From NCBI GenBank assembly GCA_947039455.1, contig CAMQZB010000007.1, forward strand, positions 1-64,000: DNA of 64,000 nucleotides. The letters run 5' to 3'. This document shows positions 1-64,000 of the stretch, piece by piece (the stretch's first letter is position 1; the number at the start of each line of letters is the position of its first letter). The translations under genes and the position numbers were made by a program. The DNA comes from an uncultured Clostridia bacterium. GTDB taxonomy: Bacteria; Bacillota; Clostridia; Christensenellales; CAMQZB01. The notes below the pieces were generated by a model. It was not told where the DNA came from, ran no database searches, and saw only the letters and a list, made by a program, of their open reading frames with translations.

Positions 1-51
1 GAAATCCAAACTCTAGCAGGCGGAGACGGTTCAGGCCGTGTTCAAAGATAA
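1..51 (+). CDS. C-terminal end of an unidentified protein (partial)
   Basis: An open frame enters at the left edge and stops at TAA (49-51). Only 16 codons remain and they encode a Gly-rich tail (GGDGSGR motif). This is too little to assign a family. A hairpin terminator at about 112-143 follows, which supports this being the real end of a transcribed gene. Confidence 0.5.
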   Translation, partial: EIQTLAGGDGSGRVQR

Positions 52-111
52 TTATAATAGCCCTAAATTAAGGTTACTGGTATAACCTTTTGAAATCTAA
101 ATTTATTAAGT

Positions 112-143
112 AAAAGCGAATTGTTATGATTCGCTTTTGCTTT
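112..143 (+). terminator. intrinsic terminator after the first partial gene
   Basis: The 9-bp inverted repeat AAAAGCGAA (112-120) / TTCGCTTTT (130-138) is followed by a T-rich tail. It separates the partial gene at the left edge from the phosphofructokinase gene. Confidence 0.7.
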
Positions 144-159
144 AATATTCAATTTTTTG

Positions 160-168
160 TGATAAAAT
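160..168 (+). promoter_or_regulatory. extended -10 promoter for the phosphofructokinase gene
   Basis: TG-A-TAAAAT (160-168) matches an extended -10 element. No good -35 lies 17 bp upstream. Transcription would start near 175, only about 10 nt before the ATG at 185, so the ribosome site AGGAGA would sit at the very 5' end of the mRNA. Confidence 0.4.
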
Positions 169-184
169 TATGATAGGAGAAAAT

Positions 185-1414
185 ATGAAAAAAAACATTA
201 TAGTTGGACAAAGTGGCGGACCAACGGCAGTAATTAATTCTAGTCTTGCAGGTGTATTTCAAACAGCAATGGATAGAGGTGCAAATGTTTGTTACGGCAT
301 GTTGAATGGTGTGCAAGGATTGTTGGAAGAGAGATATGTGGATTTATCTGAACACATCGAAACACATCTTGACATTGAATTGCTAAAAAGAACACCATCA
401 TCATTTTTGGGGTCTTGTAGATATAAACTCCCTAAATTCGAAGATGATGCAGCTCCTTATATCAAAATTTTCGAGATTTTGAATAAACTAGAAATCGGAT
501 ATTTCTTTTATATTGGTGGAAATGACTCAATGGATACCATTGCGAAATTGTATAAGTACAGCAAAACTATCAATAGTGATATTAAATTTATAGGAATTCC
601 AAAAACAATTGACAACGATTTGAATGCAACTGACCATACTCCTGGGTACGGAAGTGCAGCGAAATATATCGCTTCAATAACAAAAGAAGTTATTCGTGAC
701 GGTCATGTTTATGATTCAAAACAAGTAACTATTCTTGAAATAATGGGAAGAAATGCAGGGTGGTTAACTGCCGCATCAGCTTTGGCGAAATCGGAAGATT
801 GCGAAGGTGTTGACATGATTTTCTTACCTGAAATGGTGTTTGATATTGATAAATTTGTGAAAAAAGTAAGTGAATTACAAAAGAACAAAAAGTCAGTTGT
901 AGTTGCAGTTTCAGAAGGAATTAAGATTGCTGACGGAAGATATGTTTCTGAACTTACGGAAAATGTACAATTCGTTGACGCTTTTGGACATAAAACATTG
1001 AACGGTACTGCACGTTATTTGGCTAATAAATTAGCTGAAAAAATTGGTTGTAAAACTCGTGCTATTGAGTTTTCTACTCTTCAAAGATGTGCTTCTCATA
1101 TAGTTTCAAGAGTGGACATTACTGAAGCGTATCAAGTAGGTGGAGCGGGAGTTAAATGTGCATTTGACGGAGAAAGTGGAAAAATGGTTACGTTAATTCG
1201 TACTTCCGATGACCCGTATCAATGCGTAACTGGGCTTTTTGATATTGCCGATGTTGCAAATTTAGAAAAGACTGTTCCAAAAGAATGGATCATTAATGAC
1301 GGTACATATTTGTCAGAAGAATTTATTCGTTACGCAAAACCATTAATTCAAGCGGAACTAACGCCAATTATGGTAGACGGAGTTCCAAGACACTTATTTT
1401 TGAAAAAACTATAA
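185..1414 (+). CDS. pfp: pyrophosphate-dependent 6-phosphofructokinase
   Basis: It converts fructose 6-phosphate to fructose 1,6-bisphosphate in cytosolic glycolysis. The 409-residue protein shows the PFK fold motifs: the N-terminal phosphate loop GQSGGPTAVINS (residues 8-19), GGNDS (111-115), PKTIDND (139-145) and MGRNAGW. PKTIDND in place of PGTIDND, and Asn/Asp in place of the Gly of GGDGS, are the established signatures of the PPi-using branch. An ATG at 170 is in frame, but the ATG at 185 follows AGGAGA at good spacing and starts directly before the conserved strand, so it is preferred. The gene is monocistronic, with a terminator directly downstream. Reversible PPi-PFK and the soluble pyrophosphatase at 3366 would compete for the same PPi pool. 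Confidence 0.92.
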   Translation: MKKNIIVGQSGGPTAVINSSLAGVFQTAMDRGANVCYGMLNGVQGLLEERYVDLSEHIETHLDIELLKRTPSSFLGSCRYKLPKFEDDAAPYIKIFEILNKLEIGYFFYIGGNDSMDTIAKLYKYSKTINSDIKFIGIPKTIDNDLNATDHTPGYGSAAKYIASITKEVIRDGHVYDSKQVTILEIMGRNAGWLTAASALAKSEDCEGVDMIFLPEMVFDIDKFVKKVSELQKNKKSVVVAVSEGIKIADGRYVSELTENVQFVDAFGHKTLNGTARYLANKLAEKIGCKTRAIEFSTLQRCASHIVSRVDITEAYQVGGAGVKCAFDGESGKMVTLIRTSDDPYQCVTGLFDIADVANLEKTVPKEWIINDGTYLSEEFIRYAKPLIQAELTPIMVDGVPRHLFLKKL

Positions 1415-1438
1415 GCGAAAAATTTAAAATAAAATAAT

Positions 1439-1482
1439 AAAAGACGTTAACTTTAGTTAGTACTAAAGCTAACGTCTTTTTG
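1439..1482 (+). terminator. intrinsic terminator after pfp
   Basis: A long hairpin with arms AAAGACGTTA-ACTTTAG and CTAAAG-CTAACGTCTTT is followed by a T run ending at about 1482. Confidence 0.85.
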
Positions 1483-1562
1483 TATATACGGGCAATATAA
1501 TTCATAGATATTTTTAGTAACAATAACTGCTAAAATTACATAATATTATAGAGATAGGTACT

Positions 1563-2717
1563 ATGAAAATCCAAGTACATATAAAAAATATAAATAATAA
1601 ATTTAAGAACATATTAAAGTGGAAACCAATGAGCGAATTTCAAATAAAAAATATTAAGGAAATTGATTTAGGCTATGGCAATTTAATCAATCACTTCGCA
1701 TTTGATGGCTGTAGCTACTACTTTACCGTTACTGGCGAGAGTAAAGTCTTGAAAACTGACAAAAATTTCATGGTGCAAGATGTGTATTATACATGTCGAG
1801 AATATGATTGTATATGCTATGATTCGAAAGATTGTTGATTCTATGGAACAGTGAAAAATTGCAATACTAATATATATAAATTAGACAAATGTTTTAAAGA
1901 AGTGGGTTGCATAACACTCCGTAGCTGTAACAATAAATGCCAAACTATTGTTGGAATATCTATTAACTGTGGAAACAACACGATAGTAATCGCATTTAAT
2001 AGTTGCATAGTGGAAGTTAGAAAGAATTGTGGCGAGTGTATGTGTGTTCCAAGTCCTATGAATTGTTATATCACAGGGGTGCTGTGCGTATATCCTGGGT
2101 ATGTGGTGACTTTCTATAAAGACAAGAAATATTACGTTACTATAATCGATCAGTGCGGTCAAATTGTGTTGACTAGTGAAGTGGAAGAAGGGATTATAAT
2201 TCAAGATATGCTGTTTAATCCAATTGACGAAAACAGTAGTCTAAGTTTTATGGATTGTCTAGTTTTACGTAATTTAACGGAGATTTGTGTTACCCACCAA
2301 CCAGTTAGTGACAGTATTATAGGTTACAATATTGCACCATGCAATTTTGATTTGTGTAATAAAAGTTGCTGCAATCCATGTGAAGGCTGTGATTGTTTAG
2401 ACCCATGTGGCAACGTTTTGCAATCTATCGCCCTAATCGAAAGTGCTATAGCTAATATACTAAACTGTGAAGGAGAGAAACTTGACAAGGTAATTGAAGT
2501 ATGCGAAGATGTGGATAAAATTCTTTGTGTCAATAAATCTGTTACTAATACCATAGTAAAGGTTACTCACCTTGAACACGTACTTGTAGCTAAACTTGAA
2601 GCCCTTGAAAACTATTGCAATCTATGCGGAGAAAAATCAAAGTGTGATAACTGTAAATGCCATGATGAAAAAATATGTATTGATGATGATAATACTTGCA
2701 CTTGCAATGTTGACTGA
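1563..2717 (+). pseudogene. Cys-rich, probably surface-located protein interrupted by an in-frame TGA
   Basis: Two open segments, 1563-1838 (91 residues) and 1851-2717, lie in the same reading frame. They are separated only by TGA (1836-1838) and four sense codons (FYGT). The second segment would have to begin at GTG 1851, which has no ribosome site, so the two look like one gene of about 384 codons with a nonsense codon. The protein shows beta-strand-rich repeats (ICYDS-DC, IYKLDKCFKE) like propeller or surface proteins, and more than 30 cysteines after the TGA, including CNKSCCNPCEGCDC. Near residue 190 of the second part it switches to a helical module (SIALIESAIANIL-NCEGEKL, then VNKSV). 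As I recall, this module recurs in clostridial collagen-like and spore-surface-type proteins. The downstream gene carries the same module. Decay, a sequence error or TGA readthrough all fit. Confidence 0.6.
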
Positions 2718-2878
2718 AAGTTTTTCTAAAATTTAATATGTCATTGTATCAATATTTAGTTGTAAAGCATAGAATGTAGAGAGTTGATAAAAAACCAAAC
2801 TAATCAATGATATAATGTCTTATTAAGAAATAAATTTATAGAAAATTTGTTTTATTAAAGTTTAAGGGCGAATTTATT

Positions 2879-3162
2879 ATGTGTACACCAGTAATCACAC
2901 CAGGAACAGGAACTAGATGCCAAGCTATCACAGATATTATCACATCAGTTGCCTTAGAGAAACAGCTTTATCATGCATTTTAAGTGCAGAAGGTCAAAAG
3001 GTTTTAAAAATTGTCGAGCTTGCTCAATCAGCTGAAGATATGCTTGCGGTTAACAAATCAGTTAAGTCTATGGTAGCTACTATCACTAACTTAGAAATCG
3101 TATTAAGTAACAAAATTTCTTTATTCGAAGAATGTTTATGTGCTACATGTGAAGTTGTTTAA
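2879..3162 (+). pseudogene. short paralogue of the upstream C-terminal module, frameshifted
   Basis: ATG 2879 opens a frame (MCTPVITPGTGTRCQAI, then SVALE) that ends at TAA 2981-2983. The frame entered at about 2959 continues ETALSCILSAEGQKVLKI, then AEDMLAVNKSV to TAA at 3162. Joined at GAG/GAA (2957-2961) by one extra base they give a continuous SVALEETALSCILSAEGQK, which matches the SIALIESAIANILNCEGEK module of the preceding gene. A one-base deletion, or a -1 shift in translation, is the simplest reading. Intact, it would be about 94 residues: a short N-terminal tail plus the helical module. A strong terminator follows. An ATG at 2917 opens the second frame, but its first residues do not resemble the family. 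Confidence 0.6.
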
Positions 3163-3184
3163 CCAGATATTTTAGAAATATCAA

Positions 3185-3237
3185 AGAAAGCCTATAACAT
3201 TTGTATTTAAAACCACAAATGCTGTAGGCTTTTTCTT
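3185..3237 (+). terminator. intrinsic terminator
   Basis: The inverted repeat AAAGCCTA-AACATTTGT / ACAAATG-TGTAGGCTTT is followed by a T-rich tail. Confidence 0.8.
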
Positions 3238-3313
3238 GTTTCCTATTTATGATATATGTGGAGTGTATACAAACTAACGCTATACAGTAAATAGTTAAGA
3301 ACCGCAAAAAGAA

Positions 3314-3342
3314 TTGATTATTTTGACTTAATGTGTTATACT
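3314..3342 (+). promoter_or_regulatory. sigma-A promoter for ppa
   Basis: -35 TTGATT (3314-3319), 17-bp spacer, -10 TATACT (3337-3342). It lies about 24 bp upstream of the start codon. Confidence 0.6.
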
Positions 3343-3365
3343 TAAAAAAAATCGGAGGATTTAAC

Positions 3366-3926
3366 ATGAGCAATATTTGGCATGATATGTCTAGAAGTAG
3401 AATTAGCCCAACGGATTTCATAGGAATTATTGAAATATCAAAGGGTAGCAAGAAAAAATACGAACTTGATAAAGAGACTGGATTAATTATTCTTGATAGA
3501 ATTTTATATACATCAACTCACTACCCAGCGAACTACGGATTTATCCCTCGCACATTTGCTGACGATGGTGACCCACTTGACGTACTAGTTATTTGTAGCG
3601 AGTCTCTTGATCCGTTGACAATGGTTCAATGTTACCCAATCGGCGTAATTACAATGATCGACAGCGGAAAACGTGATGAAAAGATTATTGCTGTACCATT
3701 TTCAGATCCAGTTTATAATACTTATAAAGACATCGATGAGCTTCCAGCACATATTTTCAATGAGATTAGCCACTTTTTTAAAGTTTACAAAGCTCTTGAG
3801 AACAAGGAGACTGCGGTTGATGAAGTTGAGAACGCTGAAAGAGCAATACAAATTATTGCTGAATGTATGGCAAATTATGACGAAACTTTCAAAGAATACT
3901 TCAATGTTCAATCATACCGTAAATAA
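3366..3926 (+). CDS. ppa: inorganic pyrophosphatase, family I
   Basis: It hydrolyses pyrophosphate to two phosphates in the cytosol and so pulls biosynthetic reactions forward. The 186-residue protein carries the family I signature: EISKGSKKKYELDKETG, LDRILYTSTHYPANYGFIPRT and the metal-binding DGDPLDVLV. The ATG at 3366 follows GGAGG at ideal spacing. An upstream in-frame ATG at 3333 lies within the promoter and would only add vector-like residues. It has its own promoter and a terminator at 3958. Its neighbour pfp uses PPi as phosphoryl donor, so PPi turnover is probably balanced between the two. Confidence 0.93.
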   Translation: MSNIWHDMSRSRISPTDFIGIIEISKGSKKKYELDKETGLIILDRILYTSTHYPANYGFIPRTFADDGDPLDVLVICSESLDPLTMVQCYPIGVITMIDSGKRDEKIIAVPFSDPVYNTYKDIDELPAHIFNEISHFFKVYKALENKETAVDEVENAERAIQIIAECMANYDETFKEYFNVQSYRK

Positions 3927-3957
3927 TTTTTAAATTTAATTTACCAAAAAACACAAG

Positions 3958-3984
3958 ACATCTCAGTTATGAGGTGTTTTTTTT
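3958..3984 (+). terminator. intrinsic terminator after ppa
   Basis: The hairpin ACATCTCA / TGAGGTGT (one G-T wobble, GTTA loop) runs into eight Ts. Confidence 0.8.
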
Positions 3985-4150
3985 GCGTGTTTTATTGCAT
4001 AATTGCAAAATGAGCCAAATAAATGATAATATACTCCAAAACTTTTAAAATTTTTGAAAATATTTCTTAAAATAGTATTCAAAACTATATGAGAAATTTT
4101 TCATTTATGGTATTATTATATGTAGTATTCAAAAAAATGGAGGTGTGACA

Positions 4151-5593
4151 ATGGATAGCAAATCAAAAGTATCAAAAAACTTTGCTTATTTTAAATTAAA
4201 AAAAGACATCTCAAATTTTGCGAATCTTGCTGAAGAAATTCGAGATGATGAAGATGTGGTAAAATACGTTTTAACCAAAGACCCATCAATGATAAAATAT
4301 ATCAGCGAAAGACTTAAAGACGATTTTGACATAGTTAAACAAGCGGTAAAAACCAAAGGCGACCTAATCAGGTTTGCCAGTGAAAGATTGAAAAACGATG
4401 TGGAAATGGCGAAAATAGCTATTAGTGAGTTTGGCGGATCGTATGAGCATATCGGTGAAAAGCTAAAGGATAACAAAGAATTAATTCTTCTTGCAACTAA
4501 ATCTTTTAGCAGTATTTTGCGTATAATAGATAAGAAATTTTGCGACGATGACGATATAGTTGACAGTGCAATTTTGAAAAATCCAAAAGTAATTGAATTT
4601 GCATCACGCCGTATTCGAAGTGATAAAGATAGGGCGGTTCGATTGATTGATAAAAACCGTATGTTGATTGAATACCTTGACGATAGCATATTTTATCACA
4701 GAGAAGTTTTGGAGAAATTTGTACGCCCTAAAAACAAATTAGTAGCTAATAACGTTATTGATAATCAAACTCCTCTTGGTGTGTTTAAGGGACTTAGAAA
4801 GTTTAATTTTCATGTGTATTTAGTTATGCAACAAATGAATTTGTTGTTGCTATCTCGTGATAAATTCTATAATCTTTTGTTCGTATGTGATAATAATTTT
4901 TCCGATAGAGAAAAACTTTTGCACAAATACGTAGATCTTGATGACGGAGATGTGGTGAAAATGCTTTTAGATAAAGAAATTTTACCTAAAAACAAAACAC
5001 TTATGGAGTTAAGTTTCGCAAGAAATAAACAAAAGCTAAAAGTTTTACCTTATCTATTAGAATATACAAAGGATATGGTAGTAGACCTGTTTAGTGTTCA
5101 AGAAGACAATCGAACTAAGCTTCTAAATGGATTGAAACGGAAATCTAAAATATACATGAGAAAGTTTATTGAAAACTTTGAAATGTTCCAAGATGATGAA
5201 GAAATGGTAGAGCATGCCACATACATGAACGTATCTGCACTTGGCTATGCCGATGAATTAATTAGAAATGACGAAGAATTTGTTGGTAAATTAATAGAGA
5301 ATTACGCAGTAGATTATGCAAGTGAACCGATTATGAAATTCGTTGGAGAGGACTTAGTTTTTAATTATGAGCTATGTCTTTCCTCAGTTGAAAAAGACGG
5401 ACGCAACTTCGCTTATTGTGCGAAATCCGTTCAAGAAATCAAGGAAATAGCACTGGTTGCAGTTCGTGCAAACGGAAGTTATTACTTTAATTTATCCGAG
5501 AAATTAAAAGCTGATGAAGATATTATCAAAGAAAAGAAAGAGTTTTTCCCTATGGATTTACAAAGTGGAAATGAGGACAATGAAAACAATTAA
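4151..5593 (+). CDS. DUF4116-type repeat protein, first gene of a MoxR/VWA operon
   Basis: A 480-residue soluble protein of unknown function. The N-terminal 170 residues consist of helical repeats of about 25-45 residues with the pattern D-E-D-V-V-x-x-V ... I-x-Y-x-S-x-R-L-x-x-D. This resembles the DUF4116 repeat (assigned by pattern only). Similar but more diverged units recur near the C-terminus (DEEFVGKLIENYAVDYAS; DGRNFAYCAKSVQEI). There is no signal peptide or membrane segment. ATG 4151 follows GGAGGTG; the GTG at 4145 lies inside that ribosome site. The stop overlaps the next gene by 14 nt, so translation is coupled to the VWA and MoxR proteins. By analogy with other MoxR/VWA sets it could be the target-recognition or scaffold subunit; that is inference. 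Confidence 0.75.
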   Translation: MDSKSKVSKNFAYFKLKKDISNFANLAEEIRDDEDVVKYVLTKDPSMIKYISERLKDDFDIVKQAVKTKGDLIRFASERLKNDVEMAKIAISEFGGSYEHIGEKLKDNKELILLATKSFSSILRIIDKKFCDDDDIVDSAILKNPKVIEFASRRIRSDKDRAVRLIDKNRMLIEYLDDSIFYHREVLEKFVRPKNKLVANNVIDNQTPLGVFKGLRKFNFHVYLVMQQMNLLLLSRDKFYNLLFVCDNNFSDREKLLHKYVDLDDGDVVKMLLDKEILPKNKTLMELSFARNKQKLKVLPYLLEYTKDMVVDLFSVQEDNRTKLLNGLKRKSKIYMRKFIENFEMFQDDEEMVEHATYMNVSALGYADELIRNDEEFVGKLIENYAVDYASEPIMKFVGEDLVFNYELCLSSVEKDGRNFAYCAKSVQEIKEIALVAVRANGSYYFNLSEKLKADEDIIKEKKEFFPMDLQSGNEDNENN

Positions 5594-7124
5594 CAAGAAT
5601 GAAAAACTGAATAATCTTGCTAAAAAAATCATGTTAACAGCAAGGCGTGATGTGTATTTGAACCTAAAATTTCTAGGTTTAGCTTTGTCGTACCTTGATA
5701 AAATGGAACTTAGCGATAAAGGTGAAACTATGACTATTGCCTGTGATGGCGAAGGTGTTTTTTACAATCCTGAATACGTGGTTTCAAGTTTTGCTAAAGG
5801 AAAAAACCTAGCAAGATCAATTACCCACATCGTTTTGCATTGTATGTATAGCCACCCTTTTAAAGCTCTTGATAAAATTAATAACATAGCATGGGACGTA
5901 GCTTGCGATACTGCTGTTGAAAATATAATTGATGAAATGAAAATGAATGCACTGTATCGTGATGGTGATAGTGAACGTGGCGAAGTATATTTAGAACTGA
6001 AAGATCAAGTTTCCGTTCTTACCGCTGAACAATTATATACTGAATTTGCGGTATTATCTAACGCTGATTTAGAGAAGTATACCAATTTATTTTACGACGA
6101 TTCTCACATCATGTGGGAGCGACTGGAGTTTGATCAAATGGGAAATGGCGAAGACAACAACGGTCTTGACCAAGGCAGTGACAATTTTGCATCATTACAA
6201 TTTGCCCCCCCAAGCAGTGGTGATAGCAGTAAAAGTCACGAAAATTCCGACAGCAGTGAATCTGATGGAACTACTGAAAAAGAGCGTGACGATACTGAAT
6301 TTAAAGACGATGATGGAGAGAGTGACAAAGAGTCCAACGGTGAACCTGAAACTGAAGGTAATTCTTCCAGCAGTAAACGGTCCTCAAAAGCCAAAGACTG
6401 GCAAGACATTTCTTCCGAAATAATGACTGACTTACAATCTTTCAACAACAATTTAGAAGATGGTTTAGGTTATATGTTAAAGACATTGAGAATTGAATGT
6501 TCAAAGAAATATGACTTCAAAGAGTTTATGCGAAAGTTCCTTGTTAATCGAGAAGTGATGAAAGTGGACCAAGAAGAATTTGATTATGTTTACTATACCT
6601 ATGGATTGTCCCAATACGGAAATGTACCGCTAATTGAGAATTTAGAGTATACGGAACAGCAAGTTTTGGAAGAAATAGTTATCGCAATTGACACTTCAGG
6701 GTCTACAGAACAGTGGCTTGTTGAGAAGTTTTTAGAGCAAACTTATTCAATTATAAATCAATCAAACATTGGAAAAAGACAAGTTGCAATCCGAATAATC
6801 CAATGCGACAACGCAATTAAATCGGAAGTAACAATAAAAACATATGACGAATTTAAGGACTATATTGAGAATATATCAATAGTTGGCGGTGGCAGTACCG
6901 ACTTCAATCCTGTATTTAATCGTATAAATAATCAAATTATGAAAAACGAAATAAAACCACCAAAAGGGCTTATTTACTTTACCGATGGCTGTGGAATATA
7001 CCCGAAAGCTGTTCCGAGATATGAAACTACTTTCATATTTTATGAGGACGGACGAACTGATAATAACTATAATGTGCCATACTGGGCAATGAAATTAATA
7101 CTTGGAAAGGAGGACTTGCAATGA
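5580..7124 (+). CDS. VWA domain protein with N-terminal metallopeptidase-like domain (DUF2201-like)
   Basis: 514 residues in three parts. Residues 1-180 resemble the putative metallopeptidase domain of VWA-like proteins; the usual HExxH is HIVLH here (83-87) with SHP after it, so the catalytic Glu is missing. Residues 190-270 are a Ser/Asp/Glu-rich disordered linker. Residues 360-510 are a von Willebrand A domain with an intact metal-ion site: DTSGS (371-375), GGGSTDF (436-442) and FTDG (467-470). Such proteins pair with MoxR AAA+ ATPases as chaperone-like machines. An ATG at 5571 is the alternative start. The gene overlaps both neighbours (5580-5593 and 7121-7124), which suggests fixed stoichiometry. 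It is soluble, with no export signal. Confidence 0.85.
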   Translation: MKTINKNEKLNNLAKKIMLTARRDVYLNLKFLGLALSYLDKMELSDKGETMTIACDGEGVFYNPEYVVSSFAKGKNLARSITHIVLHCMYSHPFKALDKINNIAWDVACDTAVENIIDEMKMNALYRDGDSERGEVYLELKDQVSVLTAEQLYTEFAVLSNADLEKYTNLFYDDSHIMWERLEFDQMGNGEDNNGLDQGSDNFASLQFAPPSSGDSSKSHENSDSSESDGTTEKERDDTEFKDDDGESDKESNGEPETEGNSSSSKRSSKAKDWQDISSEIMTDLQSFNNNLEDGLGYMLKTLRIECSKKYDFKEFMRKFLVNREVMKVDQEEFDYVYYTYGLSQYGNVPLIENLEYTEQQVLEEIVIAIDTSGSTEQWLVEKFLEQTYSIINQSNIGKRQVAIRIIQCDNAIKSEVTIKTYDEFKDYIENISIVGGGSTDFNPVFNRINNQIMKNEIKPPKGLIYFTDGCGIYPKAVPRYETTFIFYEDGRTDNNYNVPYWAMKLILGKEDLQ

Positions 7125-8557
7125 ATATAATCGAAGCAAAAACCGAAATTAAAAACTCAATAGAGATGTACCTACAAAAAAACCAATATGGTGATTACAT
7201 CATTGACGTAGCGCGTCAACGCCCATGTTTTCTACTTGGGGCACCGGGTATTGGAAAGACTGCTATTATGAGTCAAATCGCCGACGAAATGGATTTGCCA
7301 CTTGTGTCATACACAATTACGCATCACACTCGTCAAAGCGCAATTGGGCTTCCTATGATTTCAAAAAAGACTTATAACAACGTTGAAGTTTCAGTAACAG
7401 AATATACTCTAAGCGAAATTATAGCTACGGTATACGAAGAAATGGCTAGATCAGGAAAAGAGGAAGGCATACTTTTTATCGACGAAATAAATTGCGTTTC
7501 CGAAACACTAGCACCTGCAATTTTAGATTTATTACAAAACAAAAAATTCGGACCACACAAAATACCTAAAGGTTGGATATTAGTTACTGCAGGAAATCCT
7601 GTGGAATTTAATAAATCAGTTAAGGAATTTGATATAGTTACCCTTGACCGTGTAAAGAAAATAGTAGCTGAACCAGACTTTAACGTATGGAAAAAATACG
7701 CATACGGAAAGTTGTTTCACGAAGCTGTTATCGGATTTTTAAAACTTAAACCACACTATGTTTTTGCTATGGAAAAAAGCATTGACGGTTACTATTTCGC
7801 AACGCCACGTGGTTGGGAAGACCTTGCAATCGCTATTAATTCATACGAAAATCTTGGTTTTGAAGTTAATTCAAACTTAATAGAAGAATATATTCAGCAC
7901 CATTCAGTAGCTATGGAATTTTATAGATACTACGGTTTGTTTGTGAAATATAAAAGAGATTATGACGTAAATTCAATTATGGCAGGGGATTTTGCGGCCA
8001 AAGTCGAAAAACTTAAATCCGCTAGATTTGACGAACGCTTTGCTATTGCAGAAGTGTTTACATCAGCTATCGGTTCGCAATCAAGAGATATTATGATTGA
8101 AGAGGCTGTGAAAAATTACTTTGTTATTCTAACAAAAAGAATGAAAAACGCTGACTATGAAGAGAAAATAGCAAGAGAGAAAAAGGTTCTATTAAAGAAA
8201 CTAGAAAGCGGATATCTTACTAAAGAAGATAAAGTAAAATGGAAAAAAGTGTTGGAACATATTGAATCAGCTGACTTTGACATGGCTAAGTTGATAGTAG
8301 AATTGTCAATCACACTTGAAACTAAAGCTAAAGAAATCAATAATAACCTTGATAATTTGTTTGACTTCACTATTCAATGTTTCGGCGAAGGTCAAGAACT
8401 AATTGCGTTTATGATAAACCTTATGAGTTCAACTCATTTTGTGAGTTTCGTTACAAAATACAGAAATGACAGATTCTATAAATACAATGAAATGTTAATA
8501 GTGAAAAACAGCAGTGCGGAACTTCAAATGGAAGCTCAAACATTTTTAGATAATTAA
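7121..8557 (+). CDS. MoxR-type AAA+ ATPase
   Basis: 478 residues. Walker A GAPGIGKT (40-47), a substrate-facing insert (HHTRQSAIGLP), Walker B ILFIDE (117-122) followed by INCVSETLAPAILDLLQNKKFG, and a sensor-1 segment (WILVTAGNP). This is the standard arrangement of MoxR/RavA-class ATPases that act with a VWA partner. The C-terminal 200 residues are helical and unassigned. ATG overlaps the stop of the VWA gene (ATGA), a classic coupling signal. It is expected to use ATP to remodel a target complex together with the upstream VWA protein; the target is unknown. Confidence 0.88.
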   Translation: MNIIEAKTEIKNSIEMYLQKNQYGDYIIDVARQRPCFLLGAPGIGKTAIMSQIADEMDLPLVSYTITHHTRQSAIGLPMISKKTYNNVEVSVTEYTLSEIIATVYEEMARSGKEEGILFIDEINCVSETLAPAILDLLQNKKFGPHKIPKGWILVTAGNPVEFNKSVKEFDIVTLDRVKKIVAEPDFNVWKKYAYGKLFHEAVIGFLKLKPHYVFAMEKSIDGYYFATPRGWEDLAIAINSYENLGFEVNSNLIEEYIQHHSVAMEFYRYYGLFVKYKRDYDVNSIMAGDFAAKVEKLKSARFDERFAIAEVFTSAIGSQSRDIMIEEAVKNYFVILTKRMKNADYEEKIAREKKVLLKKLESGYLTKEDKVKWKKVLEHIESADFDMAKLIVELSITLETKAKEINNNLDNLFDFTIQCFGEGQELIAFMINLMSSTHFVSFVTKYRNDRFYKYNEMLIVKNSSAELQMEAQTFLDN

Positions 8558-8567
8558 CAGGTGAAAA

Positions 8568-9071
8568 ATGTCTTATTCTAACACGAGAAAAAAACAACGT
8601 AATGAAAAAAGAAATTTCAAAATGCTCAAAACTGCAATGGAAGATTTCTACCCATATGAAGATTTTGACTGTGATTACGAAAGTTTTCTTGTACCAATGC
8701 CATCTTCATTTTTAGATAAATCAGCTACAGAAAAGAAAGTTAAAACATCATTCATGAGAGCATGGGTAAACAAATCTAAACTTTTCATAGAATGCAAACC
8801 AAAGGAAATAGCGTTTTGCAAAGTCTTTTCCGTTGTAACATACCCAGATTTATCTAGTAGTCAAATTTACATTTTTTACAATAAAGAATCTTACCATAAC
8901 TTTTGGATCGATAAAACAAAAAACAATATCTGGCACGAAATCAAAGATACTTCATTTAATAAACTAAGACACATTACCACACAAAATGAACGGGGCTACT
9001 TTGAAATAGTAGAAACGGATAGTGGTCGTAAATACAAAGAGCAACTGTGGTTTTACGGTGATATAGAATAG
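8568..9071 (+). CDS. small basic protein of unknown function closing the MoxR/VWA operon
   Basis: 167 residues, not recognised. The first 20 residues are strongly basic (RKKQRNEKRNFK) and look disordered or nucleic-acid binding. The rest is rich in aromatic residues (YPYEDFDCDYESF, YHNFWIDKTKNNIWHEI) and looks like a compact beta-rich fold. It starts 10 nt after the MoxR stop with a weak AGGTG site and ends just before a strong bidirectional terminator, so it is part of the same transcript. There are no membrane segments. Confidence 0.7.
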   Translation: MSYSNTRKKQRNEKRNFKMLKTAMEDFYPYEDFDCDYESFLVPMPSSFLDKSATEKKVKTSFMRAWVNKSKLFIECKPKEIAFCKVFSVVTYPDLSSSQIYIFYNKESYHNFWIDKTKNNIWHEIKDTSFNKLRHITTQNERGYFEIVETDSGRKYKEQLWFYGDIE

Positions 9072-9149
9072 ATGAAAAGATATCAAATTGTGATACAACA
9101 TCAAATACAAATTGTGATATAATGCATAAATACCAATCTAAAGTGCGAA

Positions 9150-9188
9150 AAAAAAGGACTGTTTCAAATTAATTGAAACAGTCCTTTT
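9150..9188. terminator. bidirectional intrinsic terminator
   Basis: The near-perfect 14-bp hairpin AAGGACTGTTTCAA / TTGAAACAGTCCTT has an A run on one side and a T run on the other. It can end both the plus-strand MoxR operon and the converging gene at 9231-9974. Confidence 0.9.
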
Positions 9189-9230
9189 AAATATTAAATT
9201 TGTGATTTTCTAAAATACAATATCTATATT

Positions 9231-9974
9231 CTATTCAGCGTCTGGTGTGTAAGAATTAAGAATTACTGCTTTTTCGTGTTCAGCAAAATTTTGAATAATT
9301 GCAATTTTACCAGAAGTTACTTCAATGTAAATCGCATATTCTTTATCGTTCTTTTTGCCGTTGAAAATGTAGAAACCCATTCCTGAATCGTAAGAATCAA
9401 AACCTAGTTTTTCATAGTCAGCGTTGATAGCAGTGTATAAGTTCTCGCCCATAGGAAGTACGTATTTTACATCAGTATAACCGCTTTTCTCGATAATTTC
9501 AGTACCCTCAGCAAGAGTTGAAGGGGAAACAATACCGATAAATCCAAAAGATACAGCAAGAATTACTGCAAGAGTAATTGATCCAATATTTTTGTATACA
9601 CATTTGCACAAAACATTTTTTAACAAAATGTAAATTGCTATTGGAAGCAAAGCTGCAGGCAATAAATACGCAATAAAGTTGTGTGGATTAATGATAATAA
9701 ATACAACTGAAATCGCAAGTAAAACGCCAATTGAGATAAGGGCTACAAGAATAGATGTCTTATCAGATATTTTAAGCGCTTCTTTAATTTTAGGCATAGT
9801 TAATGCGATACCAAAAATCAAAATTGGAAAAAGTATAATCATTGACAAGCTAACGCCAGTGGCATCGCCGAATATGCTGTTAAGCCTTGCAAAGAAAATA
9901 ATTGTAATAACGTATATCAAAAACAAAACAACATAATGCAGGTTAGTTTTTAATAAATTCATAGTTTTTTTCAT
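9231..9974 (-). CDS. membrane protein of unknown function
   Basis: 247 residues. There are four or five hydrophobic helices in the first 160 residues (starting YVVLFLIYVITIIFF) and then an extracytoplasmic-type domain of about 90 residues (GENLYTAINADYEKLGF; MGFYIFNGKKNDKEYAIYIEV). The family is not recognised. The start is supported by GGAGG 7 nt upstream on the minus strand. It is monocistronic, between two terminators. Confidence 0.75.
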   Translation of the reverse strand: MKKTMNLLKTNLHYVVLFLIYVITIIFFARLNSIFGDATGVSLSMIILFPILIFGIALTMPKIKEALKISDKTSILVALISIGVLLAISVVFIIINPHNFIAYLLPAALLPIAIYILLKNVLCKCVYKNIGSITLAVILAVSFGFIGIVSPSTLAEGTEIIEKSGYTDVKYVLPMGENLYTAINADYEKLGFDSYDSGMGFYIFNGKKNDKEYAIYIEVTSGKIAIIQNFAEHEKAVILNSYTPDAE

Positions 9975-10100
9975 AAGTTTCCTCCATGTGAATATTCCTA
10001 ATTTATCTTATACTATTTAATAAAATAAAGCAATTAAAAGAGTGTATTTTTATTAAATTGGTTTAAATAATGTGTACATTTGTAAATAAATTGAATAAAA

Positions 10101-10143
10101 AAATAGGTATTACATCAGCTAAAAGTGATGTAATACCTATAAT
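10101..10143 (-). terminator. intrinsic terminator after the degV gene
   Basis: The 14-bp inverted repeat TAGGTATTACATCA / TGATGTAATACCTA is followed, on the minus strand, by a T run. It closes the DegV transcript. Confidence 0.85.
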
Positions 10144-10165
10144 GAATTAATAGTTAGATAGAAGA

Positions 10166-11041
10166 TTAAATTCTTCTGTTTTTTCCAATGAAGAAAACCG
10201 CAAGAAGTCCTGGACCGCCGTGCACGCCCATAACTTGATCAAGGTAATTAACATAGAAATCTTTTACCTTAACTTTCTCTAAAATTTTCTTTTGCAAGAA
10301 CTCAGCGTCTTCAATGCAATCGCCGTGAGAGATGAATACAGTTTGCTCACCCGCATTAGTAATTTGATCAGCAAGTTTGTTAGCTAAATCAATGATTGCT
10401 CTTTTACGACCGATAGCTTTACTTGATGAAACAATTTTGCCTTCGTTTGAAATGTCCATAAGGGGTTTGATTTTTGCAAGAGAACCGATAATTAGTGAAG
10501 CCTTTGAAATGCGACCACCTTTATGCAACCAATGTAAATCATCAGCAGTGAAAAGGTGGATAGCTTTATTTCTAGTTTCAGTCATCCAAGTTGCGACTTC
10601 ATCAAGGTTTTTTCCATCAAGTCTCATTTCACAAGCCGTTTTAACAAGCATACCTTGACCTAAAGAGCCTGATAGTGTATCAACAGAAACAAGTTTTCTG
10701 TCAGGGTATTGCTCGCTTAATGTATTGCAAGCGCGTGCTCCGCAGTTGTATGTGTTTGAAACACCTGAAGAAAAACCTAGGTATAAAATGTCTTTTCCTT
10801 CTTTTAAAAACGGCTCAAACAAATCAATGAAAGATTGCTCGTTTACGCAAGATGTTGAAATTTCAGCTTTACTTCTAAGATGTTCAAAAAAACCTTTTAA
10901 GTCAGTTGCTTGACCTTTTACGTAACTAAGCTCCTCCTTGCCGTTATTTATATATACAAGTGGTGCAACGTTAATTTCTAAGTCATTAATGGTCTGATCC
11001 TTTAAATTACATGAGGAATCAGTGAAAATTACATAGTTCAT
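10166..11041 (-). CDS. degV: DegV family fatty-acid-binding protein
   Basis: 291 residues. DegV proteins hold a fatty acid and, in Gram-positive bacteria, hand exogenous acyl chains to fatty acid kinase (FakB role). Seen here: the N-terminal FTDSSCNL, the ISTSCVNE segment with the lipid head-group Ser/Thr, YLGFSSGVSNTYN, and a C-terminal GVHGGPGLLAVFF with the His-Gly-Gly-Pro-Gly loop. ATG 11041 follows AGGAGATC. Which acyl chain it binds, and whether a FakA partner exists, cannot be told from this window. Confidence 0.9.
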   Translation of the reverse strand: MNYVIFTDSSCNLKDQTINDLEINVAPLVYINNGKEELSYVKGQATDLKGFFEHLRSKAEISTSCVNEQSFIDLFEPFLKEGKDILYLGFSSGVSNTYNCGARACNTLSEQYPDRKLVSVDTLSGSLGQGMLVKTACEMRLDGKNLDEVATWMTETRNKAIHLFTADDLHWLHKGGRISKASLIIGSLAKIKPLMDISNEGKIVSSSKAIGRKRAIIDLANKLADQITNAGEQTVFISHGDCIEDAEFLQKKILEKVKVKDFYVNYLDQVMGVHGGPGLLAVFFIGKNRRI

Positions 11042-11390
11042 ATTGTGATCTCCTAAATTTAATTTTTATGTCCTAGTTATTCTATTACAATTACTAGCAA
11101 ATTGCAACCTACTGGACGTATGTCAATCTCTACTTGTGATTTTCTTCTAGTAGAGTTGTGTGATTTGAACTCTACTGACAGTAGAGTTCAGTATTTATCG
11201 ACAAAATAGCATAGTTTATAGTTAATATGTAATATATGAAAATTACTCAAATAAGTTGAAATTTCAAATATTATTAATTAATGTTTATTTATTGGTTGAC
11301 GAATCCATATTACTATATTATAATATAGTTGTACACTAATAATTCATTAAATTGAAAATTTATTGAAAATAATTTATATTGGAGAAAATT
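11042..11390. promoter_or_regulatory. divergent degV-nagB control region with repeated GTAGAG boxes
   Basis: AACTCTACTG / CAGTAGAGTT (11168-11188) is a 10-bp inverted repeat around one A. Further half-sites occur just upstream: CTCTACT near 11132 and AGTAGAGTT near 11150. A direct repeat TTGTG-GATTT accompanies them. The pattern looks like a clustered operator about 110 bp before the nagB promoter. The protein that binds is unknown. Confidence 0.45.
11296..11324 (+). promoter_or_regulatory. sigma-A promoter for nagB
   Basis: -35 TTGACG (11296-11301), 17-bp spacer, consensus -10 TATAAT (11319-11324). The predicted leader is about 60 nt. Confidence 0.75.
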
Positions 11391-12113
11391 ATGGAAATTA
11401 TAGTTGTTAAAAATTATGAAGAAATGAGCAAAGCTGGTAATGAGGTAATCAAAAATGTGGTGTTGGAAAACCCACAAGCAATTTTGGGGTTAGCTACTGG
11501 AAGTACTCCAATTGGTATATACAAAAATATGATTGCTGATTTTAAAAATGGATTGGTTTCATATAAAACTATTAAGACGGTAAACCTTGACGAATATATC
11601 GGACTTGACGCTTCAAATGAGCAAAGCTATGTTTCGTTTATGAGTGATGTGCTTTTCAATCATATTGACATTGATAAATCAAACACATTCCTACCAAACG
11701 GAAAAGCGGAAGATCCAAGTGTTGAGTGTGATAGGTATACTAGCGTTTTAAAAACAATGCCACAAGACATTCAGTTATTAGGACTTGGCTCAAATGGACA
11801 TATTGCATTTAACGAGCCTATGACAGCATTTGAGACTACAACGCATGTTGTTGACCTAACTGAAAGTACAATTAGTGACAACGCAAGATTTTTTGACTCA
11901 ATTGAAAAAGTTCCAACAAAAGCAATTACAATGGGTATCAAAAACATCATGGACGCTAAGAAAATTCTTATCGTAGCATCAGGGGAAAACAAAGCCGACG
12001 CAATCTACCAAATGGTAAAAGGCGAAGTAAACATAAATTGCCCAGCAAGTATCCTGCAAAACCACGAAAATGTAACAGTAATAATAGACGAAGCTGCCGC
12101 AAGCAAACTTTAA
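11391..12113 (+). CDS. nagB: glucosamine-6-phosphate deaminase
   Basis: It converts glucosamine 6-phosphate to fructose 6-phosphate and ammonia, feeding amino sugars into glycolysis. The 240-residue protein shows LGLATGSTP, VNLDEYIGL, LLGLGSNGHIAFNEP (catalytic region) and MGIKNIMDAKKILIVASG, all typical of NagB. Its length is normal for the Gram-positive form without the allosteric extension. ATG 11391 follows GGAG; a TTG 12 nt upstream lies in the ribosome site. nagA is not adjacent. Confidence 0.95.
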   Translation: MEIIVVKNYEEMSKAGNEVIKNVVLENPQAILGLATGSTPIGIYKNMIADFKNGLVSYKTIKTVNLDEYIGLDASNEQSYVSFMSDVLFNHIDIDKSNTFLPNGKAEDPSVECDRYTSVLKTMPQDIQLLGLGSNGHIAFNEPMTAFETTTHVVDLTESTISDNARFFDSIEKVPTKAITMGIKNIMDAKKILIVASGENKADAIYQMVKGEVNINCPASILQNHENVTVIIDEAAASKL

Positions 12114-12125
12114 TCATAAACAAAA

Positions 12126-12157
12126 GGCGTATCCAAAAGGATACGCCCTTTTTTTTT
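12126..12157 (+). terminator. intrinsic terminator after nagB
   Basis: The perfect 9-bp hairpin GGCGTATCC / GGATACGCC with AAAA loop is followed by a long T run. Confidence 0.92.
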
Positions 12158-12183
12158 ACTAAACCCCTAATACCCAAAACCCC

Positions 12184-12229
12184 AATACACTAATACACTA
12201 ATATACTAATATACTAATATACTAATACT
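12184..12229. repeat. 8-bp tandem repeat
   Basis: About six direct copies of CTAATATA / CTAATACA in a row. It lies between the nagB terminator and the GC-rich hairpin repeats. Confidence 0.8.
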
Positions 12230-12305
12230 TCATACTCCAAAAGACAAATCCAAATCCAAATCCAACCAAACCATCTAAAGGAAAACATCACCATAAGAAA
12301 CTCTA

Positions 12306-12366
12306 AGGGGTCTTGGGGTATCATCCCAAGTGGTTGGGCTCTGGGGAATCCCAAATCCCCAGTGGT
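12306..12366 (+). repeat. GC-rich double-hairpin repeat, diverged copy
   Basis: GGGGTCTTGGGG ... TCCCAAG is followed by CTGGGGA ... TCCCCAG. This gives the same two-hairpin layout as the copies at 12575, 56751 and 57147, but with different bases. It stands out strongly from the AT-rich background. Confidence 0.6.
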
Positions 12367-12574
12367 TTTGCAATTTTTCCACCCAAAAGTTGACCGCGTG
12401 CGAAACGTAAAAATCAAGTTGAAAAACATATATATCATACCCGTTACTAAACAAAACACACTATACATGCAAAACACACAAAACACACTATACGCACAAA
12501 ACGTATTAAACGCACCAATAAAAATAACGAAAAAACAAACCCAATCCTATGTCATAAAAAACACGTTACCAAAA
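12367..12574. other. gene-free A/C-rich stretch between two hairpin repeats
   Basis: About 200 bp of strand-asymmetric, G-poor sequence with repeated AAACACAC words. Open frames through it have no ribosome site or recognisable protein and cross the repeats, so no gene is called. A similar G-poor stretch sits between the second pair of hairpin repeats at 56.8-57.1 kb. Confidence 0.5.
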
Positions 12575-12635
12575 GTGGGTCAAGGGGCTCAGCCCCTTGT
12601 TGGGGCATGGGGCGAATAGCCCCATCTAACTTACG
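12575..12635 (+). repeat. GC-rich double-hairpin repeat
   Basis: GGGTCAAGGGGC-TCA-GCCCCTTG (stem 12581-12599), then TTGGGGC, then ATGGGGC-GAATA-GCCCCAT (12607-12625) and CTAACTTACG. It has the same consensus as the copies at 56751 (inverted) and 57147. Confidence 0.8.
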
Positions 12636-12658
12636 AAAAAAAATCCCAACAAAAAAAA

Positions 12659-12690
12659 AGGTACTGCATCAAAGTATGATGCAGTACCTT
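12659..12690 (-). terminator. intrinsic terminator after the response regulator gene
   Basis: The 13-bp hairpin AAGGTACTGCATC / GATGCAGTACCTT has an A run on its left that becomes a T run for minus-strand transcripts. Confidence 0.88.
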
Positions 12691-12718
12691 TAATTATTAA
12701 ATAATTATTCGAAAACAA

Positions 12719-14254
12719 TTAATCTATTTTTTTTCTAAATTGTGAAGGGGTAATACCTTCTGACTTCAAGAATTTCGCAATGAAGTAGTTTGGATCGTTG
12801 AACCCAATTTCAGAAGCGATTTCGTAAACTTTTCTTGTAGTCTTTTTAAGCAATATTTTAGATTTATCAATTCTAAGATTAGTTAAATACTCGTTAAACA
12901 AAGTACCCGTTTTCTTTTTGAAAACACGACCAAGATAAATAGGATTAACATAGAATTTCAAAGCTAGAGATTTCAAAGTTAAGTTCTCAGTAAAGTTAGT
13001 GTTGATGTAAGTTATGATGTTGTAGAAAGTTTCATTTTGCAATTTCTTGTTGTAGTCAGTCATTTTGTTAAAGATTTCCACAATGAAATTAATGTAATCA
13101 TCTTTCGCATCGCCAATATTAGAGTACTTGTTAGAAATTTCACTTCCGTGACTTAAGATTGAGTTAACATCATCGTAAGCGTTAGAAACAAACCTTGTGA
13201 TATTAATCAAAAACGCATTAAAAATAGCAGTGAAGTGAGTAGTTGGAACATTCAAAGTGATAGCAGTGTTAAGTGCTGAATTCAAATGTTCTTGTAATTC
13301 TTCAATGAACATAGTGTCAAAGTTAGTAGCTAGCAAAGTGAAAATATCGTTAAGTTCTCTAAAATCAGCACTTGACAATTGCTCGTCAGGCATGATGGTA
13401 GGTTTAGTATTTTCAATTTCGTTAACAATGTCAACGATACCGTTTGGAACATCGTCAATTTCAGTTAAACTACTTGAGAAAGAAGTTGAAATTTTGATTT
13501 CAAGTTTAGTCAAAATATCTTTGCAAGCATTGGCGAAACTAGCTTTCACATCGGTTTCAGTAATAGTTTTTCCTGAGAAGATATTCAAAATTTCGTTGCT
13601 AGAAATAAGGAAAGAGTGGATAGCCACATCGTCGAAATGAGAAGTGGTGATATCCTTAATCTTTTCATAGTCTAACTCGATTTGCTCGTCAGTAAGATCA
13701 ATGTCTTGGTCTGCTTTGTAAATAAAGTTTGAAGCTGAAAGAATAATAGAATTACCTTTTTCGATATCAATAAGGTTTTTAAATTTCTCAAAGTTTTTAG
13801 AATTTTTATCGCCGTTAAGGAACTTTTGAATGATACCGTAAAGCACGATATTTTTCTCAAAGTTCAGTTGTTTAGTAGTTTCAATTTCGCCGATAAGCTC
13901 ATCGATTTTATCGTTAAGTTCATCCTCGTCAACTGGTTTTAAAAGGTAGGCTTTAACACCGTGACTCATGGCAGTTTGAGCGTAAGTAAAAGTGCTGTAA
14001 CCGCTTAGAATAATGATCATAGGATTGTAGTTTTCCATTAGTTTAATTTCCGCAATCATTTCAAGGCCAGTCATTTGAGGCATAGAAATATCACTAACAA
14101 TAATGTCAGGGCGTTCTTTTTCAATTACAACTAGTGCTTCAATGGCATTTTGAGAAGTAAGAATTTCGGAAATGTTGTTTCTTTCTTTATCGATAAGAAT
14201 TTTCAAACCTTCAATGGCATTAACCTCGTCGTCAACGACTATTAATTTATACAT
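12719..14254 (-). CDS. YesN-type response regulator with AraC DNA-binding domain
   Basis: 511 residues. The N-terminal receiver domain has the acidic pair (VVDDE), the phospho-acceptor in DIIVSDISMPQMTGLEM and the switch lysine in AYLLKPVDE. There is a middle region of about 270 residues without clear motifs. The C-terminal AraC/XylS pair of helix-turn-helix motifs reads LTLKSLALKFYVNPIYLGRVFKK and VYEIASEIGFNDPNYF. It starts 11 nt after the sensor kinase stop, with GGAG. Members of this class usually control carbohydrate uptake, but no sugar transporter is adjacent, so the target is unknown. Confidence 0.92.
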   Translation of the reverse strand: MYKLIVVDDEVNAIEGLKILIDKERNNISEILTSQNAIEALVVIEKERPDIIVSDISMPQMTGLEMIAEIKLMENYNPMIIILSGYSTFTYAQTAMSHGVKAYLLKPVDEDELNDKIDELIGEIETTKQLNFEKNIVLYGIIQKFLNGDKNSKNFEKFKNLIDIEKGNSIILSASNFIYKADQDIDLTDEQIELDYEKIKDITTSHFDDVAIHSFLISSNEILNIFSGKTITETDVKASFANACKDILTKLEIKISTSFSSSLTEIDDVPNGIVDIVNEIENTKPTIMPDEQLSSADFRELNDIFTLLATNFDTMFIEELQEHLNSALNTAITLNVPTTHFTAIFNAFLINITRFVSNAYDDVNSILSHGSEISNKYSNIGDAKDDYINFIVEIFNKMTDYNKKLQNETFYNIITYINTNFTENLTLKSLALKFYVNPIYLGRVFKKKTGTLFNEYLTNLRIDKSKILLKKTTRKVYEIASEIGFNDPNYFIAKFLKSEGITPSQFRKKID

Positions 14255-14265
14255 GATGTACTCCT

Positions 14266-16059
14266 TTATTTGTTTCCAGTGTCTGGGTTTTTTTTAGTAG
14301 ATTGTTTTGGTAGAATAATTTGGAAAGAAACAGTGTCTTCCCCTTGAATAATATTGAATTTAAACTCGTCATAATAGTGACGTAATCTTGCGAAAGTATT
14401 TTTTAAACCAACTGATTTAGTGTCTACATCAAAGTTTCCGTTTGAGTAGCCAATAATTTGTTCTTTCATTTCTTGAGAGAAATTAACCGATGGGTTAGTG
14501 ATGGTGAATGAGTAGTGATCGTTGTCAACTTCAACAACGTCAATGCTAATTTTTCCATGGCCAATAGTATTTTGAACACCGTGAACACAAGCGTTTTCAA
14601 CGAAAGGTTGCAGTGTCATTTTAGGAACTTCACAACCAAAGAGTTCTTCTTTGATGTTAAGTTCGTAAGACAATTTATCTTCAAAACGATATTTTTCAAT
14701 AGCAAGGTATTCTTTAATAAAGTTAAGTTCTTCGTGAAGGGTTATAATATCTTCGTTCCAAGTGATACTTTGACGGAAAATTTTAGAAACGTAAAGAATA
14801 ATCTTAGCAGTTTCTTTTTCCCCTTTAATAATACATTTTAATCTAATAGCGTTTAGCACATTAAACAAGTAGTGTGGATTGATTTGAGAAAGCAGAGAGT
14901 TAAGCTCCGATTGCTTACGCCTAATATCCGCCTGATTTTTTTCCATCTCTAAAGTATATGCTTCTTTGATAAGAGCATGAATTTGAGTTGACATATTTTC
15001 AAGAGTGTGTTCAACAATAGTTAATTCATTGTTAGTTTTTCTCTTTTTGTTGTCATCATTATCTTCAGAAGAATCCATGATTTGAGCATTGCTAATAAAT
15101 TCATTTACGTCGATTGAGCTAACAAGCCCTTCAATTCTGTTGATGTAATTTTTTTCCATGGTTTTCATGAAAAGCAATGATGCAAGCAAAGTGAAAAGAA
15201 GTGTGATAGTAGCTGAAAGTATTATTTCAAAATTGAAGAACGGTGCATTTTTAGTAACAAAAACTAAACTCATGTCACCGTAATTGTCGATGTTGTGATC
15301 AAAAACTATAACCAAATCGTCAGAAACTGTGTCAGTTTGAATTAAACGATAGTAAGAGCTTTCGTGGGTAGGAGTGAAACCGCTGTTCCAAGTGTAAAGC
15401 GGCAAAGAGTTTTCGCCGAACAAATACACAGTGGATTCAGTTTCGATATTTAGTAAATCGTCCGAAACGTAATCAAGGTCAATAACGATACGAATGATAT
15501 TTTCATTAGTAGAGGAAGAGTTTAGATTCAAATTACGAACTACTGAAGCGTAGCGAGTTTCTTCGTCAACGAAAAAGAAAATATCCTGCCCACTTTTTTC
15601 GTAAGCAATATACCAAGATTCTTGTTTAACAGAATTATTAAGTTTCGCAAGCACCTCGGTTTCACCAGTCATAGTGGGGTTGTCTGAATAAATCTTTGGG
15701 GATTTAATGTTAGGTGATTGATTTGCGTAAAAGTCGATAGTCTTATTTATGTAATAAGAAGAATACTTTTCATAGAAATCTTGAGAGTTTTTAAATTTCG
15801 TATTCAAAAACATGTTAATGTCGTAATCGTCGTAAATCATTGAAGTAAAATTAAAAGCAAATTTTACATCACTAATAAATTCTTGAGAAATAGGTGAAAA
15901 TTCATATTTTGTACTAGTCATGTTTTGAGAAGAAGCTTTTTCAAGCTGTACAGAAGTTACAATGACGTTCAAAAGCACAATAGGGAATAAAATAAGGCAG
16001 ATAAACAGTAAACTGAATCTTTTTCGCAATGACATTTTGTTTTCGAATTTTTTGAACAT
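14266..16059 (-). CDS. YesM-type membrane sensor histidine kinase
   Basis: 597 residues. There is an N-terminal membrane helix (LLFICLILFPIVLLNVIV), an extracellular sensor region of about 230 residues, a second helix near residues 275-300, then a cytoplasmic helix and a His_kinase domain (SQINPHYLFNVLNAIRLKC, where H is the phospho-acceptor). A short ATPase domain has FVENACVHG (N box) and VGLKNTFARLRHYY (G region). It pairs with the downstream YesN-like regulator and should phosphorylate it. The start is supported by AGAGAGG. Confidence 0.93.
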   Translation of the reverse strand: MFKKFENKMSLRKRFSLLFICLILFPIVLLNVIVTSVQLEKASSQNMTSTKYEFSPISQEFISDVKFAFNFTSMIYDDYDINMFLNTKFKNSQDFYEKYSSYYINKTIDFYANQSPNIKSPKIYSDNPTMTGETEVLAKLNNSVKQESWYIAYEKSGQDIFFFVDEETRYASVVRNLNLNSSSTNENIIRIVIDLDYVSDDLLNIETESTVYLFGENSLPLYTWNSGFTPTHESSYYRLIQTDTVSDDLVIVFDHNIDNYGDMSLVFVTKNAPFFNFEIILSATITLLFTLLASLLFMKTMEKNYINRIEGLVSSIDVNEFISNAQIMDSSEDNDDNKKRKTNNELTIVEHTLENMSTQIHALIKEAYTLEMEKNQADIRRKQSELNSLLSQINPHYLFNVLNAIRLKCIIKGEKETAKIILYVSKIFRQSITWNEDIITLHEELNFIKEYLAIEKYRFEDKLSYELNIKEELFGCEVPKMTLQPFVENACVHGVQNTIGHGKISIDVVEVDNDHYSFTITNPSVNFSQEMKEQIIGYSNGNFDVDTKSVGLKNTFARLRHYYDEFKFNIIQGEDTVSFQIILPKQSTKKNPDTGNK

Positions 16060-16098
16060 ACTACCTCTCTTGTGATGAATTTTATTTAGTCGTATCTA

Positions 16099-16127
16099 AT
16101 TTTATCATGTTTTTGTGTATTTGTAAA
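16099..16127 (-). promoter_or_regulatory. promoter of the two-component operon
   Basis: On the minus strand: -35 TTTACA (16127-16122), 17-bp spacer, -10 TAAAAT (16104-16099). Confidence 0.65.
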
Positions 16128-16251
16128 CAACTTAATGTAAAAATACTGAAAATTCTATAAAAAATGGTCAATAATATTTGTATATAACTGGAAAGGTAAA
16201 ATATGTGAATTGGAAAAAAGTTTAAAAATATTGCAAGTTCACATGATGGAA

Positions 16252-16280
16252 TTGACAAATTGCTGAAAATAAGTTATATT
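16252..16280 (+). promoter_or_regulatory. sigma-A promoter, first duplicated copy
   Basis: -35 TTGACA (16252-16257), 17-bp spacer, -10 TATATT (16275-16280). The whole element, spacer included, recurs unchanged at 17585-17613. Confidence 0.85.
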
Positions 16281-16325
16281 AAATAATTAAACGATGTTGA
16301 TATTCAGCATAGTATGGGGGAAGTT

Positions 16326-17459
16326 ATGGAAAAAAAGCATATTAGAATAGGAATAATAGTGGCGATATTAAGTATTATTGTGTTATATTTGAAAGACATA
16401 ATAGATATTGCGCATTGGGTACTAGTAGTGCTAAAACCGCTTTTTCTGGGTATTCTTTTCGCGTTGATGTTAAAAATTCCAATGTTGTTTTGTGAAAGGA
16501 AATTATTGAGGAAATTATCCCATAAGAATTTTAAGTTAGCTCGAGGACTGTCACTTGCTTTCAGTTTCTTACTGATAGTAACTATTTTCGGATTTTTCAT
16601 ATTCGTACTACTGCCACAAGTGGGCGCAAGTTTCGTTGGCGTGTTACAAGAAGTGCCTGAATTTATTGATTCAGTAATGGTTAGGTTTGGTGTTACAAGC
16701 GAAATCTTATCCGAGTTTTTCCTATCAATAGAAGAAGACATAAACAACATCTTGAAACAAATTTTAGCATATACACCTGATGTTATGAATTTTATAATAA
16801 AGACAGTGGGAAGTGTTTCAAACATCTTCTTTGCAATGACTTTCGCTGTTTATATACTCTTTGACATGGAAGCAATGGCTAATCGGTACCACAAAATAGT
16901 GCATGCAATTATGCCAAATAAATACGGAAAATACCTGTCTTCAATTACTAATAAAGTAGCTGTTCAATTTGATAACTTCTTCAACGGACAATTAATTGAA
17001 GCAATGATACTTGGTGGAATTTGCCTAGTGGGAATGCTTATTCTTCAAATCCCATACGCAGTTTTAGTGTCAACAATAATCGCAATTACCGCAATAATTC
17101 CTATAGTTGGAGCGTATATTGGCACGATTCCAGCAGTATTAATTATTATGGTGGAAAGTCCGATAATGGCACTAGTTTTCGTGATTTTCATAATTGTATT
17201 ACAAAATGTGGAAGGTGATTTTATTTATCCTCACGTAGTAGGAAACCGAGTAGCATTGTCGCCACTTTTCGTGTTGCTAGCAATAATTGTTGGCGTAGCT
17301 GTTGGTGGCGTTGTAGGAATATTTATTTTTATCCCACTAACAAGTGTTATATATAAAGAAGTTAGCGATTATATAAACAATAAGCAAAAGGCTGAAAATG
17401 CAGAAAATCCTGTTGTAATCAACCTTGAAAAAATAGAAGAAAATAACGATAAAATATAG
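16326..17459 (+). CDS. AI-2E family transporter, first of a tandem pair
   Basis: 377 residues with about eight hydrophobic segments in the pattern of the UPF0118/AI-2E exporter family. Seen: an N-terminal hydrophobic pair (LKDIIDIAHWVLVVLKPLFLG), LLPQVGASFV, and the conserved C-terminal hairpins (VSTIIAITAIIPIVGAYIGTIP; FIYPHVVGNRVALSPLFVLLAI). Members export diverse small molecules or act as Na+/H+ antiporters, so the substrate is open. ATG 16326 follows GGGGA; an ATG 12 nt upstream overlaps that site. The next gene is a close paralogue. Confidence 0.88.
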   Translation: MEKKHIRIGIIVAILSIIVLYLKDIIDIAHWVLVVLKPLFLGILFALMLKIPMLFCERKLLRKLSHKNFKLARGLSLAFSFLLIVTIFGFFIFVLLPQVGASFVGVLQEVPEFIDSVMVRFGVTSEILSEFFLSIEEDINNILKQILAYTPDVMNFIIKTVGSVSNIFFAMTFAVYILFDMEAMANRYHKIVHAIMPNKYGKYLSSITNKVAVQFDNFFNGQLIEAMILGGICLVGMLILQIPYAVLVSTIIAITAIIPIVGAYIGTIPAVLIIMVESPIMALVFVIFIIVLQNVEGDFIYPHVVGNRVALSPLFVLLAIIVGVAVGGVVGIFIFIPLTSVIYKEVSDYINNKQKAENAENPVVINLEKIEENNDKI

Positions 17460-17584
17460 TCCTATATAATGTATAGTAAAAATGCCATAAAATTTAATGT
17501 TTCAACTCATAATTTCCCAACAAATTGTATATAGTATAATGTGTAGAACGATTTCTTTAATTTAGATGAATTTCGTAAATTGTA

Positions 17585-17613
17585 TTGACAAATTGCTGAA
17601 AATAAGTTATATT
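17585..17613 (+). promoter_or_regulatory. sigma-A promoter, second duplicated copy
   Basis: -35 TTGACA (17585-17590), 17-bp spacer, -10 TATATT (17608-17613). It is identical to the promoter of the upstream paralogue over 29 bp. Confidence 0.85.
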
Positions 17614-17670
17614 TAAAGTAATGCTTGATTTAAAGCGAAATTTTAACACTAAATTACATGGGGGACAAAA

Positions 17671-18807
17671 GTGAAAAAAGAACATATAAAGTTTGGGATT
17701 TTTGCAGTTTTAGCGCTAATGGTAGTGCTTTATGTGAAAGATATATTGAATATTTTTGATTGGCTTTGGATAATGCTTGAACCGGTTCTTTTGGGAATAC
17801 TTATTGCACTTGTGTTGAAAGGCCCAATGGTATTTTTCGAAAAAAGACTACTTAAAAAATTAGTTAAAAAGAATTTTAAGCTTGCTCGTGCATTATCACT
17901 AACAATGAGTTTCTTGTTGGTTGTAATATTTACTTTATTTGTAATCTTCGTGTTGCTTCCTCAAGTAGGTGCAAGTTTGTCAAGTTTACTAGCACAATTA
18001 CCAGCATACTTTGAGTCTGTTATGGTTTTCTTGCAGGATTTGTTTGACAATTTAGGAGTACCAAGCGATACTTTGTCTAATTTCTTTGTATCAATTCAAG
18101 GTGACTTGAATACATTATTAAAACAAATATTAAGTTTGACTCCAGATATTCTTTTATATGGATCAAAACTAATTTCAATAGGAACAAACATATTCTTAGC
18201 ATTTACTTTTGCTATGTATATTTTATTCGATATGGAAGGTATGGGAAAAAGATACCACAAAGTGGTAAATGCAATCATGCCTAACAAAAAAGGTGCGTAT
18301 GTTTCAAGAATGTCTAACGAAACAGTAACCCAATTTGGAAAATTCATTAATGGGCAAGTAATTGAAGCAATGATCCTTGGAACAATCTGTTTCGTGGGTA
18401 TGCTTGTTATGGGTATCCCTTATGCGCCTCTTGTTTCAACGATTATTACAATCACAGCGATCATTCCGATTGTTGGTGCACTTCTAGGAACAGTTCCAGC
18501 GGTATTTATTATCATGGTTGAAAGCCCAATGCTAGCAATCGTATTTGTTTTCTATATTATCATTGTACAAATTGTGGAAGGCAACTTTATCTATCCTTAC
18601 ATTGTTGGAAACAGAGTAGAGTTATCACCATTCTTCGTTATGCTAGCAATCGTCCTTGGTGGCGGTTTCGGTGGAGTAGTAGGAATTATTGTGTTCATTC
18701 CACTTATGAGTGTAGTTTATAAAGAAATAAGCATTTACGTAAACAAGAAAGACGCATTGCTGAAAGAAGGTAAATTATATAAAGACACTGATTTAAAAGA
18801 AGAATAG
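17671..18807 (+). CDS. AI-2E family transporter, second of a tandem pair
   Basis: 378 residues, alignable along its whole length with the preceding gene (shared LLPQVGAS, YILFDMEGM, IVGNRVELSPFFVMLAI). It starts at GTG 17671 behind GGGGGA. The membrane topology is the same. Gene and promoter were evidently duplicated together. The most visible differences lie in the segment around residues 105-125, where this copy is longer, and in the charged C-terminal tail. Confidence 0.88.
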   Translation: MKKEHIKFGIFAVLALMVVLYVKDILNIFDWLWIMLEPVLLGILIALVLKGPMVFFEKRLLKKLVKKNFKLARALSLTMSFLLVVIFTLFVIFVLLPQVGASLSSLLAQLPAYFESVMVFLQDLFDNLGVPSDTLSNFFVSIQGDLNTLLKQILSLTPDILLYGSKLISIGTNIFLAFTFAMYILFDMEGMGKRYHKVVNAIMPNKKGAYVSRMSNETVTQFGKFINGQVIEAMILGTICFVGMLVMGIPYAPLVSTIITITAIIPIVGALLGTVPAVFIIMVESPMLAIVFVFYIIIVQIVEGNFIYPYIVGNRVELSPFFVMLAIVLGGGFGGVVGIIVFIPLMSVVYKEISIYVNKKDALLKEGKLYKDTDLKEE

Positions 18808-18826
18808 AAATTAATTTAAAATTTTA

Positions 18827-18865
18827 TTAGCGATACATTTGTTTTTCGATGTGTCGCTAATTATA
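18827..18865 (+). terminator. intrinsic terminator after the AI-2E pair
   Basis: The hairpin TTAGCGATACAT / ATGTGTCGCTAA has one internal wobble. Its T tail is short, so efficiency may be modest. Confidence 0.6.
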
Positions 18866-18902
18866 TTTAGTCTATCAAAATAAATTATAAAAGATTTTAC
18901 AA

Positions 18903-20417
18903 ATGAATAATGAGGAATTAGTTGAGAAACTTAAAATAGTGAATTACCGACCGTTAACGGTGGTTTTTCTGTCCATGATAGTGGGAATAATTCTATCGAT
19001 AAAGCTAGCAAGTGTACTATATTTGCTGGCTATTTTGCTGTCAATTTTTATTGTCGAAATTTGTCGATTAATAAACAAAAGCCACCATAAAGACATGAAA
19101 TTACGACTAACAAGAGTAATTCTGTTTGCAACTTGTTTTGGAATGATTTTAGGTTTAACACAAATTTTTATACAACAGTCTAATGTGCCTATCTATACTG
19201 GTGAGTGTCAAGGTAGAATAAAAGAGATATCAATTAGTGGAGAAACAGCAAAATATTACTGCGAAGATTTCACCGTTGATGGAGAGAATATTTCAGGGAA
19301 TGTAGTTGTGAAAGACAGTATAATAAGAGACCTTGCTGTGGGTGACTATATTCGTTATGAAGGTAAAATTGAGAAGTTGCAAGTAATTAATCAATACCGA
19401 ATTAATTCAAACTATTTGAACAATAACATAACCTATTCTAGTGAAATAGAAAATGATATAGACTTTAAGAAAGGGTCTCCGAAACTAGCTGAGAGTATCC
19501 GCATTAGTTCGCTAAATGCCTTAAGGAATACCATGTCGGAAGGGCAAGCTGGAATTTCATACGCAATGTTGTTTGGTGACACAGCATTAATCGAAGATAG
19601 AGTTTTAGACGCCTTTCAAATATCAGGTATCTCGCATATGTTCGCAGTTTCTGGACTTCATATTGGAATATTCTACGGTTTCTTCGCATGGTTATTTACG
19701 AAAATGCGACTATCACGTAATGTGAAGAATCCATTAGTGCTGATTTTAGTTTGTTACTATACGTACATTTGCGGATCAACGCCATCATCAGTTAGAGCAA
19801 CAATAATGGTAATGGTTTTCACACTAGCTGAGTATGTGAAAACAGAAATCGACCAACTATCCAGTCTATCAATGGCAGGAATTGTAGTATTGTTAATCAA
19901 TCCGTTCTCATGTTTCACCGTAGGTTTCTCCCTATCGTTCATAGCAGTTTTATCACTGATTTCAATTGGAAGAACATTGAATTGCACTATGAAATCCATG
20001 CCCTATAGATTAAGAAACACCCTAGCACCAATTATAGCTATTCAAATACTAACAGTGCCGATAGTGTCCCATTACTTTGGTTACGTGTCAATGTTTTCGC
20101 CAATAGTAAATATGTTTTTAATACCAGTAGTGTCGATAATTTACATATACAATATAATAACTCTTGTAATCTATCAATTAATCGGACTGAATTTATTGCA
20201 ATTGTCAGGAGCATTACTTGGTGTAATAACAAATGTGCTTGGAATGTTAAGCCAACTTAAATTCGCACAAATGAACATCTCATTTTCGCTAGGTTCAATG
20301 ATGTTTTATTATCCAGCAATATTTGTGGCAAGCGATTATTATATGGTACGAAAAAAGACCAAAATAGTGATGGCGACTATCCTCCTTACCTTAAGTTTCT
20401 TTAGCTTAATACTCTAA
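18903..20417 (+). CDS. comEC: ComEC/Rec2-type DNA uptake channel protein lacking the beta-lactamase domain
   Basis: 504 residues. It has N-terminal membrane helices, an OB-like extracellular segment (CQGRIKEISISGETAKYYCEDF), then the competence domain. The hallmark GISHMFAVSGLHIGIFYG is followed by about seven further helices. ComEC forms the inner-membrane channel that passes single-stranded DNA during transformation. Full-length ComEC of about 750 residues ends in a metallo-beta-lactamase nuclease-like domain; here the frame stops soon after the last helices, so that domain is absent. There is no ribosome site before ATG 18903. holA follows, as is common in Firmicutes. Confidence 0.85.
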   Translation: MNNEELVEKLKIVNYRPLTVVFLSMIVGIILSIKLASVLYLLAILLSIFIVEICRLINKSHHKDMKLRLTRVILFATCFGMILGLTQIFIQQSNVPIYTGECQGRIKEISISGETAKYYCEDFTVDGENISGNVVVKDSIIRDLAVGDYIRYEGKIEKLQVINQYRINSNYLNNNITYSSEIENDIDFKKGSPKLAESIRISSLNALRNTMSEGQAGISYAMLFGDTALIEDRVLDAFQISGISHMFAVSGLHIGIFYGFFAWLFTKMRLSRNVKNPLVLILVCYYTYICGSTPSSVRATIMVMVFTLAEYVKTEIDQLSSLSMAGIVVLLINPFSCFTVGFSLSFIAVLSLISIGRTLNCTMKSMPYRLRNTLAPIIAIQILTVPIVSHYFGYVSMFSPIVNMFLIPVVSIIYIYNIITLVIYQLIGLNLLQLSGALLGVITNVLGMLSQLKFAQMNISFSLGSMMFYYPAIFVASDYYMVRKKTKIVMATILLTLSFFSLIL

Positions 20418-20483
20418 ATTATAACTAAATTGTGAAAGAATTATGTTAATTATGTGATAGTTTTAATTACCAGCTATTATGTG

Positions 20484-20513
20484 TTGTTATTACTTTGAGA
20501 ATTGTGGTATAAT
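20484..20513 (+). promoter_or_regulatory. promoter for holA
   Basis: -35 TTGTTA (20484-20489), 18-bp spacer, extended -10 TGG-TATAAT (20505-20513). Confidence 0.65.
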
Positions 20514-20541
20514 AAATAAAATCCGAAGAAAGTGGAGTAGT

Positions 20542-21495
20542 ATGAAATTTATTGAGTTTTCAAAAAATTTGAATAAAGAAAAATTGCAGTTGGGCTACCT
20601 AATTCAAGGTGACGACAGTTATTTTAGGAAAAAAGCTGTAGATCGAATTATTGCAACGGTAAACGTAGATAATAAGGAATTGAACTTTTCAACCTTTGAC
20701 GATAGTAAGAAAGAAGACTTTCTCATGTCGTTAAACTCCTATCCGTTAATGTCTGATTTTAGACTGTCAATAATAGAAGTGGACAAAACTGACGAAGTTT
20801 TTCACGGTAAACTGAAAAAGTATTTTGCTGACCCAAACCCCACCTGTATTGCGGTAGTGGTAAATTCAGCGGAAATATCAAAAGATATTGATGGTATGTT
20901 TACTGTGGAATGTAAAAAAGAAACCCTTGGAATGCTTGCAAAATGGGTAGAAGTAACCTTCAAAAAAGAAGGCAAAACTATCACAAGTGTCTTAGCAAAC
21001 CAGTTAGTGGAGCGATGTAGTATGGATATGCTAAGGATTTCCCAAGGCGTAGATATGCTTGTTTGCTACAATAAAGACAAGACGGAAATCACAAGTGAAA
21101 GTGTACATGAACTAATTCCAGCCTACTTAGAAGCGGAAGTTTTTGATTTGGTGAACATGATTGTTGAGAAGAACCAACAACGCACAATGGAATTATACGC
21201 CTCCTTCAAAGCACAAAAAGTTGAAACTACGAAAGTGCTAGCACTGCTTTATGGAAACTATAGAAGAATGTTCCTAGCAAGTGTTTCAACAGCTTCGGAA
21301 GAAGAACTTGCAACTGCTCTAAAAGTTAAACCCTTTGCTATTAAAAAAGCAAGGTCATTAGGAAAAAAATATACAAAAGTAAGACTGAAAAACTGCCTTG
21401 AGATAATTTCAAAAGCAGAATTCGGAATCAAAAGTGGAAAAATATCACAAGAAGAAGTGCTGTTGACTACTATTTTATTATTATTGGAGAATTAA
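20542..21495 (+). CDS. holA: DNA polymerase III delta subunit
   Basis: The 317-residue clamp-loader subunit that opens the sliding clamp. Seen: an N-terminal YLIQGDDSYFRKKAVDRI typical of delta, a middle AAA+-like region (LVERCSMDMLRISQGVDML) and a helical C-terminal domain (QQRTMELYASFKAQKVETTKVLALLYGNYRRMF). ATG 20542 follows GTGGAG; an earlier in-frame ATG lies inside the promoter. The comEC-holA order supports the call. Confidence 0.88.
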   Translation: MKFIEFSKNLNKEKLQLGYLIQGDDSYFRKKAVDRIIATVNVDNKELNFSTFDDSKKEDFLMSLNSYPLMSDFRLSIIEVDKTDEVFHGKLKKYFADPNPTCIAVVVNSAEISKDIDGMFTVECKKETLGMLAKWVEVTFKKEGKTITSVLANQLVERCSMDMLRISQGVDMLVCYNKDKTEITSESVHELIPAYLEAEVFDLVNMIVEKNQQRTMELYASFKAQKVETTKVLALLYGNYRRMFLASVSTASEEELATALKVKPFAIKKARSLGKKYTKVRLKNCLEIISKAEFGIKSGKISQEEVLLTTILLLLEN

Positions 21496-21498
21496 ATT

Positions 21499-22071
21499 AT
21501 GGGATCGTTAATGAGAAAAGAGGGCGTGATAACAACACCCTTCACAAAGAAACACAAAATACTTGTTTACCTATTATTGTTTTTAACATTTTTGGTAACT
21601 GATGTTTTTTCAGTAAGAAGCGAATTTATGTGGTACACATCGCTGGCAACGGAAATGACAGGAATCGCAATTCCGTTGACACTTAGCACATTTGTTGTGT
21701 ATGTAGTGCTGGATGCGATAGTTTCAATTTTGTTGTTAGAACTATATCTGACTGTATATTACTTTTTCGCATTTCAATCAATGCGCGGATTTATGCCTAT
21801 TTCCAACAGGGAATTCAAGGAAAACTCACGTCCTTTCTTTATTATAAGGAACATCATTTGGGCAGGATTATCAAGCCTTATGTGGTTACCGGGCGGATAT
21901 TTTATCGGAGTGGGAAGTTTGTTATTTGAATTAATTGCAACAATGATAATTCTGTTCCCGATGTTTTTCTTTATGAAAAAACATTTTGTAAAAGACGGCT
22001 ACGCAGGAAAAATATTCAACAGCTTCATAATTCCTTTTGTGATTTATAACAGCTTATTCATTTTCTTTTAA
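21499..22071 (+). CDS. membrane protein of unknown function
   Basis: 190 residues with about four transmembrane segments (ILVYLLLFLTFLVTDVF; ALVVYVVLDAIVSILLLELY-like; FFIIRNIIWAGLSSLMW; ATMIILFPMFFF). The family is not recognised. It starts 3 nt after the holA stop and ends 12 nt before the pseudo-peptidase gene, so it is probably co-transcribed with both. An ATG 12 nt further in is an alternative start. Confidence 0.7.
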   Translation: MGSLMRKEGVITTPFTKKHKILVYLLLFLTFLVTDVFSVRSEFMWYTSLATEMTGIAIPLTLSTFVVYVVLDAIVSILLLELYLTVYYFFAFQSMRGFMPISNREFKENSRPFFIIRNIIWAGLSSLMWLPGGYFIGVGSLLFELIATMIILFPMFFFMKKHFVKDGYAGKIFNSFIIPFVIYNSLFIFF

Positions 22072-22083
22072 GGAGTAATAACT

Positions 22084-23463
22084 ATGAGTACGAAAAAAAT
22101 AAAACGTTTATTAATTTTATGTCTAGCAATTTTACTATGCCTATCAATCGTAGGTTCATCAGTGATGATAGCGCTAGGTGATGAAAATCAAAATATTGAA
22201 AACAACAAGCCTATTTTTACTGAAAATGGGGATAATATAATGGTAGAGGGTGAAAAAGTATTTGAAATCTGGAAAGCATTTCAAGAAGCACACCCAAATA
22301 GAACTGGTGCAACTGACTTTGAAGTCGAAGCAGCTAACTATTTAGCGGAGCAATTCGCTGAAATCGGTGTTGAAAAAGTCAACGATAATTATATTAAATC
22401 ATTCAGCAAGTTTATCGACAAAAACGACGGAACGGGTACAATGAGCTACTCACAAAATGTTGTTGGAATGCAAAAGTCTAAAACTTCTAACGGAAAACAA
22501 GTGATAATCGGCGCAAGTTACGACAATGGCTACGGAGTTCCCGCTAGTGCATCTTCTGAAGGTGCTTCTGGAAACGGAAGTAGCGTTGCGGTGGTTCTTG
22601 CACTTGCGGAAGTGTTGAAAAATTACGAATTTGATTTTGATATAGTGTACGTGTTTTTCGGTATGGAAGCACAAGGCAATTACGGAAGCGAACATCACTT
22701 TTATACAATGACGGAAGCGGAAAAAGAGAACACACTTTTAATGGTGAACTTTGATTCAGTGATTACAGGTGATTATCTTTACGCATTTTCTGACGAAATT
22801 CCAAGACTTCACGAAGACATTTTTTTTCAAAACAGTGAAGAACTTGGCGAAAACATATTGGTAAAAACACCTACTGACAAAAAATCTTTGGTAGTACTTG
22901 GTGAAAAACCATTTCTTCACGTAGCAAATGACTCTGACAACGCAACATTTATTGAGGGTGAACTAAACACAATTTCATTTCTTGGCTATAATTTCACAAC
23001 TGAATTAGTAATGTCAGGAGCGGAAAAAGACGGGGAAGTGAACGTATTAGATACGAAAAATGACAATGTAAATTACATTGTGAATTTGTACGGAATGGAA
23101 CATATTACAACAAGATTTGAAAACGTAGTTAATGTTGTAGCGAACACTTTGACTGATCCGAATTTTGCAAGTGAAATGATAAATTCAAAAGAAAACCCAA
23201 CGGTAGCAAATATATTTTACAACAGATATTTCATAACGGCAGTTGGTATTGCAGTATTCGCATTGTTTATTTTAGGAGTGTATTTATTAAATAAAAAAGC
23301 ATCAAAAGAGATTCCAGAGAAATTTGACCAACAACCAAAAGCTACAGTAAACGAACAAGATATTTTCAATATGTTCGAAACAATCAAAAAACAACAACAG
23401 CAACAACAACGTGGACAACAAAATACGCAAAAAAAAGACGATGACGACGATATTTTTGGATAA
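22084..23463 (+). CDS. membrane-anchored M28-fold protein with degraded zinc site
   Basis: 459 residues. An N-terminal signal or anchor helix (LLILCLAILLCLSIVGSSVMI) is followed by an extracellular M28 aminopeptidase-like domain (about 70-370), a C-terminal membrane helix (AVGIAVFALFILGVYLL), and a cytoplasmic tail with a polyglutamine run and five acidic residues. In active M28 enzymes the zinc site reads HxD, then D, then EE. Here the matching positions are S145-x-D147, N164 and E195-A196, so three key residues are changed. The fold looks kept (FDIVYVFFGMEAQGNYGSEHH) but hydrolysis is doubtful. It follows the small membrane protein with GGAG spacing and is probably in one operon with it. 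Confidence 0.78.
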   Translation: MSTKKIKRLLILCLAILLCLSIVGSSVMIALGDENQNIENNKPIFTENGDNIMVEGEKVFEIWKAFQEAHPNRTGATDFEVEAANYLAEQFAEIGVEKVNDNYIKSFSKFIDKNDGTGTMSYSQNVVGMQKSKTSNGKQVIIGASYDNGYGVPASASSEGASGNGSSVAVVLALAEVLKNYEFDFDIVYVFFGMEAQGNYGSEHHFYTMTEAEKENTLLMVNFDSVITGDYLYAFSDEIPRLHEDIFFQNSEELGENILVKTPTDKKSLVVLGEKPFLHVANDSDNATFIEGELNTISFLGYNFTTELVMSGAEKDGEVNVLDTKNDNVNYIVNLYGMEHITTRFENVVNVVANTLTDPNFASEMINSKENPTVANIFYNRYFITAVGIAVFALFILGVYLLNKKASKEIPEKFDQQPKATVNEQDIFNMFETIKKQQQQQQRGQQNTQKKDDDDDIFG

Positions 23464-23569
23464 AATATTATAAAGTTGTGTAATTTGCTTTATTTTTTGT
23501 TGGAATTATATTACAATAGTGTATAAGCTATAATTTTTTTTATAATTTAAGCACAAAAGGAATAAAACT

Positions 23570-24376
23570 ATGACATATTTAACAACAATGCAACGATTTG
23601 CTGAATTATTTGCCAACTTGGTATTCATTGACATCATCGATATATTACTGCTAGCAGTGATGTTTTTATGTATGTTTTCTGTAGCCAAAAAGTATAATTC
23701 ATCTCACTTAATTGTGTCACTTACAATGCTGTTGTTGATCGGTTTTGTTTTTACATTACTAGAAGCAAAAATTATAACGATATTTGCGAAATGGTTCTTG
23801 ATTTCAATGCCACTTTTCTTTGTAATAGTATTTAGATCTGAGCTGAAACGTGAAATTTGGAAAAAATCACGTCAAGAACGAGCTGGAGAAATTGCAATAT
23901 CGAAATTCAACGGAACTGAAAAAGAGATACATGCGTGTATTCAAACAATAATAAAAGCGATGCAAAGTATGTCAAAGAAAAATGTAGGTGCGTTAATAAT
24001 TGTTATACCATCTAAAATCCCAATGCAAATTGCGGAGAGTGGAGTATTTCTAAACAGTGACTTGTCAACTGAAATTATTGAAAACATATTCACACCAAAC
24101 ACACCGTTGCACGATGGTGCAATGCTAATCACAGGAAACAAAATTTTAGCGGCAGGTTGTTTCTTGCCACTAACTCAAGATAATTCATTGCCGAAAGACC
24201 TTGGAACTCGCCACAGAGCAGGAATTGGTATTACGGAAATGGCTGACGTTTTGTCGCTAATAGTATCAGAAGAAACGGGTGTAATTTCATTCGTTCGTCG
24301 TGGAACTATCGAAAGATATGCCGACGCTGAAATGTTGGGTGACGCTCTAGCGAAAATTTATGGAATAAAGGAGTGA
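23570..24376 (+). CDS. cdaA: membrane diadenylate cyclase
   Basis: It makes cyclic di-AMP from two ATP, a second messenger for potassium and osmotic control and cell-wall homeostasis. The 268-residue protein has three N-terminal membrane helices, then the DAC domain with both catalytic motifs: LHDGAMLI (DGA) and GTRHRAGIG (RHR). Its length is normal for CdaA. In most Firmicutes cdaA is followed by cdaR and glmM. Here the next frame is only a 50-residue membrane peptide. Confidence 0.94.
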   Translation: MTYLTTMQRFAELFANLVFIDIIDILLLAVMFLCMFSVAKKYNSSHLIVSLTMLLLIGFVFTLLEAKIITIFAKWFLISMPLFFVIVFRSELKREIWKKSRQERAGEIAISKFNGTEKEIHACIQTIIKAMQSMSKKNVGALIIVIPSKIPMQIAESGVFLNSDLSTEIIENIFTPNTPLHDGAMLITGNKILAAGCFLPLTQDNSLPKDLGTRHRAGIGITEMADVLSLIVSEETGVISFVRRGTIERYADAEMLGDALAKIYGIKE

Positions 24377-24383
24377 TAGAATT

Positions 24384-24536
24384 ATGAAAAAGAAAGTAAA
24401 ATCAAAATCAAACTCTAGCTCCAAATCCTTTAGAGAAATTGTGAAATCAGTTCTAAGTTCATTTGTGTCAAATTGGCTGACTTTTGCATTTGCAATTTTA
24501 TGTGCATTTATGGCATGGGTACTCTTGTCATTGTAA
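24384..24536 (+). CDS. 50-residue single-pass membrane protein downstream of cdaA
   Basis: ATG 24384 lies 8 nt after the cdaA stop behind AAGGAG. The product has a Lys/Ser-rich head (MKKKVKSKSNSSSK), then SNWLTFAFAILCAFMAWVLL as one membrane helix, and ends there. The NWL...A...AW pattern resembles the N-terminal anchor of CdaR (YbbR), the usual partner encoded at this position, but all YbbR repeats are missing. It could be a reduced CdaR or an unrelated small regulator of CdaA. A good ribosome site and tight spacing support real expression. Confidence 0.65.
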   Translation: MKKKVKSKSNSSSKSFREIVKSVLSSFVSNWLTFAFAILCAFMAWVLLSL

Positions 24537-24557
24537 ATTTAAATAAGGGTGAAAAAT

Positions 24558-25751
24558 ATGAATAATAAATTAATCGTGCCTTCTGGAATTATTATTCCTG
24601 AGGGCATTAGTTTAACAAAATGGTCGTGTGTAGCTTGTGATCAGTTCACATCTGACAAAAACTATTGGTACAATGTGGAAAATCTTACAAAAGATTGCCC
24701 ATCGACTTATAATCTAATCTTGCCAGAAGCATTTTTGCAATCTGACAATAGCGAAAAAATCAACTCAATAAACAGCACGTTTGACGAATATATTAACCAA
24801 GGAATTTTCAACAATGAGTACTTTGGTTATGTGTTAACAGTGCGAAAAACCTCATATGGAGTAGTTCGTGTGGGCATAGTTTTAGCGGTAAATTTGGAAG
24901 AATATTCTTATAATGCAAGCGAAAACCTAGCGGTGAAATCTACCGAAGGAACGGTTATTTCAAGAATACCTCCAAGAGTAAAAATAAGAGAGAATGCACC
25001 TTGTGAAATCCCTCATATTATGTTACTATGCGATGATGACAGTGAAAACGGAATTATCGAAAAACTGTATAAAAACAAAGAAAAACTAACAAAAATATAC
25101 GATTTTGAGCTAAATATGGAAGGTGGGCATATTGAGGGCTATCATATCCCAGCGGAAATTGACCTTGATTTTATGTTTAAATCTATTGCAAAAAACAACC
25201 TAGTTTTTGCAGTTGGAGACGGAAATCACAGTTTAGCAACAGCAAAATCATGTTATGAAAACCTAAAAAAGTCTAATGAATTGAAAGAGAATGACAAAAG
25301 ACAGTTTGCGCTTTGCGAAGTAGTAAATCTAAATTCAAGTGGCATTACTTTCGAGCCAATACATAGAATAGTAACAGGTGTTGATGTTGAAAATTTCACC
25401 AATGGACTAAAAGAAATCTCATCAGGAAATAGCAAAATTCAAATTCACAAAAACGACGGAACAAAGGAATTTCCAATGACAGTTAATGTACCAGAATGTT
25501 ACACTAAATTGCAAAATTATATTGATAATTATTTGTTGAAATTCGGTGGAGAAGTTGATTATATTCACGGACTTGATGTTTTGTTGAACCTATCAAAAGA
25601 AACGAAATCAGTGGGAATTGTTATGCCGAAACTTGAAAAATCACAGTTGTTCGATTATATTGCAAATGTAGGTGAACTACCAAGAAAAACTTTCAGCATG
25701 GGTGATGCAAGCGAGAAAAGATATTATTTAGAAACAAGAAAAATTTATTAA
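24558..25751 (+). CDS. DUF1015 family protein
   Basis: 397 residues, soluble. It shows the features I associate with DUF1015: VPSGIIIPEGISLTKWSCVACDQFTSDKNYW near the start, a central VGDGNHSLATAKSCYE, and a conserved C-terminal half. The biochemical role of this family is not established; the GDGNHS motif suggests a kinase- or transferase-like active site. ATG 24558 follows AAGGG; the GTG 9 nt upstream overlaps that site. It is 18 nt from the aspartate kinase gene. Confidence 0.78.
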   Translation: MNNKLIVPSGIIIPEGISLTKWSCVACDQFTSDKNYWYNVENLTKDCPSTYNLILPEAFLQSDNSEKINSINSTFDEYINQGIFNNEYFGYVLTVRKTSYGVVRVGIVLAVNLEEYSYNASENLAVKSTEGTVISRIPPRVKIRENAPCEIPHIMLLCDDDSENGIIEKLYKNKEKLTKIYDFELNMEGGHIEGYHIPAEIDLDFMFKSIAKNNLVFAVGDGNHSLATAKSCYENLKKSNELKENDKRQFALCEVVNLNSSGITFEPIHRIVTGVDVENFTNGLKEISSGNSKIQIHKNDGTKEFPMTVNVPECYTKLQNYIDNYLLKFGGEVDYIHGLDVLLNLSKETKSVGIVMPKLEKSQLFDYIANVGELPRKTFSMGDASEKRYYLETRKIY

Positions 25752-25769
25752 TAAAGGTAGGGTTTTATT

Positions 25770-27113
25770 ATGAGTATAAAAATTTGTAAATTTGGAGGCA
25801 CAAGCCTTGCATCAGCTGCGAATATTACGCGAGTAAAAGCAATTCTTGACAGCGATAAAACAAGAAAATACGTTGTAGTTTCCGCTCCTGGAAAAAGATT
25901 TGATGATGATATTAAGATTACTGATATGCTTTATCAATGTGCAAAACTGAGCCGTGAAAGTGGCAAATGTGGAAAATTATTTGATGTAATTAGAGATAGA
26001 TTTACTGAAATAGTAAATAATTTGCAAGTGGATATTGATATAAAAAGTATACTTGACGAAACTGAAAAAGCTATTGACGAAATAAAAACTGACGACTTTG
26101 CAGCGTCACGTGGCGAGTATTTAAATGGTAGAATTATAGCGAAATACCTTGGATTTGAGTTTGTAGATGCTTGCGAAATAGTGAAATTTGGCGAGAATGG
26201 AATACTTGATTCTGATTCAACAAATGATATTATGGAAAAGAAATTAGCGAAAATTCAGTACGCAGTTATCCCAGGATTTTACGGTGCAATGCCGTTTGAC
26301 CACGTGAAAACTTTCTCACGTGGTGGATCTGATATTACAGGATCGCTAGTAGCTAGAGGTGTGAAAGCAACAATGTATGAAAATTGGACTGATGTAAATG
26401 GATTTTACGCAGCCGATCCAAGAATTATTGCAAATCCACTTCAAATTGAGTGTCTTGGTTACCATGAATTACGTGAGTTGTCATATATGGGTGCATCAGT
26501 TTTGCATTCTGAAGCTATTTTCCCAGTACAAGACAGCCGTATTCCTATTAATATAAAAAACACTTTCGAGCCTGAAAATCCAGGAACAATGATAGTTCCT
26601 GATGAAGAGTATAAAGGAAATGGTCATACTGTAACAGGTATTGCAGGTAAGAAAAATTTCACAGTAATCAGCATTGAAAAATCTAACATGAATGCAGAAA
26701 TTGGATTTGCAAGAAAGATTTTGTCAGTACTTGAAAGATACGGAATTCCACTTGAACATATGCCTTCTGGAATTGATACATTGTCTATAGTGATTAGCTC
26801 TGACACGCTGAAAAACGGTTTGAAAGACAAAGTAATTTTGCGTATACGTGAAGCTGTGAATCCTGATAAAGTAACAGTGATAGACAGTGTAGCAACTGTG
26901 GCAACGGTTGGACACGGAATGTGTAAGGTTAAAGGTACAGCTGGTCGGTTGTTCACAGCATTGTCACGAAGCAACGTGAATATTCTTTTAATCGACCAAG
27001 GATCTAGCGAGAAAAACATAATAGTGGGAGTGAAAAACGAGGACTATGAACGTGCCTTGAAATCAATCTACCTTGAATTCCTTGCACACCACGAAAACCG
27101 TTTTAAAGTATAG
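25770..27113 (+). CDS. aspartate kinase
   Basis: It phosphorylates aspartate, the first step towards lysine, methionine and threonine. The 447-residue protein has KFGGTSLASA (residues 6-15), the substrate loop SRGGSDITGSLVARG, ENWTDVNGFYAADPR, and a C-terminal pair of ACT domains (VSIEKSNMNAEIGFARKIL; VATVGHGMCKVKGTAG) that normally carry feedback control. The length suits the lysine-sensitive monofunctional type, but which amino acid inhibits it cannot be read, so no gene symbol is given. A 45-bp repeat array and a terminator follow. Confidence 0.93.
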   Translation: MSIKICKFGGTSLASAANITRVKAILDSDKTRKYVVVSAPGKRFDDDIKITDMLYQCAKLSRESGKCGKLFDVIRDRFTEIVNNLQVDIDIKSILDETEKAIDEIKTDDFAASRGEYLNGRIIAKYLGFEFVDACEIVKFGENGILDSDSTNDIMEKKLAKIQYAVIPGFYGAMPFDHVKTFSRGGSDITGSLVARGVKATMYENWTDVNGFYAADPRIIANPLQIECLGYHELRELSYMGASVLHSEAIFPVQDSRIPINIKNTFEPENPGTMIVPDEEYKGNGHTVTGIAGKKNFTVISIEKSNMNAEIGFARKILSVLERYGIPLEHMPSGIDTLSIVISSDTLKNGLKDKVILRIREAVNPDKVTVIDSVATVATVGHGMCKVKGTAGRLFTALSRSNVNILLIDQGSSEKNIIVGVKNEDYERALKSIYLEFLAHHENRFKV

Positions 27114-27123
27114 AAAAATTTCG

Positions 27124-27325
27124 AAAATTAAGATATAAAGAATAAATATATTGGAAACTAATGTGTTGAAAACTAAGATATAGAAAATAAGCATATTACA
27201 AACTAACGTGTTAAGAATTAAGATATAGAAAATAAGCATATTACAAATTAACATGTTAAAAATTAAGATATAAAGAATAAATATATTGGAAACTAATATA
27301 ATAAAAATCAAGATATATATAAACA
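27124..27325. repeat. tandem array of 45-bp AT-rich repeats
   Basis: Four full units start at 27124, 27169, 27214 and 27259, with a partial fifth at 27304. All share the core ATTAAGATATA. Units 1 and 4 are nearly the same over 39 bp, and units 2 and 3 resemble each other, giving an A-B-B-A order. There are no unique spacers. The array lies between the aspartate kinase stop and its terminator, so it would be transcribed as 3' untranslated RNA. Confidence 0.9.
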
Positions 27326-27358
27326 AGGTCTATCAAAAATAATTTGATAGACCTTGTG
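27321..27358. terminator. intrinsic terminator after aspartate kinase
   Basis: The 14-bp hairpin CAAGGTCTATCAAA / TTTGATAGACCTTG is followed by TGTTTGT. It may also serve the small minus-strand gene at 27424-27576. Confidence 0.8.
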
Positions 27359-27423
27359 TTTGTATATGTATTTAGTTTATTTTCAATTAATTTTCATTAA
27401 GTAAATAATTAATTAGGTGTAAA

Positions 27424-27576
27424 TTATAATTTTTCCACAGTAATTTTGAATGATTCATTGTCCTTAGTAGTGATGGCGAAAGCATTTCCCTCCGCAGAAT
27501 GAGATTTTACAAAATCAGGTTCAGTTTCTACAATAATTAGCTCGTACAAAATTTCCATCATGTCTTCTTTAGTCAT
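27424..27576 (-). CDS. 50-residue acidic protein of unknown function
   Basis: The frame begins MTKEDMMEILYELIIVETEP and ends ITVEKL with TAA at 27424. On the minus strand a strong TGGAGG site lies at ideal distance before the ATG (27576). The product is acidic, without membrane segments, and is not recognised. It is transcribed away from the XRE regulator whose start is 171 bp distant, so the two share a control region. Confidence 0.65.
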   Translation of the reverse strand: MTKEDMMEILYELIIVETEPDFVKSHSAEGNAFAITTKDNESFKITVEKL

Positions 27577-27747
27577 AATATTTTCCTCCATAAATTTGAA
27601 TTGTTAATATATTACACGTGTATATTCTTATTATAGTTGATTTAATTGAATTTGTCAAGTTTTTCATGGGAAACCATGAGAAAATTATTAATATATTGCA
27701 TATACTATTTAGAAAGTAATGAAATTAGTACCGCAAAGAGGAGATAT

Positions 27748-27984
27748 ATGCAATTAACTGAAGCGATTGTTAAAAGAATTGGGGAAATAACTAGTGAACA
27801 AAAGAACAGCATTTGCAAAATAAGTTTGAGAGGCGGATTGTCACCATCATCTCTTTATGACCTTACAAAAGGCAGAACAAAAAGCTCTAATTTAATAACA
27901 ATAAAACGCTTTTGCGAGGGTGCTGGAATTACATTGTCAGAATTTTTCGACAAAGACTATTTCAACGATATAGTAGAAGACTAA
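27748..27984 (+). CDS. XRE-family helix-turn-helix regulator
   Basis: 78 residues, one Cro/CI-type helix-turn-helix: an N-terminal MQLTEAIVKRI, the recognition region GGLSPSSLYDLTKGRTK, and a tail ITIKRFCEGAGITLSEFF. There is no ligand or oligomerisation domain. ATG 27748 follows AGAGGAGA; a longer in-frame start at 27646 lies in AT-rich sequence without a ribosome site. It may regulate itself and the divergent small gene; that is inference. Confidence 0.85.
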   Translation: MQLTEAIVKRIGEITSEQKNSICKISLRGGLSPSSLYDLTKGRTKSSNLITIKRFCEGAGITLSEFFDKDYFNDIVED

Positions 27985-28018
27985 TCTAATTAAATCTGCT
28001 ATTTCTAAATTAAATATT

Positions 28019-28060
28019 AAAAGGCTGTATCTACAATAAAGTAGCACAGCCTTTTTTTTT
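28019..28060. terminator. bidirectional intrinsic terminator
   Basis: The hairpin AAAGGCTGT / ACAGCCTTT, with a second inner stem CTAC / GTAG, is followed by nine Ts on the plus strand and a T-rich stretch on the minus strand. It separates the XRE gene from the converging DUF4363 gene. Confidence 0.85.
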
Positions 28061-28145
28061 GTATCAACCATAACCATTACAGTGTTTGTTCATTTAAAAA
28101 TACAAATCATTTTATAAACTACAAACACTCTGTACTATAGAAAAT

Positions 28146-28520
28146 CTAGAAAACGTTTACCCAAGAAAATTCATAGTTAGCTTTAATTTCACGGAAATAG
28201 TGGGAAAGCATTTTCAGTTTTTCAAGTGTATCAGTGTTGTCAGGGTTTGAAAGAAGAATTTTCATAGGCACTAATTGACGATCCACGTCTTTAATGCTTT
28301 CATGAAGCAAGAAGAAATATAAAGTTTTCCGCCTATCTTCCCACCTTTCATTCAATATATTTAACTCATTTGTAGCATCTTCGCCAGCAATGTATTTATT
28401 TTCAATATCTTTTGTCATAGCAACAAAATCCGTAGCAGTATTATTTACTAACGAATTTTCAGCGAAAACTATTAATAAAACAAGAATAATCAAGATTGAA
28501 ATAGTAAGAAATTTTTTCAT
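28146..28520 (-). CDS. DUF4363 family protein
   Basis: 124 residues: an N-terminal membrane anchor (FLTISILIILVLLIVF) and an extracytoplasmic helical domain (NERWEDRRKTLYFFLLHESIKDVD). This pattern, directly downstream of a YetF/DUF421 gene, is the usual DUF4363 context in Clostridia. The start overlaps the DUF421 stop (ATGA). Its role is unknown; the fixed pairing suggests the two proteins act together. Confidence 0.82.
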   Translation of the reverse strand: MKKFLTISILIILVLLIVFAENSLVNNTATDFVAMTKDIENKYIAGEDATNELNILNERWEDRRKTLYFFLLHESIKDVDRQLVPMKILLSNPDNTDTLEKLKMLSHYFREIKANYEFSWVNVF

Positions 28521-29197
28521 TCTACATAGTCCTCCATATTAATTGTTGTGACAATATATTGTTTGAATTTCTCTTGATAGTAAACATTCCCCTTGTTATC
28601 TAATGTTAAAACCAAAACGTTTTTCAATTCAACATCAAGGGATTTTAAGATTTCAAACAAACTTTCTTTGGTAACCTTTAAATATTTCAAGCCGTAATTA
28701 TCGATTTTTCCAACTGAAATTAGTGAGAAAGAAAGGGTAAGAGAAGGGGACGTGTTAGGGCGTTGCATAAAAGACATTTTGCCGTTAGTTTCAAGAATGC
28801 CGTATTCAATATCAGCAAATGAGAAGCAATTTGAAATTCGCATCGATTCTTCAAGATCGCTGATTGTCAAACCTTGATTGTTAAGTTGTTGAAAATCTAT
28901 GCCAAATGGTGTAATAATTACGTTTGCCTTTGCGGAAACCATACCACGCATAATCATGCTTTTTTTGTTCAAATGTGAAATGACCATTTGCACAAAGAAG
29001 ATAGCAAAAATACCAATCAGACCATACAAAAGAGGTATCGAAACATCTTGCATTGGAAGGCATGCTAAATCGGCAATAATCAAAGTAATAGCAAACTCAA
29101 AAGGTTGCATTTCACTGATTTGCCGTTTTCCCATCAACCTAAGTGCAACAAGCACCGTTAGGAATATTATAATTGCTCTAATAAATATCGTTAACAT
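28517..29197 (-). CDS. DUF421 / YetF family membrane protein
   Basis: 226 residues. Three N-terminal membrane helices (LTIFIRAIIIFLTVLVALRLMGKRQISEM with the conserved GKRQ, and two more) are followed by a cytoplasmic domain of two similar halves (LTISDLEESMRI region). These are YetF/DUF421 features. Members affect spore germination or envelope stress in Bacillus, but the mechanism is unknown. No ribosome site is visible before ATG 29197, and the upstream flippase stop is 24 nt away, so translation may depend on read-on from that gene. Confidence 0.85.
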   Translation of the reverse strand: MLTIFIRAIIIFLTVLVALRLMGKRQISEMQPFEFAITLIIADLACLPMQDVSIPLLYGLIGIFAIFFVQMVISHLNKKSMIMRGMVSAKANVIITPFGIDFQQLNNQGLTISDLEESMRISNCFSFADIEYGILETNGKMSFMQRPNTSPSLTLSFSLISVGKIDNYGLKYLKVTKESLFEILKSLDVELKNVLVLTLDNKGNVYYQEKFKQYIVTTINMEDYVE

Positions 29198-29221
29198 ATA
29201 ATAAGTATTTGCATAATTTTT

Positions 29222-30709
29222 TTAATTATTCTGTTTGGTTTTTAAATTAAATTCCTTTTTCACATCAATAAAACACCACGCAATTCCAATAAAGAAGACT
29301 ACCATAATTGATGTAGTAATCATTAATTGCATAAAAATAGTCATGTCTTCAGTTAAAAATTTAATAAATAAACCAATAACCGATGTTGGGATTACTAGTA
29401 AAAAATACATTAATGGTTTAAATATCTCAGCAGTTTCCATACCCAAAATTTTCTTTATTCTTATGCCGTTTAAAATAAATATAATTGTTGGTTGCAAGAA
29501 CATAGAAATAATGCTAGCAAAAATTGAAAGGTGTGGTGTACCAAAAATTACAAAGAATAAAGCAATAGAAACGCCGATTAAAAAGTTTGTAAAACCGTAT
29601 TTTTCTCCACCAATTGAGTTTAAGATTGCAACGGAAATTTGGTTTAAACACAATGGGAAAATTGCTACTGCGGAAGCCATAAGGTATATTCCTGCTTCTT
29701 GTTTATTGAAAATAAAGTCGCAAATTTCCTTTCCAAGAATTATGTAAATAGGAATGACGATTGCGGAAATAATTCCAGAGAACATAATAGATTTTTTCAC
29801 GTGACTGTGACATTTTTCTCCTTTAGCCAGTTTCTCTGAAATTTCAGGAACCATAACTAGCGCTAGTGAACTAATCAATGATGATGGCACAAAAAGTAGT
29901 GGGAATGCCACACCGTTAACAAGTCCTATTGTAGACATGGCATCAACTTTTGTCATGCCGAATGTTACAAGGCGGGCAGGAAGAATCAATGCTAAAATTG
30001 ATGAAGAAACAGTGGAAAGTACTCGAACAAATGTGATTGGAGATGCTGTTTCCATCAGTGGTTTCAGTTGCGATTTGGTGCATGTGATGTGTCCACCTGT
30101 GCGGAAATAGAAAAATACCGCAAAGAAAGAAGCAATGATTGTTGAAACAGTTATTGAAATAGCTGGGAAAAATACTTTGTCGAATTGTGGTTTTATCACA
30201 TAGAAAAGCAAAATCAAAGTAGCAAGTGCGGCTATTTCTTCAATTAATTCCGTTAGAGAATACTCCAAAAATCGCTTTTTCCCCCATATTGATCCACGTA
30301 AAGTTGAATAAACTGCGGAGAAAATAAAGGCAGGAAGAAGGATTAATAACATTTGATAGCAATTACTTTCCGCAAAAAGTGTTTTGATAATTCCGCTAAA
30401 AGTAATTATGAACAAACTGATGACGATTGCACCGCAAAAAGTCACTATCAGCCCTGTTGAAGCTAGTGAATCGGAGTCTTTTTTTCGACCCATTGCTTGA
30501 TAGTCGGATGTTATTCTTGAGATAGCGAGTGGAATGCCTGAACTTGTTAACGTAATCAAAATCATAAAAACTGACAGCGTTAATTGATATATCCCAAGGT
30601 CGTAGGAAGAAATTCCACGTGATAATATTATTCTAAATATAAAACTTAAAAATCTTGTGGCAAGACCAATTATTGTCACAAGTGCAAATGATTTGATAAT
30701 TTTATTCAT
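29222..30709 (-). CDS. SpoVB-like polysaccharide/lipid flippase (MOP superfamily)
   Basis: 495 residues with about 14 transmembrane helices. The N-terminus (SFALVTIIGLATRFLSFIFRIILSR) and the GIYQLTLSVFMILITLTSSGIPLAISR segment match the SpoVB/Wzx group of the MOP flippase superfamily. Relatives move lipid-linked cell-wall or cortex precursors across the membrane. It is the first gene of the unit with YetF and DUF4363, a neighbourhood common in spore-forming Clostridia. Which lipid it moves is not known. The ribosome site is weak. Confidence 0.87.
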   Translation of the reverse strand: MNKIIKSFALVTIIGLATRFLSFIFRIILSRGISSYDLGIYQLTLSVFMILITLTSSGIPLAISRITSDYQAMGRKKDSDSLASTGLIVTFCGAIVISLFIITFSGIIKTLFAESNCYQMLLILLPAFIFSAVYSTLRGSIWGKKRFLEYSLTELIEEIAALATLILLFYVIKPQFDKVFFPAISITVSTIIASFFAVFFYFRTGGHITCTKSQLKPLMETASPITFVRVLSTVSSSILALILPARLVTFGMTKVDAMSTIGLVNGVAFPLLFVPSSLISSLALVMVPEISEKLAKGEKCHSHVKKSIMFSGIISAIVIPIYIILGKEICDFIFNKQEAGIYLMASAVAIFPLCLNQISVAILNSIGGEKYGFTNFLIGVSIALFFVIFGTPHLSIFASIISMFLQPTIIFILNGIRIKKILGMETAEIFKPLMYFLLVIPTSVIGLFIKFLTEDMTIFMQLMITTSIMVVFFIGIAWCFIDVKKEFNLKTKQNN

Positions 30710-30779
30710 ACTATAACCTATTACGAAAAATCACAAATTAGTAGTAATATATACAATTTTTTTTGAGTATATTGGAGAT

Positions 30780-31196
30780 ATGAAGATTATATTTGATACA
30801 TTAGAATTATCTAATAAGAAGGAAGCCGCAAAATTTTTCAAATTGCCTGAAAATGAAATAGTTATTAAAGAAAAAGGGCGAATTGAAATTGAGATAGCGG
30901 AAGTAGTTGAGCGGGCAGTTGAGAGTTATTATCGTATGGAAACCACCGATACGTTGTTTTCCATATCCAAGAAATTCTTTGTGCCAGTGTCCTTAATTAA
31001 GGAAGCGAATGAAGGGGTGATTTTTGCTGGAGGGGTTGTGATTTACATACCTGTGGTGAAATGTGATACCTATATTGTCAGCCCTATGGACACAATTGAG
31101 TCTATAAGTTTGAAGTTTAATCAAGATATACAAAAGCTAAAAGAGCGTAATCAACTTGATTATCTTTTCGCAGGTCAGATTATTTTACTTGATTAG
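30780..31196 (+). CDS. protein with two LysM domains
   Basis: 138 residues. An N-terminal part of about 45 residues without motif is followed by two LysM units (residues about 51-95, METTDTLFSISKKFFVPVSLIKEAN; and 98-138, SPMDTIESISLKFNQDIQKLKERN). LysM binds GlcNAc polymers such as peptidoglycan. There is no signal peptide, so it may be a spore-coat-type or cytosolic protein rather than a wall protein. ATG follows TTGGAG. It is divergent from the flippase operon, and the next gene begins 15 nt after its stop. Confidence 0.82.
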   Translation: MKIIFDTLELSNKKEAAKFFKLPENEIVIKEKGRIEIEIAEVVERAVESYYRMETTDTLFSISKKFFVPVSLIKEANEGVIFAGGVVIYIPVVKCDTYIVSPMDTIESISLKFNQDIQKLKERNQLDYLFAGQIILLD

Positions 31197-31211
31197 TAGT
31201 TGGAGGGGAAA

Positions 31212-32165
31212 ATGAGTATTTTTGTTTTGTTTGTAGTATTTGCTGTTGGGGTGGTACTAACAATGTTCTCGGGGGAAATTTTCGTAAATTCCTCAGGAGA
31301 TATTGCTAAAAGATGGGGTATTCCGAAGTTCGTCATCGGTGCAACAATCGTTAGTTTTGCAACCACTTTGCCTGAATTAATAGTGTCCGCATTTGCAGCA
31401 AGTGAAGGGCGAGTTGATATGGCTATCGGCAATGGCATAGGTTCAGTAATCGCAAACATGGGACTGATTTTAGCCCTTGCGGTTATGGTGAAACCAATAA
31501 TAATAGACCGAAAACAGTTCGGACGAAAGGGGGTAATACTGATTTTCGGTCTAATCCTACTTTGGTTTTTAACTAACGACGGATTGTTGAAACCAGCTGG
31601 AATTGTGTTGTTATTTATTACATTAGGAGTCTTTGTTGCTGAAAGCGTAGTTAGTGCTAAAAGGGAAACTAGTATAGAAAATTACGAAACTGATAGTGAG
31701 AAAGCTACTGGTTCGTACTTAAAAAATATCGTTTTCTTTGTGCTTGGAGCAGGGGGAATTACTTTAGGTGCTAGGGTTTTAGTAAATTCAGGTAGTGAAA
31801 TTGCGATGATTTTTGGTGTGGGTGATGAACTTATTGCCAAAACTATGATAGCTGTTGGAACTAGTTTACCTGAACTTGTAACGGCGATTGTTGCAATTAG
31901 AAAAGGCGAAAACGCTATGGTTGCAGGAAATATTTTAGGAGCAAATATTATAGATGCTCTTTTGATTTTACCTGTATGCGGAATTATCGGTGGTGGAACT
32001 TTACCTGTCTCTGTGACTAATACTATCGTTGATATTCCTACAGCTTTGATTTTGGCTACTATTTTTATTGTGCCGACTATTTTTACTAAGAAAATTCAAA
32101 GGTGGCAAGGACTTACGGGGATTATTGCTTATGGAATGTACCTTGTGGGAATATTTATTGCCTAG
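31212..32165 (+). CDS. calcium/sodium antiporter, CaCA family
   Basis: 317 residues, about ten membrane helices in two inverted halves. Each half carries an alpha-repeat: ATTLPELIVSAFAA ... GNGIGSVIANMGLILAL and GTSLPELVTAIVAI ... GNILGANIIDALLIL. These are the ion-binding motifs of YrbG-like exchangers. ATG 31212 follows GGAGGGG. Probable function: export of Ca2+ in exchange for Na+ or H+. Confidence 0.92.
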   Translation: MSIFVLFVVFAVGVVLTMFSGEIFVNSSGDIAKRWGIPKFVIGATIVSFATTLPELIVSAFAASEGRVDMAIGNGIGSVIANMGLILALAVMVKPIIIDRKQFGRKGVILIFGLILLWFLTNDGLLKPAGIVLLFITLGVFVAESVVSAKRETSIENYETDSEKATGSYLKNIVFFVLGAGGITLGARVLVNSGSEIAMIFGVGDELIAKTMIAVGTSLPELVTAIVAIRKGENAMVAGNILGANIIDALLILPVCGIIGGGTLPVSVTNTIVDIPTALILATIFIVPTIFTKKIQRWQGLTGIIAYGMYLVGIFIA

Positions 32166-32203
32166 AAATAGGTGGAATATTTGTGAATATATTTCAAAAA
32201 AGT

Positions 32204-32212
32204 TGGTACAAT
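32204..32212 (+). promoter_or_regulatory. extended -10 promoter giving a leaderless transcript
   Basis: TG-G-TACAAT (32204-32212) lies exactly six bases before ATG 32219, so +1 would fall on the start codon. No ribosome site is present. No good -35 is seen. Confidence 0.4.
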
Positions 32213-32218
32213 AATATT

Positions 32219-32581
32219 ATGAAGAAAACAAAACAAAAATTTTTAGAAGTGATAGGTGGTATATTTACAGGTTTCGCCAACGGATTTTTCGGCGGTGGCG
32301 GAGGTATGATATCTGTGCCGTTTATGACTTACGCATTAAAAAAAGAACCGAAAAAATCCCACGCAACCACTATGTTAGTAATCTTGCCAATCACTGTATT
32401 TTCAGCAAGTACGTATATTTTAAAAGGCTCAATCGACTGGAGTATCACGTGGCAAACGGCGGTTGGAGTGCTTTTAGGTGGTGTTGTTGGTGCGTTGATA
32501 TTAAAGAAAATACCAAACAAAATATTAACTTATGTGTTCGGGCTTGTAATGATTGTGGCAGGGGTTCGCATGTGTTTTTAA
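32219..32581 (+). CDS. half-size TSUP (TauE/SafE) membrane protein A
   Basis: 120 residues with about four membrane helices. It has the family's glycine-rich first helix (IFTGFANGFFGGGGGMISVPF) and the end-of-half motif (VVGALILKKIPNKILTYVFGLVMIVAGVRM). Full-length TSUP transporters of about 250 residues contain two such halves; the second is encoded separately at 32698. The pair probably assembles as a heterodimer for export or uptake of a sulfur-containing or organic anion; the substrate is unknown. The start has no ribosome site. Confidence 0.82.
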   Translation: MKKTKQKFLEVIGGIFTGFANGFFGGGGGMISVPFMTYALKKEPKKSHATTMLVILPITVFSASTYILKGSIDWSITWQTAVGVLLGGVVGALILKKIPNKILTYVFGLVMIVAGVRMCF

Positions 32582-32697
32582 ATGAATTTTAGTATATATT
32601 ATTAGTTTAAACTAGCTTAAATGTTAATATGTACATGATAATTCATATGTTAATTAATGCAAGTAAAATGTGGAAATATTGATTCAAGGGGGAAATT

Positions 32698-33069
32698 ATG
32701 TGGTATGCAATTGTAGGCTTTTTAGGTGGAATATTTGGCGGAATGGGAATGGGCGGAGGCACTTTGCTTATTCCACTTTTAACGTTAGGACTAGGCTTAC
32801 CTCAAATACAAGCACAGGGGATTAATCTTATTGCATTTATTCCAATGGCGATTGTTACTTTAATTATCCACGTGAAAAATGGGTTAATAGAAAAATCGGG
32901 ATTGATGTTTATGATTATTCCTGCAATAATTATCAGCGTAATTTTTTCAATTATAGCAAACAATATTCAAGGTGAAAACTTGCAAAAAGCCTTCGGCGTG
33001 TTCTTAGCTGTTCTTGGTGTAATTCAAATTGTCATGCAAATTATTAAGGATAAAAAGGCGAAAGAATAA
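32698..33069 (+). CDS. half-size TSUP (TauE/SafE) membrane protein B
   Basis: 123 residues, four membrane helices. The first helix again has the TSUP glycine motif (GFLGGIFGGMGMGGGTLLIP), then GINLIAFIPMAIVTLI and a closing FGVFLAVLGVIQIVMQII. A strong AAGGGGGA site precedes the ATG. It has the same layout as the upstream half but diverged sequence, so the split is old or represents one gene per half rather than a recent break. Confidence 0.82.
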   Translation: MWYAIVGFLGGIFGGMGMGGGTLLIPLLTLGLGLPQIQAQGINLIAFIPMAIVTLIIHVKNGLIEKSGLMFMIIPAIIISVIFSIIANNIQGENLQKAFGVFLAVLGVIQIVMQIIKDKKAKE

Positions 33070-33095
33070 ATACTTGCAAAATATATTTGAACAGG

Positions 33096-33124
33096 TTGAC
33101 AAATTCTTGAAATAATGGTAACAT
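33096..33124 (+). promoter_or_regulatory. sigma-A promoter of the mgtE leader
   Basis: -35 TTGACA (33096-33101), 17-bp spacer, -10 TAACAT (33119-33124). It produces a leader of about 285 nt before mgtE. Confidence 0.75.
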
Positions 33125-33130
33125 TAAAGC

Positions 33131-33415
33131 TGTCGTGTGTACACGATAATTTTGAAAAAAAGGTGGTGAGTATACTTTTGAGTAGCGAATCGGGAAGGTC
33201 TTTAGAGAAACTATTAACTATAAAAAATACGTATACATACTCACTAAAACTGTTAAATTTAATGATAGGAAGCTTGATTTAATTTGCAATTAGTAGTAAT
33301 ATTATAAAATAGAGCTTAAATTTAAGCTACTGTTTTTTTTGGGTTTGTCGTATTTTCTGTATAAGTTAATAGGGCATTTTTTATTATCAAAAAACAGTAG
33401 GAGGTTTAGGAATAA
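33131..33415 (+). promoter_or_regulatory. structured mgtE leader with terminator and RBS-masking helix (candidate riboswitch)
   Basis: In order: hairpin TCGTG-TGTA-CACGA (33133-33146); a long-range helix GTGAGTAT (33166-33173) / ATACTCAC (33237-33244) enclosing about 60 nt; an intrinsic terminator AGCTTAAA/TTTAAGCT (33313-33328) with eight Ts (33333-33340); and a perfect 12-bp complement CTACTGTTTTTT (33327-33338) / AAAAAACAGTAG (33389-33400) that touches the ribosome site AGGAGG (33399-33404). The terminator and the second helix share bases and exclude each other. Mg2+-sensing M-box RNAs precede mgtE in Bacillus, but I could not match that consensus here. Confidence 0.6.
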
Positions 33416-34741
33416 ATGATTGGTATCGAATTAGAAGAATTGATGGCAAGGCGAGATTTTCGTTCAGTTGCAACTGAATTGTCAAAGGAAAATCCTGTTG
33501 ACATTGCCCAATTATTAAGTGAATTGGAAGACAATGACTTGGCTGTAGTTTTCAGACTAATTGAAAAAAAACTAGCAGCGGAGACGTTTTCATATATGGA
33601 TCAAGAGCAAAGACAAATTTTGCTTCAAATATTCAGTAAAAAAGAAATCAAAGCAGTACTTGACGAAATGTTCGCCGATGATGTTGTTGACACTTTGGAG
33701 GACATGCCTTCAAACGTGATTACAAGTATTTTAGACAACATAGACGAAAAAACTCGTGCAAGAGTAAATAAATTATTGCAATACGATGAATTCACCGTGG
33801 GAAGTATTATGACAACGGAGTTTATCGAGTTGTATCCAGAGATGACGGTTGAAGAAGCATTGCTGAAAATACGCCGTCTAGGTATTCACAGCGAAACGGT
33901 ATATACTTGTTACGTAGTGGAAGAACGCCATTTGATTGGTATAGTAACAGCGAAAGATTTGCTAATAAACGAGCCAACAACTGAAGTGAAATATCTTATG
34001 CAAGAGAATTTCATCGTGGTAAATACACGTGATGACAAAGAAGATGTTGCGAATTTATTCAGAAAATACGGTTTGATAGCAATTCCAGCTACAGACAGTG
34101 AAGGGTGCATTGTGGGAATAGTAACTTTTGACGATGCAATTGATGTATTGACGGAAGAAACCACTGAGGATATGCATAAAATGGCTGCAATGACAGCAAG
34201 TGATGATACTTACTTGAAAACTTCGGTATTCGACCATGCTAAGCACAGAATTGTTTGGTTGCTAATACTTATGGCATCAGCAGCAGTAACAGGATTTTTG
34301 ATTTTAAGCAATGACGAGATATTCAAAATCATGCCGATGTTAATTGCATTCATCCCACTTTTAATGGACACAGGCGGAAATTGTGGAGCGCAAAGTTCAA
34401 CATTAATTATCCGTGGATTATCTATTGGAGAGCTTAAATTCAGCGACTTTTTTGAAATAGTATGGAAAGAATTCCGAGTATCATTGCTAATCAGTGCCGT
34501 TCTAGCATCAGTAGGTGGACTTGGAACATACTTCATTTTAGGAGACGCAAAAGTAGCAATAGTAGTTTCAGTTTCACTTATCGTAACAATAGTAGTAGCG
34601 AAATTAATCGGCTGTATACTGCCAGTTCTAGCTAAAAAATGCAACCTAGACCCAGCATTTATGGCATCACCATTGATAAGCACAATAATCGATTTTTGTT
34701 CAATGGTAATTTACTTTAACGTAGCTTATTTATTAATTTAA
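33416..34741 (+). CDS. mgtE: MgtE-type magnesium transporter
   Basis: 441 residues. There is an N-terminal helical MgtE_N domain (VDIAQLLSELEDNDLAVVFRL), two CBS domains (ITTILDN-side end to about residue 255; MTTEFIELYPEMTVEEALLKIR and IPATDSEGCIVGIVTFDDAIDVL), a connecting helix, then five membrane helices with the conserved LMDTGGNCGAQSST pore motif and PLISTIIDFCSMVIYF. It imports Mg2+ and is gated by Mg2+ bound to the cytosolic domains. It sits alone behind the long leader described above. Confidence 0.95.
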   Translation: MIGIELEELMARRDFRSVATELSKENPVDIAQLLSELEDNDLAVVFRLIEKKLAAETFSYMDQEQRQILLQIFSKKEIKAVLDEMFADDVVDTLEDMPSNVITSILDNIDEKTRARVNKLLQYDEFTVGSIMTTEFIELYPEMTVEEALLKIRRLGIHSETVYTCYVVEERHLIGIVTAKDLLINEPTTEVKYLMQENFIVVNTRDDKEDVANLFRKYGLIAIPATDSEGCIVGIVTFDDAIDVLTEETTEDMHKMAAMTASDDTYLKTSVFDHAKHRIVWLLILMASAAVTGFLILSNDEIFKIMPMLIAFIPLLMDTGGNCGAQSSTLIIRGLSIGELKFSDFFEIVWKEFRVSLLISAVLASVGGLGTYFILGDAKVAIVVSVSLIVTIVVAKLIGCILPVLAKKCNLDPAFMASPLISTIIDFCSMVIYFNVAYLLI

Positions 34742-34764
34742 TTTCAAATAATTTCGGAGTGGAT

Positions 34765-35424
34765 ATGGATAATAGATTTTTATTAACTAGAAAAAGAATT
34801 AAAAATATTATTCTAACTGTGGACATTGAAGGGCAGTTGAAAGTTTCCGCACCAATCCACGTGAAGGAACAGCGTATTATTGATTTCGTAAATTCAAAAT
34901 CCCAGTGGATTGAGAAGCAAAGAGCGAAAATGGAATTGAAATATCTTGCCAATAAGAATCTAGAGAACGGCAATGAAATAATGATTTTAGGCGAGAAGTA
35001 CATCAAATTGGTGGAACTAACAAAAACCACTAGCAAAGTAGAAATACGAGAAAAGGAAGCTGTAATTTATCTTAAAATAGGCAAAGACGAATTGAATGAA
35101 GATAAAATATTAGCGGTGTATCAGAAGAAATTATTGCATTCAATACTAAGTGAAAGAGTTATAATTTGGGAGAACATCACAGGGTTGAAAAGTTCATCAT
35201 GGCAAATACGAGATATGAAAACAAGGTGGGGCAGTTGTAATTTTCGAACAAGAAAAATTTGGTTTAACCTGCAACTAGCAACAAAGAAAATTCAGTGTAT
35301 TGATTACATAATCGTCCACGAATTAGGACACATTCTCTATCCAAACCACGGTGCCGACTTTAAAGCCTTTCAAACAAAATACTACCCAAATTGGAAAGAA
35401 ATTAAAAAATTATTAAACCAATAA
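34765..35424 (+). CDS. YgjP-like (DUF45) metallopeptidase-fold protein
   Basis: 219 residues. The C-terminal half carries the family motif: MKTRWGSCN, then FNLQLATKKIQCIDYIIVHELGHILYPNHGADF, a zinc site HELGH with a third His eight residues on. The N-terminal half is the usual beta-rich region. These SprT/YgjP-type proteins are predicted zinc proteases with poorly known substrates. ATG 34765 follows CGGAGTGG. Confidence 0.88.
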   Translation: MDNRFLLTRKRIKNIILTVDIEGQLKVSAPIHVKEQRIIDFVNSKSQWIEKQRAKMELKYLANKNLENGNEIMILGEKYIKLVELTKTTSKVEIREKEAVIYLKIGKDELNEDKILAVYQKKLLHSILSERVIIWENITGLKSSSWQIRDMKTRWGSCNFRTRKIWFNLQLATKKIQCIDYIIVHELGHILYPNHGADFKAFQTKYYPNWKEIKKLLNQ

Positions 35425-35456
35425 ATTAATAATTATAAAATAACAAAACAACAAAC

Positions 35457-35493
35457 AAAACCCCTATTGCAAATTAATGCGATAGGGGTTTTG
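35457..35493. terminator. intrinsic terminator
   Basis: The hairpin AACCCCTAT / ATAGGGGTT has a T-rich tail on the plus strand and A-rich flank on the other side. It lies between the converging YgjP-like gene and the membrane protein gene. Confidence 0.8.
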
Positions 35494-35562
35494 TGTTATA
35501 ATTTTTTTATAATAGTTGTAAAAAAGAAATGCGTTCATAACTAATAAAAGTTCAAATGTATT

Positions 35563-36279
35563 TTATAGTGGTTTCTCTTCTTTTCTTAAAATTACTCTTC
35601 TCACAAGAGAATTTTTCTTAATAAGAGAAATACAACCTATACCCGCAGCGAAAACTGAACCAATGAAACCTACAACTAAGTCGATCATAGTATCCATAAG
35701 AGCCTCTTGTCCAGTAAGAGCAATGCCGTCTTCAGTAAGGAATTTTTGCATATTCATACCTAAGAAGTAATCAACGCCAAATTCGTAAAATTCCCAAACA
35801 ACTTCAACCGTTACCGCAAAGCAAATAGTGAAAATCATAACAAAAACAGGGTGAATACCTTCGATTTTATTTTCGAAGAAAGCGTTAATCAAACTAAAAG
35901 CTAAAGCCGCAATCATAACAGCACTCATAAAATGAAGAATGTTATCCCAGTATGGAATACGGTAATAGAAATTTCCAAATTCGCCTAAGCAAATAGAGCA
36001 GAACAAGAAAACAAGGAAAAGAATATTCATAAATGAAGGAATAATAATTTTAACACGTCTTTCAATGAACCAAGGGATATGGATAATAACCAATCCAATG
36101 ATAGTTTGAAGCAGGGTCAAAGAGTATTGAGAAGCAATTGCCTCAGCCCCTTCAGTAGTAGTAATCAGCCTTATAAAAATATATACAAGAGCAGCAATCA
36201 TAGTAAGCTCAGTTACCCAAAAAGTCACCTTCTCCCAAGTAGAAGTGTCTTTGGGGTATAATTTATTTGTTTTGAACAT
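35563..36279 (-). CDS. membrane protein, DUF2238/YjdF-like
   Basis: 238 residues with six or seven hydrophobic segments. Conserved polar residues lie inside the membrane: WDNILHFMSAVM, VEVVWEFYEFGVDYFLG and DTMIDLVVGFIG. The D-x-x-H and E-x-x-E patterns recall YjdF/DUF2238 membrane proteins of unknown function. ATG 36279 follows GGGAGGG; an ATG at 36315 lies upstream of that site. Confidence 0.7.
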   Translation of the reverse strand: MFKTNKLYPKDTSTWEKVTFWVTELTMIAALVYIFIRLITTTEGAEAIASQYSLTLLQTIIGLVIIHIPWFIERRVKIIIPSFMNILFLVFLFCSICLGEFGNFYYRIPYWDNILHFMSAVMIAALAFSLINAFFENKIEGIHPVFVMIFTICFAVTVEVVWEFYEFGVDYFLGMNMQKFLTEDGIALTGQEALMDTMIDLVVGFIGSVFAAGIGCISLIKKNSLVRRVILRKEEKPL

Positions 36280-36326
36280 AGTCCCTCCCTTTTTTTGTAC
36301 ATTTGTATTATACATTATTTATATCT

Positions 36327-36355
36327 ATTTTATCTATTAATCTACAAATTGTCAA
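36327..36355 (-). promoter_or_regulatory. sigma-A promoter for the DUF2238-like gene
   Basis: On the minus strand: -35 TTGACA (36355-36350), 17-bp spacer, -10 TAAAAT (36332-36327). Confidence 0.8.
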
Positions 36356-36389
36356 TGAAAATCATGATTTATTGCCGTTTAGCGGAAAA

Positions 36390-37211
36390 TCACTTAATAT
36401 TAAGGTCGGAAACTCTGTCTTTTGTGTGTTCGAAGTAAATATTAATGAAATAGAACGCCAAAATACAAAGAGTAATGCAAAGCCCAGGAGTTAGCAACCA
36501 GTTGTAAGCGCCACGCAAAAATCCGCCACGTTGATAAGCAAGATTAATCATAGTACCCCAAGTTACATCAACGGTACTTCCAAGCCCGATGAAACTAAGG
36601 GTAGATTCAAGCATAATACAGCTAGCTACCGACATGATGTATTTGGCAAGAACCACTTCAAGAAGGTTAGGAAAGATGTGTTTTCGCATGATTTGAGTAT
36701 TGGAAATATCTAAAATCACAAGAGCTTCCACGAAAGAACTTTGCTTCAATTCAATAGTCTTAGCCCGCACTGCCTTAGCAGTTTGCCCCCACCCAAGAAG
36801 GGCAATAACAAGAATAGTGTTAAGAGGACTAGTGCCAACCACCGCAGCAATAACTATTGCTAAAGGAAGCATAGGGATCATCAAAACCACTTGTATCAAT
36901 CCATCGAAAAAGTGTCTTGAAAAACCAGTAGTGTACCCAGCAAGAATGCCGATAATCGAACCTAGCGACAATGATATTAGAGCACTTGTAATACCAATAA
37001 TAAGTGTATTTTTCGTTGCGTAAACTATCTCAGTGAAGATATCAAACCCCATATCGTTAGTGCCAAGTAAGTGGATAAAACTAGGTGACTGCCATGGCGT
37101 GAATATTTCTTTAGGGAAGTATGGAGCGAAGAGTTGTGGGAATATTGAAAACAGCGTAAATACTGCTAAAATGAAAAGCCCCATTATTAAAAATATCTTA
37201 TGTTTCATCAT
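36390..37211 (-). CDS. ABC transporter permease, NikC/DppC type
   Basis: 273 residues, about six membrane helices, with the ABC permease coupling loop EALVILDISNTQIMRKHIFPNLL and an N-terminal segment LLGTNDMGFDIFTEIVYAT typical of DppC/NikC. ATG 37211 (or the next codon, 37208) lies inside the end of the partner permease gene. It is the last gene of the lar-nik operon. With the partner permease it should form the membrane channel of a nickel or nickel-chelate importer; the metal is inferred from the lar genes. Confidence 0.85.
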   Translation of the reverse strand: MMKHKIFLIMGLFILAVFTLFSIFPQLFAPYFPKEIFTPWQSPSFIHLLGTNDMGFDIFTEIVYATKNTLIIGITSALISLSLGSIIGILAGYTTGFSRHFFDGLIQVVLMIPMLPLAIVIAAVVGTSPLNTILVIALLGWGQTAKAVRAKTIELKQSSFVEALVILDISNTQIMRKHIFPNLLEVVLAKYIMSVASCIMLESTLSFIGLGSTVDVTWGTMINLAYQRGGFLRGAYNWLLTPGLCITLCILAFYFINIYFEHTKDRVSDLNIK

Positions 37212-38172
37212 ACACCCCCAATCGCACCTTAGGATTAAGCAGTTTGCAAACAATATCAGTGATTAGGTTTGCGATAACAACAGTTAAAGCGGAAACGTAA
37301 AGACAACTTTGCAAAACCCTAAAATCTCTGAAAGATATAGCATCTGAAATCAGCGAGCCCATACCCTTAATAGAAAAAATCGTTTCAATAACTAGTGTTC
37401 CAGACAAGATAATGCCAACATGTAAGCCAACTACCGTTACAAAAGGTTGAGCGATATTTTTCAGTATGTGTGAGTAGTAAATTCGTGATGTGGAAAGTCC
37501 ACGTGCACGAGCGTATATTATGTATTTTTCGCAACGCAAGTTGGCGGTCATGTTTCTAACTATCAAATATTTAGAAGGCAATGACGCAAGTGTTAACGTT
37601 AATATTGGCAAGAATAAATGGTGAAGTCTATCTAGTAATAGCGGAAAAAACCCAGTTGGTGGAATAGTTGAATTTAGCGAACCGTAAGGAAACCATTGAA
37701 GTTTTGAAGCGAATAAAAGAATAAGCATCAACCCAAGCAAGAAAGCAGGGATTGCATCAACAACAATCATAGACAGCGAAGTAGTGCGGTCAAGTGTCTT
37801 GCCTTTTCGCATACCCATTGGAATTCCAAGAACTATTGAAAGAATTGATGATAGTAAAATTGCAGGGATTGCGATTTGCAAAGTGTTTGGAATACGACTA
37901 GAAATCAAAGAAGAAATTTCTTGATCAAAGTGGAATGAGTACCCAAAATCACCTGTTATTGTGTCAAAAAAGTAATGAAAAAACCGCACAGGCAAAGGCT
38001 TGTGCAAATTCATTTCTTGATAGTAATATTGATAAGTTTCCAAATTAATTTCCGCTTCTTCAATACCAAGTAACATCAAAACAGGATCACCTTCCATAGC
38101 AATAGGTATCAAAAAATTAATAACAATCACCACAAAAAGAGCTATAAATGAAATAACTAACTTCTTTTTCAT
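37198..38172 (-). CDS. ABC transporter permease, NikB/DppB type
   Basis: 324 residues with six membrane helices. Typical features are the N-terminal helix (LVISFIALFVVIVINFLIP), an extracellular NLHKPLPVRFFHYFFDTITGDFGYSF, and the coupling loop (YIIYARARGLSTSRIYYSHILKNIAQPFV). Start and stop overlap both neighbours: ATGA with the methyltransferase gene, 14 nt with the second permease. It forms the transmembrane dimer with NikC/DppC. Confidence 0.87.
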   Translation of the reverse strand: MKKKLVISFIALFVVIVINFLIPIAMEGDPVLMLLGIEEAEINLETYQYYYQEMNLHKPLPVRFFHYFFDTITGDFGYSFHFDQEISSLISSRIPNTLQIAIPAILLSSILSIVLGIPMGMRKGKTLDRTTSLSMIVVDAIPAFLLGLMLILLFASKLQWFPYGSLNSTIPPTGFFPLLLDRLHHLFLPILTLTLASLPSKYLIVRNMTANLRCEKYIIYARARGLSTSRIYYSHILKNIAQPFVTVVGLHVGIILSGTLVIETIFSIKGMGSLISDAISFRDFRVLQSCLYVSALTVVIANLITDIVCKLLNPKVRLGVYDET

Positions 38173-39008
38173 TTGTCAACCTTCCAATAAATCAAAGCAG
38201 TACTATAGGCTCCAAAGTCGGTAACAATACCGTTTTCGTTGTTAGCATTGAAATATTCTTCCACAAGTTCATCAGTGTAAGTTGTGTCATCGGAGAAGAT
38301 TTTCATGTAAATTTTATAACGTTCAATAGCATTTAAAAGAGGCAATTCTTCACGAGTTTTTTCGTAATAGCTTTTAACGTTAGGATTTTTCCCAAGATTG
38401 TAAAGCAAGTTATAGTAATTTGAAGCCTCGGATAAAAAGCCAAGTTTCTTTTCGCTAACAAGTTTTTCAAGCAAGTTTCTTCTGTGATAATCATATGAAC
38501 CTTTTCCGATAGTTAGAATGCAGCAAGTGTGGTTAGTGATACTTTCCATACGTTGAAGCTGTTCCAAATCGGAAATAGCAGGGCACATAGCACAAAAGCT
38601 CACATCGAATTTATTAGCAGTAGAAAACTCTTCCCAAAGCACTTTTTCAGTAGTTATTTTATCAGATAAACCAAGTGAAGAAGCTGTTTTTGACAAGCAA
38701 TCAAGGGACGTTTCTCCAATATCGATTGCATGAATATCAGCACCTTTACCCGCAAATTCTAAAGCGTAACGCCCAGTACCCGCACCAATGTCCACAAGAG
38801 TTGTGCCTTGTTTTAGTATATTTTCGCTCACAAGAAAGTTCGCAACCGCCTTTGGTTGATGTAGTGGACTGCGTTTTACTTCCCTTGAAGTTTTAGCGAT
38901 ATAAGAAAAGTAATCGCTCCATTTTTGGTAGTGCAGCAATTTTTCTTCCATGTTCACATGGCAACTTGTTTGTTTTAAATTGTTAAGACATTCGCTAGTA
39001 GTTTTCAT
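38169..39008 (-). CDS. class I SAM-dependent methyltransferase inside the nickel-transport operon
   Basis: 279 residues. The SAM-binding core is clear: LVDIGAGTGRYALEFAGKG (motif I), AIDIGE (acidic loop) and FDVSFCAMCPAISDL (motif IV region with a conserved Cys-Pro). There is no signal peptide. The substrate is unknown. It is translationally coupled to the permease gene, which implies a role tied to transport, for example modifying a metal-binding small molecule. That is inference. Confidence 0.85.
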   Translation of the reverse strand: MKTTSECLNNLKQTSCHVNMEEKLLHYQKWSDYFSYIAKTSREVKRSPLHQPKAVANFLVSENILKQGTTLVDIGAGTGRYALEFAGKGADIHAIDIGETSLDCLSKTASSLGLSDKITTEKVLWEEFSTANKFDVSFCAMCPAISDLEQLQRMESITNHTCCILTIGKGSYDYHRRNLLEKLVSEKKLGFLSEASNYYNLLYNLGKNPNVKSYYEKTREELPLLNAIERYKIYMKIFSDDTTYTDELVEEYFNANNENGIVTDFGAYSTALIYWKVDK

Positions 39009-39128
39009 AGTATCTCCGTTAAATTCTGTATCTAATATAGTAAATTTTAAGTAGTAATTAAGAGTAATAAAGTATAATAATTAGCAATTTCACTTAGTTG
39101 AAAGTTAATTTTACTAACAACTAAAACC

Positions 39129-40721
39129 CTAGTTTTTCTCGATAGTGTACCAAGTTGCAACGTTCAAAAGTCCGTAGTTTCCGTCAACTTGAAAACCACT
39201 TAAAGATTTCAAGTGTGCTTGAGATAAAACGTCCCAGTAAAGAGAAATTGCAGGAGTGTATTCTCCATAAAATTCTTGAGTTTTTCCAGCTAATTCGTTG
39301 TATTCTTCGATAGTTTCAGAGATGTTCATACCATTAATAAGGGTGTTGTAAGTATCGTCATAAACTTGACCAAAACTCATACGATCGTTATCGTAAAGGT
39401 ATAAACTACCAAGCCCAGCGTTTTTCGCCATGCCGTAAGCAGTTAGATTAACTAAAATCATGTCATAAGAGCGGTCGAATTGAGTACGAGTTTTGTAAAC
39501 AGCAACGTCAACTGAGTCGATAACTAAATTAATGCCCACATCTTTAAGATTAAGCATAAGCATTTCAGCGTAACGAAGGTGCAAAGTGTTGTCGTTTCTA
39601 ACAAGCAATTTAATAGAAAGTGGCTTGTTTTGGTACTCTAAAATACCGTCATTATCGCTGTCAACGCAACCTGCTTTTTCAAGATGTCCTTTCGCTTTTT
39701 CCAAATCACGTTTTAAAACTTCCGTCTCAATGTAACCAATAGTAGCAGGGGGAACAAAGCCAATTTGCGATGGAATACTAGCGGAAGACCCGAAAGTAGT
39801 GCGAATTGTATCGTAGTCAATGGCGTACATTATACCTTTTTTGATGTCTATATTAGTGAAAGGTTCGCTGTTGTTTTTGAAAATCAAAGAAGCTGGGTTG
39901 CTTGAAGAATTCAGATTAGTAATAGTAACATTTTCACTTTCCGCTAAAGTATCGATAACCGCAGGATTAATTCCTTGTGCGTAGTTATAGATAATGTCGA
40001 TTTCTTCAGATTTCAAAGCCAAATACATAGTGTCAGCGTTGTCAAATACCTTAAAAATCACAGTATCAACATTAGGTCGACCTTCTACATATTCATCAAA
40101 GTAAGTAAAAGTGAAAGTGCCAGAATTTTCGTTGTGTTCTTTAAATTCATAAGGTCCGTTACCGATAGTGGCAAGTTCTTCTGATACTTTATCGTATTCA
40201 GTAGGGGGTACATCTTTGTAGATGTGTTTAGGCAAAGGACGGAAAGAACAAAGAGCAGTTAAATGCCTAGAATTAACTTCAGGCAAAACAACTTTCAAAG
40301 TTTGAGCGTCCACAATTTCAATGCTATCGTAAACAACGGTAAAGCCTTGAGTAGGGATTTGATATAAATATTCCATAGAAAAAGCGATATCTTCAGCAGT
40401 AACAGCAACGCCGTCATGCCATTTCATACCGTCTCGAACAGTAATAGTCCAAGTTTTGCTGTCCTCGGTAGTCACCTCACAAAGGTTAGTAACGTATTCG
40501 TTTTTCTCGTTTACTCTAACGATAGACAAGCTAGAAACAGTACCAGTCAAAACGTTGAAATCATAATCTTGACGGCCAGCCACTTGAATGTTAGTAGCAG
40601 TTCCAACCACTAAAGTTGAAATAGCCTTGTCTGTATCATCGCCACTTTTGCAAGCAGTAATAGATAAAGTGAATGATAGTGCAAGTGTAATTGCTAATAA
40701 TTTAATCAATAATTTTTTCAT
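39129..40721 (-). CDS. ABC transporter substrate-binding lipoprotein, SBP family 5 (NikA/OppA type)
   Basis: 530 residues. A lipoprotein signal (LLAITLALSFTLSITAC, lipid-modified Cys24) is followed by a full family 5 binding protein: WTITVRDGMKWHDGVAVTAEDIAFSMEYL and KGIMYAIDYDTIRTTF. Family 5 proteins bind peptides, or Ni2+ through a chelator such as histidine. Association with larE/B/C favours nickel. A 6-bp inverted repeat, ACTGTG-TACT-CACAGT (40774-40789), lies just upstream of the gene within the operon. Confidence 0.88.
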   Translation of the reverse strand: MKKLLIKLLAITLALSFTLSITACKSGDDTDKAISTLVVGTATNIQVAGRQDYDFNVLTGTVSSLSIVRVNEKNEYVTNLCEVTTEDSKTWTITVRDGMKWHDGVAVTAEDIAFSMEYLYQIPTQGFTVVYDSIEIVDAQTLKVVLPEVNSRHLTALCSFRPLPKHIYKDVPPTEYDKVSEELATIGNGPYEFKEHNENSGTFTFTYFDEYVEGRPNVDTVIFKVFDNADTMYLALKSEEIDIIYNYAQGINPAVIDTLAESENVTITNLNSSSNPASLIFKNNSEPFTNIDIKKGIMYAIDYDTIRTTFGSSASIPSQIGFVPPATIGYIETEVLKRDLEKAKGHLEKAGCVDSDNDGILEYQNKPLSIKLLVRNDNTLHLRYAEMLMLNLKDVGINLVIDSVDVAVYKTRTQFDRSYDMILVNLTAYGMAKNAGLGSLYLYDNDRMSFGQVYDDTYNTLINGMNISETIEEYNELAGKTQEFYGEYTPAISLYWDVLSQAHLKSLSGFQVDGNYGLLNVATWYTIEKN

Positions 40722-40829
40722 AATATTTCCTTTATTCTTTGTTATTTTTTCCTATATTTTGTAACTATAAAATACTGTGTACTCACAGTGTATATTTTCC
40801 TATATATAATGTATATGAAATTTCTCTAT

Positions 40830-41501
40830 TTACTTTAGAGATAAATTGCCTTTACTGACAGTGAAAACTTTGTGAGAAATACCATGAGCAAGATCTAAAT
40901 CGTGAGTAATAAGAAGAAGTGATAATTTTTTTTCTTCAACAAGTTTGCAGTAGATTTTCAAAATTTGAAACTGAGTGCTAGTGTCAAGCATTGAAGTTGA
41001 CTCATCGGAAATTAGGAGTTTTGGTGATAATGTCAAACTCCGTGCAATGACTACGCGTTGAGCTTGCCCACCTGAAATTTGCCAAGGAAACCTTGAAAAA
41101 AGTTCATGTGGTAAGTCTGCTTGTGAAAATAAATCCAATGCCATTGTCTTAGCCTCTTGATAATTTTTAGCAATCTTGTGAAACAGTAGTGGCTCAGCCA
41201 CCGCATCGCCCACAGTTTGTTTTTGGTCTAAAGCTAAAAAAGGTTGTTGTGGAATTAATTGTATTTCATGACGGAATCTTGAATTGTATTTACCAAAAGA
41301 AAGAAGCAAATCTTCATTTTTGAACTTAATTTCACCGCTATCCGCCTTAATAGTACCGCAAATAATCCGAGCAATGGTAGATTTTCCTTCACCGCTTTCC
41401 CCAGTAATTGAAACTATCTCATTTTCGCCAATTTCCATACTTGCGTTATCTAAAATAATTTTCTCATTAAATTTTTTGTTTAGATTATGTATTTTAAGCA
41501 A
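40830..41501 (-). CDS. ABC transporter ATPase, NikE/DppF type
   Basis: 223 residues. Walker A GESGEGKST, signature ISGGQAQRVVIARSL, Walker B LLISDESTSMLD and the switch His in LLLITHDLD. It is shorter than DppF and lacks the C-terminal oligopeptide-specific extension, as in nickel systems. The start codon is TTG (41501-41499), five bases after AGGAGA; no better start exists. It follows the partner ATPase by 2 nt. Confidence 0.87.
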   Translation of the reverse strand: MLKIHNLNKKFNEKIILDNASMEIGENEIVSITGESGEGKSTIARIICGTIKADSGEIKFKNEDLLLSFGKYNSRFRHEIQLIPQQPFLALDQKQTVGDAVAEPLLFHKIAKNYQEAKTMALDLFSQADLPHELFSRFPWQISGGQAQRVVIARSLTLSPKLLISDESTSMLDTSTQFQILKIYCKLVEEKKLSLLLITHDLDLAHGISHKVFTVSKGNLSLK

Positions 41502-41503
41502 AA

Positions 41504-42301
41504 TTATCTCCTTGTAACAAGTTTTGTATAATCGAAATTCTCTGGTGCGTTCTCAATAAGTGATTTTGTGTATTGATGAGTGGGGTTTTCTAAAACCTGC
41601 AAAGCGGATCCAAATTCAACCACTTTGCCGTCTTTCATTACCATAACATGACTACATTTTTTAGCCATTTCAAGGTTGTGAGTAATAAGAATAACCGCCG
41701 AATTGGCACATAGTACAGGTAGTTTTTCAAAGAAATTATCAGCGGATTTACTGTCAATTCCACGAGTGGGCTCGTCCGCAATCACAAGTTTTGACGGTGT
41801 GGCAATGCCGATAGCAAGAAGCACACGTTGCGCCATACCACCAGAGAGCTGAAATGGATACAGTTCAAGAACAGTTTTGGGCTGTGAAAATCCTACTTGC
41901 AAAAGTAATTCAGTGGCACGTGCTAGTTTATCCGCCTTTTTCTTAATACCAAGCAAATCCAATGATTCGAAGATTTGTGTTTTAATCTTAAATGATGGGT
42001 CTAAAAATTCAGAGCCACTTTGAGGTATAAAAACCACATCAGAACCTAACAATTTGTTTAATTTCTTTGTGTCACTAAGTGAAAAAGTGGTGGATTCAAT
42101 AGCGATTTCGCCAGTAGCGGAACAGTTTTCAGGAAGAAGTCCAAGAAGCGACATAGCAGTCATAGTTTTTCCCGATCCCGATTGTCCAATAATAGCCAAA
42201 ATCTCGCCTTTTGCTATTTTACAGTTTACATCTTTTACAATAGTCACTTGTTTTTCCGAAACAGTACCAACAATATTCAGTTTTTTAATTTCAATACTCA
42301 T
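41504..42301 (-). CDS. ABC transporter ATPase, NikD/DppD type
   Basis: 265 residues. Walker A GQSGSGKTMTAMSLLGLLP, signature LSGGMAQRVLLAIGIA, Walker B LVIADEPTRGID and switch His in ILITHNLEM. The C-terminal YTKSLIENAP segment is typical of this subfamily. The ATG overlaps the larC stop (TAATG), so cofactor synthesis and transport are translated as one unit. Confidence 0.88.
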   Translation of the reverse strand: MSIEIKKLNIVGTVSEKQVTIVKDVNCKIAKGEILAIIGQSGSGKTMTAMSLLGLLPENCSATGEIAIESTTFSLSDTKKLNKLLGSDVVFIPQSGSEFLDPSFKIKTQIFESLDLLGIKKKADKLARATELLLQVGFSQPKTVLELYPFQLSGGMAQRVLLAIGIATPSKLVIADEPTRGIDSKSADNFFEKLPVLCANSAVILITHNLEMAKKCSHVMVMKDGKVVEFGSALQVLENPTHQYTKSLIENAPENFDYTKLVTRR

Positions 42302-43665
42302 TATTCTTTCAATGATTTTTCAATAATGCATTTCACTTCAAACAAACTTAAATTATTGTCCTTAGCCATTTTTGCAAGCTGATCAAATTCTAGTTTGCTT
42401 TTTGAAACCTCAAAACCACAAGAGATTTTTTTGTTAATATTACCTAAAGGCGTGGAAAGGGTTTCGCAAGAACGAGAAAGTTCAAAACGTTGGAATTCCT
42501 TTTTTCGCACGCCGATAGTAGTTGTATGTTTAAAAATCAGTTGCAAAAATTTCTCCACTTCACACTCTAATGTTGTGACAGTGAGAATATTAGCATTACG
42601 CCATTTTTTCATGTAAATAGGAGTGGAGTAAACATCAAGAGCGCCGTTTTCCATAAGAATATTCATAGCAAACCCAAGTTCCTCCCCAGTCATATCGTCA
42701 ATGTTGCAAGACAATTCAACAACGGTTTTCGTTGAAGATTCATTGCATAGAATATCCCCTAAACTTGCACGAATACAGTTAGCAAAAGCGAAATCTTTGG
42801 CACCCATACCGTAACCAATTTTAGTAACAGTCATTGAGGGCATACAAGTGAATTTCTTCACGAATTGTTTAAGTAAAGCAGCCCCAGTAGGAGTTGCAAG
42901 CTCACCTATAATTTCTTCTTTGCTGTAAATAGGAACGCCTTTTAGTAAGTGCAAAGTAGCGGGAGCTGGCACAGGCAAAATGCCATGAGAAGATTTTACA
43001 TGCCCACGACCAACGTGAACTTTAGAAGCGTAAATCACATCAGGAGCAAGCATTTCAATAAGAATACAAACCCCAGTGATGTCCGCAATAGCGTCAAGAG
43101 AACCAAGCTCATGGAAGTGAATATTCTCAATTTCGCAGTTATGAACCAAACTTTCCGCAGAAGCGATAGAGTCATAAACTTCAAGAACATTTTTCTTCAC
43201 AGTTTCAGTAATATTTAAATGCGAAACAATATGACGAATTTCTTTTATTCCATAATTCAAGTGAGTTTTCTCACCACTATGATGATGTACCGCGTCGGTA
43301 GTAGTGGAAGTAGCTTTAGAATTCCTGCTAGAACAAGCGCCGTCTTTAATACTGCAATCGCTGTCATTAGCAGAACAATCGTTATTTAGAGATGTAGAAT
43401 ATTTGCTATCGATAGCAAAATGACTGTCCTTAATAGCGCAATCATATGATTGACAACTTTCAATTTCGCCGTTAATAACCACATCGATGTGAGTACCAAA
43501 AATACTGCATTTCGAAGTGGTTTTGGGTATTATTTCAAGGTTAGGCAAACCAAGATTGTGCATTTGGTTCAAAAAATCATCTTTGTTTTCAACTAATTCA
43601 TACAGGGCGGACATTAACATATCCCCAGCCACACCCATACTACAATCTAAATATAGAGTTTTCAT
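42301..43665 (-). CDS. larC: LarC, nickel insertion enzyme of nickel-pincer nucleotide synthesis
   Basis: It inserts nickel into the pyridinium bis-thiocarboxylate nucleotide, the last step of the lactate-racemase cofactor. The 454-residue protein begins LYLDCSMGVAGDMLMSALYE, and holds NIHFHELGSLDAIADITG and YGMGAKDFAFANCIRASLG, as expected for DUF111/LarC. It is one continuous frame; in Lactobacillus plantarum larC is split and joined by frameshifting. Residues about 66-135 are an unusual Asp/Ser/Cys-rich insert (DCSANDSDCSIKDGAC) ending in a His cluster (HHH, 127-129), a likely nickel-binding loop. Confidence 0.93.
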   Translation of the reverse strand: MKTLYLDCSMGVAGDMLMSALYELVENKDDFLNQMHNLGLPNLEIIPKTTSKCSIFGTHIDVVINGEIESCQSYDCAIKDSHFAIDSKYSTSLNNDCSANDSDCSIKDGACSSRNSKATSTTTDAVHHHSGEKTHLNYGIKEIRHIVSHLNITETVKKNVLEVYDSIASAESLVHNCEIENIHFHELGSLDAIADITGVCILIEMLAPDVIYASKVHVGRGHVKSSHGILPVPAPATLHLLKGVPIYSKEEIIGELATPTGAALLKQFVKKFTCMPSMTVTKIGYGMGAKDFAFANCIRASLGDILCNESSTKTVVELSCNIDDMTGEELGFAMNILMENGALDVYSTPIYMKKWRNANILTVTTLECEVEKFLQLIFKHTTTIGVRKKEFQRFELSRSCETLSTPLGNINKKISCGFEVSKSKLEFDQLAKMAKDNNLSLFEVKCIIEKSLKE

Positions 43666-44423
43666 AAAGTCTCCTTGCTGTTTTTGTTTATCATGCTAGC
43701 TAAGTATCCAGCGCCAAAACCGTTGTCGATATTTACAACTGAAATACCGCTTGCGCAAGAATTTAGCATAGACAAAAGAGCTGAAATGCCACCAAAAGAA
43801 GCACCATAACCAATACTAGTTGGAACGCCTATCACAGGACAATCCGCAAGCCCACCAACAACGGAAGCAAGTGCGCCCTCCATTCCGGCAATAGCGATAA
43901 TCACCTTTGCGTTCATAATAGTTTCAGTGTGAGCAAGTAATCTGTGAATACCTGCAACCCCCACATCGTACAAACGAACCACGTTATTTCCAAGAAATTC
44001 AGCAGTCAAAGCAGCCTCTTCCGCAACGGGCATATCGCTAGTACCGCCAGTAGCGATAACGATTTTTCCAGCTGATGTGATAGGATTATTTTCCCCAACA
44101 ACACCGATTCTACCCATTTCGTAATAAGTAAATGGCAATTCTTTTTGAATTTCTTCAGCTTTATCAGAACTAAGGCGAGTAATCAAAACATTTTCCTCAC
44201 CGTTTTTAATAATACTTTTGCAAATCTCAACAATTTGACTAACAGTTTTTCCTTCCCCAAAAATAACTTCAGAAGCGCCCTGACGAAGTTTTCTGTGGTA
44301 ATCAACTTTAGCGAAACCTAAATCTTCAAAAGGTTGAATTTTCAGTTTAGCCACAGCCTCATCAACAGTGATAGTGCCGTTTTTAACATCAGTTAAAGTT
44401 TTCGTGATATCATAATTTGACAT
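43662..44423 (-). CDS. larB: LarB, pyridinium-3,5-biscarboxylate nucleotide synthase
   Basis: It carboxylates nicotinic acid adenine dinucleotide and cleaves it to the first intermediate of the nickel-pincer cofactor. The 253-residue protein shows DYHRKLRQGASEVIFGEGKT near residue 45 and the AIR-carboxylase-like core TGGTSDMPVAEEAALTAEFLG, YDVGVAGIHRLL and PTSIGYGASFGGI. ATG 44423 follows AGGAG, 2 nt after larE; its stop overlaps larC by 4 nt. Confidence 0.95.
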   Translation of the reverse strand: MSNYDITKTLTDVKNGTITVDEAVAKLKIQPFEDLGFAKVDYHRKLRQGASEVIFGEGKTVSQIVEICKSIIKNGEENVLITRLSSDKAEEIQKELPFTYYEMGRIGVVGENNPITSAGKIVIATGGTSDMPVAEEAALTAEFLGNNVVRLYDVGVAGIHRLLAHTETIMNAKVIIAIAGMEGALASVVGGLADCPVIGVPTSIGYGASFGGISALLSMLNSCASGISVVNIDNGFGAGYLASMINKNSKETL

Positions 44424-44425
44424 TG

Positions 44426-45184
44426 TTAAATCTCCTCGCCTTTTCTCATTTCTAAATCAAGATGTACTTTTTCAAAGTGTATTTTAATAGTATTTTCAAT
44501 TTCTTTAATATGTTTAGTAAATTTTTCAAAATCATTATTGGTAATTTGCAAAACAGCAATGTTGTTATTTACTCTAAGTCTAAAATCAGAAAACCCAAGA
44601 TTTCTCAAAGCGTTTTCGCAAATTTCTATTTTATTTAAAAGTGTGGTTGTGATTTCGTTGTTAGTAGAAATACGAGTAGCAAGGCAAGAATAAGAATATT
44701 TATTCCAAGTGAAAAGGTTAGCAACCCTAGAAAGTTTCCTTACATTGTCTTTAGTTAATGAACATAATCGAAGTGGAGAAAGAACGTTTAATTCCGTCAA
44801 AGCCTTCATTCCTGGGCGATCATTTTCGCTGTCAGAAGCATTAGTTCCATCGATAATAGTGGTAAACCCGTCTTTTTTCGCATTTTCAATTATTGCAGTA
44901 AATATTTCATTCTTGCAATGATAACAACGGTTGGAAGGGTTTGATTTAATAGTGCTATTAGCTAAAACGTCAAGTTCAATAATTCGCAAATCAACATCAA
45001 GCTTACTTGCCAACTTCAATGCGTCTTGATATTCAAACTCAGGCTGAAACTGTGATTTAACGTAATATGCAGTAACTCTTTTGCAGTGCTTTTTACCTTC
45101 ATATAATAAGTATGAGGAGTCAACACCCCCTGAAAATGCTATTGCCACATCACTGTGATGGTGAAAAAAATCTTTTAATGTCAT
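44426..45184 (-). CDS. larE: LarE, sacrificial sulfur transferase of nickel-pincer nucleotide synthesis
   Basis: It converts the two carboxylates to thiocarboxylates after AMP activation. The 252-residue protein has the PP-loop AIAFSGGVDSSYLL (residues 14-27), SNRCYHCKNEIF (CxxC) and YSYSCLATRI, where Cys167 corresponds by position to the cysteine that gives up its sulfur in the L. plantarum enzyme. The additional C87 and C90 raise the possibility of a cluster-assisted, non-sacrificial variant, as described for some three-Cys LarE proteins. It is the first gene of the operon, with AGGAG before the ATG. Confidence 0.93.
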   Translation of the reverse strand: MTLKDFFHHHSDVAIAFSGGVDSSYLLYEGKKHCKRVTAYYVKSQFQPEFEYQDALKLASKLDVDLRIIELDVLANSTIKSNPSNRCYHCKNEIFTAIIENAKKDGFTTIIDGTNASDSENDRPGMKALTELNVLSPLRLCSLTKDNVRKLSRVANLFTWNKYSYSCLATRISTNNEITTTLLNKIEICENALRNLGFSDFRLRVNNNIAVLQITNNDFEKFTKHIKEIENTIKIHFEKVHLDLEMRKGEEI

Positions 45185-45217
45185 TGATTGTATGCTCCTA
45201 AAGATGAAAATAAAAAA

Positions 45218-45268
45218 AAGGTATCAACTTATTATAACAAGGCAATTTGCCTTTTAAGTTGACACCTT
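45218..45268 (-). terminator. attenuator terminator in the larE leader
   Basis: Hairpin arms AAGGTATCAACTT (45218-45230) and AAGTTGACACCTT (45256-45268), with an inner stem AAGGCAA / TTGCCTT. Eight As at 45212-45219 become a T run on the minus strand. It lies between the promoter and larE, so it can stop the operon's own transcript. Confidence 0.85.
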
Positions 45269-45475
45269 CAATGCGTCGATTTAATATTGTGTAGTAATTG
45301 TCTATTTCAGTTGTTTTATAACTGAATTGAATAGATTATAAATTTATGTAGTAGATAGTGCAGTTATTTAATCTAGTAATACATTTGTATAGCTAGTTTG
45401 ATTTAATATTATAAACTGCGATAGTTAAAATTGACTTTTGTCAAACTCAAGCACTTTTGCACTTGATTATATTAC
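45269..45475 (-). promoter_or_regulatory. structured 5' leader of the lar-nik operon (candidate metal-sensing RNA)
   Basis: From the predicted start near 45470 the minus-strand RNA can form: TTGAC-AAAA-GTCAA near 45430-45445; a two-tier stem with outer arms GCAGTT / AACTGC (45360-45365 and 45414-45419) and inner CTAG / CTAG with ATACA-TT-TGTAT (45373-45396); and TTCAGTT / AACTGAA (45306-45326). The attenuator terminator at 45218-45268 follows. I do not recognise a known riboswitch, including the NiCo class. Confidence 0.5.
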
Positions 45476-45476
45476 T

Positions 45477-45505
45477 ATTTTACCACTAAACACCAATACA
45501 GTCAA
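45477..45505 (-). promoter_or_regulatory. sigma-A promoter of the lar-nik operon
   Basis: On the minus strand: -35 TTGACT (45505-45500), 17-bp spacer, -10 TAAAAT (45482-45477). It lies about 295 bp before the larE start. Confidence 0.7.
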
Positions 45506-45712
45506 GAGTTTTAACAAAATAATTTCAATAATCAACAAAGTTATACATAAGTAAACAATATGCACAACCCACAAAAACATCAATTAGCGATCACAAACTC
45601 AACAACACCACAACCTAGTATACGCCAAGAATAACTACAACACACAACCAGCACAACCCAACAACTGCAGGTTGAAGCCACAAATGGAAAAAAATATTTT
45701 TTCAAAAAACAC
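45506..45712. other. gene-free G-poor stretch between divergent operons
   Basis: About 200 bp of A/C-rich, G-poor plus-strand sequence with CAACA/CACAA words. No open frame with a ribosome site and no clear hairpin was found. The flanking promoters point outward. Confidence 0.5.
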
Positions 45713-45741
45713 TTGACTTACAAAATAATCTGTGTTAATAT
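45713..45741 (+). promoter_or_regulatory. sigma-A promoter of the metal-resistance operon
   Basis: -35 TTGACT (45713-45718), 17-bp spacer, -10 TAATAT (45736-45741). Confidence 0.75.
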
Positions 45742-45751
45742 ATTACTACAA

Positions 45752-45767
45752 TTGAGCAATCGTTCAA
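45752..45767 (+). promoter_or_regulatory. candidate ArsR/CadC-type operator
   Basis: The imperfect inverted repeat TTGAGC-AATC-GTTCAA starts about 10 bp after the -10 box, followed by another TTCAA. Position and half-site resemble operators of CadC/SmtB repressors, and the downstream gene encodes one. Autoregulation is inferred. Confidence 0.5.
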
Positions 45768-45805
45768 GTGTTCAAATAAATGCAAAAAAAACAGAGGGTA
45801 ACTAC

Positions 45806-46414
45806 ATGAAAAATAAAGACAGCGAAAAAAAGAAAAACAAGAAATTGAAAAAAGAGAAAAAGCTACTAGAGATTACTACTGAAAACGTAAACAGCGGAAG
45901 TGCTGAGAAAATACACCACGCAAGTGTCGAAAATACACACTACGAAAGTGGCGAAAAAGTAAACAGTAAAAGTGCTGAAAACTCACACAACGAAAATACT
46001 GAATTTCAGAGTTGTAATTGTGATGATGCTCATTCAAATTGTGGTGGGATTCATGAGAGTAAAAGCAGTGATGATATGTGCGGAGAGAAGCACATACACG
46101 GTGAAGCAGTGGAATTAGTGAGAGAGAGAATGCCTAAAGAAGAACTTCTTGTGGATCTTGCAGACTTATTTAAAGTGTTCGGAGACTCAACTCGTACAAA
46201 AATAATCTCAGCTTTGTTCTTGCAAGAACTTTGCGTATGCGACATTGCGGAGATAGTGAATATGTCAATCTCAGCGGTTTCACATCAGCTTAGAATTTTG
46301 CGAAACACAAAAATAGTAAAAAATCGCAAGGTAGGGAAAGAAGTTTTTTACAGCCTTGACGATAATCACGTATATCAAATATTTCAAATGGGTCTAGCTC
46401 ATTTAACGCACTAA
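45806..46414 (+). CDS. CadC/CzrA-type ArsR-family metal repressor with long metal-binding N-terminus
   Basis: 202 residues; ordinary members have about 110-120. Residues 110-202 are the winged-helix domain, with ELCVCD (141-146, the alpha-3 Cys pair of CadC), the recognition helix SISAVSHQLRILR, and D186, H188, H199 and H202, whose spacing (0, 2, 13, 16) equals the alpha-5 zinc site of CzrA. The first 100 residues are extra: a Lys-rich head, four 8-residue repeats (SAEKIHHA, SVENTHYE, SGEKVNSK, SAENSHNE; 32-63), then a Cys/His-rich stretch (SCNCDDAHSNC; MCGEKHIHGE). It probably represses its operon until Zn2+, Cd2+ or Pb2+ binds. Confidence 0.9.
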   Translation: MKNKDSEKKKNKKLKKEKKLLEITTENVNSGSAEKIHHASVENTHYESGEKVNSKSAENSHNENTEFQSCNCDDAHSNCGGIHESKSSDDMCGEKHIHGEAVELVRERMPKEELLVDLADLFKVFGDSTRTKIISALFLQELCVCDIAEIVNMSISAVSHQLRILRNTKIVKNRKVGKEVFYSLDDNHVYQIFQMGLAHLTH

Positions 46415-46512
46415 AATCTCACCTATATAATGATATAGAGAAAACAAAAGAAAATAAATAACAAAAAATACACTTACAAAATTAATAAATAATAAAAAAG
46501 AGGTAAAATATT

Positions 46513-46734
46513 ATGAATAAAAAGTATACAATAAAGAATATAGACTGTGGACACTGTGCGGAAAAAATTGAAAGCAAAATCAATGATTTATCTAGTGTAA
46601 ACAGCTGTCAAATAAATTTCCTATCACAAAAAATCACTTTAGATATCGACGATGATAAAGTGGAATCAGCAATGGTTGAAATAAATAAAATAGTGAAAAA
46701 AGTTGAACCTGATTGCGAAATAGTAGTGAAATAG
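46513..46734 (+). CDS. free-standing HMA metal-binding protein
   Basis: 73 residues, one heavy-metal-associated domain with the metal site DCGHCAEKIE (Cys12, Cys15) and the ferredoxin-like pattern through IVVK. Such a domain is usually fused to the N-terminus of the P1B ATPase; here it is a separate chain ending 2 nt before the ATPase start. It probably passes Zn2+/Cd2+ to the pump. A strong GAGGT site precedes the ATG. Confidence 0.9.
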   Translation: MNKKYTIKNIDCGHCAEKIESKINDLSSVNSCQINFLSQKITLDIDDDKVESAMVEINKIVKKVEPDCEIVVK

Positions 46735-46736
46735 CT

Positions 46737-48575
46737 ATGGAAAGACAAATTAAAAGCAGAATTTTGCAAATAGTTGTGGCGGTAATTCTACTAATCACAG
46801 CACTAGTAGTCCAAAGTGTGATGGAATTAAATTTCTATGTTAAACTAGCTTTATTTATTTTGCCATACTTAGCTATTGGTTATAAAGTATTAATAAAAGC
46901 GGTGAGAAACATCTTGCACGGACAGGTGTTTGACGAGAATTTCCTAATGGCAATTGCAAGTATTGGAGCAATGGTTTTAGGTGAATATAGCGAAGCTGTT
47001 GCGGTGATGTTATTCTATCAAGTAGGAGAGCTTTTCGAGAAAATAGCAGTAGGAAAATCAAGACGATCAATTTCTGAACTAATGGATATAGCGCCCTCAG
47101 TGGCTAATCGTTTCAATAATGGAAATTGGGTTGAAATTGACCCTGAAGAAGTGTTAATAGGCGATAAATTGCTAGTGAAAGTAGGGCAATGTATTCCTGT
47201 TGACGGCATAATTCAAAGGGGAAATAGTACTCTTGATATGTCAGCGTTAACGGGAGAATCTTTGCCAGTAGACGTAGTTCCCAATGACAAGTTAATCAGC
47301 GGAAGCATAAATTTAGGTGCACCAATAGAGATGATAGCGGAATCGGAATATGAAAATTCTACAGTAGCAAAAATACTTGATTTAGTGGAAAATTCATCAT
47401 CAAAGAAGTCAAAAGCGGAGCAGTTTATCAAGAAATTCTCAAGATATTACACTCCAACGGTGGTTTTTCTAGCACTAGCAATTGCAATTATTCCATCATT
47501 ATTCACAAGTGATTGGTCGGGTAATTTATACAAAGCAATGATGTTTCTAGTGGTGTCATGCCCATGTGCCCTAGTGATTTCAGTACCCCTTAGTTTCTTT
47601 GCTGGAATAGGTTCAGCAAGTTCAAAAGGAGTACTAATAAAAGGCAGTAACTACATGGAAATTCTAGCGAAAGCAAATGTTTTCCTAATGGACAAAACTG
47701 GAACTATAACAAAAGGTTCTTTTAAAGTGGTGAAGATTAATTCTAAAATCATGGCGGAAGAAAAATTCATGGAAATTCTAGCAAGTGTTGAACAGTATTC
47801 TAATCACCCAATAGCAAAGTCAATTATTGAGAGCCACAAAGGCAGATTGGTTGAATTAACCTGTGAAGAAATCTCAGGAAAAGGCATGGTTGGTATCTAT
47901 GAGAAAGTGAAATACTATGTTGGAAATGCAAAACTTATGGAAGAAATTCATCCTAATTTCACAGCGGTTGAAACTGTGGGAACGGTGATTTATTTAGCTA
48001 CTGAAAAAGAGCTTTTAGGTGAAGTAATAGTTTCAGACACAGTGAAAGAAAGCTCAATAGTTGCCCTTGATTGGTTCAAAGAAAAGAAATATAAAACAGT
48101 AATGCTAACAGGGGACAACGAAGCCGTGGCAAATGCAGTAGCTAATGAAGTAGGAGTAGCGGAGTATCACAGCCAGCTTTTACCACAAGACAAAGTAGCA
48201 TATATTGACAATCTTATGAACAGCAAAAAGGCAAAAGATGTAATCGCATTTTGCGGTGACGGAATCAACGATGCACCGTCCTTAATGCGAGCGGATATCG
48301 GAATAGCCATGGGCGGAATAGGTTCAGGCGTTGCGATAGAATCAGCGGACATCGTACTTATGAAAGACGATTTATCTGCTATAATCAAAGCGAAAAAAAT
48401 TGCTAACAAAACAATGGCAATCGTAAAACAAAACATCATTTTCTCACTAGCAATAAAGTTCGGAGTGTTGTTTCTAACAACAGCAGGACTTGGCAACATC
48501 TGGTACGCAATATTTGCAGATGTGGGAGTAACGATAATCGCAGTACTAAACGCACTAAGAAGTTTCAAAAACTAA
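46737..48575 (+). CDS. cadA: P1B-type heavy-metal-exporting ATPase (Zn/Cd class)
   Basis: 612 residues. It lacks its own HMA domain; residues 1-80 start directly with membrane helices. Motifs in order: TGES (actuator), the ion-binding SCPCALVISVPLSFF, the phosphorylation site DKTGTITKG, the SNHPIAKSI nucleotide region (SxHP) and GDGINDAPSLMRADIGIAMG. CPC with this context is typical of the Zn2+/Cd2+/Pb2+ group. It uses ATP to export metal across the membrane. It is coupled to the HMA gene by 2-nt spacing, under control of the upstream repressor. Confidence 0.93.
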   Translation: MERQIKSRILQIVVAVILLITALVVQSVMELNFYVKLALFILPYLAIGYKVLIKAVRNILHGQVFDENFLMAIASIGAMVLGEYSEAVAVMLFYQVGELFEKIAVGKSRRSISELMDIAPSVANRFNNGNWVEIDPEEVLIGDKLLVKVGQCIPVDGIIQRGNSTLDMSALTGESLPVDVVPNDKLISGSINLGAPIEMIAESEYENSTVAKILDLVENSSSKKSKAEQFIKKFSRYYTPTVVFLALAIAIIPSLFTSDWSGNLYKAMMFLVVSCPCALVISVPLSFFAGIGSASSKGVLIKGSNYMEILAKANVFLMDKTGTITKGSFKVVKINSKIMAEEKFMEILASVEQYSNHPIAKSIIESHKGRLVELTCEEISGKGMVGIYEKVKYYVGNAKLMEEIHPNFTAVETVGTVIYLATEKELLGEVIVSDTVKESSIVALDWFKEKKYKTVMLTGDNEAVANAVANEVGVAEYHSQLLPQDKVAYIDNLMNSKKAKDVIAFCGDGINDAPSLMRADIGIAMGGIGSGVAIESADIVLMKDDLSAIIKAKKIANKTMAIVKQNIIFSLAIKFGVLFLTTAGLGNIWYAIFADVGVTIIAVLNALRSFKN

Positions 48576-48608
48576 AACAAAATCAAAAATAAGATATATA
48601 TTATATAA

Positions 48609-48650
48609 ATACCACCATAGCAAGAGAAATTTGCTGTGGTGGTTTTTCGT
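48609..48650 (+). terminator. intrinsic terminator after the metal ATPase
   Basis: The 13-bp hairpin ACCACCATAGCAA / TTGCTGTGGTGGT (one wobble) is followed by five Ts. Confidence 0.9.
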
Positions 48651-48759
48651 TAGTGTTTTATATATGGTGAAATTATTATTTTAGAGAAAAAGTGTATAAG
48701 AATAAGAAAAAGCGGCAATATTTTAAGGATAGATAATAATAACAAAAAACGAGGAATTA

Positions 48760-49968
48760 ATGATTATGAGAAAGATAATTTGTATAATATTAGTGGTGGC
48801 GATGTTGTGTTCAATGACAGCTTGTAGTGGTGAAACGGTGTTTGTCACAGGAATTGAAGTGAATGATTATGAAGCCACAATTTTACTTAACGAGAAAATA
48901 GTAATAAAAGCAAGCGTGGTGCCATACAATGCCAGCAACCAAAAAATAGTATGGGAAAGCTCCGACGAAAAAGTAGCCTCGGTAGCCAACGGTGTAGTAC
49001 TTGGAAAAACCGAAGGGGTAGCCACAATCTCAGCTAGAACTGCGGACGGTGACTTTGTTTCTAAGGTTGATATAGAAGTAATTTCTGATGAACTTCTTGT
49101 GTCAAAAGCATATAATTATGAAACGGAAGGCTTTGGACGATATAAGTTTTCAAGAATAAATGACGCACTAGCTAGCTGTAATGACGGAGATCGAATACGC
49201 GTTATGTCAGGGGTTTATAACGAAGTGGTGAACATAACAAAACCAGTTGAAATGTACGGTGAAAAAGCGTATATTGATGGACATATGGTTATTGGAAGTA
49301 ATAGGGATAAAATCAATGTAACGGATACAATTATTGATGGATTTACCTTTGTTGAAGGAAATAAAGTAGAAATGGTTACGGGGCTTTCTAACGTATATAT
49401 AGGAAAAGGCGTGGGTGATTTAGAAATTCGCAATTGCAGTTTTATAGGAGAAAGCGGAACATCTCACGGCATATCAACAATTACTGGACGTGAAGGAATA
49501 TCTATTGATGGATTGACAATCGAGAGATGTGAATTTACTAATTATGAAAACCCAATTGACTTTAATCAATACGTATCAAAAGCCAACGTAATAGATAACA
49601 AATTTAACAACTGTCAATACGCAATGAGCCTTGAAGGTGCACAAAAAACTGTTATTGAAGGTAACGTATTTGAAAACAGCGGAGTGCTTATAGCTGAGCA
49701 TGCACAAGTAGCCACATCAAGAATTCAAATAGAGCAAAACAAAATTATTTCACCATATAAAGACGGTGAAGGGAATGAAGGTCACTTGTTTTCATTACAC
49801 CTTGGAACGCTTAGAAAAGGGGATGAGCTTGATTTATCAAACAATAATTTCTTTGGGAAAAAAGTATCAGTAATGACAAAGAGCGATAAAGAAAAGCTGT
49901 ATGAGTTAATAGACGTGAAAGACCCTGTAACATTACAAAATGATTATTCATATATAGTTATAGATTAA
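48760..49968 (+). CDS. lipoprotein with Big2 domain and right-handed beta-helix
   Basis: 402 residues. A lipoprotein signal (IICIILVVAMLCSMTAC; lipobox MTAC) is followed by a bacterial Ig-like Big2 domain (about 30-110: GIEVNDYEATILLNEKI ... WESSDEKVASVANGVVLGKTEGVATISA) and a parallel beta-helix (about 130-370) with NCSF, RCEFTNY, NKFNNC and NVFENS rungs. Beta-helix proteins often bind or cleave polysaccharides; no catalytic set was identified. It is anchored outside the membrane. ATG 48766 is an alternative start. Monocistronic. Confidence 0.85.
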   Translation: MIMRKIICIILVVAMLCSMTACSGETVFVTGIEVNDYEATILLNEKIVIKASVVPYNASNQKIVWESSDEKVASVANGVVLGKTEGVATISARTADGDFVSKVDIEVISDELLVSKAYNYETEGFGRYKFSRINDALASCNDGDRIRVMSGVYNEVVNITKPVEMYGEKAYIDGHMVIGSNRDKINVTDTIIDGFTFVEGNKVEMVTGLSNVYIGKGVGDLEIRNCSFIGESGTSHGISTITGREGISIDGLTIERCEFTNYENPIDFNQYVSKANVIDNKFNNCQYAMSLEGAQKTVIEGNVFENSGVLIAEHAQVATSRIQIEQNKIISPYKDGEGNEGHLFSLHLGTLRKGDELDLSNNNFFGKKVSVMTKSDKEKLYELIDVKDPVTLQNDYSYIVID

Positions 49969-49977
49969 CATAAGTTA

Positions 49978-50028
49978 GAAAAAGCTGTAATTCACCGTAA
50001 AGATATGGAGAGTTACAGCTTTTTTTAA
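49978..50028 (+). terminator. intrinsic terminator after the beta-helix lipoprotein gene
   Basis: Arms AAAAAGCTGTAA (49979-49990) and TTACAGCTTTTT (from 50013) with a T run. Confidence 0.88.
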
Positions 50029-50068
50029 TGTGAATTTTACCATACTTAAAGTACTAGCGAAAATTACA

Positions 50069-50123
50069 TTGACAATAAAAGTTAATAGATATAGACTAAT
50101 ATAGTTAAATAATGTGATATAAT
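50069..50123 (+). promoter_or_regulatory. promoter region of the ABC exporter operon
   Basis: Two candidates: TTGACA (50069-50074) with a 17-bp spacer and TAGACT (50092-50097); and an extended -10 TGA-TATAAT (50115-50123). Confidence 0.5.
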
Positions 50124-50163
50124 TTAATAAATAATAAAATTTATAGAGATAGAGAGGACATAG

Positions 50164-51954
50164 ATGTTTAAAATAATCAAGAAATTACAGTTTAAAGAGT
50201 GGTTGCTAGTAATGGTATCCGCCGTCCTAATTGTATGGCAAGTATATGTGGAGTTGAAGATTCCAGATTACATGAAAGAGATCACAACAATTATTCAAAA
50301 CCCAACAGCAGGCGTATCAGCAATATTCGCAGAAGGCGGATTTATGTTAATGTACGCATTTATGAGTTTGATTCTAGCAGTAATTGTGGGATACATATCA
50401 TGTAAAGTGGCGATGACGTTAGGTTATAGACTTAGAAATTCAATGTTCACAAAAGTGGAAAGCATGTCAATGGAAGAAATCAACAGATTTTCTACAGCAA
50501 GTTTAATTACTAGATCAACAAACGACATAGTACAAGTGCAAATGCTTCTTGTTTTTGCAATACAAATACTATTGAAAGCGCCAGTTATGGCAGTGTGGGC
50601 ATTGATAAAAATGTCAGGCACGTCAGGAGCATGGTCATGGTTGGTAGTAGGCGGAGTTGCGATTATCGTAGTACTTGTTGCGGTAGTAATAATTATTGCA
50701 TTGCCAAGATTTAAGAAAATGCAAAAATACACTGATGACGTAAACAAGGTCGCAAGAGAGAATTTAACGGGTATTAGAGTAGTGCGAGCATACAATGCAG
50801 AGAAGTTTGAGGAAAAGCGTTTTGGTGATATCAATGATACACTAACAAGCAATTACCTTGGTGCAACTCGTACAATGGCTCTTATGCACCCAACAATGAC
50901 TTTTGTTATGACAGGTATTTCACTTGGTATATATTGGATCGGCGCATACTTAATTAATGACGCAGTAGGCATGGACAAAAAAGTGTTGTTTACCGACATG
51001 ATGGCGTATTCAGCCTATGCCATGCAAGTAATTATGTCATTCTTAATGCTAATTATGGTGTTTATAATGTTACCACGTGTAATGGTTTCAGCTAAGAGAA
51101 TAAACGAAGTTTTAGATACTGAAAACACAATTGTAGACGGCACGACTTTTGATAATTCACCTGATGATAATAATGGCAAGAAAGCTGTTACTGGTGAATT
51201 AGAGTTTATAAATGTTAGTTTTGAATACAATGACGGCGGTGAGGACAAAATTTTGTCTAACGTATCTTTCAAAGCAAATAAAGGTGACATGGTTGCTATT
51301 ATTGGCGCAACAGGTAGCGGAAAATCAACGCTAGTAAATCTTATCCCAAGACTATACGACGCTACTTCTGGTGCGGTATTAGTTAACGGTGTTGATGTAA
51401 AACAATACTCTCAGTTTGAGCTTCGCAATAAGATTGCCTATGTACCGCAAAAAGCTGTGTTGTTTAGTGGTACGGTAAATTCGAATGTGGCGTATGGTGA
51501 TAGCGGAAAAGGTACTGATGTTAATGAAAACATGGTGAAAACTGCAGTTGAAATTGCTCAAGGAAAGAACTTTGTTGAGAAAATGGACGACAGTTACGCA
51601 AGTAAAATTTCACAAGGCGGAACTAACGTATCTGGTGGACAAAAACAACGTCTTTCAATAGCTCGTGCAGTATATCGTAAACCTGAAATTTTCGTGTTCG
51701 ATGATTCTTTCTCAGCACTTGATTACGCAACTGATAGAAAATTAAGAACAGCTTTGAAAAACGAAACGGAAGGTTCAACAACTATTGTTGTATCACAACG
51801 TATCGGAACAATCAAAGATGCGAACTTGATTTTAGTACTTGAAGGTGGCGAAGTTGTGGGTTCAGCAACACATGAGGAATTAATGAAAACTTGTGAAGTA
51901 TATAGAGAAATCGCATATTCACAATTATCAGAGGAGGAGCTTAAAAATGTCTAA
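50164..51954 (+). CDS. heterodimeric ABC exporter subunit with degenerate ATP site
   Basis: 596 residues: six membrane helices (about 1-320), then a nucleotide-binding domain. It has Walker A GATGSGKST, a canonical signature VSGGQKQRLSIARAV, and Walker B FVFDDSFSALD, where Asp replaces the catalytic Glu. It overlaps the next gene by 8 nt. The two chains are complementary, as in BmrCD/LmrCD-type multidrug or lipid exporters, where only one of two ATP sites hydrolyses. The exported substrate is unknown. Ribosome site AGAGAGG. Confidence 0.93.
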   Translation: MFKIIKKLQFKEWLLVMVSAVLIVWQVYVELKIPDYMKEITTIIQNPTAGVSAIFAEGGFMLMYAFMSLILAVIVGYISCKVAMTLGYRLRNSMFTKVESMSMEEINRFSTASLITRSTNDIVQVQMLLVFAIQILLKAPVMAVWALIKMSGTSGAWSWLVVGGVAIIVVLVAVVIIIALPRFKKMQKYTDDVNKVARENLTGIRVVRAYNAEKFEEKRFGDINDTLTSNYLGATRTMALMHPTMTFVMTGISLGIYWIGAYLINDAVGMDKKVLFTDMMAYSAYAMQVIMSFLMLIMVFIMLPRVMVSAKRINEVLDTENTIVDGTTFDNSPDDNNGKKAVTGELEFINVSFEYNDGGEDKILSNVSFKANKGDMVAIIGATGSGKSTLVNLIPRLYDATSGAVLVNGVDVKQYSQFELRNKIAYVPQKAVLFSGTVNSNVAYGDSGKGTDVNENMVKTAVEIAQGKNFVEKMDDSYASKISQGGTNVSGGQKQRLSIARAVYRKPEIFVFDDSFSALDYATDRKLRTALKNETEGSTTIVVSQRIGTIKDANLILVLEGGEVVGSATHEELMKTCEVYREIAYSQLSEEELKNV

Positions 51955-53797
51955 AAACAATTACGAAGTAGGAAAAGACGGTTCTTCAAATAAGAATACA
52001 TCAAGAGGTCCAGGTGGCGGACGAGGTCATGGAGATATGTCATTTGAGAAACCAAAGAACTTCAAAGAATCAATAGGAAAGCTATTTAACTACTGCAAGA
52101 AGTACAAACCAGCAGTAATTGTTTCAATAGTTCTAGCAATTTTAGGATCAGTAATCACAATTATCAGTCCAAAGTTCATAGAGACAATCACAAATCTAAT
52201 TACTGATGGAATGATGACTGGAATTAACTTAGATCTAATTACATCAATGGGAATTTTAGTATTGGTGCTGTCTATTGTCAGTTGGATATTCTCATACGGT
52301 CAAGGTTTTGTTATGGCAACAGTTACTCAAAGAGTAGCGAGAGGTTTGCGTAATGACTTATCATGCAAGATAAACAGAATACCGCTAAAATACTTTGACA
52401 ACAACACGTACGGTGATATTCTATCAAGAATTACAAACGACGTGGATACGCTTGCTGATACAATGAATCAGAGTGTTTCAGAAATAATTTCAGGTTCAGT
52501 GTTACTTATAGGTTCAGCCCTTATGATGTTCGTAACAAATTGGTTACTAGCAATCTTAGCAATTTTAGCAAGTTTAATTGGTATTGCACTAACAGGAATT
52601 ATAATTGCAAAATCTCAAAAATTCTTCGCAAAACGCCAATCTGCCTTAGGAGAACTAAACGGTCACATTGAAGAAGTATATGCAGGACACAACGTGGTTC
52701 GCACATACAACGGTGAAGCGGGAGCGAAAGCGACTTTTGATAAAATGAACAAAACATTACGTGATGCCAGCTGGAAAGCACAATTTATTTCAGGACTTAT
52801 GATACCACTAATGGGTTTCATTGGAAACCTTGGATACGTTGTAGTTTGCGTAGGCGGTGGTGCTTTGGTGTTTAGTGGGAAAATGGAATTCGGTGTAATA
52901 GTAGCATTTATGATTTACATCAGATTGTTCACACAACCACTTGCTCATTTATCACAAGCGTTGACTCAATTGCAGTCAACTGCTGCGGCTAGTGAGCGTG
53001 TTTTCGAGTTCTTAAACGAGAAAGAGCAAAGCCTTGATTTAGGTGAAGCTAACTTGAAAAACATCAATGGAGACATTGAATTTGACCATGTTAAATTTGG
53101 TTACGATCAAGACAGAATGATAATCAAAGATTTCTCTTTCCAAGCAAAAGGAGGCGAGAAAATAGCTATCGTAGGTCCAACTGGTGCAGGAAAAACTACA
53201 CTTGTGAACTTGCTTATGCGTTTCTATGAAATCAATGAAGGTGACATAAAAATCGATCGTGTGCCAATCTCAAACATATCACGAAGCAACATTCGTAAAT
53301 TGTTTGGAATGGTTTTACAAGATACATGGATTTTCGAAGGTTCAATTATTGAGAACATCAAATACAGCAAAGAAACAGCAACTGTTGAAGATGTAGTCAA
53401 TGCTTGTAAAGCGGTGGGAATTCATCACTTTATCAAAACATTACCGCAAGGCTATGACACAATTTTGACTGATAGCGTGAATTTATCGCAAGGTCAAAAG
53501 CAACTTTTAACTATCGCACGTGCAATGGTTGAAGACGCGCCAATGCTTATTCTTGACGAAGCCACAAGCTCAGTTGATACAAGAACAGAAGTGCTAATTC
53601 AAAAAGCCATGGATAAATTAATGGTAGGTCGCACATCATTCGTAATCGCACATAGATTGTCAACAATCAAAAATGCGGATACAATACTAGTTATGAAAGA
53701 CGGTGATGTTATCGAAGAAGGTAGCCACAACGTTCTTATGGACAAAGACGGGTTCTATAAAGGATTGTATAATTCTCAGTTTGAAAACAACGATTAA
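51947..53797 (+). CDS. heterodimeric ABC exporter subunit with consensus Walker B
   Basis: 616 residues. A Gly/Asn/Ser-rich head of about 30 residues (RGPGGGRGHGDM) precedes six membrane helices. The nucleotide-binding domain has Walker A GPTGAGKTT, a non-canonical signature LSQGQKQLLTIARAM (Gln for Gly) and Walker B LILDEATSSVD with catalytic Glu. Combined with the upstream subunit this gives one competent ATP site (this Walker A/B with the partner's canonical signature) and one impaired site. ATG 51947 lies behind GAGGAGG inside the end of the upstream gene. Confidence 0.93.
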   Translation: MSKNNYEVGKDGSSNKNTSRGPGGGRGHGDMSFEKPKNFKESIGKLFNYCKKYKPAVIVSIVLAILGSVITIISPKFIETITNLITDGMMTGINLDLITSMGILVLVLSIVSWIFSYGQGFVMATVTQRVARGLRNDLSCKINRIPLKYFDNNTYGDILSRITNDVDTLADTMNQSVSEIISGSVLLIGSALMMFVTNWLLAILAILASLIGIALTGIIIAKSQKFFAKRQSALGELNGHIEEVYAGHNVVRTYNGEAGAKATFDKMNKTLRDASWKAQFISGLMIPLMGFIGNLGYVVVCVGGGALVFSGKMEFGVIVAFMIYIRLFTQPLAHLSQALTQLQSTAAASERVFEFLNEKEQSLDLGEANLKNINGDIEFDHVKFGYDQDRMIIKDFSFQAKGGEKIAIVGPTGAGKTTLVNLLMRFYEINEGDIKIDRVPISNISRSNIRKLFGMVLQDTWIFEGSIIENIKYSKETATVEDVVNACKAVGIHHFIKTLPQGYDTILTDSVNLSQGQKQLLTIARAMVEDAPMLILDEATSSVDTRTEVLIQKAMDKLMVGRTSFVIAHRLSTIKNADTILVMKDGDVIEEGSHNVLMDKDGFYKGLYNSQFENND

Positions 53798-53828
53798 TAA
53801 TACATCAAAAACCCAACAATAAATACAA

Positions 53829-53868
53829 AAAAAAACACTCTAGCATTAAACCGCTAGAGTGTTTTTAA
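53829..53868. terminator. bidirectional intrinsic terminator
   Basis: The 14-bp hairpin AAAAACACTCTAGC / GCTAGAGTGTTTTT is flanked by As and Ts. It lies between the ABC exporter and the converging PH-like gene. Confidence 0.9.
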
Positions 53869-53892
53869 TTTCATTGTAATTAGAATAAAAGA

Positions 53893-54342
53893 TTAATCAT
53901 CGTCAATAATTACTTGGTAAAGAACATGAGGCATACTTGAAGTAACCGCTTTAACGAAATTGTCGTATTCAGTGTCACTAATTTGAATCAACGACAAACG
54001 AGGTTCGTTAGCCTTGATAAAGTGACATACAACTAATTGATTAGTAGGCTTTATAAATCGCAAAGTAGTGATATGATCAGACAAAATCACCGTTTTCGCA
54101 ATAGATAAATGTATCGCAATACCCTCTTTACTAATTGTATAACGTGATTTTTTGAAAGTAATCAAAATTACAAGCAATAAACCAGTAAATACAATGGGAA
54201 ATAACAGTTGAGTTAATTTAAACTCATCATCGCCAATAAATGAAGCAATCACTGCTATTAAGTAGAATGCAAATAGAGCTACTAAAGCCCAAAGCATTGT
54301 TTTCATAGTTTTATTAAATTTATATTCAAATATCTTTTTCAT
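53893..54342 (-). CDS. small membrane protein with PH-like (DUF304-type) domain
   Basis: 149 residues. Two membrane helices (WALVALFAFYLIAVIASFI; LFPIVFTGLLLVILITF) are followed by a beta-rich cytoplasmic domain (SRYTISKEGIAIHLSIAKTVILSDHITTLRFI) like bacterial PH domains. Function unknown. There is no ribosome site before the ATG; a promoter with +1 on the ATG suggests a leaderless mRNA. Confidence 0.75.
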   Translation of the reverse strand: MKKIFEYKFNKTMKTMLWALVALFAFYLIAVIASFIGDDEFKLTQLLFPIVFTGLLLVILITFKKSRYTISKEGIAIHLSIAKTVILSDHITTLRFIKPTNQLVVCHFIKANEPRLSLIQISDTEYDNFVKAVTSSMPHVLYQVIIDDD

Positions 54343-54348
54343 AAATAC

Positions 54349-54377
54349 ATTATATCACAAAATTTTATGATAATCAA
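54349..54377 (-). promoter_or_regulatory. promoter placing the transcription start on an ATG
   Basis: On the minus strand: -35 TTGATT (54377-54372), 17-bp spacer, consensus -10 TATAAT (54354-54349). Six bases later comes the ATG at 54342, exactly the expected +1. Confidence 0.7.
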
Positions 54378-54389
54378 GTCAATAATTGT

Positions 54390-54418
54390 TTGATTTTTTT
54401 CACAATTTGCTTTATTAT
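54390..54418 (+). promoter_or_regulatory. sigma-A promoter for the aconitase-family gene
   Basis: -35 TTGATT (54390-54395), 17-bp spacer, -10 TATTAT (54413-54418). It is back to back with the minus-strand promoter at 54349. Confidence 0.6.
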
Positions 54419-54471
54419 ATTAGTGAGAGATAAAAAATACAAGAAAACCCCATAGAAGGAGCATAAAGATT

Positions 54472-56721
54472 ATGAAGATTACGAAAAAACCGATATATCT
54501 AGTTAATGGCGAAAACGTTGTTGACGATGTAAGAATGATAACTAACTTTTCTCAAGAAGAAATTGAGAATGCTGATAATGGCACAATCGCCACAAGAATT
54601 ATAGACAATCACAATGAGGGAACTTATGAAAAACTAAACATCAAATTTGATGCGTTAGCTTCTCACGATATCACTTACGTTGGAATTGTTCAAACAGCTA
54701 GAGCCTCTGGTTTAGAGAAATTCCCTGTGCCATACGTACTAACAAACTGCCACAACAGTCTATGTGCGGTGGGTGGGACTATCAACGAGGACGATCACGT
54801 TTTTGGACTGTCCGCAGCAAAGAAATACGGTGGAATTTTCGTTCCGCCACACGTTGCTGTAATTCACCAATACATGAGAGAGATGTTTGCTGGTTGCGGA
54901 AAAATGATTCTAGGTTCAGACAGCCACACTAGATACGGTGCTATCGGAACGCTAGCAATAGGCGAAGGCGGACCTGAATTAGTTAAACAAATACTTTCAA
55001 AAACCTATGATATCGATCGCCCAAATATCATTGCAGTAGTGTTAAAAGGAACTCCAAAACTTGGAGTAGGACCTCAAGACGTAGCATTGAAATTAATCGG
55101 CGAAGTATTCAAAGACGGTTTCGTGAAAAATGCAGTACTTGAATTTGTTGGAAGTGGAATTTCTAATCTATCAATGGATTATAGAATTGGTATCGATGTT
55201 ATGACTACTGAAACAGCTTGTTTAAGTTCAATTTGGGCAACTGATAATAAGACAGAAGAGTATCTAGCAACAGTGGGCAGGCTTTCTGATTACGCTAAAC
55301 TATCCCCAGCACCGCTTGCAAAATACAGCGGAGCAATCGAGATTGATTTAGACCAAATCGTGCCAATGATAGCAATGCCTTTCCACCCAAGTAACACATA
55401 CGAAATTCAAGAAGTAATGAAAAACCCATATGATATCTTGAAAAAAGTAGAAGCTGAAGCGATAGCAACAATGGAAAACAAGAGCTTAACTTTGTCTTTG
55501 CAAGATAAAATAATTAACGGAAAAATTCATGTAGAGCAAGGAATAATCGCAGGTTGCGCAGGGGGAACGTACGAAAACATAATGGAAACAGCAACAATCA
55601 TGGACGGATCTTCCGTAGGTTTAGACCAATACACTCTAAGTGTATACCCGTCAAGTCTACCAGTTTACACAGCGTTAGTAAAAGAAAACGCAATTTCAAA
55701 ACTAATCACATCTGGTGCAATAATAAAAACAGCCTTCTGCGGACCATGCTTCGGTGCAGGCGATGTACCATCAAACAAAGCATTCTCTATTAGACACACA
55801 ACAAGAAATTTCCCATCACGTGAAGGTTCAAAACCTAGCTCAAACCAAATTGCATCAGTTGCACTTATGGACGCAAGATCAATCGCTGCCACATCAAAAA
55901 ACAAAGGTGTGCTAACAGCTGCAACGGAAATTGACTATGACAACAAAGTTCCAAAATACTATTTTGAAAAAGCGATTTATGATAATAGAATTTACCAAGG
56001 TTTCAACAAAGCCAACGAAAAAGCGGAACTGCAGTTCGGACCAAACATCGTTTCATGGCCGTCAATTAATGCTATGAACAAGCATATTCTATTAAAAGTA
56101 GTAAGTGTAATCAATGATGAAGTAACTACAACTGACGAGCTAATTCCATCAGGCGAAACTTCTTCATACCGTTCAAACCCTCTTGCTTTAGCGGAATTTA
56201 CCCTATCAAGAAAAGATCCAGCCTATGTTGGAAGAGCGAAAGCGGTGCGTGATATTGAGGACGCAAGAAACCAAGGAAACGCTACAAATGAAATCAAAGA
56301 AATCTGCAACCAATTCAACCTTGACCCTGAAACAGTCAGTGTTGGTAGTGTGATTTACGCTAATAAACCAGGCGACGGTTCCGCTCGTGAGCAAGCCGCA
56401 TCATGCCAAAGAGTTCTTAGCGGTTCAGCTAACATCGCTCTTGAATACGCTACTAAACGTTACAGAAGCAATCTTATTAACTGGGGTATGCTTCCACTTA
56501 GAACAACAGAAAATGTATTTGCCATCGATGATTACGTACTAATCGAAAACATCGCCGAACTTGTTCACAACGGCACAAACAATTTCAAAGGCAAGCTAAT
56601 CCGCAACGGCAGTGCTACCGATCTTCCTCTAATCCTAGACGATCTTACCGCTACCGAGAAGAAAATAATAATCAGCGGTTGCCTTATGAATTTCTACGGT
56701 ATCGAGAACGCTGCTAAGTAA
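54472..56721 (+). CDS. aconitase-family hydratase, YbhJ-like
   Basis: 749 residues, close to the size of E. coli YbhJ. It has the aconitase core: CGKMILGSDSHTRYGAIGTLAIGEGGPELV near residue 145 and iron-sulfur ligands in GCAGGTYENI and FCGPCFGAGDVPSNKAFS, then a C-terminal swivelling domain (GDGSAREQAASCQRVLSG). The three Cys ligands look complete, so a [4Fe-4S] cluster is likely. The hydroxy-acid substrate is unknown; aconitase itself has different active-site signatures. Strong GGAG; its own promoter; the gene ends just before the hairpin repeat at 56751. Confidence 0.85.
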   Translation: MKITKKPIYLVNGENVVDDVRMITNFSQEEIENADNGTIATRIIDNHNEGTYEKLNIKFDALASHDITYVGIVQTARASGLEKFPVPYVLTNCHNSLCAVGGTINEDDHVFGLSAAKKYGGIFVPPHVAVIHQYMREMFAGCGKMILGSDSHTRYGAIGTLAIGEGGPELVKQILSKTYDIDRPNIIAVVLKGTPKLGVGPQDVALKLIGEVFKDGFVKNAVLEFVGSGISNLSMDYRIGIDVMTTETACLSSIWATDNKTEEYLATVGRLSDYAKLSPAPLAKYSGAIEIDLDQIVPMIAMPFHPSNTYEIQEVMKNPYDILKKVEAEAIATMENKSLTLSLQDKIINGKIHVEQGIIAGCAGGTYENIMETATIMDGSSVGLDQYTLSVYPSSLPVYTALVKENAISKLITSGAIIKTAFCGPCFGAGDVPSNKAFSIRHTTRNFPSREGSKPSSNQIASVALMDARSIAATSKNKGVLTAATEIDYDNKVPKYYFEKAIYDNRIYQGFNKANEKAELQFGPNIVSWPSINAMNKHILLKVVSVINDEVTTTDELIPSGETSSYRSNPLALAEFTLSRKDPAYVGRAKAVRDIEDARNQGNATNEIKEICNQFNLDPETVSVGSVIYANKPGDGSAREQAASCQRVLSGSANIALEYATKRYRSNLINWGMLPLRTTENVFAIDDYVLIENIAELVHNGTNNFKGKLIRNGSATDLPLILDDLTATEKKIIISGCLMNFYGIENAAK

Positions 56722-56750
56722 AGAATTTTTGGATTTATTTATTAAGTAAA

Positions 56751-56800
56751 ATGGGGCTATTCGCCCCAAACCCCAACAAGGGGCAGTACCCCTTGACCCC
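56751..56800 (-). repeat. GC-rich double-hairpin repeat, inverted copy
   Basis: Read on the minus strand: GGGGTCAAGGGG-...-CCCCTTGTTGGGG, then GGGGC-GAATA-GCCCCAT. This matches the copy at 12575-12635 in consensus, spacing and the GAATA loop. Stems: 56753-56767 and 56777-56795. As the first strong structure after the hydratase gene it may also help to end that transcript. Confidence 0.8.
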
Positions 56801-57085
56801 GTTATTGATGGGGAAATTTTGTGGGGAACACCCAATTTTTACTTTGTAAAGGGTGGTGGATTGTTGGATTGTGTGTGGGTTTGGAGAGTTGATTGTTAAC
56901 CATGTCATGTAACTAAACCAAAACGCAATCTAGTAATTAACTAAACAAAAACGCAACTTAATTATTAACAAAAAACAAAACCAATCCATCTATAACGTAA
57001 AATATAAACCTAACATAGTTATGAATTAAAATATAACGAAATATATTTATACAACTTGAAAAAACACAAATACATAAAAAACATA
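56801..57085. other. gene-free stretch between two hairpin repeats
   Basis: The first 80 bp are G-rich (GGGG, GTGGTGG, GTGTGTGGG words) and the rest is A/C-rich and G-poor with AAAACGCAA words. No supported open frame. Confidence 0.5.
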
Positions 57086-57131
57086 AAAAAACTGTTTAAT
57101 TAAAATTTCATTTTAATTAAACAGTTTTTTT
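57086..57131. terminator. bidirectional intrinsic terminator
   Basis: A roughly 20-bp AT-rich hairpin, AACTGTTTAATTAAAAT / ATTTTAATTAAACAGTT, has A and T runs on either side. It can end the metNIQ transcript arriving on the minus strand. Confidence 0.85.
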
Positions 57132-57146
57132 AATAGCATAAATTAA

Positions 57147-57200
57147 AGGGTCAAGGGGCCATGCTCCTTGCGGAGTTTGGGGTAGAACCCCATGTAACTA
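57147..57200 (+). repeat. GC-rich double-hairpin repeat
   Basis: GGGTCAAGGGGCC-AT-GCTCCTTG, then GGAGTTTGGGG-TAGAA-CCCCATGTAACT. It has the same consensus as 12575 with several substitutions, direct orientation. Confidence 0.75.
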
Positions 57201-57222
57201 AAAGAACCCACAAAAATAAAAC

Positions 57223-58011
57223 CTAAGCAGTATAAGGAATTACAGCGCCTTGGAAAGTTTCAGTGATGTAGTCTTTAACAGATTGTTGAGAAAGAGCTTC
57301 AACAAGAATTTTAGTTTTCTCAGAATCAATATCAGCAGTGTTAACCACAATAATATTGATAAATTTATCGATAGTAGAATCTTCAAAAGCCACACTAGAA
57401 TCCATAATATCAAAATCAAGAGCGTAGTTACCGTTGATAACACCGAAAGAAAGATCAGGAAGCATAGGTCCGATAAGTTTCGCCTCAAGAGCAATAATTT
57501 CAAGCCCCTTAGAATCGATATCTTTAATAGTAGTGTTAAGCCCTTGATCGTTAGTAATTTCAATAACGCCGTTGTCAGCAAGAAGTTGCAAAGCACGAGC
57601 ACCGTTAGTTAAATCTTCAGGAATAGCAATTTTATCCCCAGCTTTCAAGTCAGCCAAAGTTGTGCCTTTTCCGCCAGCGTAAATACCTAGTGGTTCGTAG
57701 TGAGCTGAATAAACGCTAGTGAATTCATATCCATGAACAGCGATTTGATCAGCTAAATACTGTTCGTGTTGGAAGTAGTTAGCGTCAAGATCGCCACCAG
57801 AAAGTGTACTGTTTGGAAGGTGGTAGTCAGTAAATTCTTTGATTTCTAAAGTGTAGCCTTTTTCCTCAATATAAGGACGGCATTGCTCCAAAATTTGTTT
57901 GTGAGGAGTAGGTGACGCCCCAACAGTAATAACAAACTCGTCATTTCCGCAACCAGCGAAAGCAAAAAGTGTTAAAGAAAGTGCAAGTAATAATGCAAGT
58001 ATTTTTTTCAT
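57223..58011 (-). CDS. metQ: methionine-binding lipoprotein MetQ
   Basis: 262 residues. Lipoprotein signal (LLALLLALSLTLFAFAGC), then the NlpA/MetQ fold: VGASPTPHKQILE, DYHLPNSTLSGGDLDANYFQHEQYL, KIAIPEDLTNGARALQLLADNG. It binds L-methionine (or D-methionine) outside the membrane and delivers it to MetI. It is the last gene of metNIQ, 140 bp after metI, with its own GGAG site. Confidence 0.93.
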   Translation of the reverse strand: MKKILALLLALSLTLFAFAGCGNDEFVITVGASPTPHKQILEQCRPYIEEKGYTLEIKEFTDYHLPNSTLSGGDLDANYFQHEQYLADQIAVHGYEFTSVYSAHYEPLGIYAGGKGTTLADLKAGDKIAIPEDLTNGARALQLLADNGVIEITNDQGLNTTIKDIDSKGLEIIALEAKLIGPMLPDLSFGVINGNYALDFDIMDSSVAFEDSTIDKFINIIVVNTADIDSEKTKILVEALSQQSVKDYITETFQGAVIPYTA

Positions 58012-58151
58012 AATAGTATCTCCTAATTGGTATTTATAATCTAATATAGTAATTATATCAATAATTCCGTGTTTTAAACTAGTGTAAAATAATAGACCGC
58101 AGAAAGTGAAAATGCAAGAAGCGGTGTATGAATTATGTTATGGTGTGATAG

Positions 58152-58826
58152 TTATTTGATGTTTTTCTTATCGACTTTTTTAGCAGTAAATTCAAGAGAA
58201 ATTTGAATCACTTGAACGATAACTACAATTAAAATACAGGCAATAAAAGCAACGCTCATGTTGTTTCTAAAGAACCCTTGATTGATAGCGATATGCCCAA
58301 GACCACCCGCACCAACAGCCCCCGCCATAGCAGTGTATCCAACAAGTGCGATAGCTGAAATAGCTACTCCACGAATAAGTGAAGGGATCGTTTCCACAAG
58401 ATAAACTCTTGTTATAATTTGAAAATCAGTAGCACCCATAGAAATTGAAGCGTCAATAACCCCCTGATCAACTTCCTTCAAACTTTGCTCAACAACACGA
58501 GCAATGAACGGAATGCAAGCGATAGTTAGTGGAACGGAAGCCGCCCAAGGACCGATAGCAGTGTTTAGAAGTAATCTTGTGAAAGGAATAAGCATAACAA
58601 GAAGAATAATGAAGGGAATACTTCTTCCAAGATTTACAACAACGTTCAAAATATTGTTGGCGATTTTATTGGGTCTAATTCCGTTTTTGTCGGAAATTAC
58701 ACAAAGTATTCCAAGAGGAAGACCGATAACGTAAGCAAAAACAAGAGGAACGATAGTCATTAACAGTGTATTATAAGTCTCAAGGGAGAAGTTAAATTCA
58801 CCCCAAATTTGAATAAATTTATCCAT
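58152..58826 (-). CDS. metI: methionine ABC transporter permease MetI
   Basis: 224 residues, five or six membrane helices. The coupling loop reads [33 protein letters not shown], and [21 protein letters not shown] is the conserved MetI motif. The ATG overlaps the metN stop by 8 nt, so the two are coupled. Confidence 0.94.
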
Positions 58827-59565
58827 TTAAAGTCTCCTTACCAAGTAGAGTGCGAGTGATTTCGCTAGAGGGGTTTTGAAGAACATCGGAAGTTAAACCG
58901 TCCTCCTCAATGATGCCATAATTTAAAACAGCAACCTTCTTGCAAATCTTAGAAACAACCCCAATTTCGTGGGTAATCATAACCATAGTAACTCCAGAAG
59001 TTTCGTTTATATCTTTTAAAAGTTTCAAAATTTGTTTAGTAGTTAAAGGATCAAGTGCCGAAGTAACTTCGTCAAGAAGTAAAATCTTAGGGGAAGTGGC
59101 AAGGGCTCTAGCTATAGCCACACGTTGTTTTTGCCCACCTGACAAAGTGGCAGGGTAAGACTTCTCTTTTCCCTGAAGACCAACGATAGCAATCAGTTCA
59201 TTCACTCTTTTTTCAACAACATCTTTCGGTGTTTTGTTAAGTAGTAAAGGGAATGCAATGTTAGCGAATACGTTTTTTTGCATAAGCAAATTATAGCCTT
59301 GAAAAACTACACCGATATTCTTTCTAAAGTTACGTAAGCTAGCTCCTTTAAGGTTAGCAATGTCGATTCCGTCAACGGTTATAGTTCCGCTGTCTATAGA
59401 TGACAGGCAAGCGATTGAGCGTAAAAGTGTAGATTTTCCAGCACCGGACAAACCGATAATACCGTAAATATCTCCTTCTTGAACGTGAAGGGAAACATCA
59501 TTTAAAGCGTGGAGAACGCTGTTATTTTGATTGAATTTTTTGTGAATATTTGATAATTTCAACAT
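58819..59565 (-). CDS. metN: methionine ABC transporter ATPase MetN, short form
   Basis: 248 residues. Walker [10 protein letters not shown], signature [15 protein letters not shown], Walker [14 protein letters not shown], switch His in MVMITHEIG. Typical MetN of about 340 residues ends in a NIL/ACT-like domain that binds methionine and inhibits transport; this one stops before that domain, so control by internal methionine at the protein level is probably absent and left to the T-box. Confidence 0.92.
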
Positions 59566-59587
59566 ATTGTTTTTACTCCTTTTATAA

Positions 59588-59888
59588 TAAAAAAACGTCC
59601 TTAAAAACTACATAATAGTTTTAAGGACGAGCAATAATCTCGTGGTACCACCTTAATTCGTCATATCAATGAAGATATAACCTTTAGCGTATTGCCATCA
59701 CAATACCGTGCTATAACGTGCACTTACCGACATAATCTAAAGTTTAAAAAACATTCGACTACGCAACTCCAAGACCATGTTCAATCTTCCTATCTGCCTT
59801 GCTCTCAGCTTACGCAAGTTCTCTGTAACAGTATCAAAAAATCTACTCTTCTCTTCACAGTTTTTATTTATAAATATGGTTATTTAAT
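59588..59888 (-). ncRNA. methionine-specific T-box leader of metNIQ
   Basis: Read on the minus strand. The universal T-box core GGTGGTACCACG lies at 59652-59641. The terminator CGTCCTTAAAACTA / AGTTTTTAAGGACG with T run lies at 59629-59588. The candidate specifier loop AACATGG puts codon ATG (Met) at 59778-59776, and an AGAGTAGA-type motif follows the 5' end. T-boxes bind uncharged tRNA and then disrupt the terminator, so metNIQ is switched on by lack of charged tRNA-Met. Confidence 0.93.
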
Positions 59889-59895
59889 TAATTTT

Positions 59896-59925
59896 ATGAT
59901 ATCACTTTCAAATTCTAATTGTCAA
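59896..59925 (-). promoter_or_regulatory. promoter of the T-box/metNIQ transcript
   Basis: On the minus strand: -35 TTGACA (59925-59920), 18-bp spacer, -10 TATCAT (59901-59896). Confidence 0.65.
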
Positions 59926-60018
59926 CTATAAACAGTGCGATTTCCTAAAAAATTATTGCAATAATAAAATATCACAAAAACTCAGTGAAAATTAGATTAT
60001 AGATATTTTAAAAAAGCA

Positions 60019-60047
60019 TTGCAATAGGCAAAAAAGTGTAGTATAAT
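60019..60047 (+). promoter_or_regulatory. sigma-A promoter for the HPt-like gene
   Basis: -35 TTGCAA (60019-60024), 17-bp spacer, -10 TATAAT (60042-60047). Confidence 0.7.
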
Positions 60048-60083
60048 AATGGTGTAAAGTGAAGAAAAGGAGATAGTTGTATT

Positions 60084-60431
60084 ATGAACAGAGAAATTTT
60101 GATTGAAAATAATATTGATTATGAAGGCGGACTTGTTCGATTTATGAATAATATTACCTTATATGAAGGAGTGTTTAAGGAGTTTATAAAAAATTGTGAC
60201 TATAAACTTGCAAAACTAGCATATGAGGAACGTGATTACAGAACTATGTATTCAAAGTTAAAACATTTAGCGGAAGCAACATCAATTCTTGGAATTACGG
60301 TTTTATATAAAAAAATAGAAAAGGTATTAGAATCGGCAAAATATGAAAACTATGAGGAAATGAAATCATGTTTCAAATCTTTAGATATAGTTTATAATGA
60401 AACTATCGAAGTAATAAACAGTGCAATCTAG
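60084..60431 (+). CDS. HPt-fold protein without the phospho-histidine
   Basis: 115 residues, all-helical. The N-terminus (NIDYEGGLVRFMNNITLYEGVFKEFI) and the DYRTMYSKLKHLAEATSILG helix match clostridial histidine-phosphotransfer proteins, whose motif is DY-x6-A-H-T-L-K-G-x5-L-G. Without gaps, the His aligns with Lys60, the Lys with Ala63 and the Gly with Glu64; a His sits at the next position (61). It may therefore be a non-phosphorylated decoy or binding adaptor, or use His61. Monocistronic, with AGGAG and a terminator. Confidence 0.7.
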   Translation: MNREILIENNIDYEGGLVRFMNNITLYEGVFKEFIKNCDYKLAKLAYEERDYRTMYSKLKHLAEATSILGITVLYKKIEKVLESAKYENYEEMKSCFKSLDIVYNETIEVINSAI

Positions 60432-60466
60432 CAATAAATTCCTGTAAAATAAATGAAAATATAAAG

Positions 60467-60506
60467 AGTAATTGATGTGAAATATCCCATCAGTTACTTT
60501 TTTTTG
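60467..60506 (+). terminator. intrinsic terminator
   Basis: The hairpin AGTAATTGATG / CATCAGTTACT (one internal mismatch) is followed by eight Ts. Confidence 0.85.
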
Positions 60507-60517
60507 TGGTTTTTGTT

Positions 60518-60546
60518 TGGCAAAATTACTTTTCTGTGATAAAATT
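60518..60546 (+). promoter_or_regulatory. sigma-A promoter for mtnN
   Basis: -35 TTGGCA (60518-60523), 17-bp spacer ending TGTGA, -10 TAAAAT (60541-60546). Confidence 0.65.
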
Positions 60547-60583
60547 AGAGTATAAATAAATTTTTTTTACGAGGTAGAGTATT

Positions 60584-61258
60584 ATGCGTATTGCAGTGAT
60601 TTGTGCATTGAGTTCAGAGTTGAAAATGATAGTTGATAGAATGGATAATTGTGAAGTGGAGAAGTTTCACCACAACGAAATATTCAAAGGAAAAATTGGC
60701 GAGAACCAAGTTTTTGCAACGGTTTGTAGCATAGGAAAAGTGAATTCAGCTATTAAAACTCAATTAATAATATCAAAATACAACGCCGAATTTGTAATCA
60801 ACACAGGTATTGCAGGAAGCCTAGATAATACCGCAAAACATCTTGGAGTAGTGGTTTCTGATAAATTATTTTACCACGATTTTGATTTAGATTTATTCGA
60901 AAGATTTTTCCCTAACCAAAGATTTTTCCAAGGTGATGTGAGAATGAGAGAGTTGTTTTTACAATCAAATGTGGACAGTAAAGATGACATAGTTGTTGGA
61001 AATATCGCAACTGGTGATGTATTTGTTCAAGACAGCAAAACAAAAGATTTCATTAAATCTCTAATAAACCCTATTTGCGTAGAAATGGAAGGGGCAGCAA
61101 TCGCCCACACTGCTTACGTAAATGACATTCCGTGTTTAGTACTTCGTTGTATCTCTGACATGGCGGACGAAAACGCAAATCAAACTTATGACGATTTCGA
61201 AGTTATAGCAAGCGAAAAAGTAGCTAATATGGTAATTAAATTTATCGAAAAAATATAA
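60584..61258 (+). CDS. mtnN: 5'-methylthioadenosine/S-adenosylhomocysteine nucleosidase
   Basis: It cleaves the adenine from MTA and SAH and so recycles by-products of SAM-dependent methylation and polyamine synthesis. The 224-residue protein has the PNP/UDP fold: ICALSSELKMI (Glu for water activation), INTGIAGSLD, VEMEGAAIAHTAY (substrate-binding Met-Glu) and LRCISDMAD with the catalytic Asp. Normal length. GAGGT before the ATG. Confidence 0.93.
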   Translation: MRIAVICALSSELKMIVDRMDNCEVEKFHHNEIFKGKIGENQVFATVCSIGKVNSAIKTQLIISKYNAEFVINTGIAGSLDNTAKHLGVVVSDKLFYHDFDLDLFERFFPNQRFFQGDVRMRELFLQSNVDSKDDIVVGNIATGDVFVQDSKTKDFIKSLINPICVEMEGAAIAHTAYVNDIPCLVLRCISDMADENANQTYDDFEVIASEKVANMVIKFIEKI

Positions 61259-61370
61259 GATATAACATAATATATATAGCAAAGTTTTTTTTTCTATATA
61301 TTTTGTATATATAATGTAAATAGAAAAATATAAATATAATCATTGAAAAGAAGTTAAACGAGGATACAAA

Positions 61371-62252
61371 ATGGATGAAGAAGTTAAAATCAAATTAGAA
61401 AAAAGCGAAAAATTCGGCAAAGGAATGACTGTTTTAACTGTTATTCTAGCTGTCTATGTTCTGCTTTTCACAGTTTGTCTAGGCTGGTGGTATTTTTCTT
61501 CTAAAGCATATGAAAACAGTATAGCAAGAGATTTTCAAACTTCCGACGATGTGTTATTTTATATTGACGAATCATTTAACGACAGAACAAGTGTAAATAA
61601 ATTCACCGATAATATTGTAGTTTTTAATATTTTTGCAGTGCCAGAAAGTCACAAAGACGCAACTATTGAGGGACTTTTGTATTTAGAGGAAAAACTGCAA
61701 ATTTTTGATATACAAATTATGGAGGAAGATGGAGCCGAAGGGATATCTATAGGCCCAATGACTGAAGAATTTTTTGAAGAAACTAAAGGTGAGCTAAATG
61801 AAGAGACTCAAATGGTGGGAGTGTGTCGTTTTGGAAAAAAAGACTATGACCATATTGAGCATAAATATCACATGGCAAACACTGAAATAATGCTTAATTT
61901 TGAAGTGTTTGACAAATATATGAAAACCTCCTCTAAGCCATTTGAGCAATATAAAAGCACCTTAGTTCACGAAGCACTTCACGGAATATTTTTTGCAAAA
62001 GACATTGATTCACATCACCCATATTACGAAACTGCTGAGTCAATCATGAGTTATCACAGCAAGAATAGAACTATGGAAATCAGTGATTTTGATATGAAAT
62101 ACATTATTGAACCTCAAATAATCAACACACTTTTAAGAAATTTGGAGTTAGTGGAATATTTGAACTATGATTACGATAAAATAGTTGAATATGCGGAAAA
62201 TATGGAACAAGAGTATTTGAAAACACATCAAGGAGTTGACGAACATGCGTGA
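61371..62252 (+). CDS. membrane-anchored metzincin-like metalloprotease candidate
   Basis: 293 residues. One N-terminal membrane helix (MTVLTVILAVYVLLFTVCLGWWYF) is followed by an extracellular domain. Residues about 195-245 hold HEALHGIFFAKDIDSHHPYYETAESIMSYHS: an HExxH zinc site, an acidic/His segment after it, and SIMSY, like the Met-turn of metzincins. The third ligand is at a spacing (Asp 11 after the first His, with further His residues) that differs slightly from HExxHxxGxxH/D. Family not recognised. Its stop overlaps the nadE start by 8 nt. Confidence 0.72.
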   Translation: MDEEVKIKLEKSEKFGKGMTVLTVILAVYVLLFTVCLGWWYFSSKAYENSIARDFQTSDDVLFYIDESFNDRTSVNKFTDNIVVFNIFAVPESHKDATIEGLLYLEEKLQIFDIQIMEEDGAEGISIGPMTEEFFEETKGELNEETQMVGVCRFGKKDYDHIEHKYHMANTEIMLNFEVFDKYMKTSSKPFEQYKSTLVHEALHGIFFAKDIDSHHPYYETAESIMSYHSKNRTMEISDFDMKYIIEPQIINTLLRNLELVEYLNYDYDKIVEYAENMEQEYLKTHQGVDEHA

Positions 62253-62979
62253 TTATAAAATTGAGTTAAAAAATCGAGTAGAATTTGTTGAAAAATTAAT
62301 TAAAGATGCCAACGCAAAAGGCGTAGTTTTCGGAAATTCAGGTGGAAAAGATTCCGCACTTGTAGGTATTATTTGCAAACTTGCATGTGAGAAAACCCTT
62401 GGTGTTCTAATGCCTTGCGGAACAAGTAGAAATTTCGAAACCGACATTGATGACGGAATTGCACTTGCGGCACAATACCATATTGAAACAAGAAAAGTAG
62501 ACCTAACTGCTATGAAAAACACATTGGTGGAAACCTTGTCAACAACTACAAAACTAAATGATGTAGCAACAACAAACATCGCACCGAGACTTAGAATGAC
62601 TACACTTTATGCAATAGGTGCAAGCGAAAACTTGCTAGTTGCAGGCACTGGAAACCGTAGCGAAAGATATGTTGGTTACTTCACAAAATGGGGTGACGGA
62701 GCAACGGATTTTAATCCTATTTCAGATCTTACAGCAACGGAAATTTTCGAGTTTTTGGAGTTTTTAGAAGCGCCAAATTCAATAATAAAAAAAGCGCCAT
62801 CAGCAGGGTTGAAAGAAGGTCAAACGGACGAAAAAGAAATGGGTGTTACCTATAATCAACTTGACGAATTTATCACAACTTCAAAATGTGATGATAAATT
62901 AGCGGTGGAAAAAATAACAAAACTGCACAAAAACAGTGAACACAAAAGAACAGGAGTTGCATTTTTCAAAGAAGTGTAA
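62245..62979 (+). CDS. nadE: ammonia-dependent NAD synthetase
   Basis: It makes NAD+ from deamido-NAD+, ATP and ammonia. The 244-residue protein has the PP-loop FGNSGGKDSALV, the substrate region LRMTTLYAIGASENLLVAGTGNRSE, and KWGDGATDFNPISDLTATEIFEFLEFL with KKAPSAGLKEGQTDEKEMG. There is no glutaminase domain, so it uses free ammonia. ATG 62245 lies inside the preceding gene; three extra upstream codons are possible. The link with the protease gene may only be co-transcription. Confidence 0.93.
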   Translation: MRDYKIELKNRVEFVEKLIKDANAKGVVFGNSGGKDSALVGIICKLACEKTLGVLMPCGTSRNFETDIDDGIALAAQYHIETRKVDLTAMKNTLVETLSTTTKLNDVATTNIAPRLRMTTLYAIGASENLLVAGTGNRSERYVGYFTKWGDGATDFNPISDLTATEIFEFLEFLEAPNSIIKKAPSAGLKEGQTDEKEMGVTYNQLDEFITTSKCDDKLAVEKITKLHKNSEHKRTGVAFFKEV

Positions 62980-63007
62980 TTTTTTGCATAATTCTTAGTG
63001 TCAATTG

Positions 63008-63016
63008 TGGTATGAT
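63008..63016 (+). promoter_or_regulatory. extended -10 promoter for cdd
   Basis: TGG-TATGAT (63008-63016); no -35 at normal distance. Confidence 0.45.
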
Positions 63017-63067
63017 ACATTTAATAAATAACTTGATTGAAAAATCAAAATAAGGGGACAATTATTT

Positions 63068-63493
63068 ATGGACAACAAATCATTAATAAAATCTGCTTTG
63101 GAAGCACGCAAAATGGCGTATGCACCTTACTCAAATTTCTTTGTTGGAGCAGCACTTGAAGCTACCGACGGAAGAATTTTCACTGGTTGTAACATTGAAA
63201 ATATATCATTTGGACCAACAAACTGTGGAGAGAGAACAGCATTCTTTAAAGCAATATCAGAAGGTTGCTATGATTTTTCAAAAATAGCAGTTGTTGGCGG
63301 AATAAATTCAGGTGCAGAAAAACTTGAAACATTCGCATTCCCTTGTGGAGTTTGTCGTCAAGTAATGCTAGAATTTTGTGATCCACTGACATTTAAAGTT
63401 ATAGTAGCAAAAAGCGAAGATGACTATGAAGAGTACACATTAGCCGAAATTATGCCACATTCATTCAGTCCAAGAAATCAAAAACTAGGCTAA
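63068..63493 (+). CDS. cdd: cytidine deaminase
   Basis: It deaminates cytidine and deoxycytidine to uridine in pyrimidine salvage. The 141-residue protein has the zinc site NCGERTAFFKA (Cys and catalytic Glu; CGE in place of the usual CAE) and PCGVCRQVMLEF (two Cys ligands), plus the substrate loop YSNFFVGAALE and GCNIENISFG. Normal length for the tetrameric form. AAGGGGA before the ATG. trxB follows after 36 nt. Confidence 0.95.
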   Translation: MDNKSLIKSALEARKMAYAPYSNFFVGAALEATDGRIFTGCNIENISFGPTNCGERTAFFKAISEGCYDFSKIAVVGGINSGAEKLETFAFPCGVCRQVMLEFCDPLTFKVIVAKSEDDYEEYTLAEIMPHSFSPRNQKLG

Positions 63494-63529
63494 TAGATTT
63501 AGATATAAGAACAAAGAAAAGGAGAAATT

Positions 63530-64000
63530 ATGTTTTATGACGTTGTAATAATAGGCGGTGGATCAGCAGGTTTAACCGCTGGACTATACGCAAAAAGAGG
63601 CGGTATGAAAACCTTAATAATAGAAAGTTTAGTAGCAGGTGGTCAAATTAACCTAACAGGCGAAGTAGAAAATTTCCCAGGATTTTTATCTATAAGCGGT
63701 TATGAATTAACTAGCAAAATGCTTGACCAATGCACTGCGATTGGGGTAGACTTTATATACGACGAAGTGACTGAAATGTCATTGATTGGTGAAGAAAAAG
63801 TAGTGAAAACTAAGAATGAAACCTACCAAACGAAAGCTGTAATCCTAGGAATGGGAGCAAGACCTCGTTCAATGGGAATTGCCAACGAAGAGAAATATAT
63901 TGGTGGCGGATTGTCTTATTGCGCACACTGTGACGGCAATTTTTTCAAAGGAAAAGATGTAGTAGTTGTAGGCGGTGGAAACACAGCTTTAACAGACGCG
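63530..64000 (+). CDS. trxB: thioredoxin reductase (3' end outside the window)
   Basis: It transfers electrons from NADPH (or ferredoxin in some Clostridia) through FAD to thioredoxin. The first 157 codons show the FAD-binding [46 protein letters not shown], the redox-active CAHC followed by DG, and the start of the second dinucleotide-binding site ([14 protein letters not shown]). CAHC replaces the common CATC. ATG 63530 follows AGGAG. The gene runs off the right edge. Confidence 0.93.

Follow-up and report, generated by a model that had tools for sequence, protein, structure and literature searches.

A MoxR-VWA gene pair with exchangeable repeat-protein partners and a putative pseudo-metallopeptidase domain in Clostridia

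Background

In the NorQ-NorD and CbbQ-CbbO systems, a MoxR ring is combined with a VWA partner protein made up of an N-terminal domain, a flexible linker and a C-terminal VWA domain with a MIDAS, and the two carry out ATP-driven remodelling; for NorQD, rotation of the VWA domain stretches the linker, and contacts between the MIDAS and acidic residues have been proposed (PMC13036017). MoxR and VWA proteins also occur in the ternary systems of Kaur et al. 2020, where a third part (VMAP, iSTAND, FtsH or beta-propeller) defines the system (PMC7159879), and in jumbo phages, where a MoxR protein and a metallopeptidase-vWA protein (PHROG 1297/1314) are proposed to act in virion assembly with proteolysis (PMC7824862). 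The locus described here is located in a 64,000-nucleotide stretch of DNA from an uncultured Clostridia bacterium (contig CAMQZB010000007.1; the whole stretch is referred to as the window), and likewise combines a MoxR-like ATPase, a VWA protein with an N-terminal domain and a linker, and a third part, in this case a repeat protein.

Results and discussion

Organisation of the locus

The ORF check returned the four genes (A to D) and the exact spacings given in a preliminary description of this DNA, with a 14-nt overlap of A and B, a 4-nt overlap of B and C, and a 10-nt gap between C and D. The features are as follows:

4140..4144, + strand: Shine-Dalgarno sequence GGAGG of gene A, 6 nt before the ATG at 4151 (sequence)
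4151..5593, + strand: gene A, DUF4116 repeat protein of 480 aa, predicted alpha-solenoid, proposed client-recognition adaptor (Pfam, AF2, similarity to locus L045)
4247..4690, + strand: N-terminal DUF4116 repeats of A, three matched units
4931..5074, + strand: helices in the middle of A (aa 261-308) that may correspond to the CT module described below, suggestive only (hhalign, helix register)
5195..5533, + strand: C-terminal DUF4116 repeats of A, two matched units
5580..7124, + strand: gene B, pseudo-metallopeptidase (DUF2201_N), acidic linker and VWA, 514 aa (Pfam, alignment)
5826..5840, + strand: HIVLH in B (aa 83-87), degenerate HExxH (motif, 10 homologues)
6147..6404, + strand: acidic low-complexity linker in B (aa about 190-275) between N-terminal domain and VWA (sequence; variable in alignment)
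6690..6704, + strand: MIDAS motif DTSGS in B, aa 371-375 (alignment)
7121..8557, + strand: gene C, MoxR-like AAA+ ATPase, 478 aa (Pfam, alignment)
7238..7261, + strand: Walker A GAPGIGKT in C, aa 40-47 (motif)
7469..7492, + strand: Walker B ILFIDEIN in C, aa 117-124 (motif)
7649..7651, + strand: probable arginine finger R177 of C, in FDIVTLDR (invariant)
8568..9071, + strand: gene D, DUF3916 protein, 167 aa (Pfam E 3e-13; isolated contexts elsewhere)
9152..9188, + strand: terminator hairpin between convergent genes (-21.4 kcal/mol, z -9.2)

The number of promoter-like sites inside the operon is at the level expected by chance (27 versus 23.6 ± 6.1 in shuffles), which is compatible with either the presence or the absence of internal promoters. 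The hairpin at 9152-9188 is the single strong one after gene D, making the proposed terminator common to all four genes plausible. By the searches used, the source genome contains one copy each of gene B and gene C.

The MoxR-VWA core

Gene C matches the Pfam AAA_5/AAA families with E 7e-8 and is MoxR-like, and most of 89 MoxR homologues share its Walker A, Walker B and arginine-finger motifs; the bpMoxR profile scores 18.3 bits, which is below its 27-bit cut-off. C is a MoxR-type AAA+ ATPase and the adjacent B carries an intact MIDAS, the two features which identify a MoxR-VWA pair, and the conservation of the Walker motifs and the MIDAS supports the MoxR-VWA remodelling core of the preliminary description. 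In a MoxR tree, made by a quick method and with long branches, the window forms one starred set (99) inside the family together with locus L045 and two loci on archaeal MAG contigs (L064, L095).

Both parts of B score above their Pfam cut-offs, with E 3e-9 for the putative metallopeptidase domain DUF2201_N (37.3 versus 23.2 bits) and E 1e-10 for DUF2201/VWA (42.1 versus 26.4 bits). The MIDAS motif DTSGS at aa 371 is intact and is accompanied by FTDG at aa 467, while D-T-S-x-S is found in 79/80 VWA homologues. With regard to the N-terminal domain, the catalytic Glu of HExxH that an active zincin should have is absent from B (HIVLH). This loss alongside an intact DTSGS was correctly noted before, albeit as a property of B; it is instead fixed across the close clade, where the motif reads HxxxHC and Glu is present in none of the 69 proteins in which it was found (80 examined). 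The domain may nevertheless keep a metal site, since H83, H87, C88, H92, C109 and D110 are invariant among 10 homologues and are candidate ligands. Cleavage by B of clients from A and C could draw on the annotation of DUF2201_N as a putative metallopeptidase, on the invariance of H83, H87, H92 and D110, and on divergent DUF2201 proteins of the same class (L029, L030 and L159-L163) which keep HExxH; set against the clade-wide loss of Glu this is extremely unlikely, and B was rejected as an active protease on that ground. B is unlikely to be catalytic by the usual zincin mechanism, and has probably lost proteolysis.

Gene D is not part of the conserved unit

Gene D matches DUF3916, a family for which the papers searched give no function. 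The protein is basic and aromatic-rich, as previously described (pI 8.8; 17% aromatic residues, where the median among the ORFs of the window is 9%). The tight spacing and the common terminator are what would be expected if all four genes formed one machine, as the preliminary description had it, but DUF3916 is absent from L045, which has the gene order of the window, was not recognised at any of the related MoxR/VWA loci searched, and is found alone in the other loci inspected (L040 and L174-L177), none of which has a MoxR or VWA gene nearby. A four-gene machine is very unlikely in view of this distribution, and DUF3916 as a core component was discarded after the genome searches. Since DUF3916 is both rare (4/391 genomes of the class and 5/398 of the phylum, window counted) and isolated elsewhere, D is most readily regarded as a passenger or a local accessory. 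The profile searches and the survey of gene order that had been suggested gave a split result: A and D were assigned to DUF4116 and DUF3916, respectively, and a trio of the A/B/C type recurs with varying repeat types, whereas D does not recur with it. Judged by this recurrence, the conserved unit is one of three genes, encoding the repeat protein, the pseudo-metallopeptidase-VWA protein and MoxR.

Repeat partners and a common C-terminal module

Close VWA-MoxR pairs occur widely in the Clostridia; a few others are from Coriobacteriia or lie on archaeal and Bacteroidota MAG contigs. A local profile for LRR_5, ankyrin and DUF4116 repeats matched 55/263 near neighbours versus 5/713 genes at least four places away, an enrichment of about 30-fold, and Pfam confirmed LRR_5 and ankyrin in representative partners. 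The repeat protein has thus held up as a constant companion of the pair. DUF4116 is not its usual type; LRR_5 is the usual partner, with ankyrin and DUF4116 as alternatives. In one locus (L058) ankyrin repeats, the CT module and LRR_5 are fused in a single protein.

This CT module is a C-terminal helical module of ~110 residues, which is common to the LRR and ankyrin partners, follows their N-terminal LRR_5 or ankyrin half, and ends in a basic, aromatic, acidic-Leu tail of the KKKxF[D/E]L type (e.g. KKKxFEL). The tail pattern [FY].{0,2}L is present at the C-terminus of 32/73 partners versus 37/1,165 other ORFs. The AF2 model of an LRR partner has a mean pLDDT of 93; its CT module is helical and confidently modelled, its tail is of low confidence, and a fold search with the model returned BspA-type LRR proteins and nothing clear for the CT part. 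A CT-module protein was found within 5 kb of MoxR in 76/89 loci, in 73 of them on the same strand; the CT profile was partly trained on those 89 loci, and 10/20 untrained loci also have the module.

A genome-wide comparison is the fairer, independent test. Among 245 genomes of the class, 12 have the CT module and 13 have a close VWA protein (>300 bits), with 11 in common. The twelfth CT genome (G516, locus L226) has a plain ankyrin array and is a false positive, while the VWA genomes lacking the CT module are the window, with DUF4116 instead, and G380, in which no partner was found. In nine of the 11 shared genomes the partner is adjacent or a few genes away, and in G357 and G428 the match coordinates lie next to the VWA gene.

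The possibility that the pair acts alone, and that the repeat proteins are hitchhiking passengers, draws on the partner position, which may be upstream, between or downstream of the pair, or a few genes away (L227, L236, L237), and on pairs without a recognised partner (13/89 loci, several of them cut by contig ends, and also locus L225 of G380). Against this, the repeat proteins are strongly enriched next to the pair, the CT module is almost confined to genomes that have a close VWA protein, and flanking genes otherwise vary, being shared in only 142/3,916 locus pairs, as anticipated for a system at variable loci. Mere hitchhiking is therefore a most improbable explanation.

The DUF4116 version

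Gene A matches DUF4116 with E 2e-50 over eight stretches, and its AF2 model (pLDDT 70) is mostly alpha and predicts an alpha-solenoid, which was also the fold obtained from an earlier contact-based model of DUF4116 (PMC8078820). A fold search with the model of A gave generic alpha-solenoids only, with no match at E <= 0.001, and no function has been assigned to DUF4116 in the papers searched. The only close DUF4116-VWA-MoxR relative found is L045, whose DUF4116 protein shares 28% identity with A across 436 aa. An hsdR-like restriction gene precedes the L045 operon by about 300 bp.

Further away, five genomes from another family (L159-L163) carry a divergent DUF4116-MoxR-VWA operon, with a deep-branching pair and, in the three inspected, a MIDAS of DISGS or DISAS. 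In a genome of a third family, the DUF4116 and MoxR genes overlap at the end of a contig (L158), and a second contig of this genome begins with a VWA fragment (L242). DUF4116 was found beside MoxR in 7/29 DUF4116-bearing genomes sampled, a count in which some of the other genomes are represented by their best locus alone.

A comparison of aa 261-308 of A with the CT module gave a weak match (hhalign P 0.04 at best, reversed control 0.5) with similar helix register. This is suggestive only, and homology is not claimed here. As this similarity is not significant and the typical CT tail is absent from A, the contact between A and B in the window must either differ from that in the LRR and ankyrin versions or be taken as unproven.

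Proposed mechanism

We consider it probable that A, B and C work together as an ATP-driven remodeller of three parts, with the client being selected by an exchangeable repeat adaptor. C would form an AAA+ ring on which B docks via its C-terminal VWA domain, and the metallopeptidase-like domain and acidic linker of B would be its lever, like the two corresponding parts of NorD (its N-terminal domain and linker); the linker of B is comparable in position to that of NorD (PMC13036017). The repeats of A would bind a particular client inside the cell and hand it to the metal site of the VWA domain, after which ATP hydrolysis by C would twist or pull B, and thereby remodel either the client itself or its complex with A. 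Across the Clostridia, the VWA-MoxR engine is retained and the recognition part is swapped, being LRR_5 in most genomes, ankyrin in some and DUF4116 in the window. In the LRR and ankyrin versions, the engine probably takes hold of the CT module with its disordered tail, and the tail would be a natural ligand for the MIDAS.

The main rival is a defence or conflict system, in which invaders would be sensed by the repeat protein and MoxR-VWA would serve as the ATP-dependent switch, a mode of action put forward for VMAP and related ternary systems. Its three-part logic would match that of the MoxR-vWA ternary conflict systems (PMC7159879), its recognition domains are exchangeable, and the restriction gene preceding the L045 operon would fit as well. 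However, no effector domain was found in A, B or C, the PADLOC families gave only short P-loop matches, the flanking genes are ordinary at most loci examined, and the single hsdR neighbour is anecdotal. While a role in defence is thus fairly unlikely, the remodelling machine with a client-selecting adaptor remains our preferred reading.

Comparison with known systems

RavA-ViaA is also a MoxR and VWA chaperone-like pair, the kinship of which to B and C is, by description, at family level only. We know of no repeat adaptor for RavA-ViaA. NorQ-NorD and CbbQ-CbbO differ from the present system in that each acts on one known enzyme and has no separate repeat adaptor, and the N-terminal domain of NorD was not assigned to DUF2201 here. 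The jumbo-phage pair has the same two-protein architecture as B and C, with B matching phrog_1314 (5e-31) and C matching phrog_1297 (2e-42), whereas in the close clade described here the catalytic Glu is missing and the pair is accompanied by a repeat protein. True phage homologues are distant, and a single-protein scan found no relative of C among viral contigs. A phage origin was considered and dropped, as the best matches in phage collections (MT83xxxx) look like fragments of bacterial chromosomes (e.g. with truA, rpsF and ssb beside the operon).

With regard to the ternary systems of Kaur et al., A to D contain none of VMAP, iSTAND, FtsH or a VWA-fused beta-propeller, and no effector family. 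The third part here is LRR_5, ankyrin or DUF4116, the VWA protein has a pseudo-metallopeptidase domain, the hosts are Clostridia, and effector domains are lacking. A full-text literature search, with many subscription papers outside its reach, gave no description of the close clade with repeat adaptors, of the common module, or of the pairing with DUF4116. While MoxR-VWA pairs, MoxR-vWA ternary systems and the jumbo-phage pair are already known, the Clostridia branch with repeat adaptors and a pseudo-protease looks like a so far undescribed form of the ternary systems. It could well represent an undescribed and widespread family in gut Clostridia, in which a MoxR-VWA engine with a pseudo-protease is programmed by LRR_5, ankyrin or DUF4116 adaptors, most of them with a common helical module and docking tail.

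The papers searched record no role for the cytoplasmic LRR_5 and ankyrin proteins of gut Clostridia, and linking them and DUF4116 to one MoxR-VWA engine suggests a testable role, that of adaptors handing clients to a remodeller, with the shared tail and the pseudo-protease domain as concrete targets for mutants. Such a role would also add a non-effector, Clostridia-centred branch to the ternary systems, which have been described mainly in multicellular bacteria and as conflict systems.

Flanking genes and relatives of the operon

Immediately upstream of the operon lie small ORFs which, as far as could be seen, have no relation to it:
Window 1563-3162: three small ORFs
Window 1851-2717: the middle ORF of the three, very rich in cysteine

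The closest tree neighbours of the window locus and its close relative L045 are two similar VWA-MoxR loci (L064 and L095) on contigs of Methanomethylophilaceae MAGs, reflecting either transfer across domains or mis-binning of the contigs. Relatives of the operon are also present on human faecal scaffolds labelled 'Bacteriophage sp.' in GenBank (L032-L038; MT837836, MT835935, MT836813, MT838754 and others), which look like fragments of bacterial chromosome, as truA, rpsF, ssb and similar genes adjoin the operon.

In L244 (NC_055784.1, gp098-gp099) and phrog_1314, phage genes adjoining MoxR are named 'HNH endonuclease'; since the PHROG so named matches the metallopeptidase-VWA proteins, this name is probably wrong.

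With regard to repeat proteins, DUF4116-like places were seen in the jumbo phages Agrobacterium phage Atu_ph07 (9) and Salicola phage SCTP-2 (16), all separate (H22-H24). One small genome (G516) has an ankyrin-repeat gene array broken up by rplT-like and efp-like genes (L226, 5718-18001).

Further MoxR-VWA operons were found in Clostridia:
L239, 2379-8716
L029, 8180-14145, HExxH intact
L240

Two of these include a very large upstream protein (about 1,180-1,260 aa), possibly representing another ternary variant.
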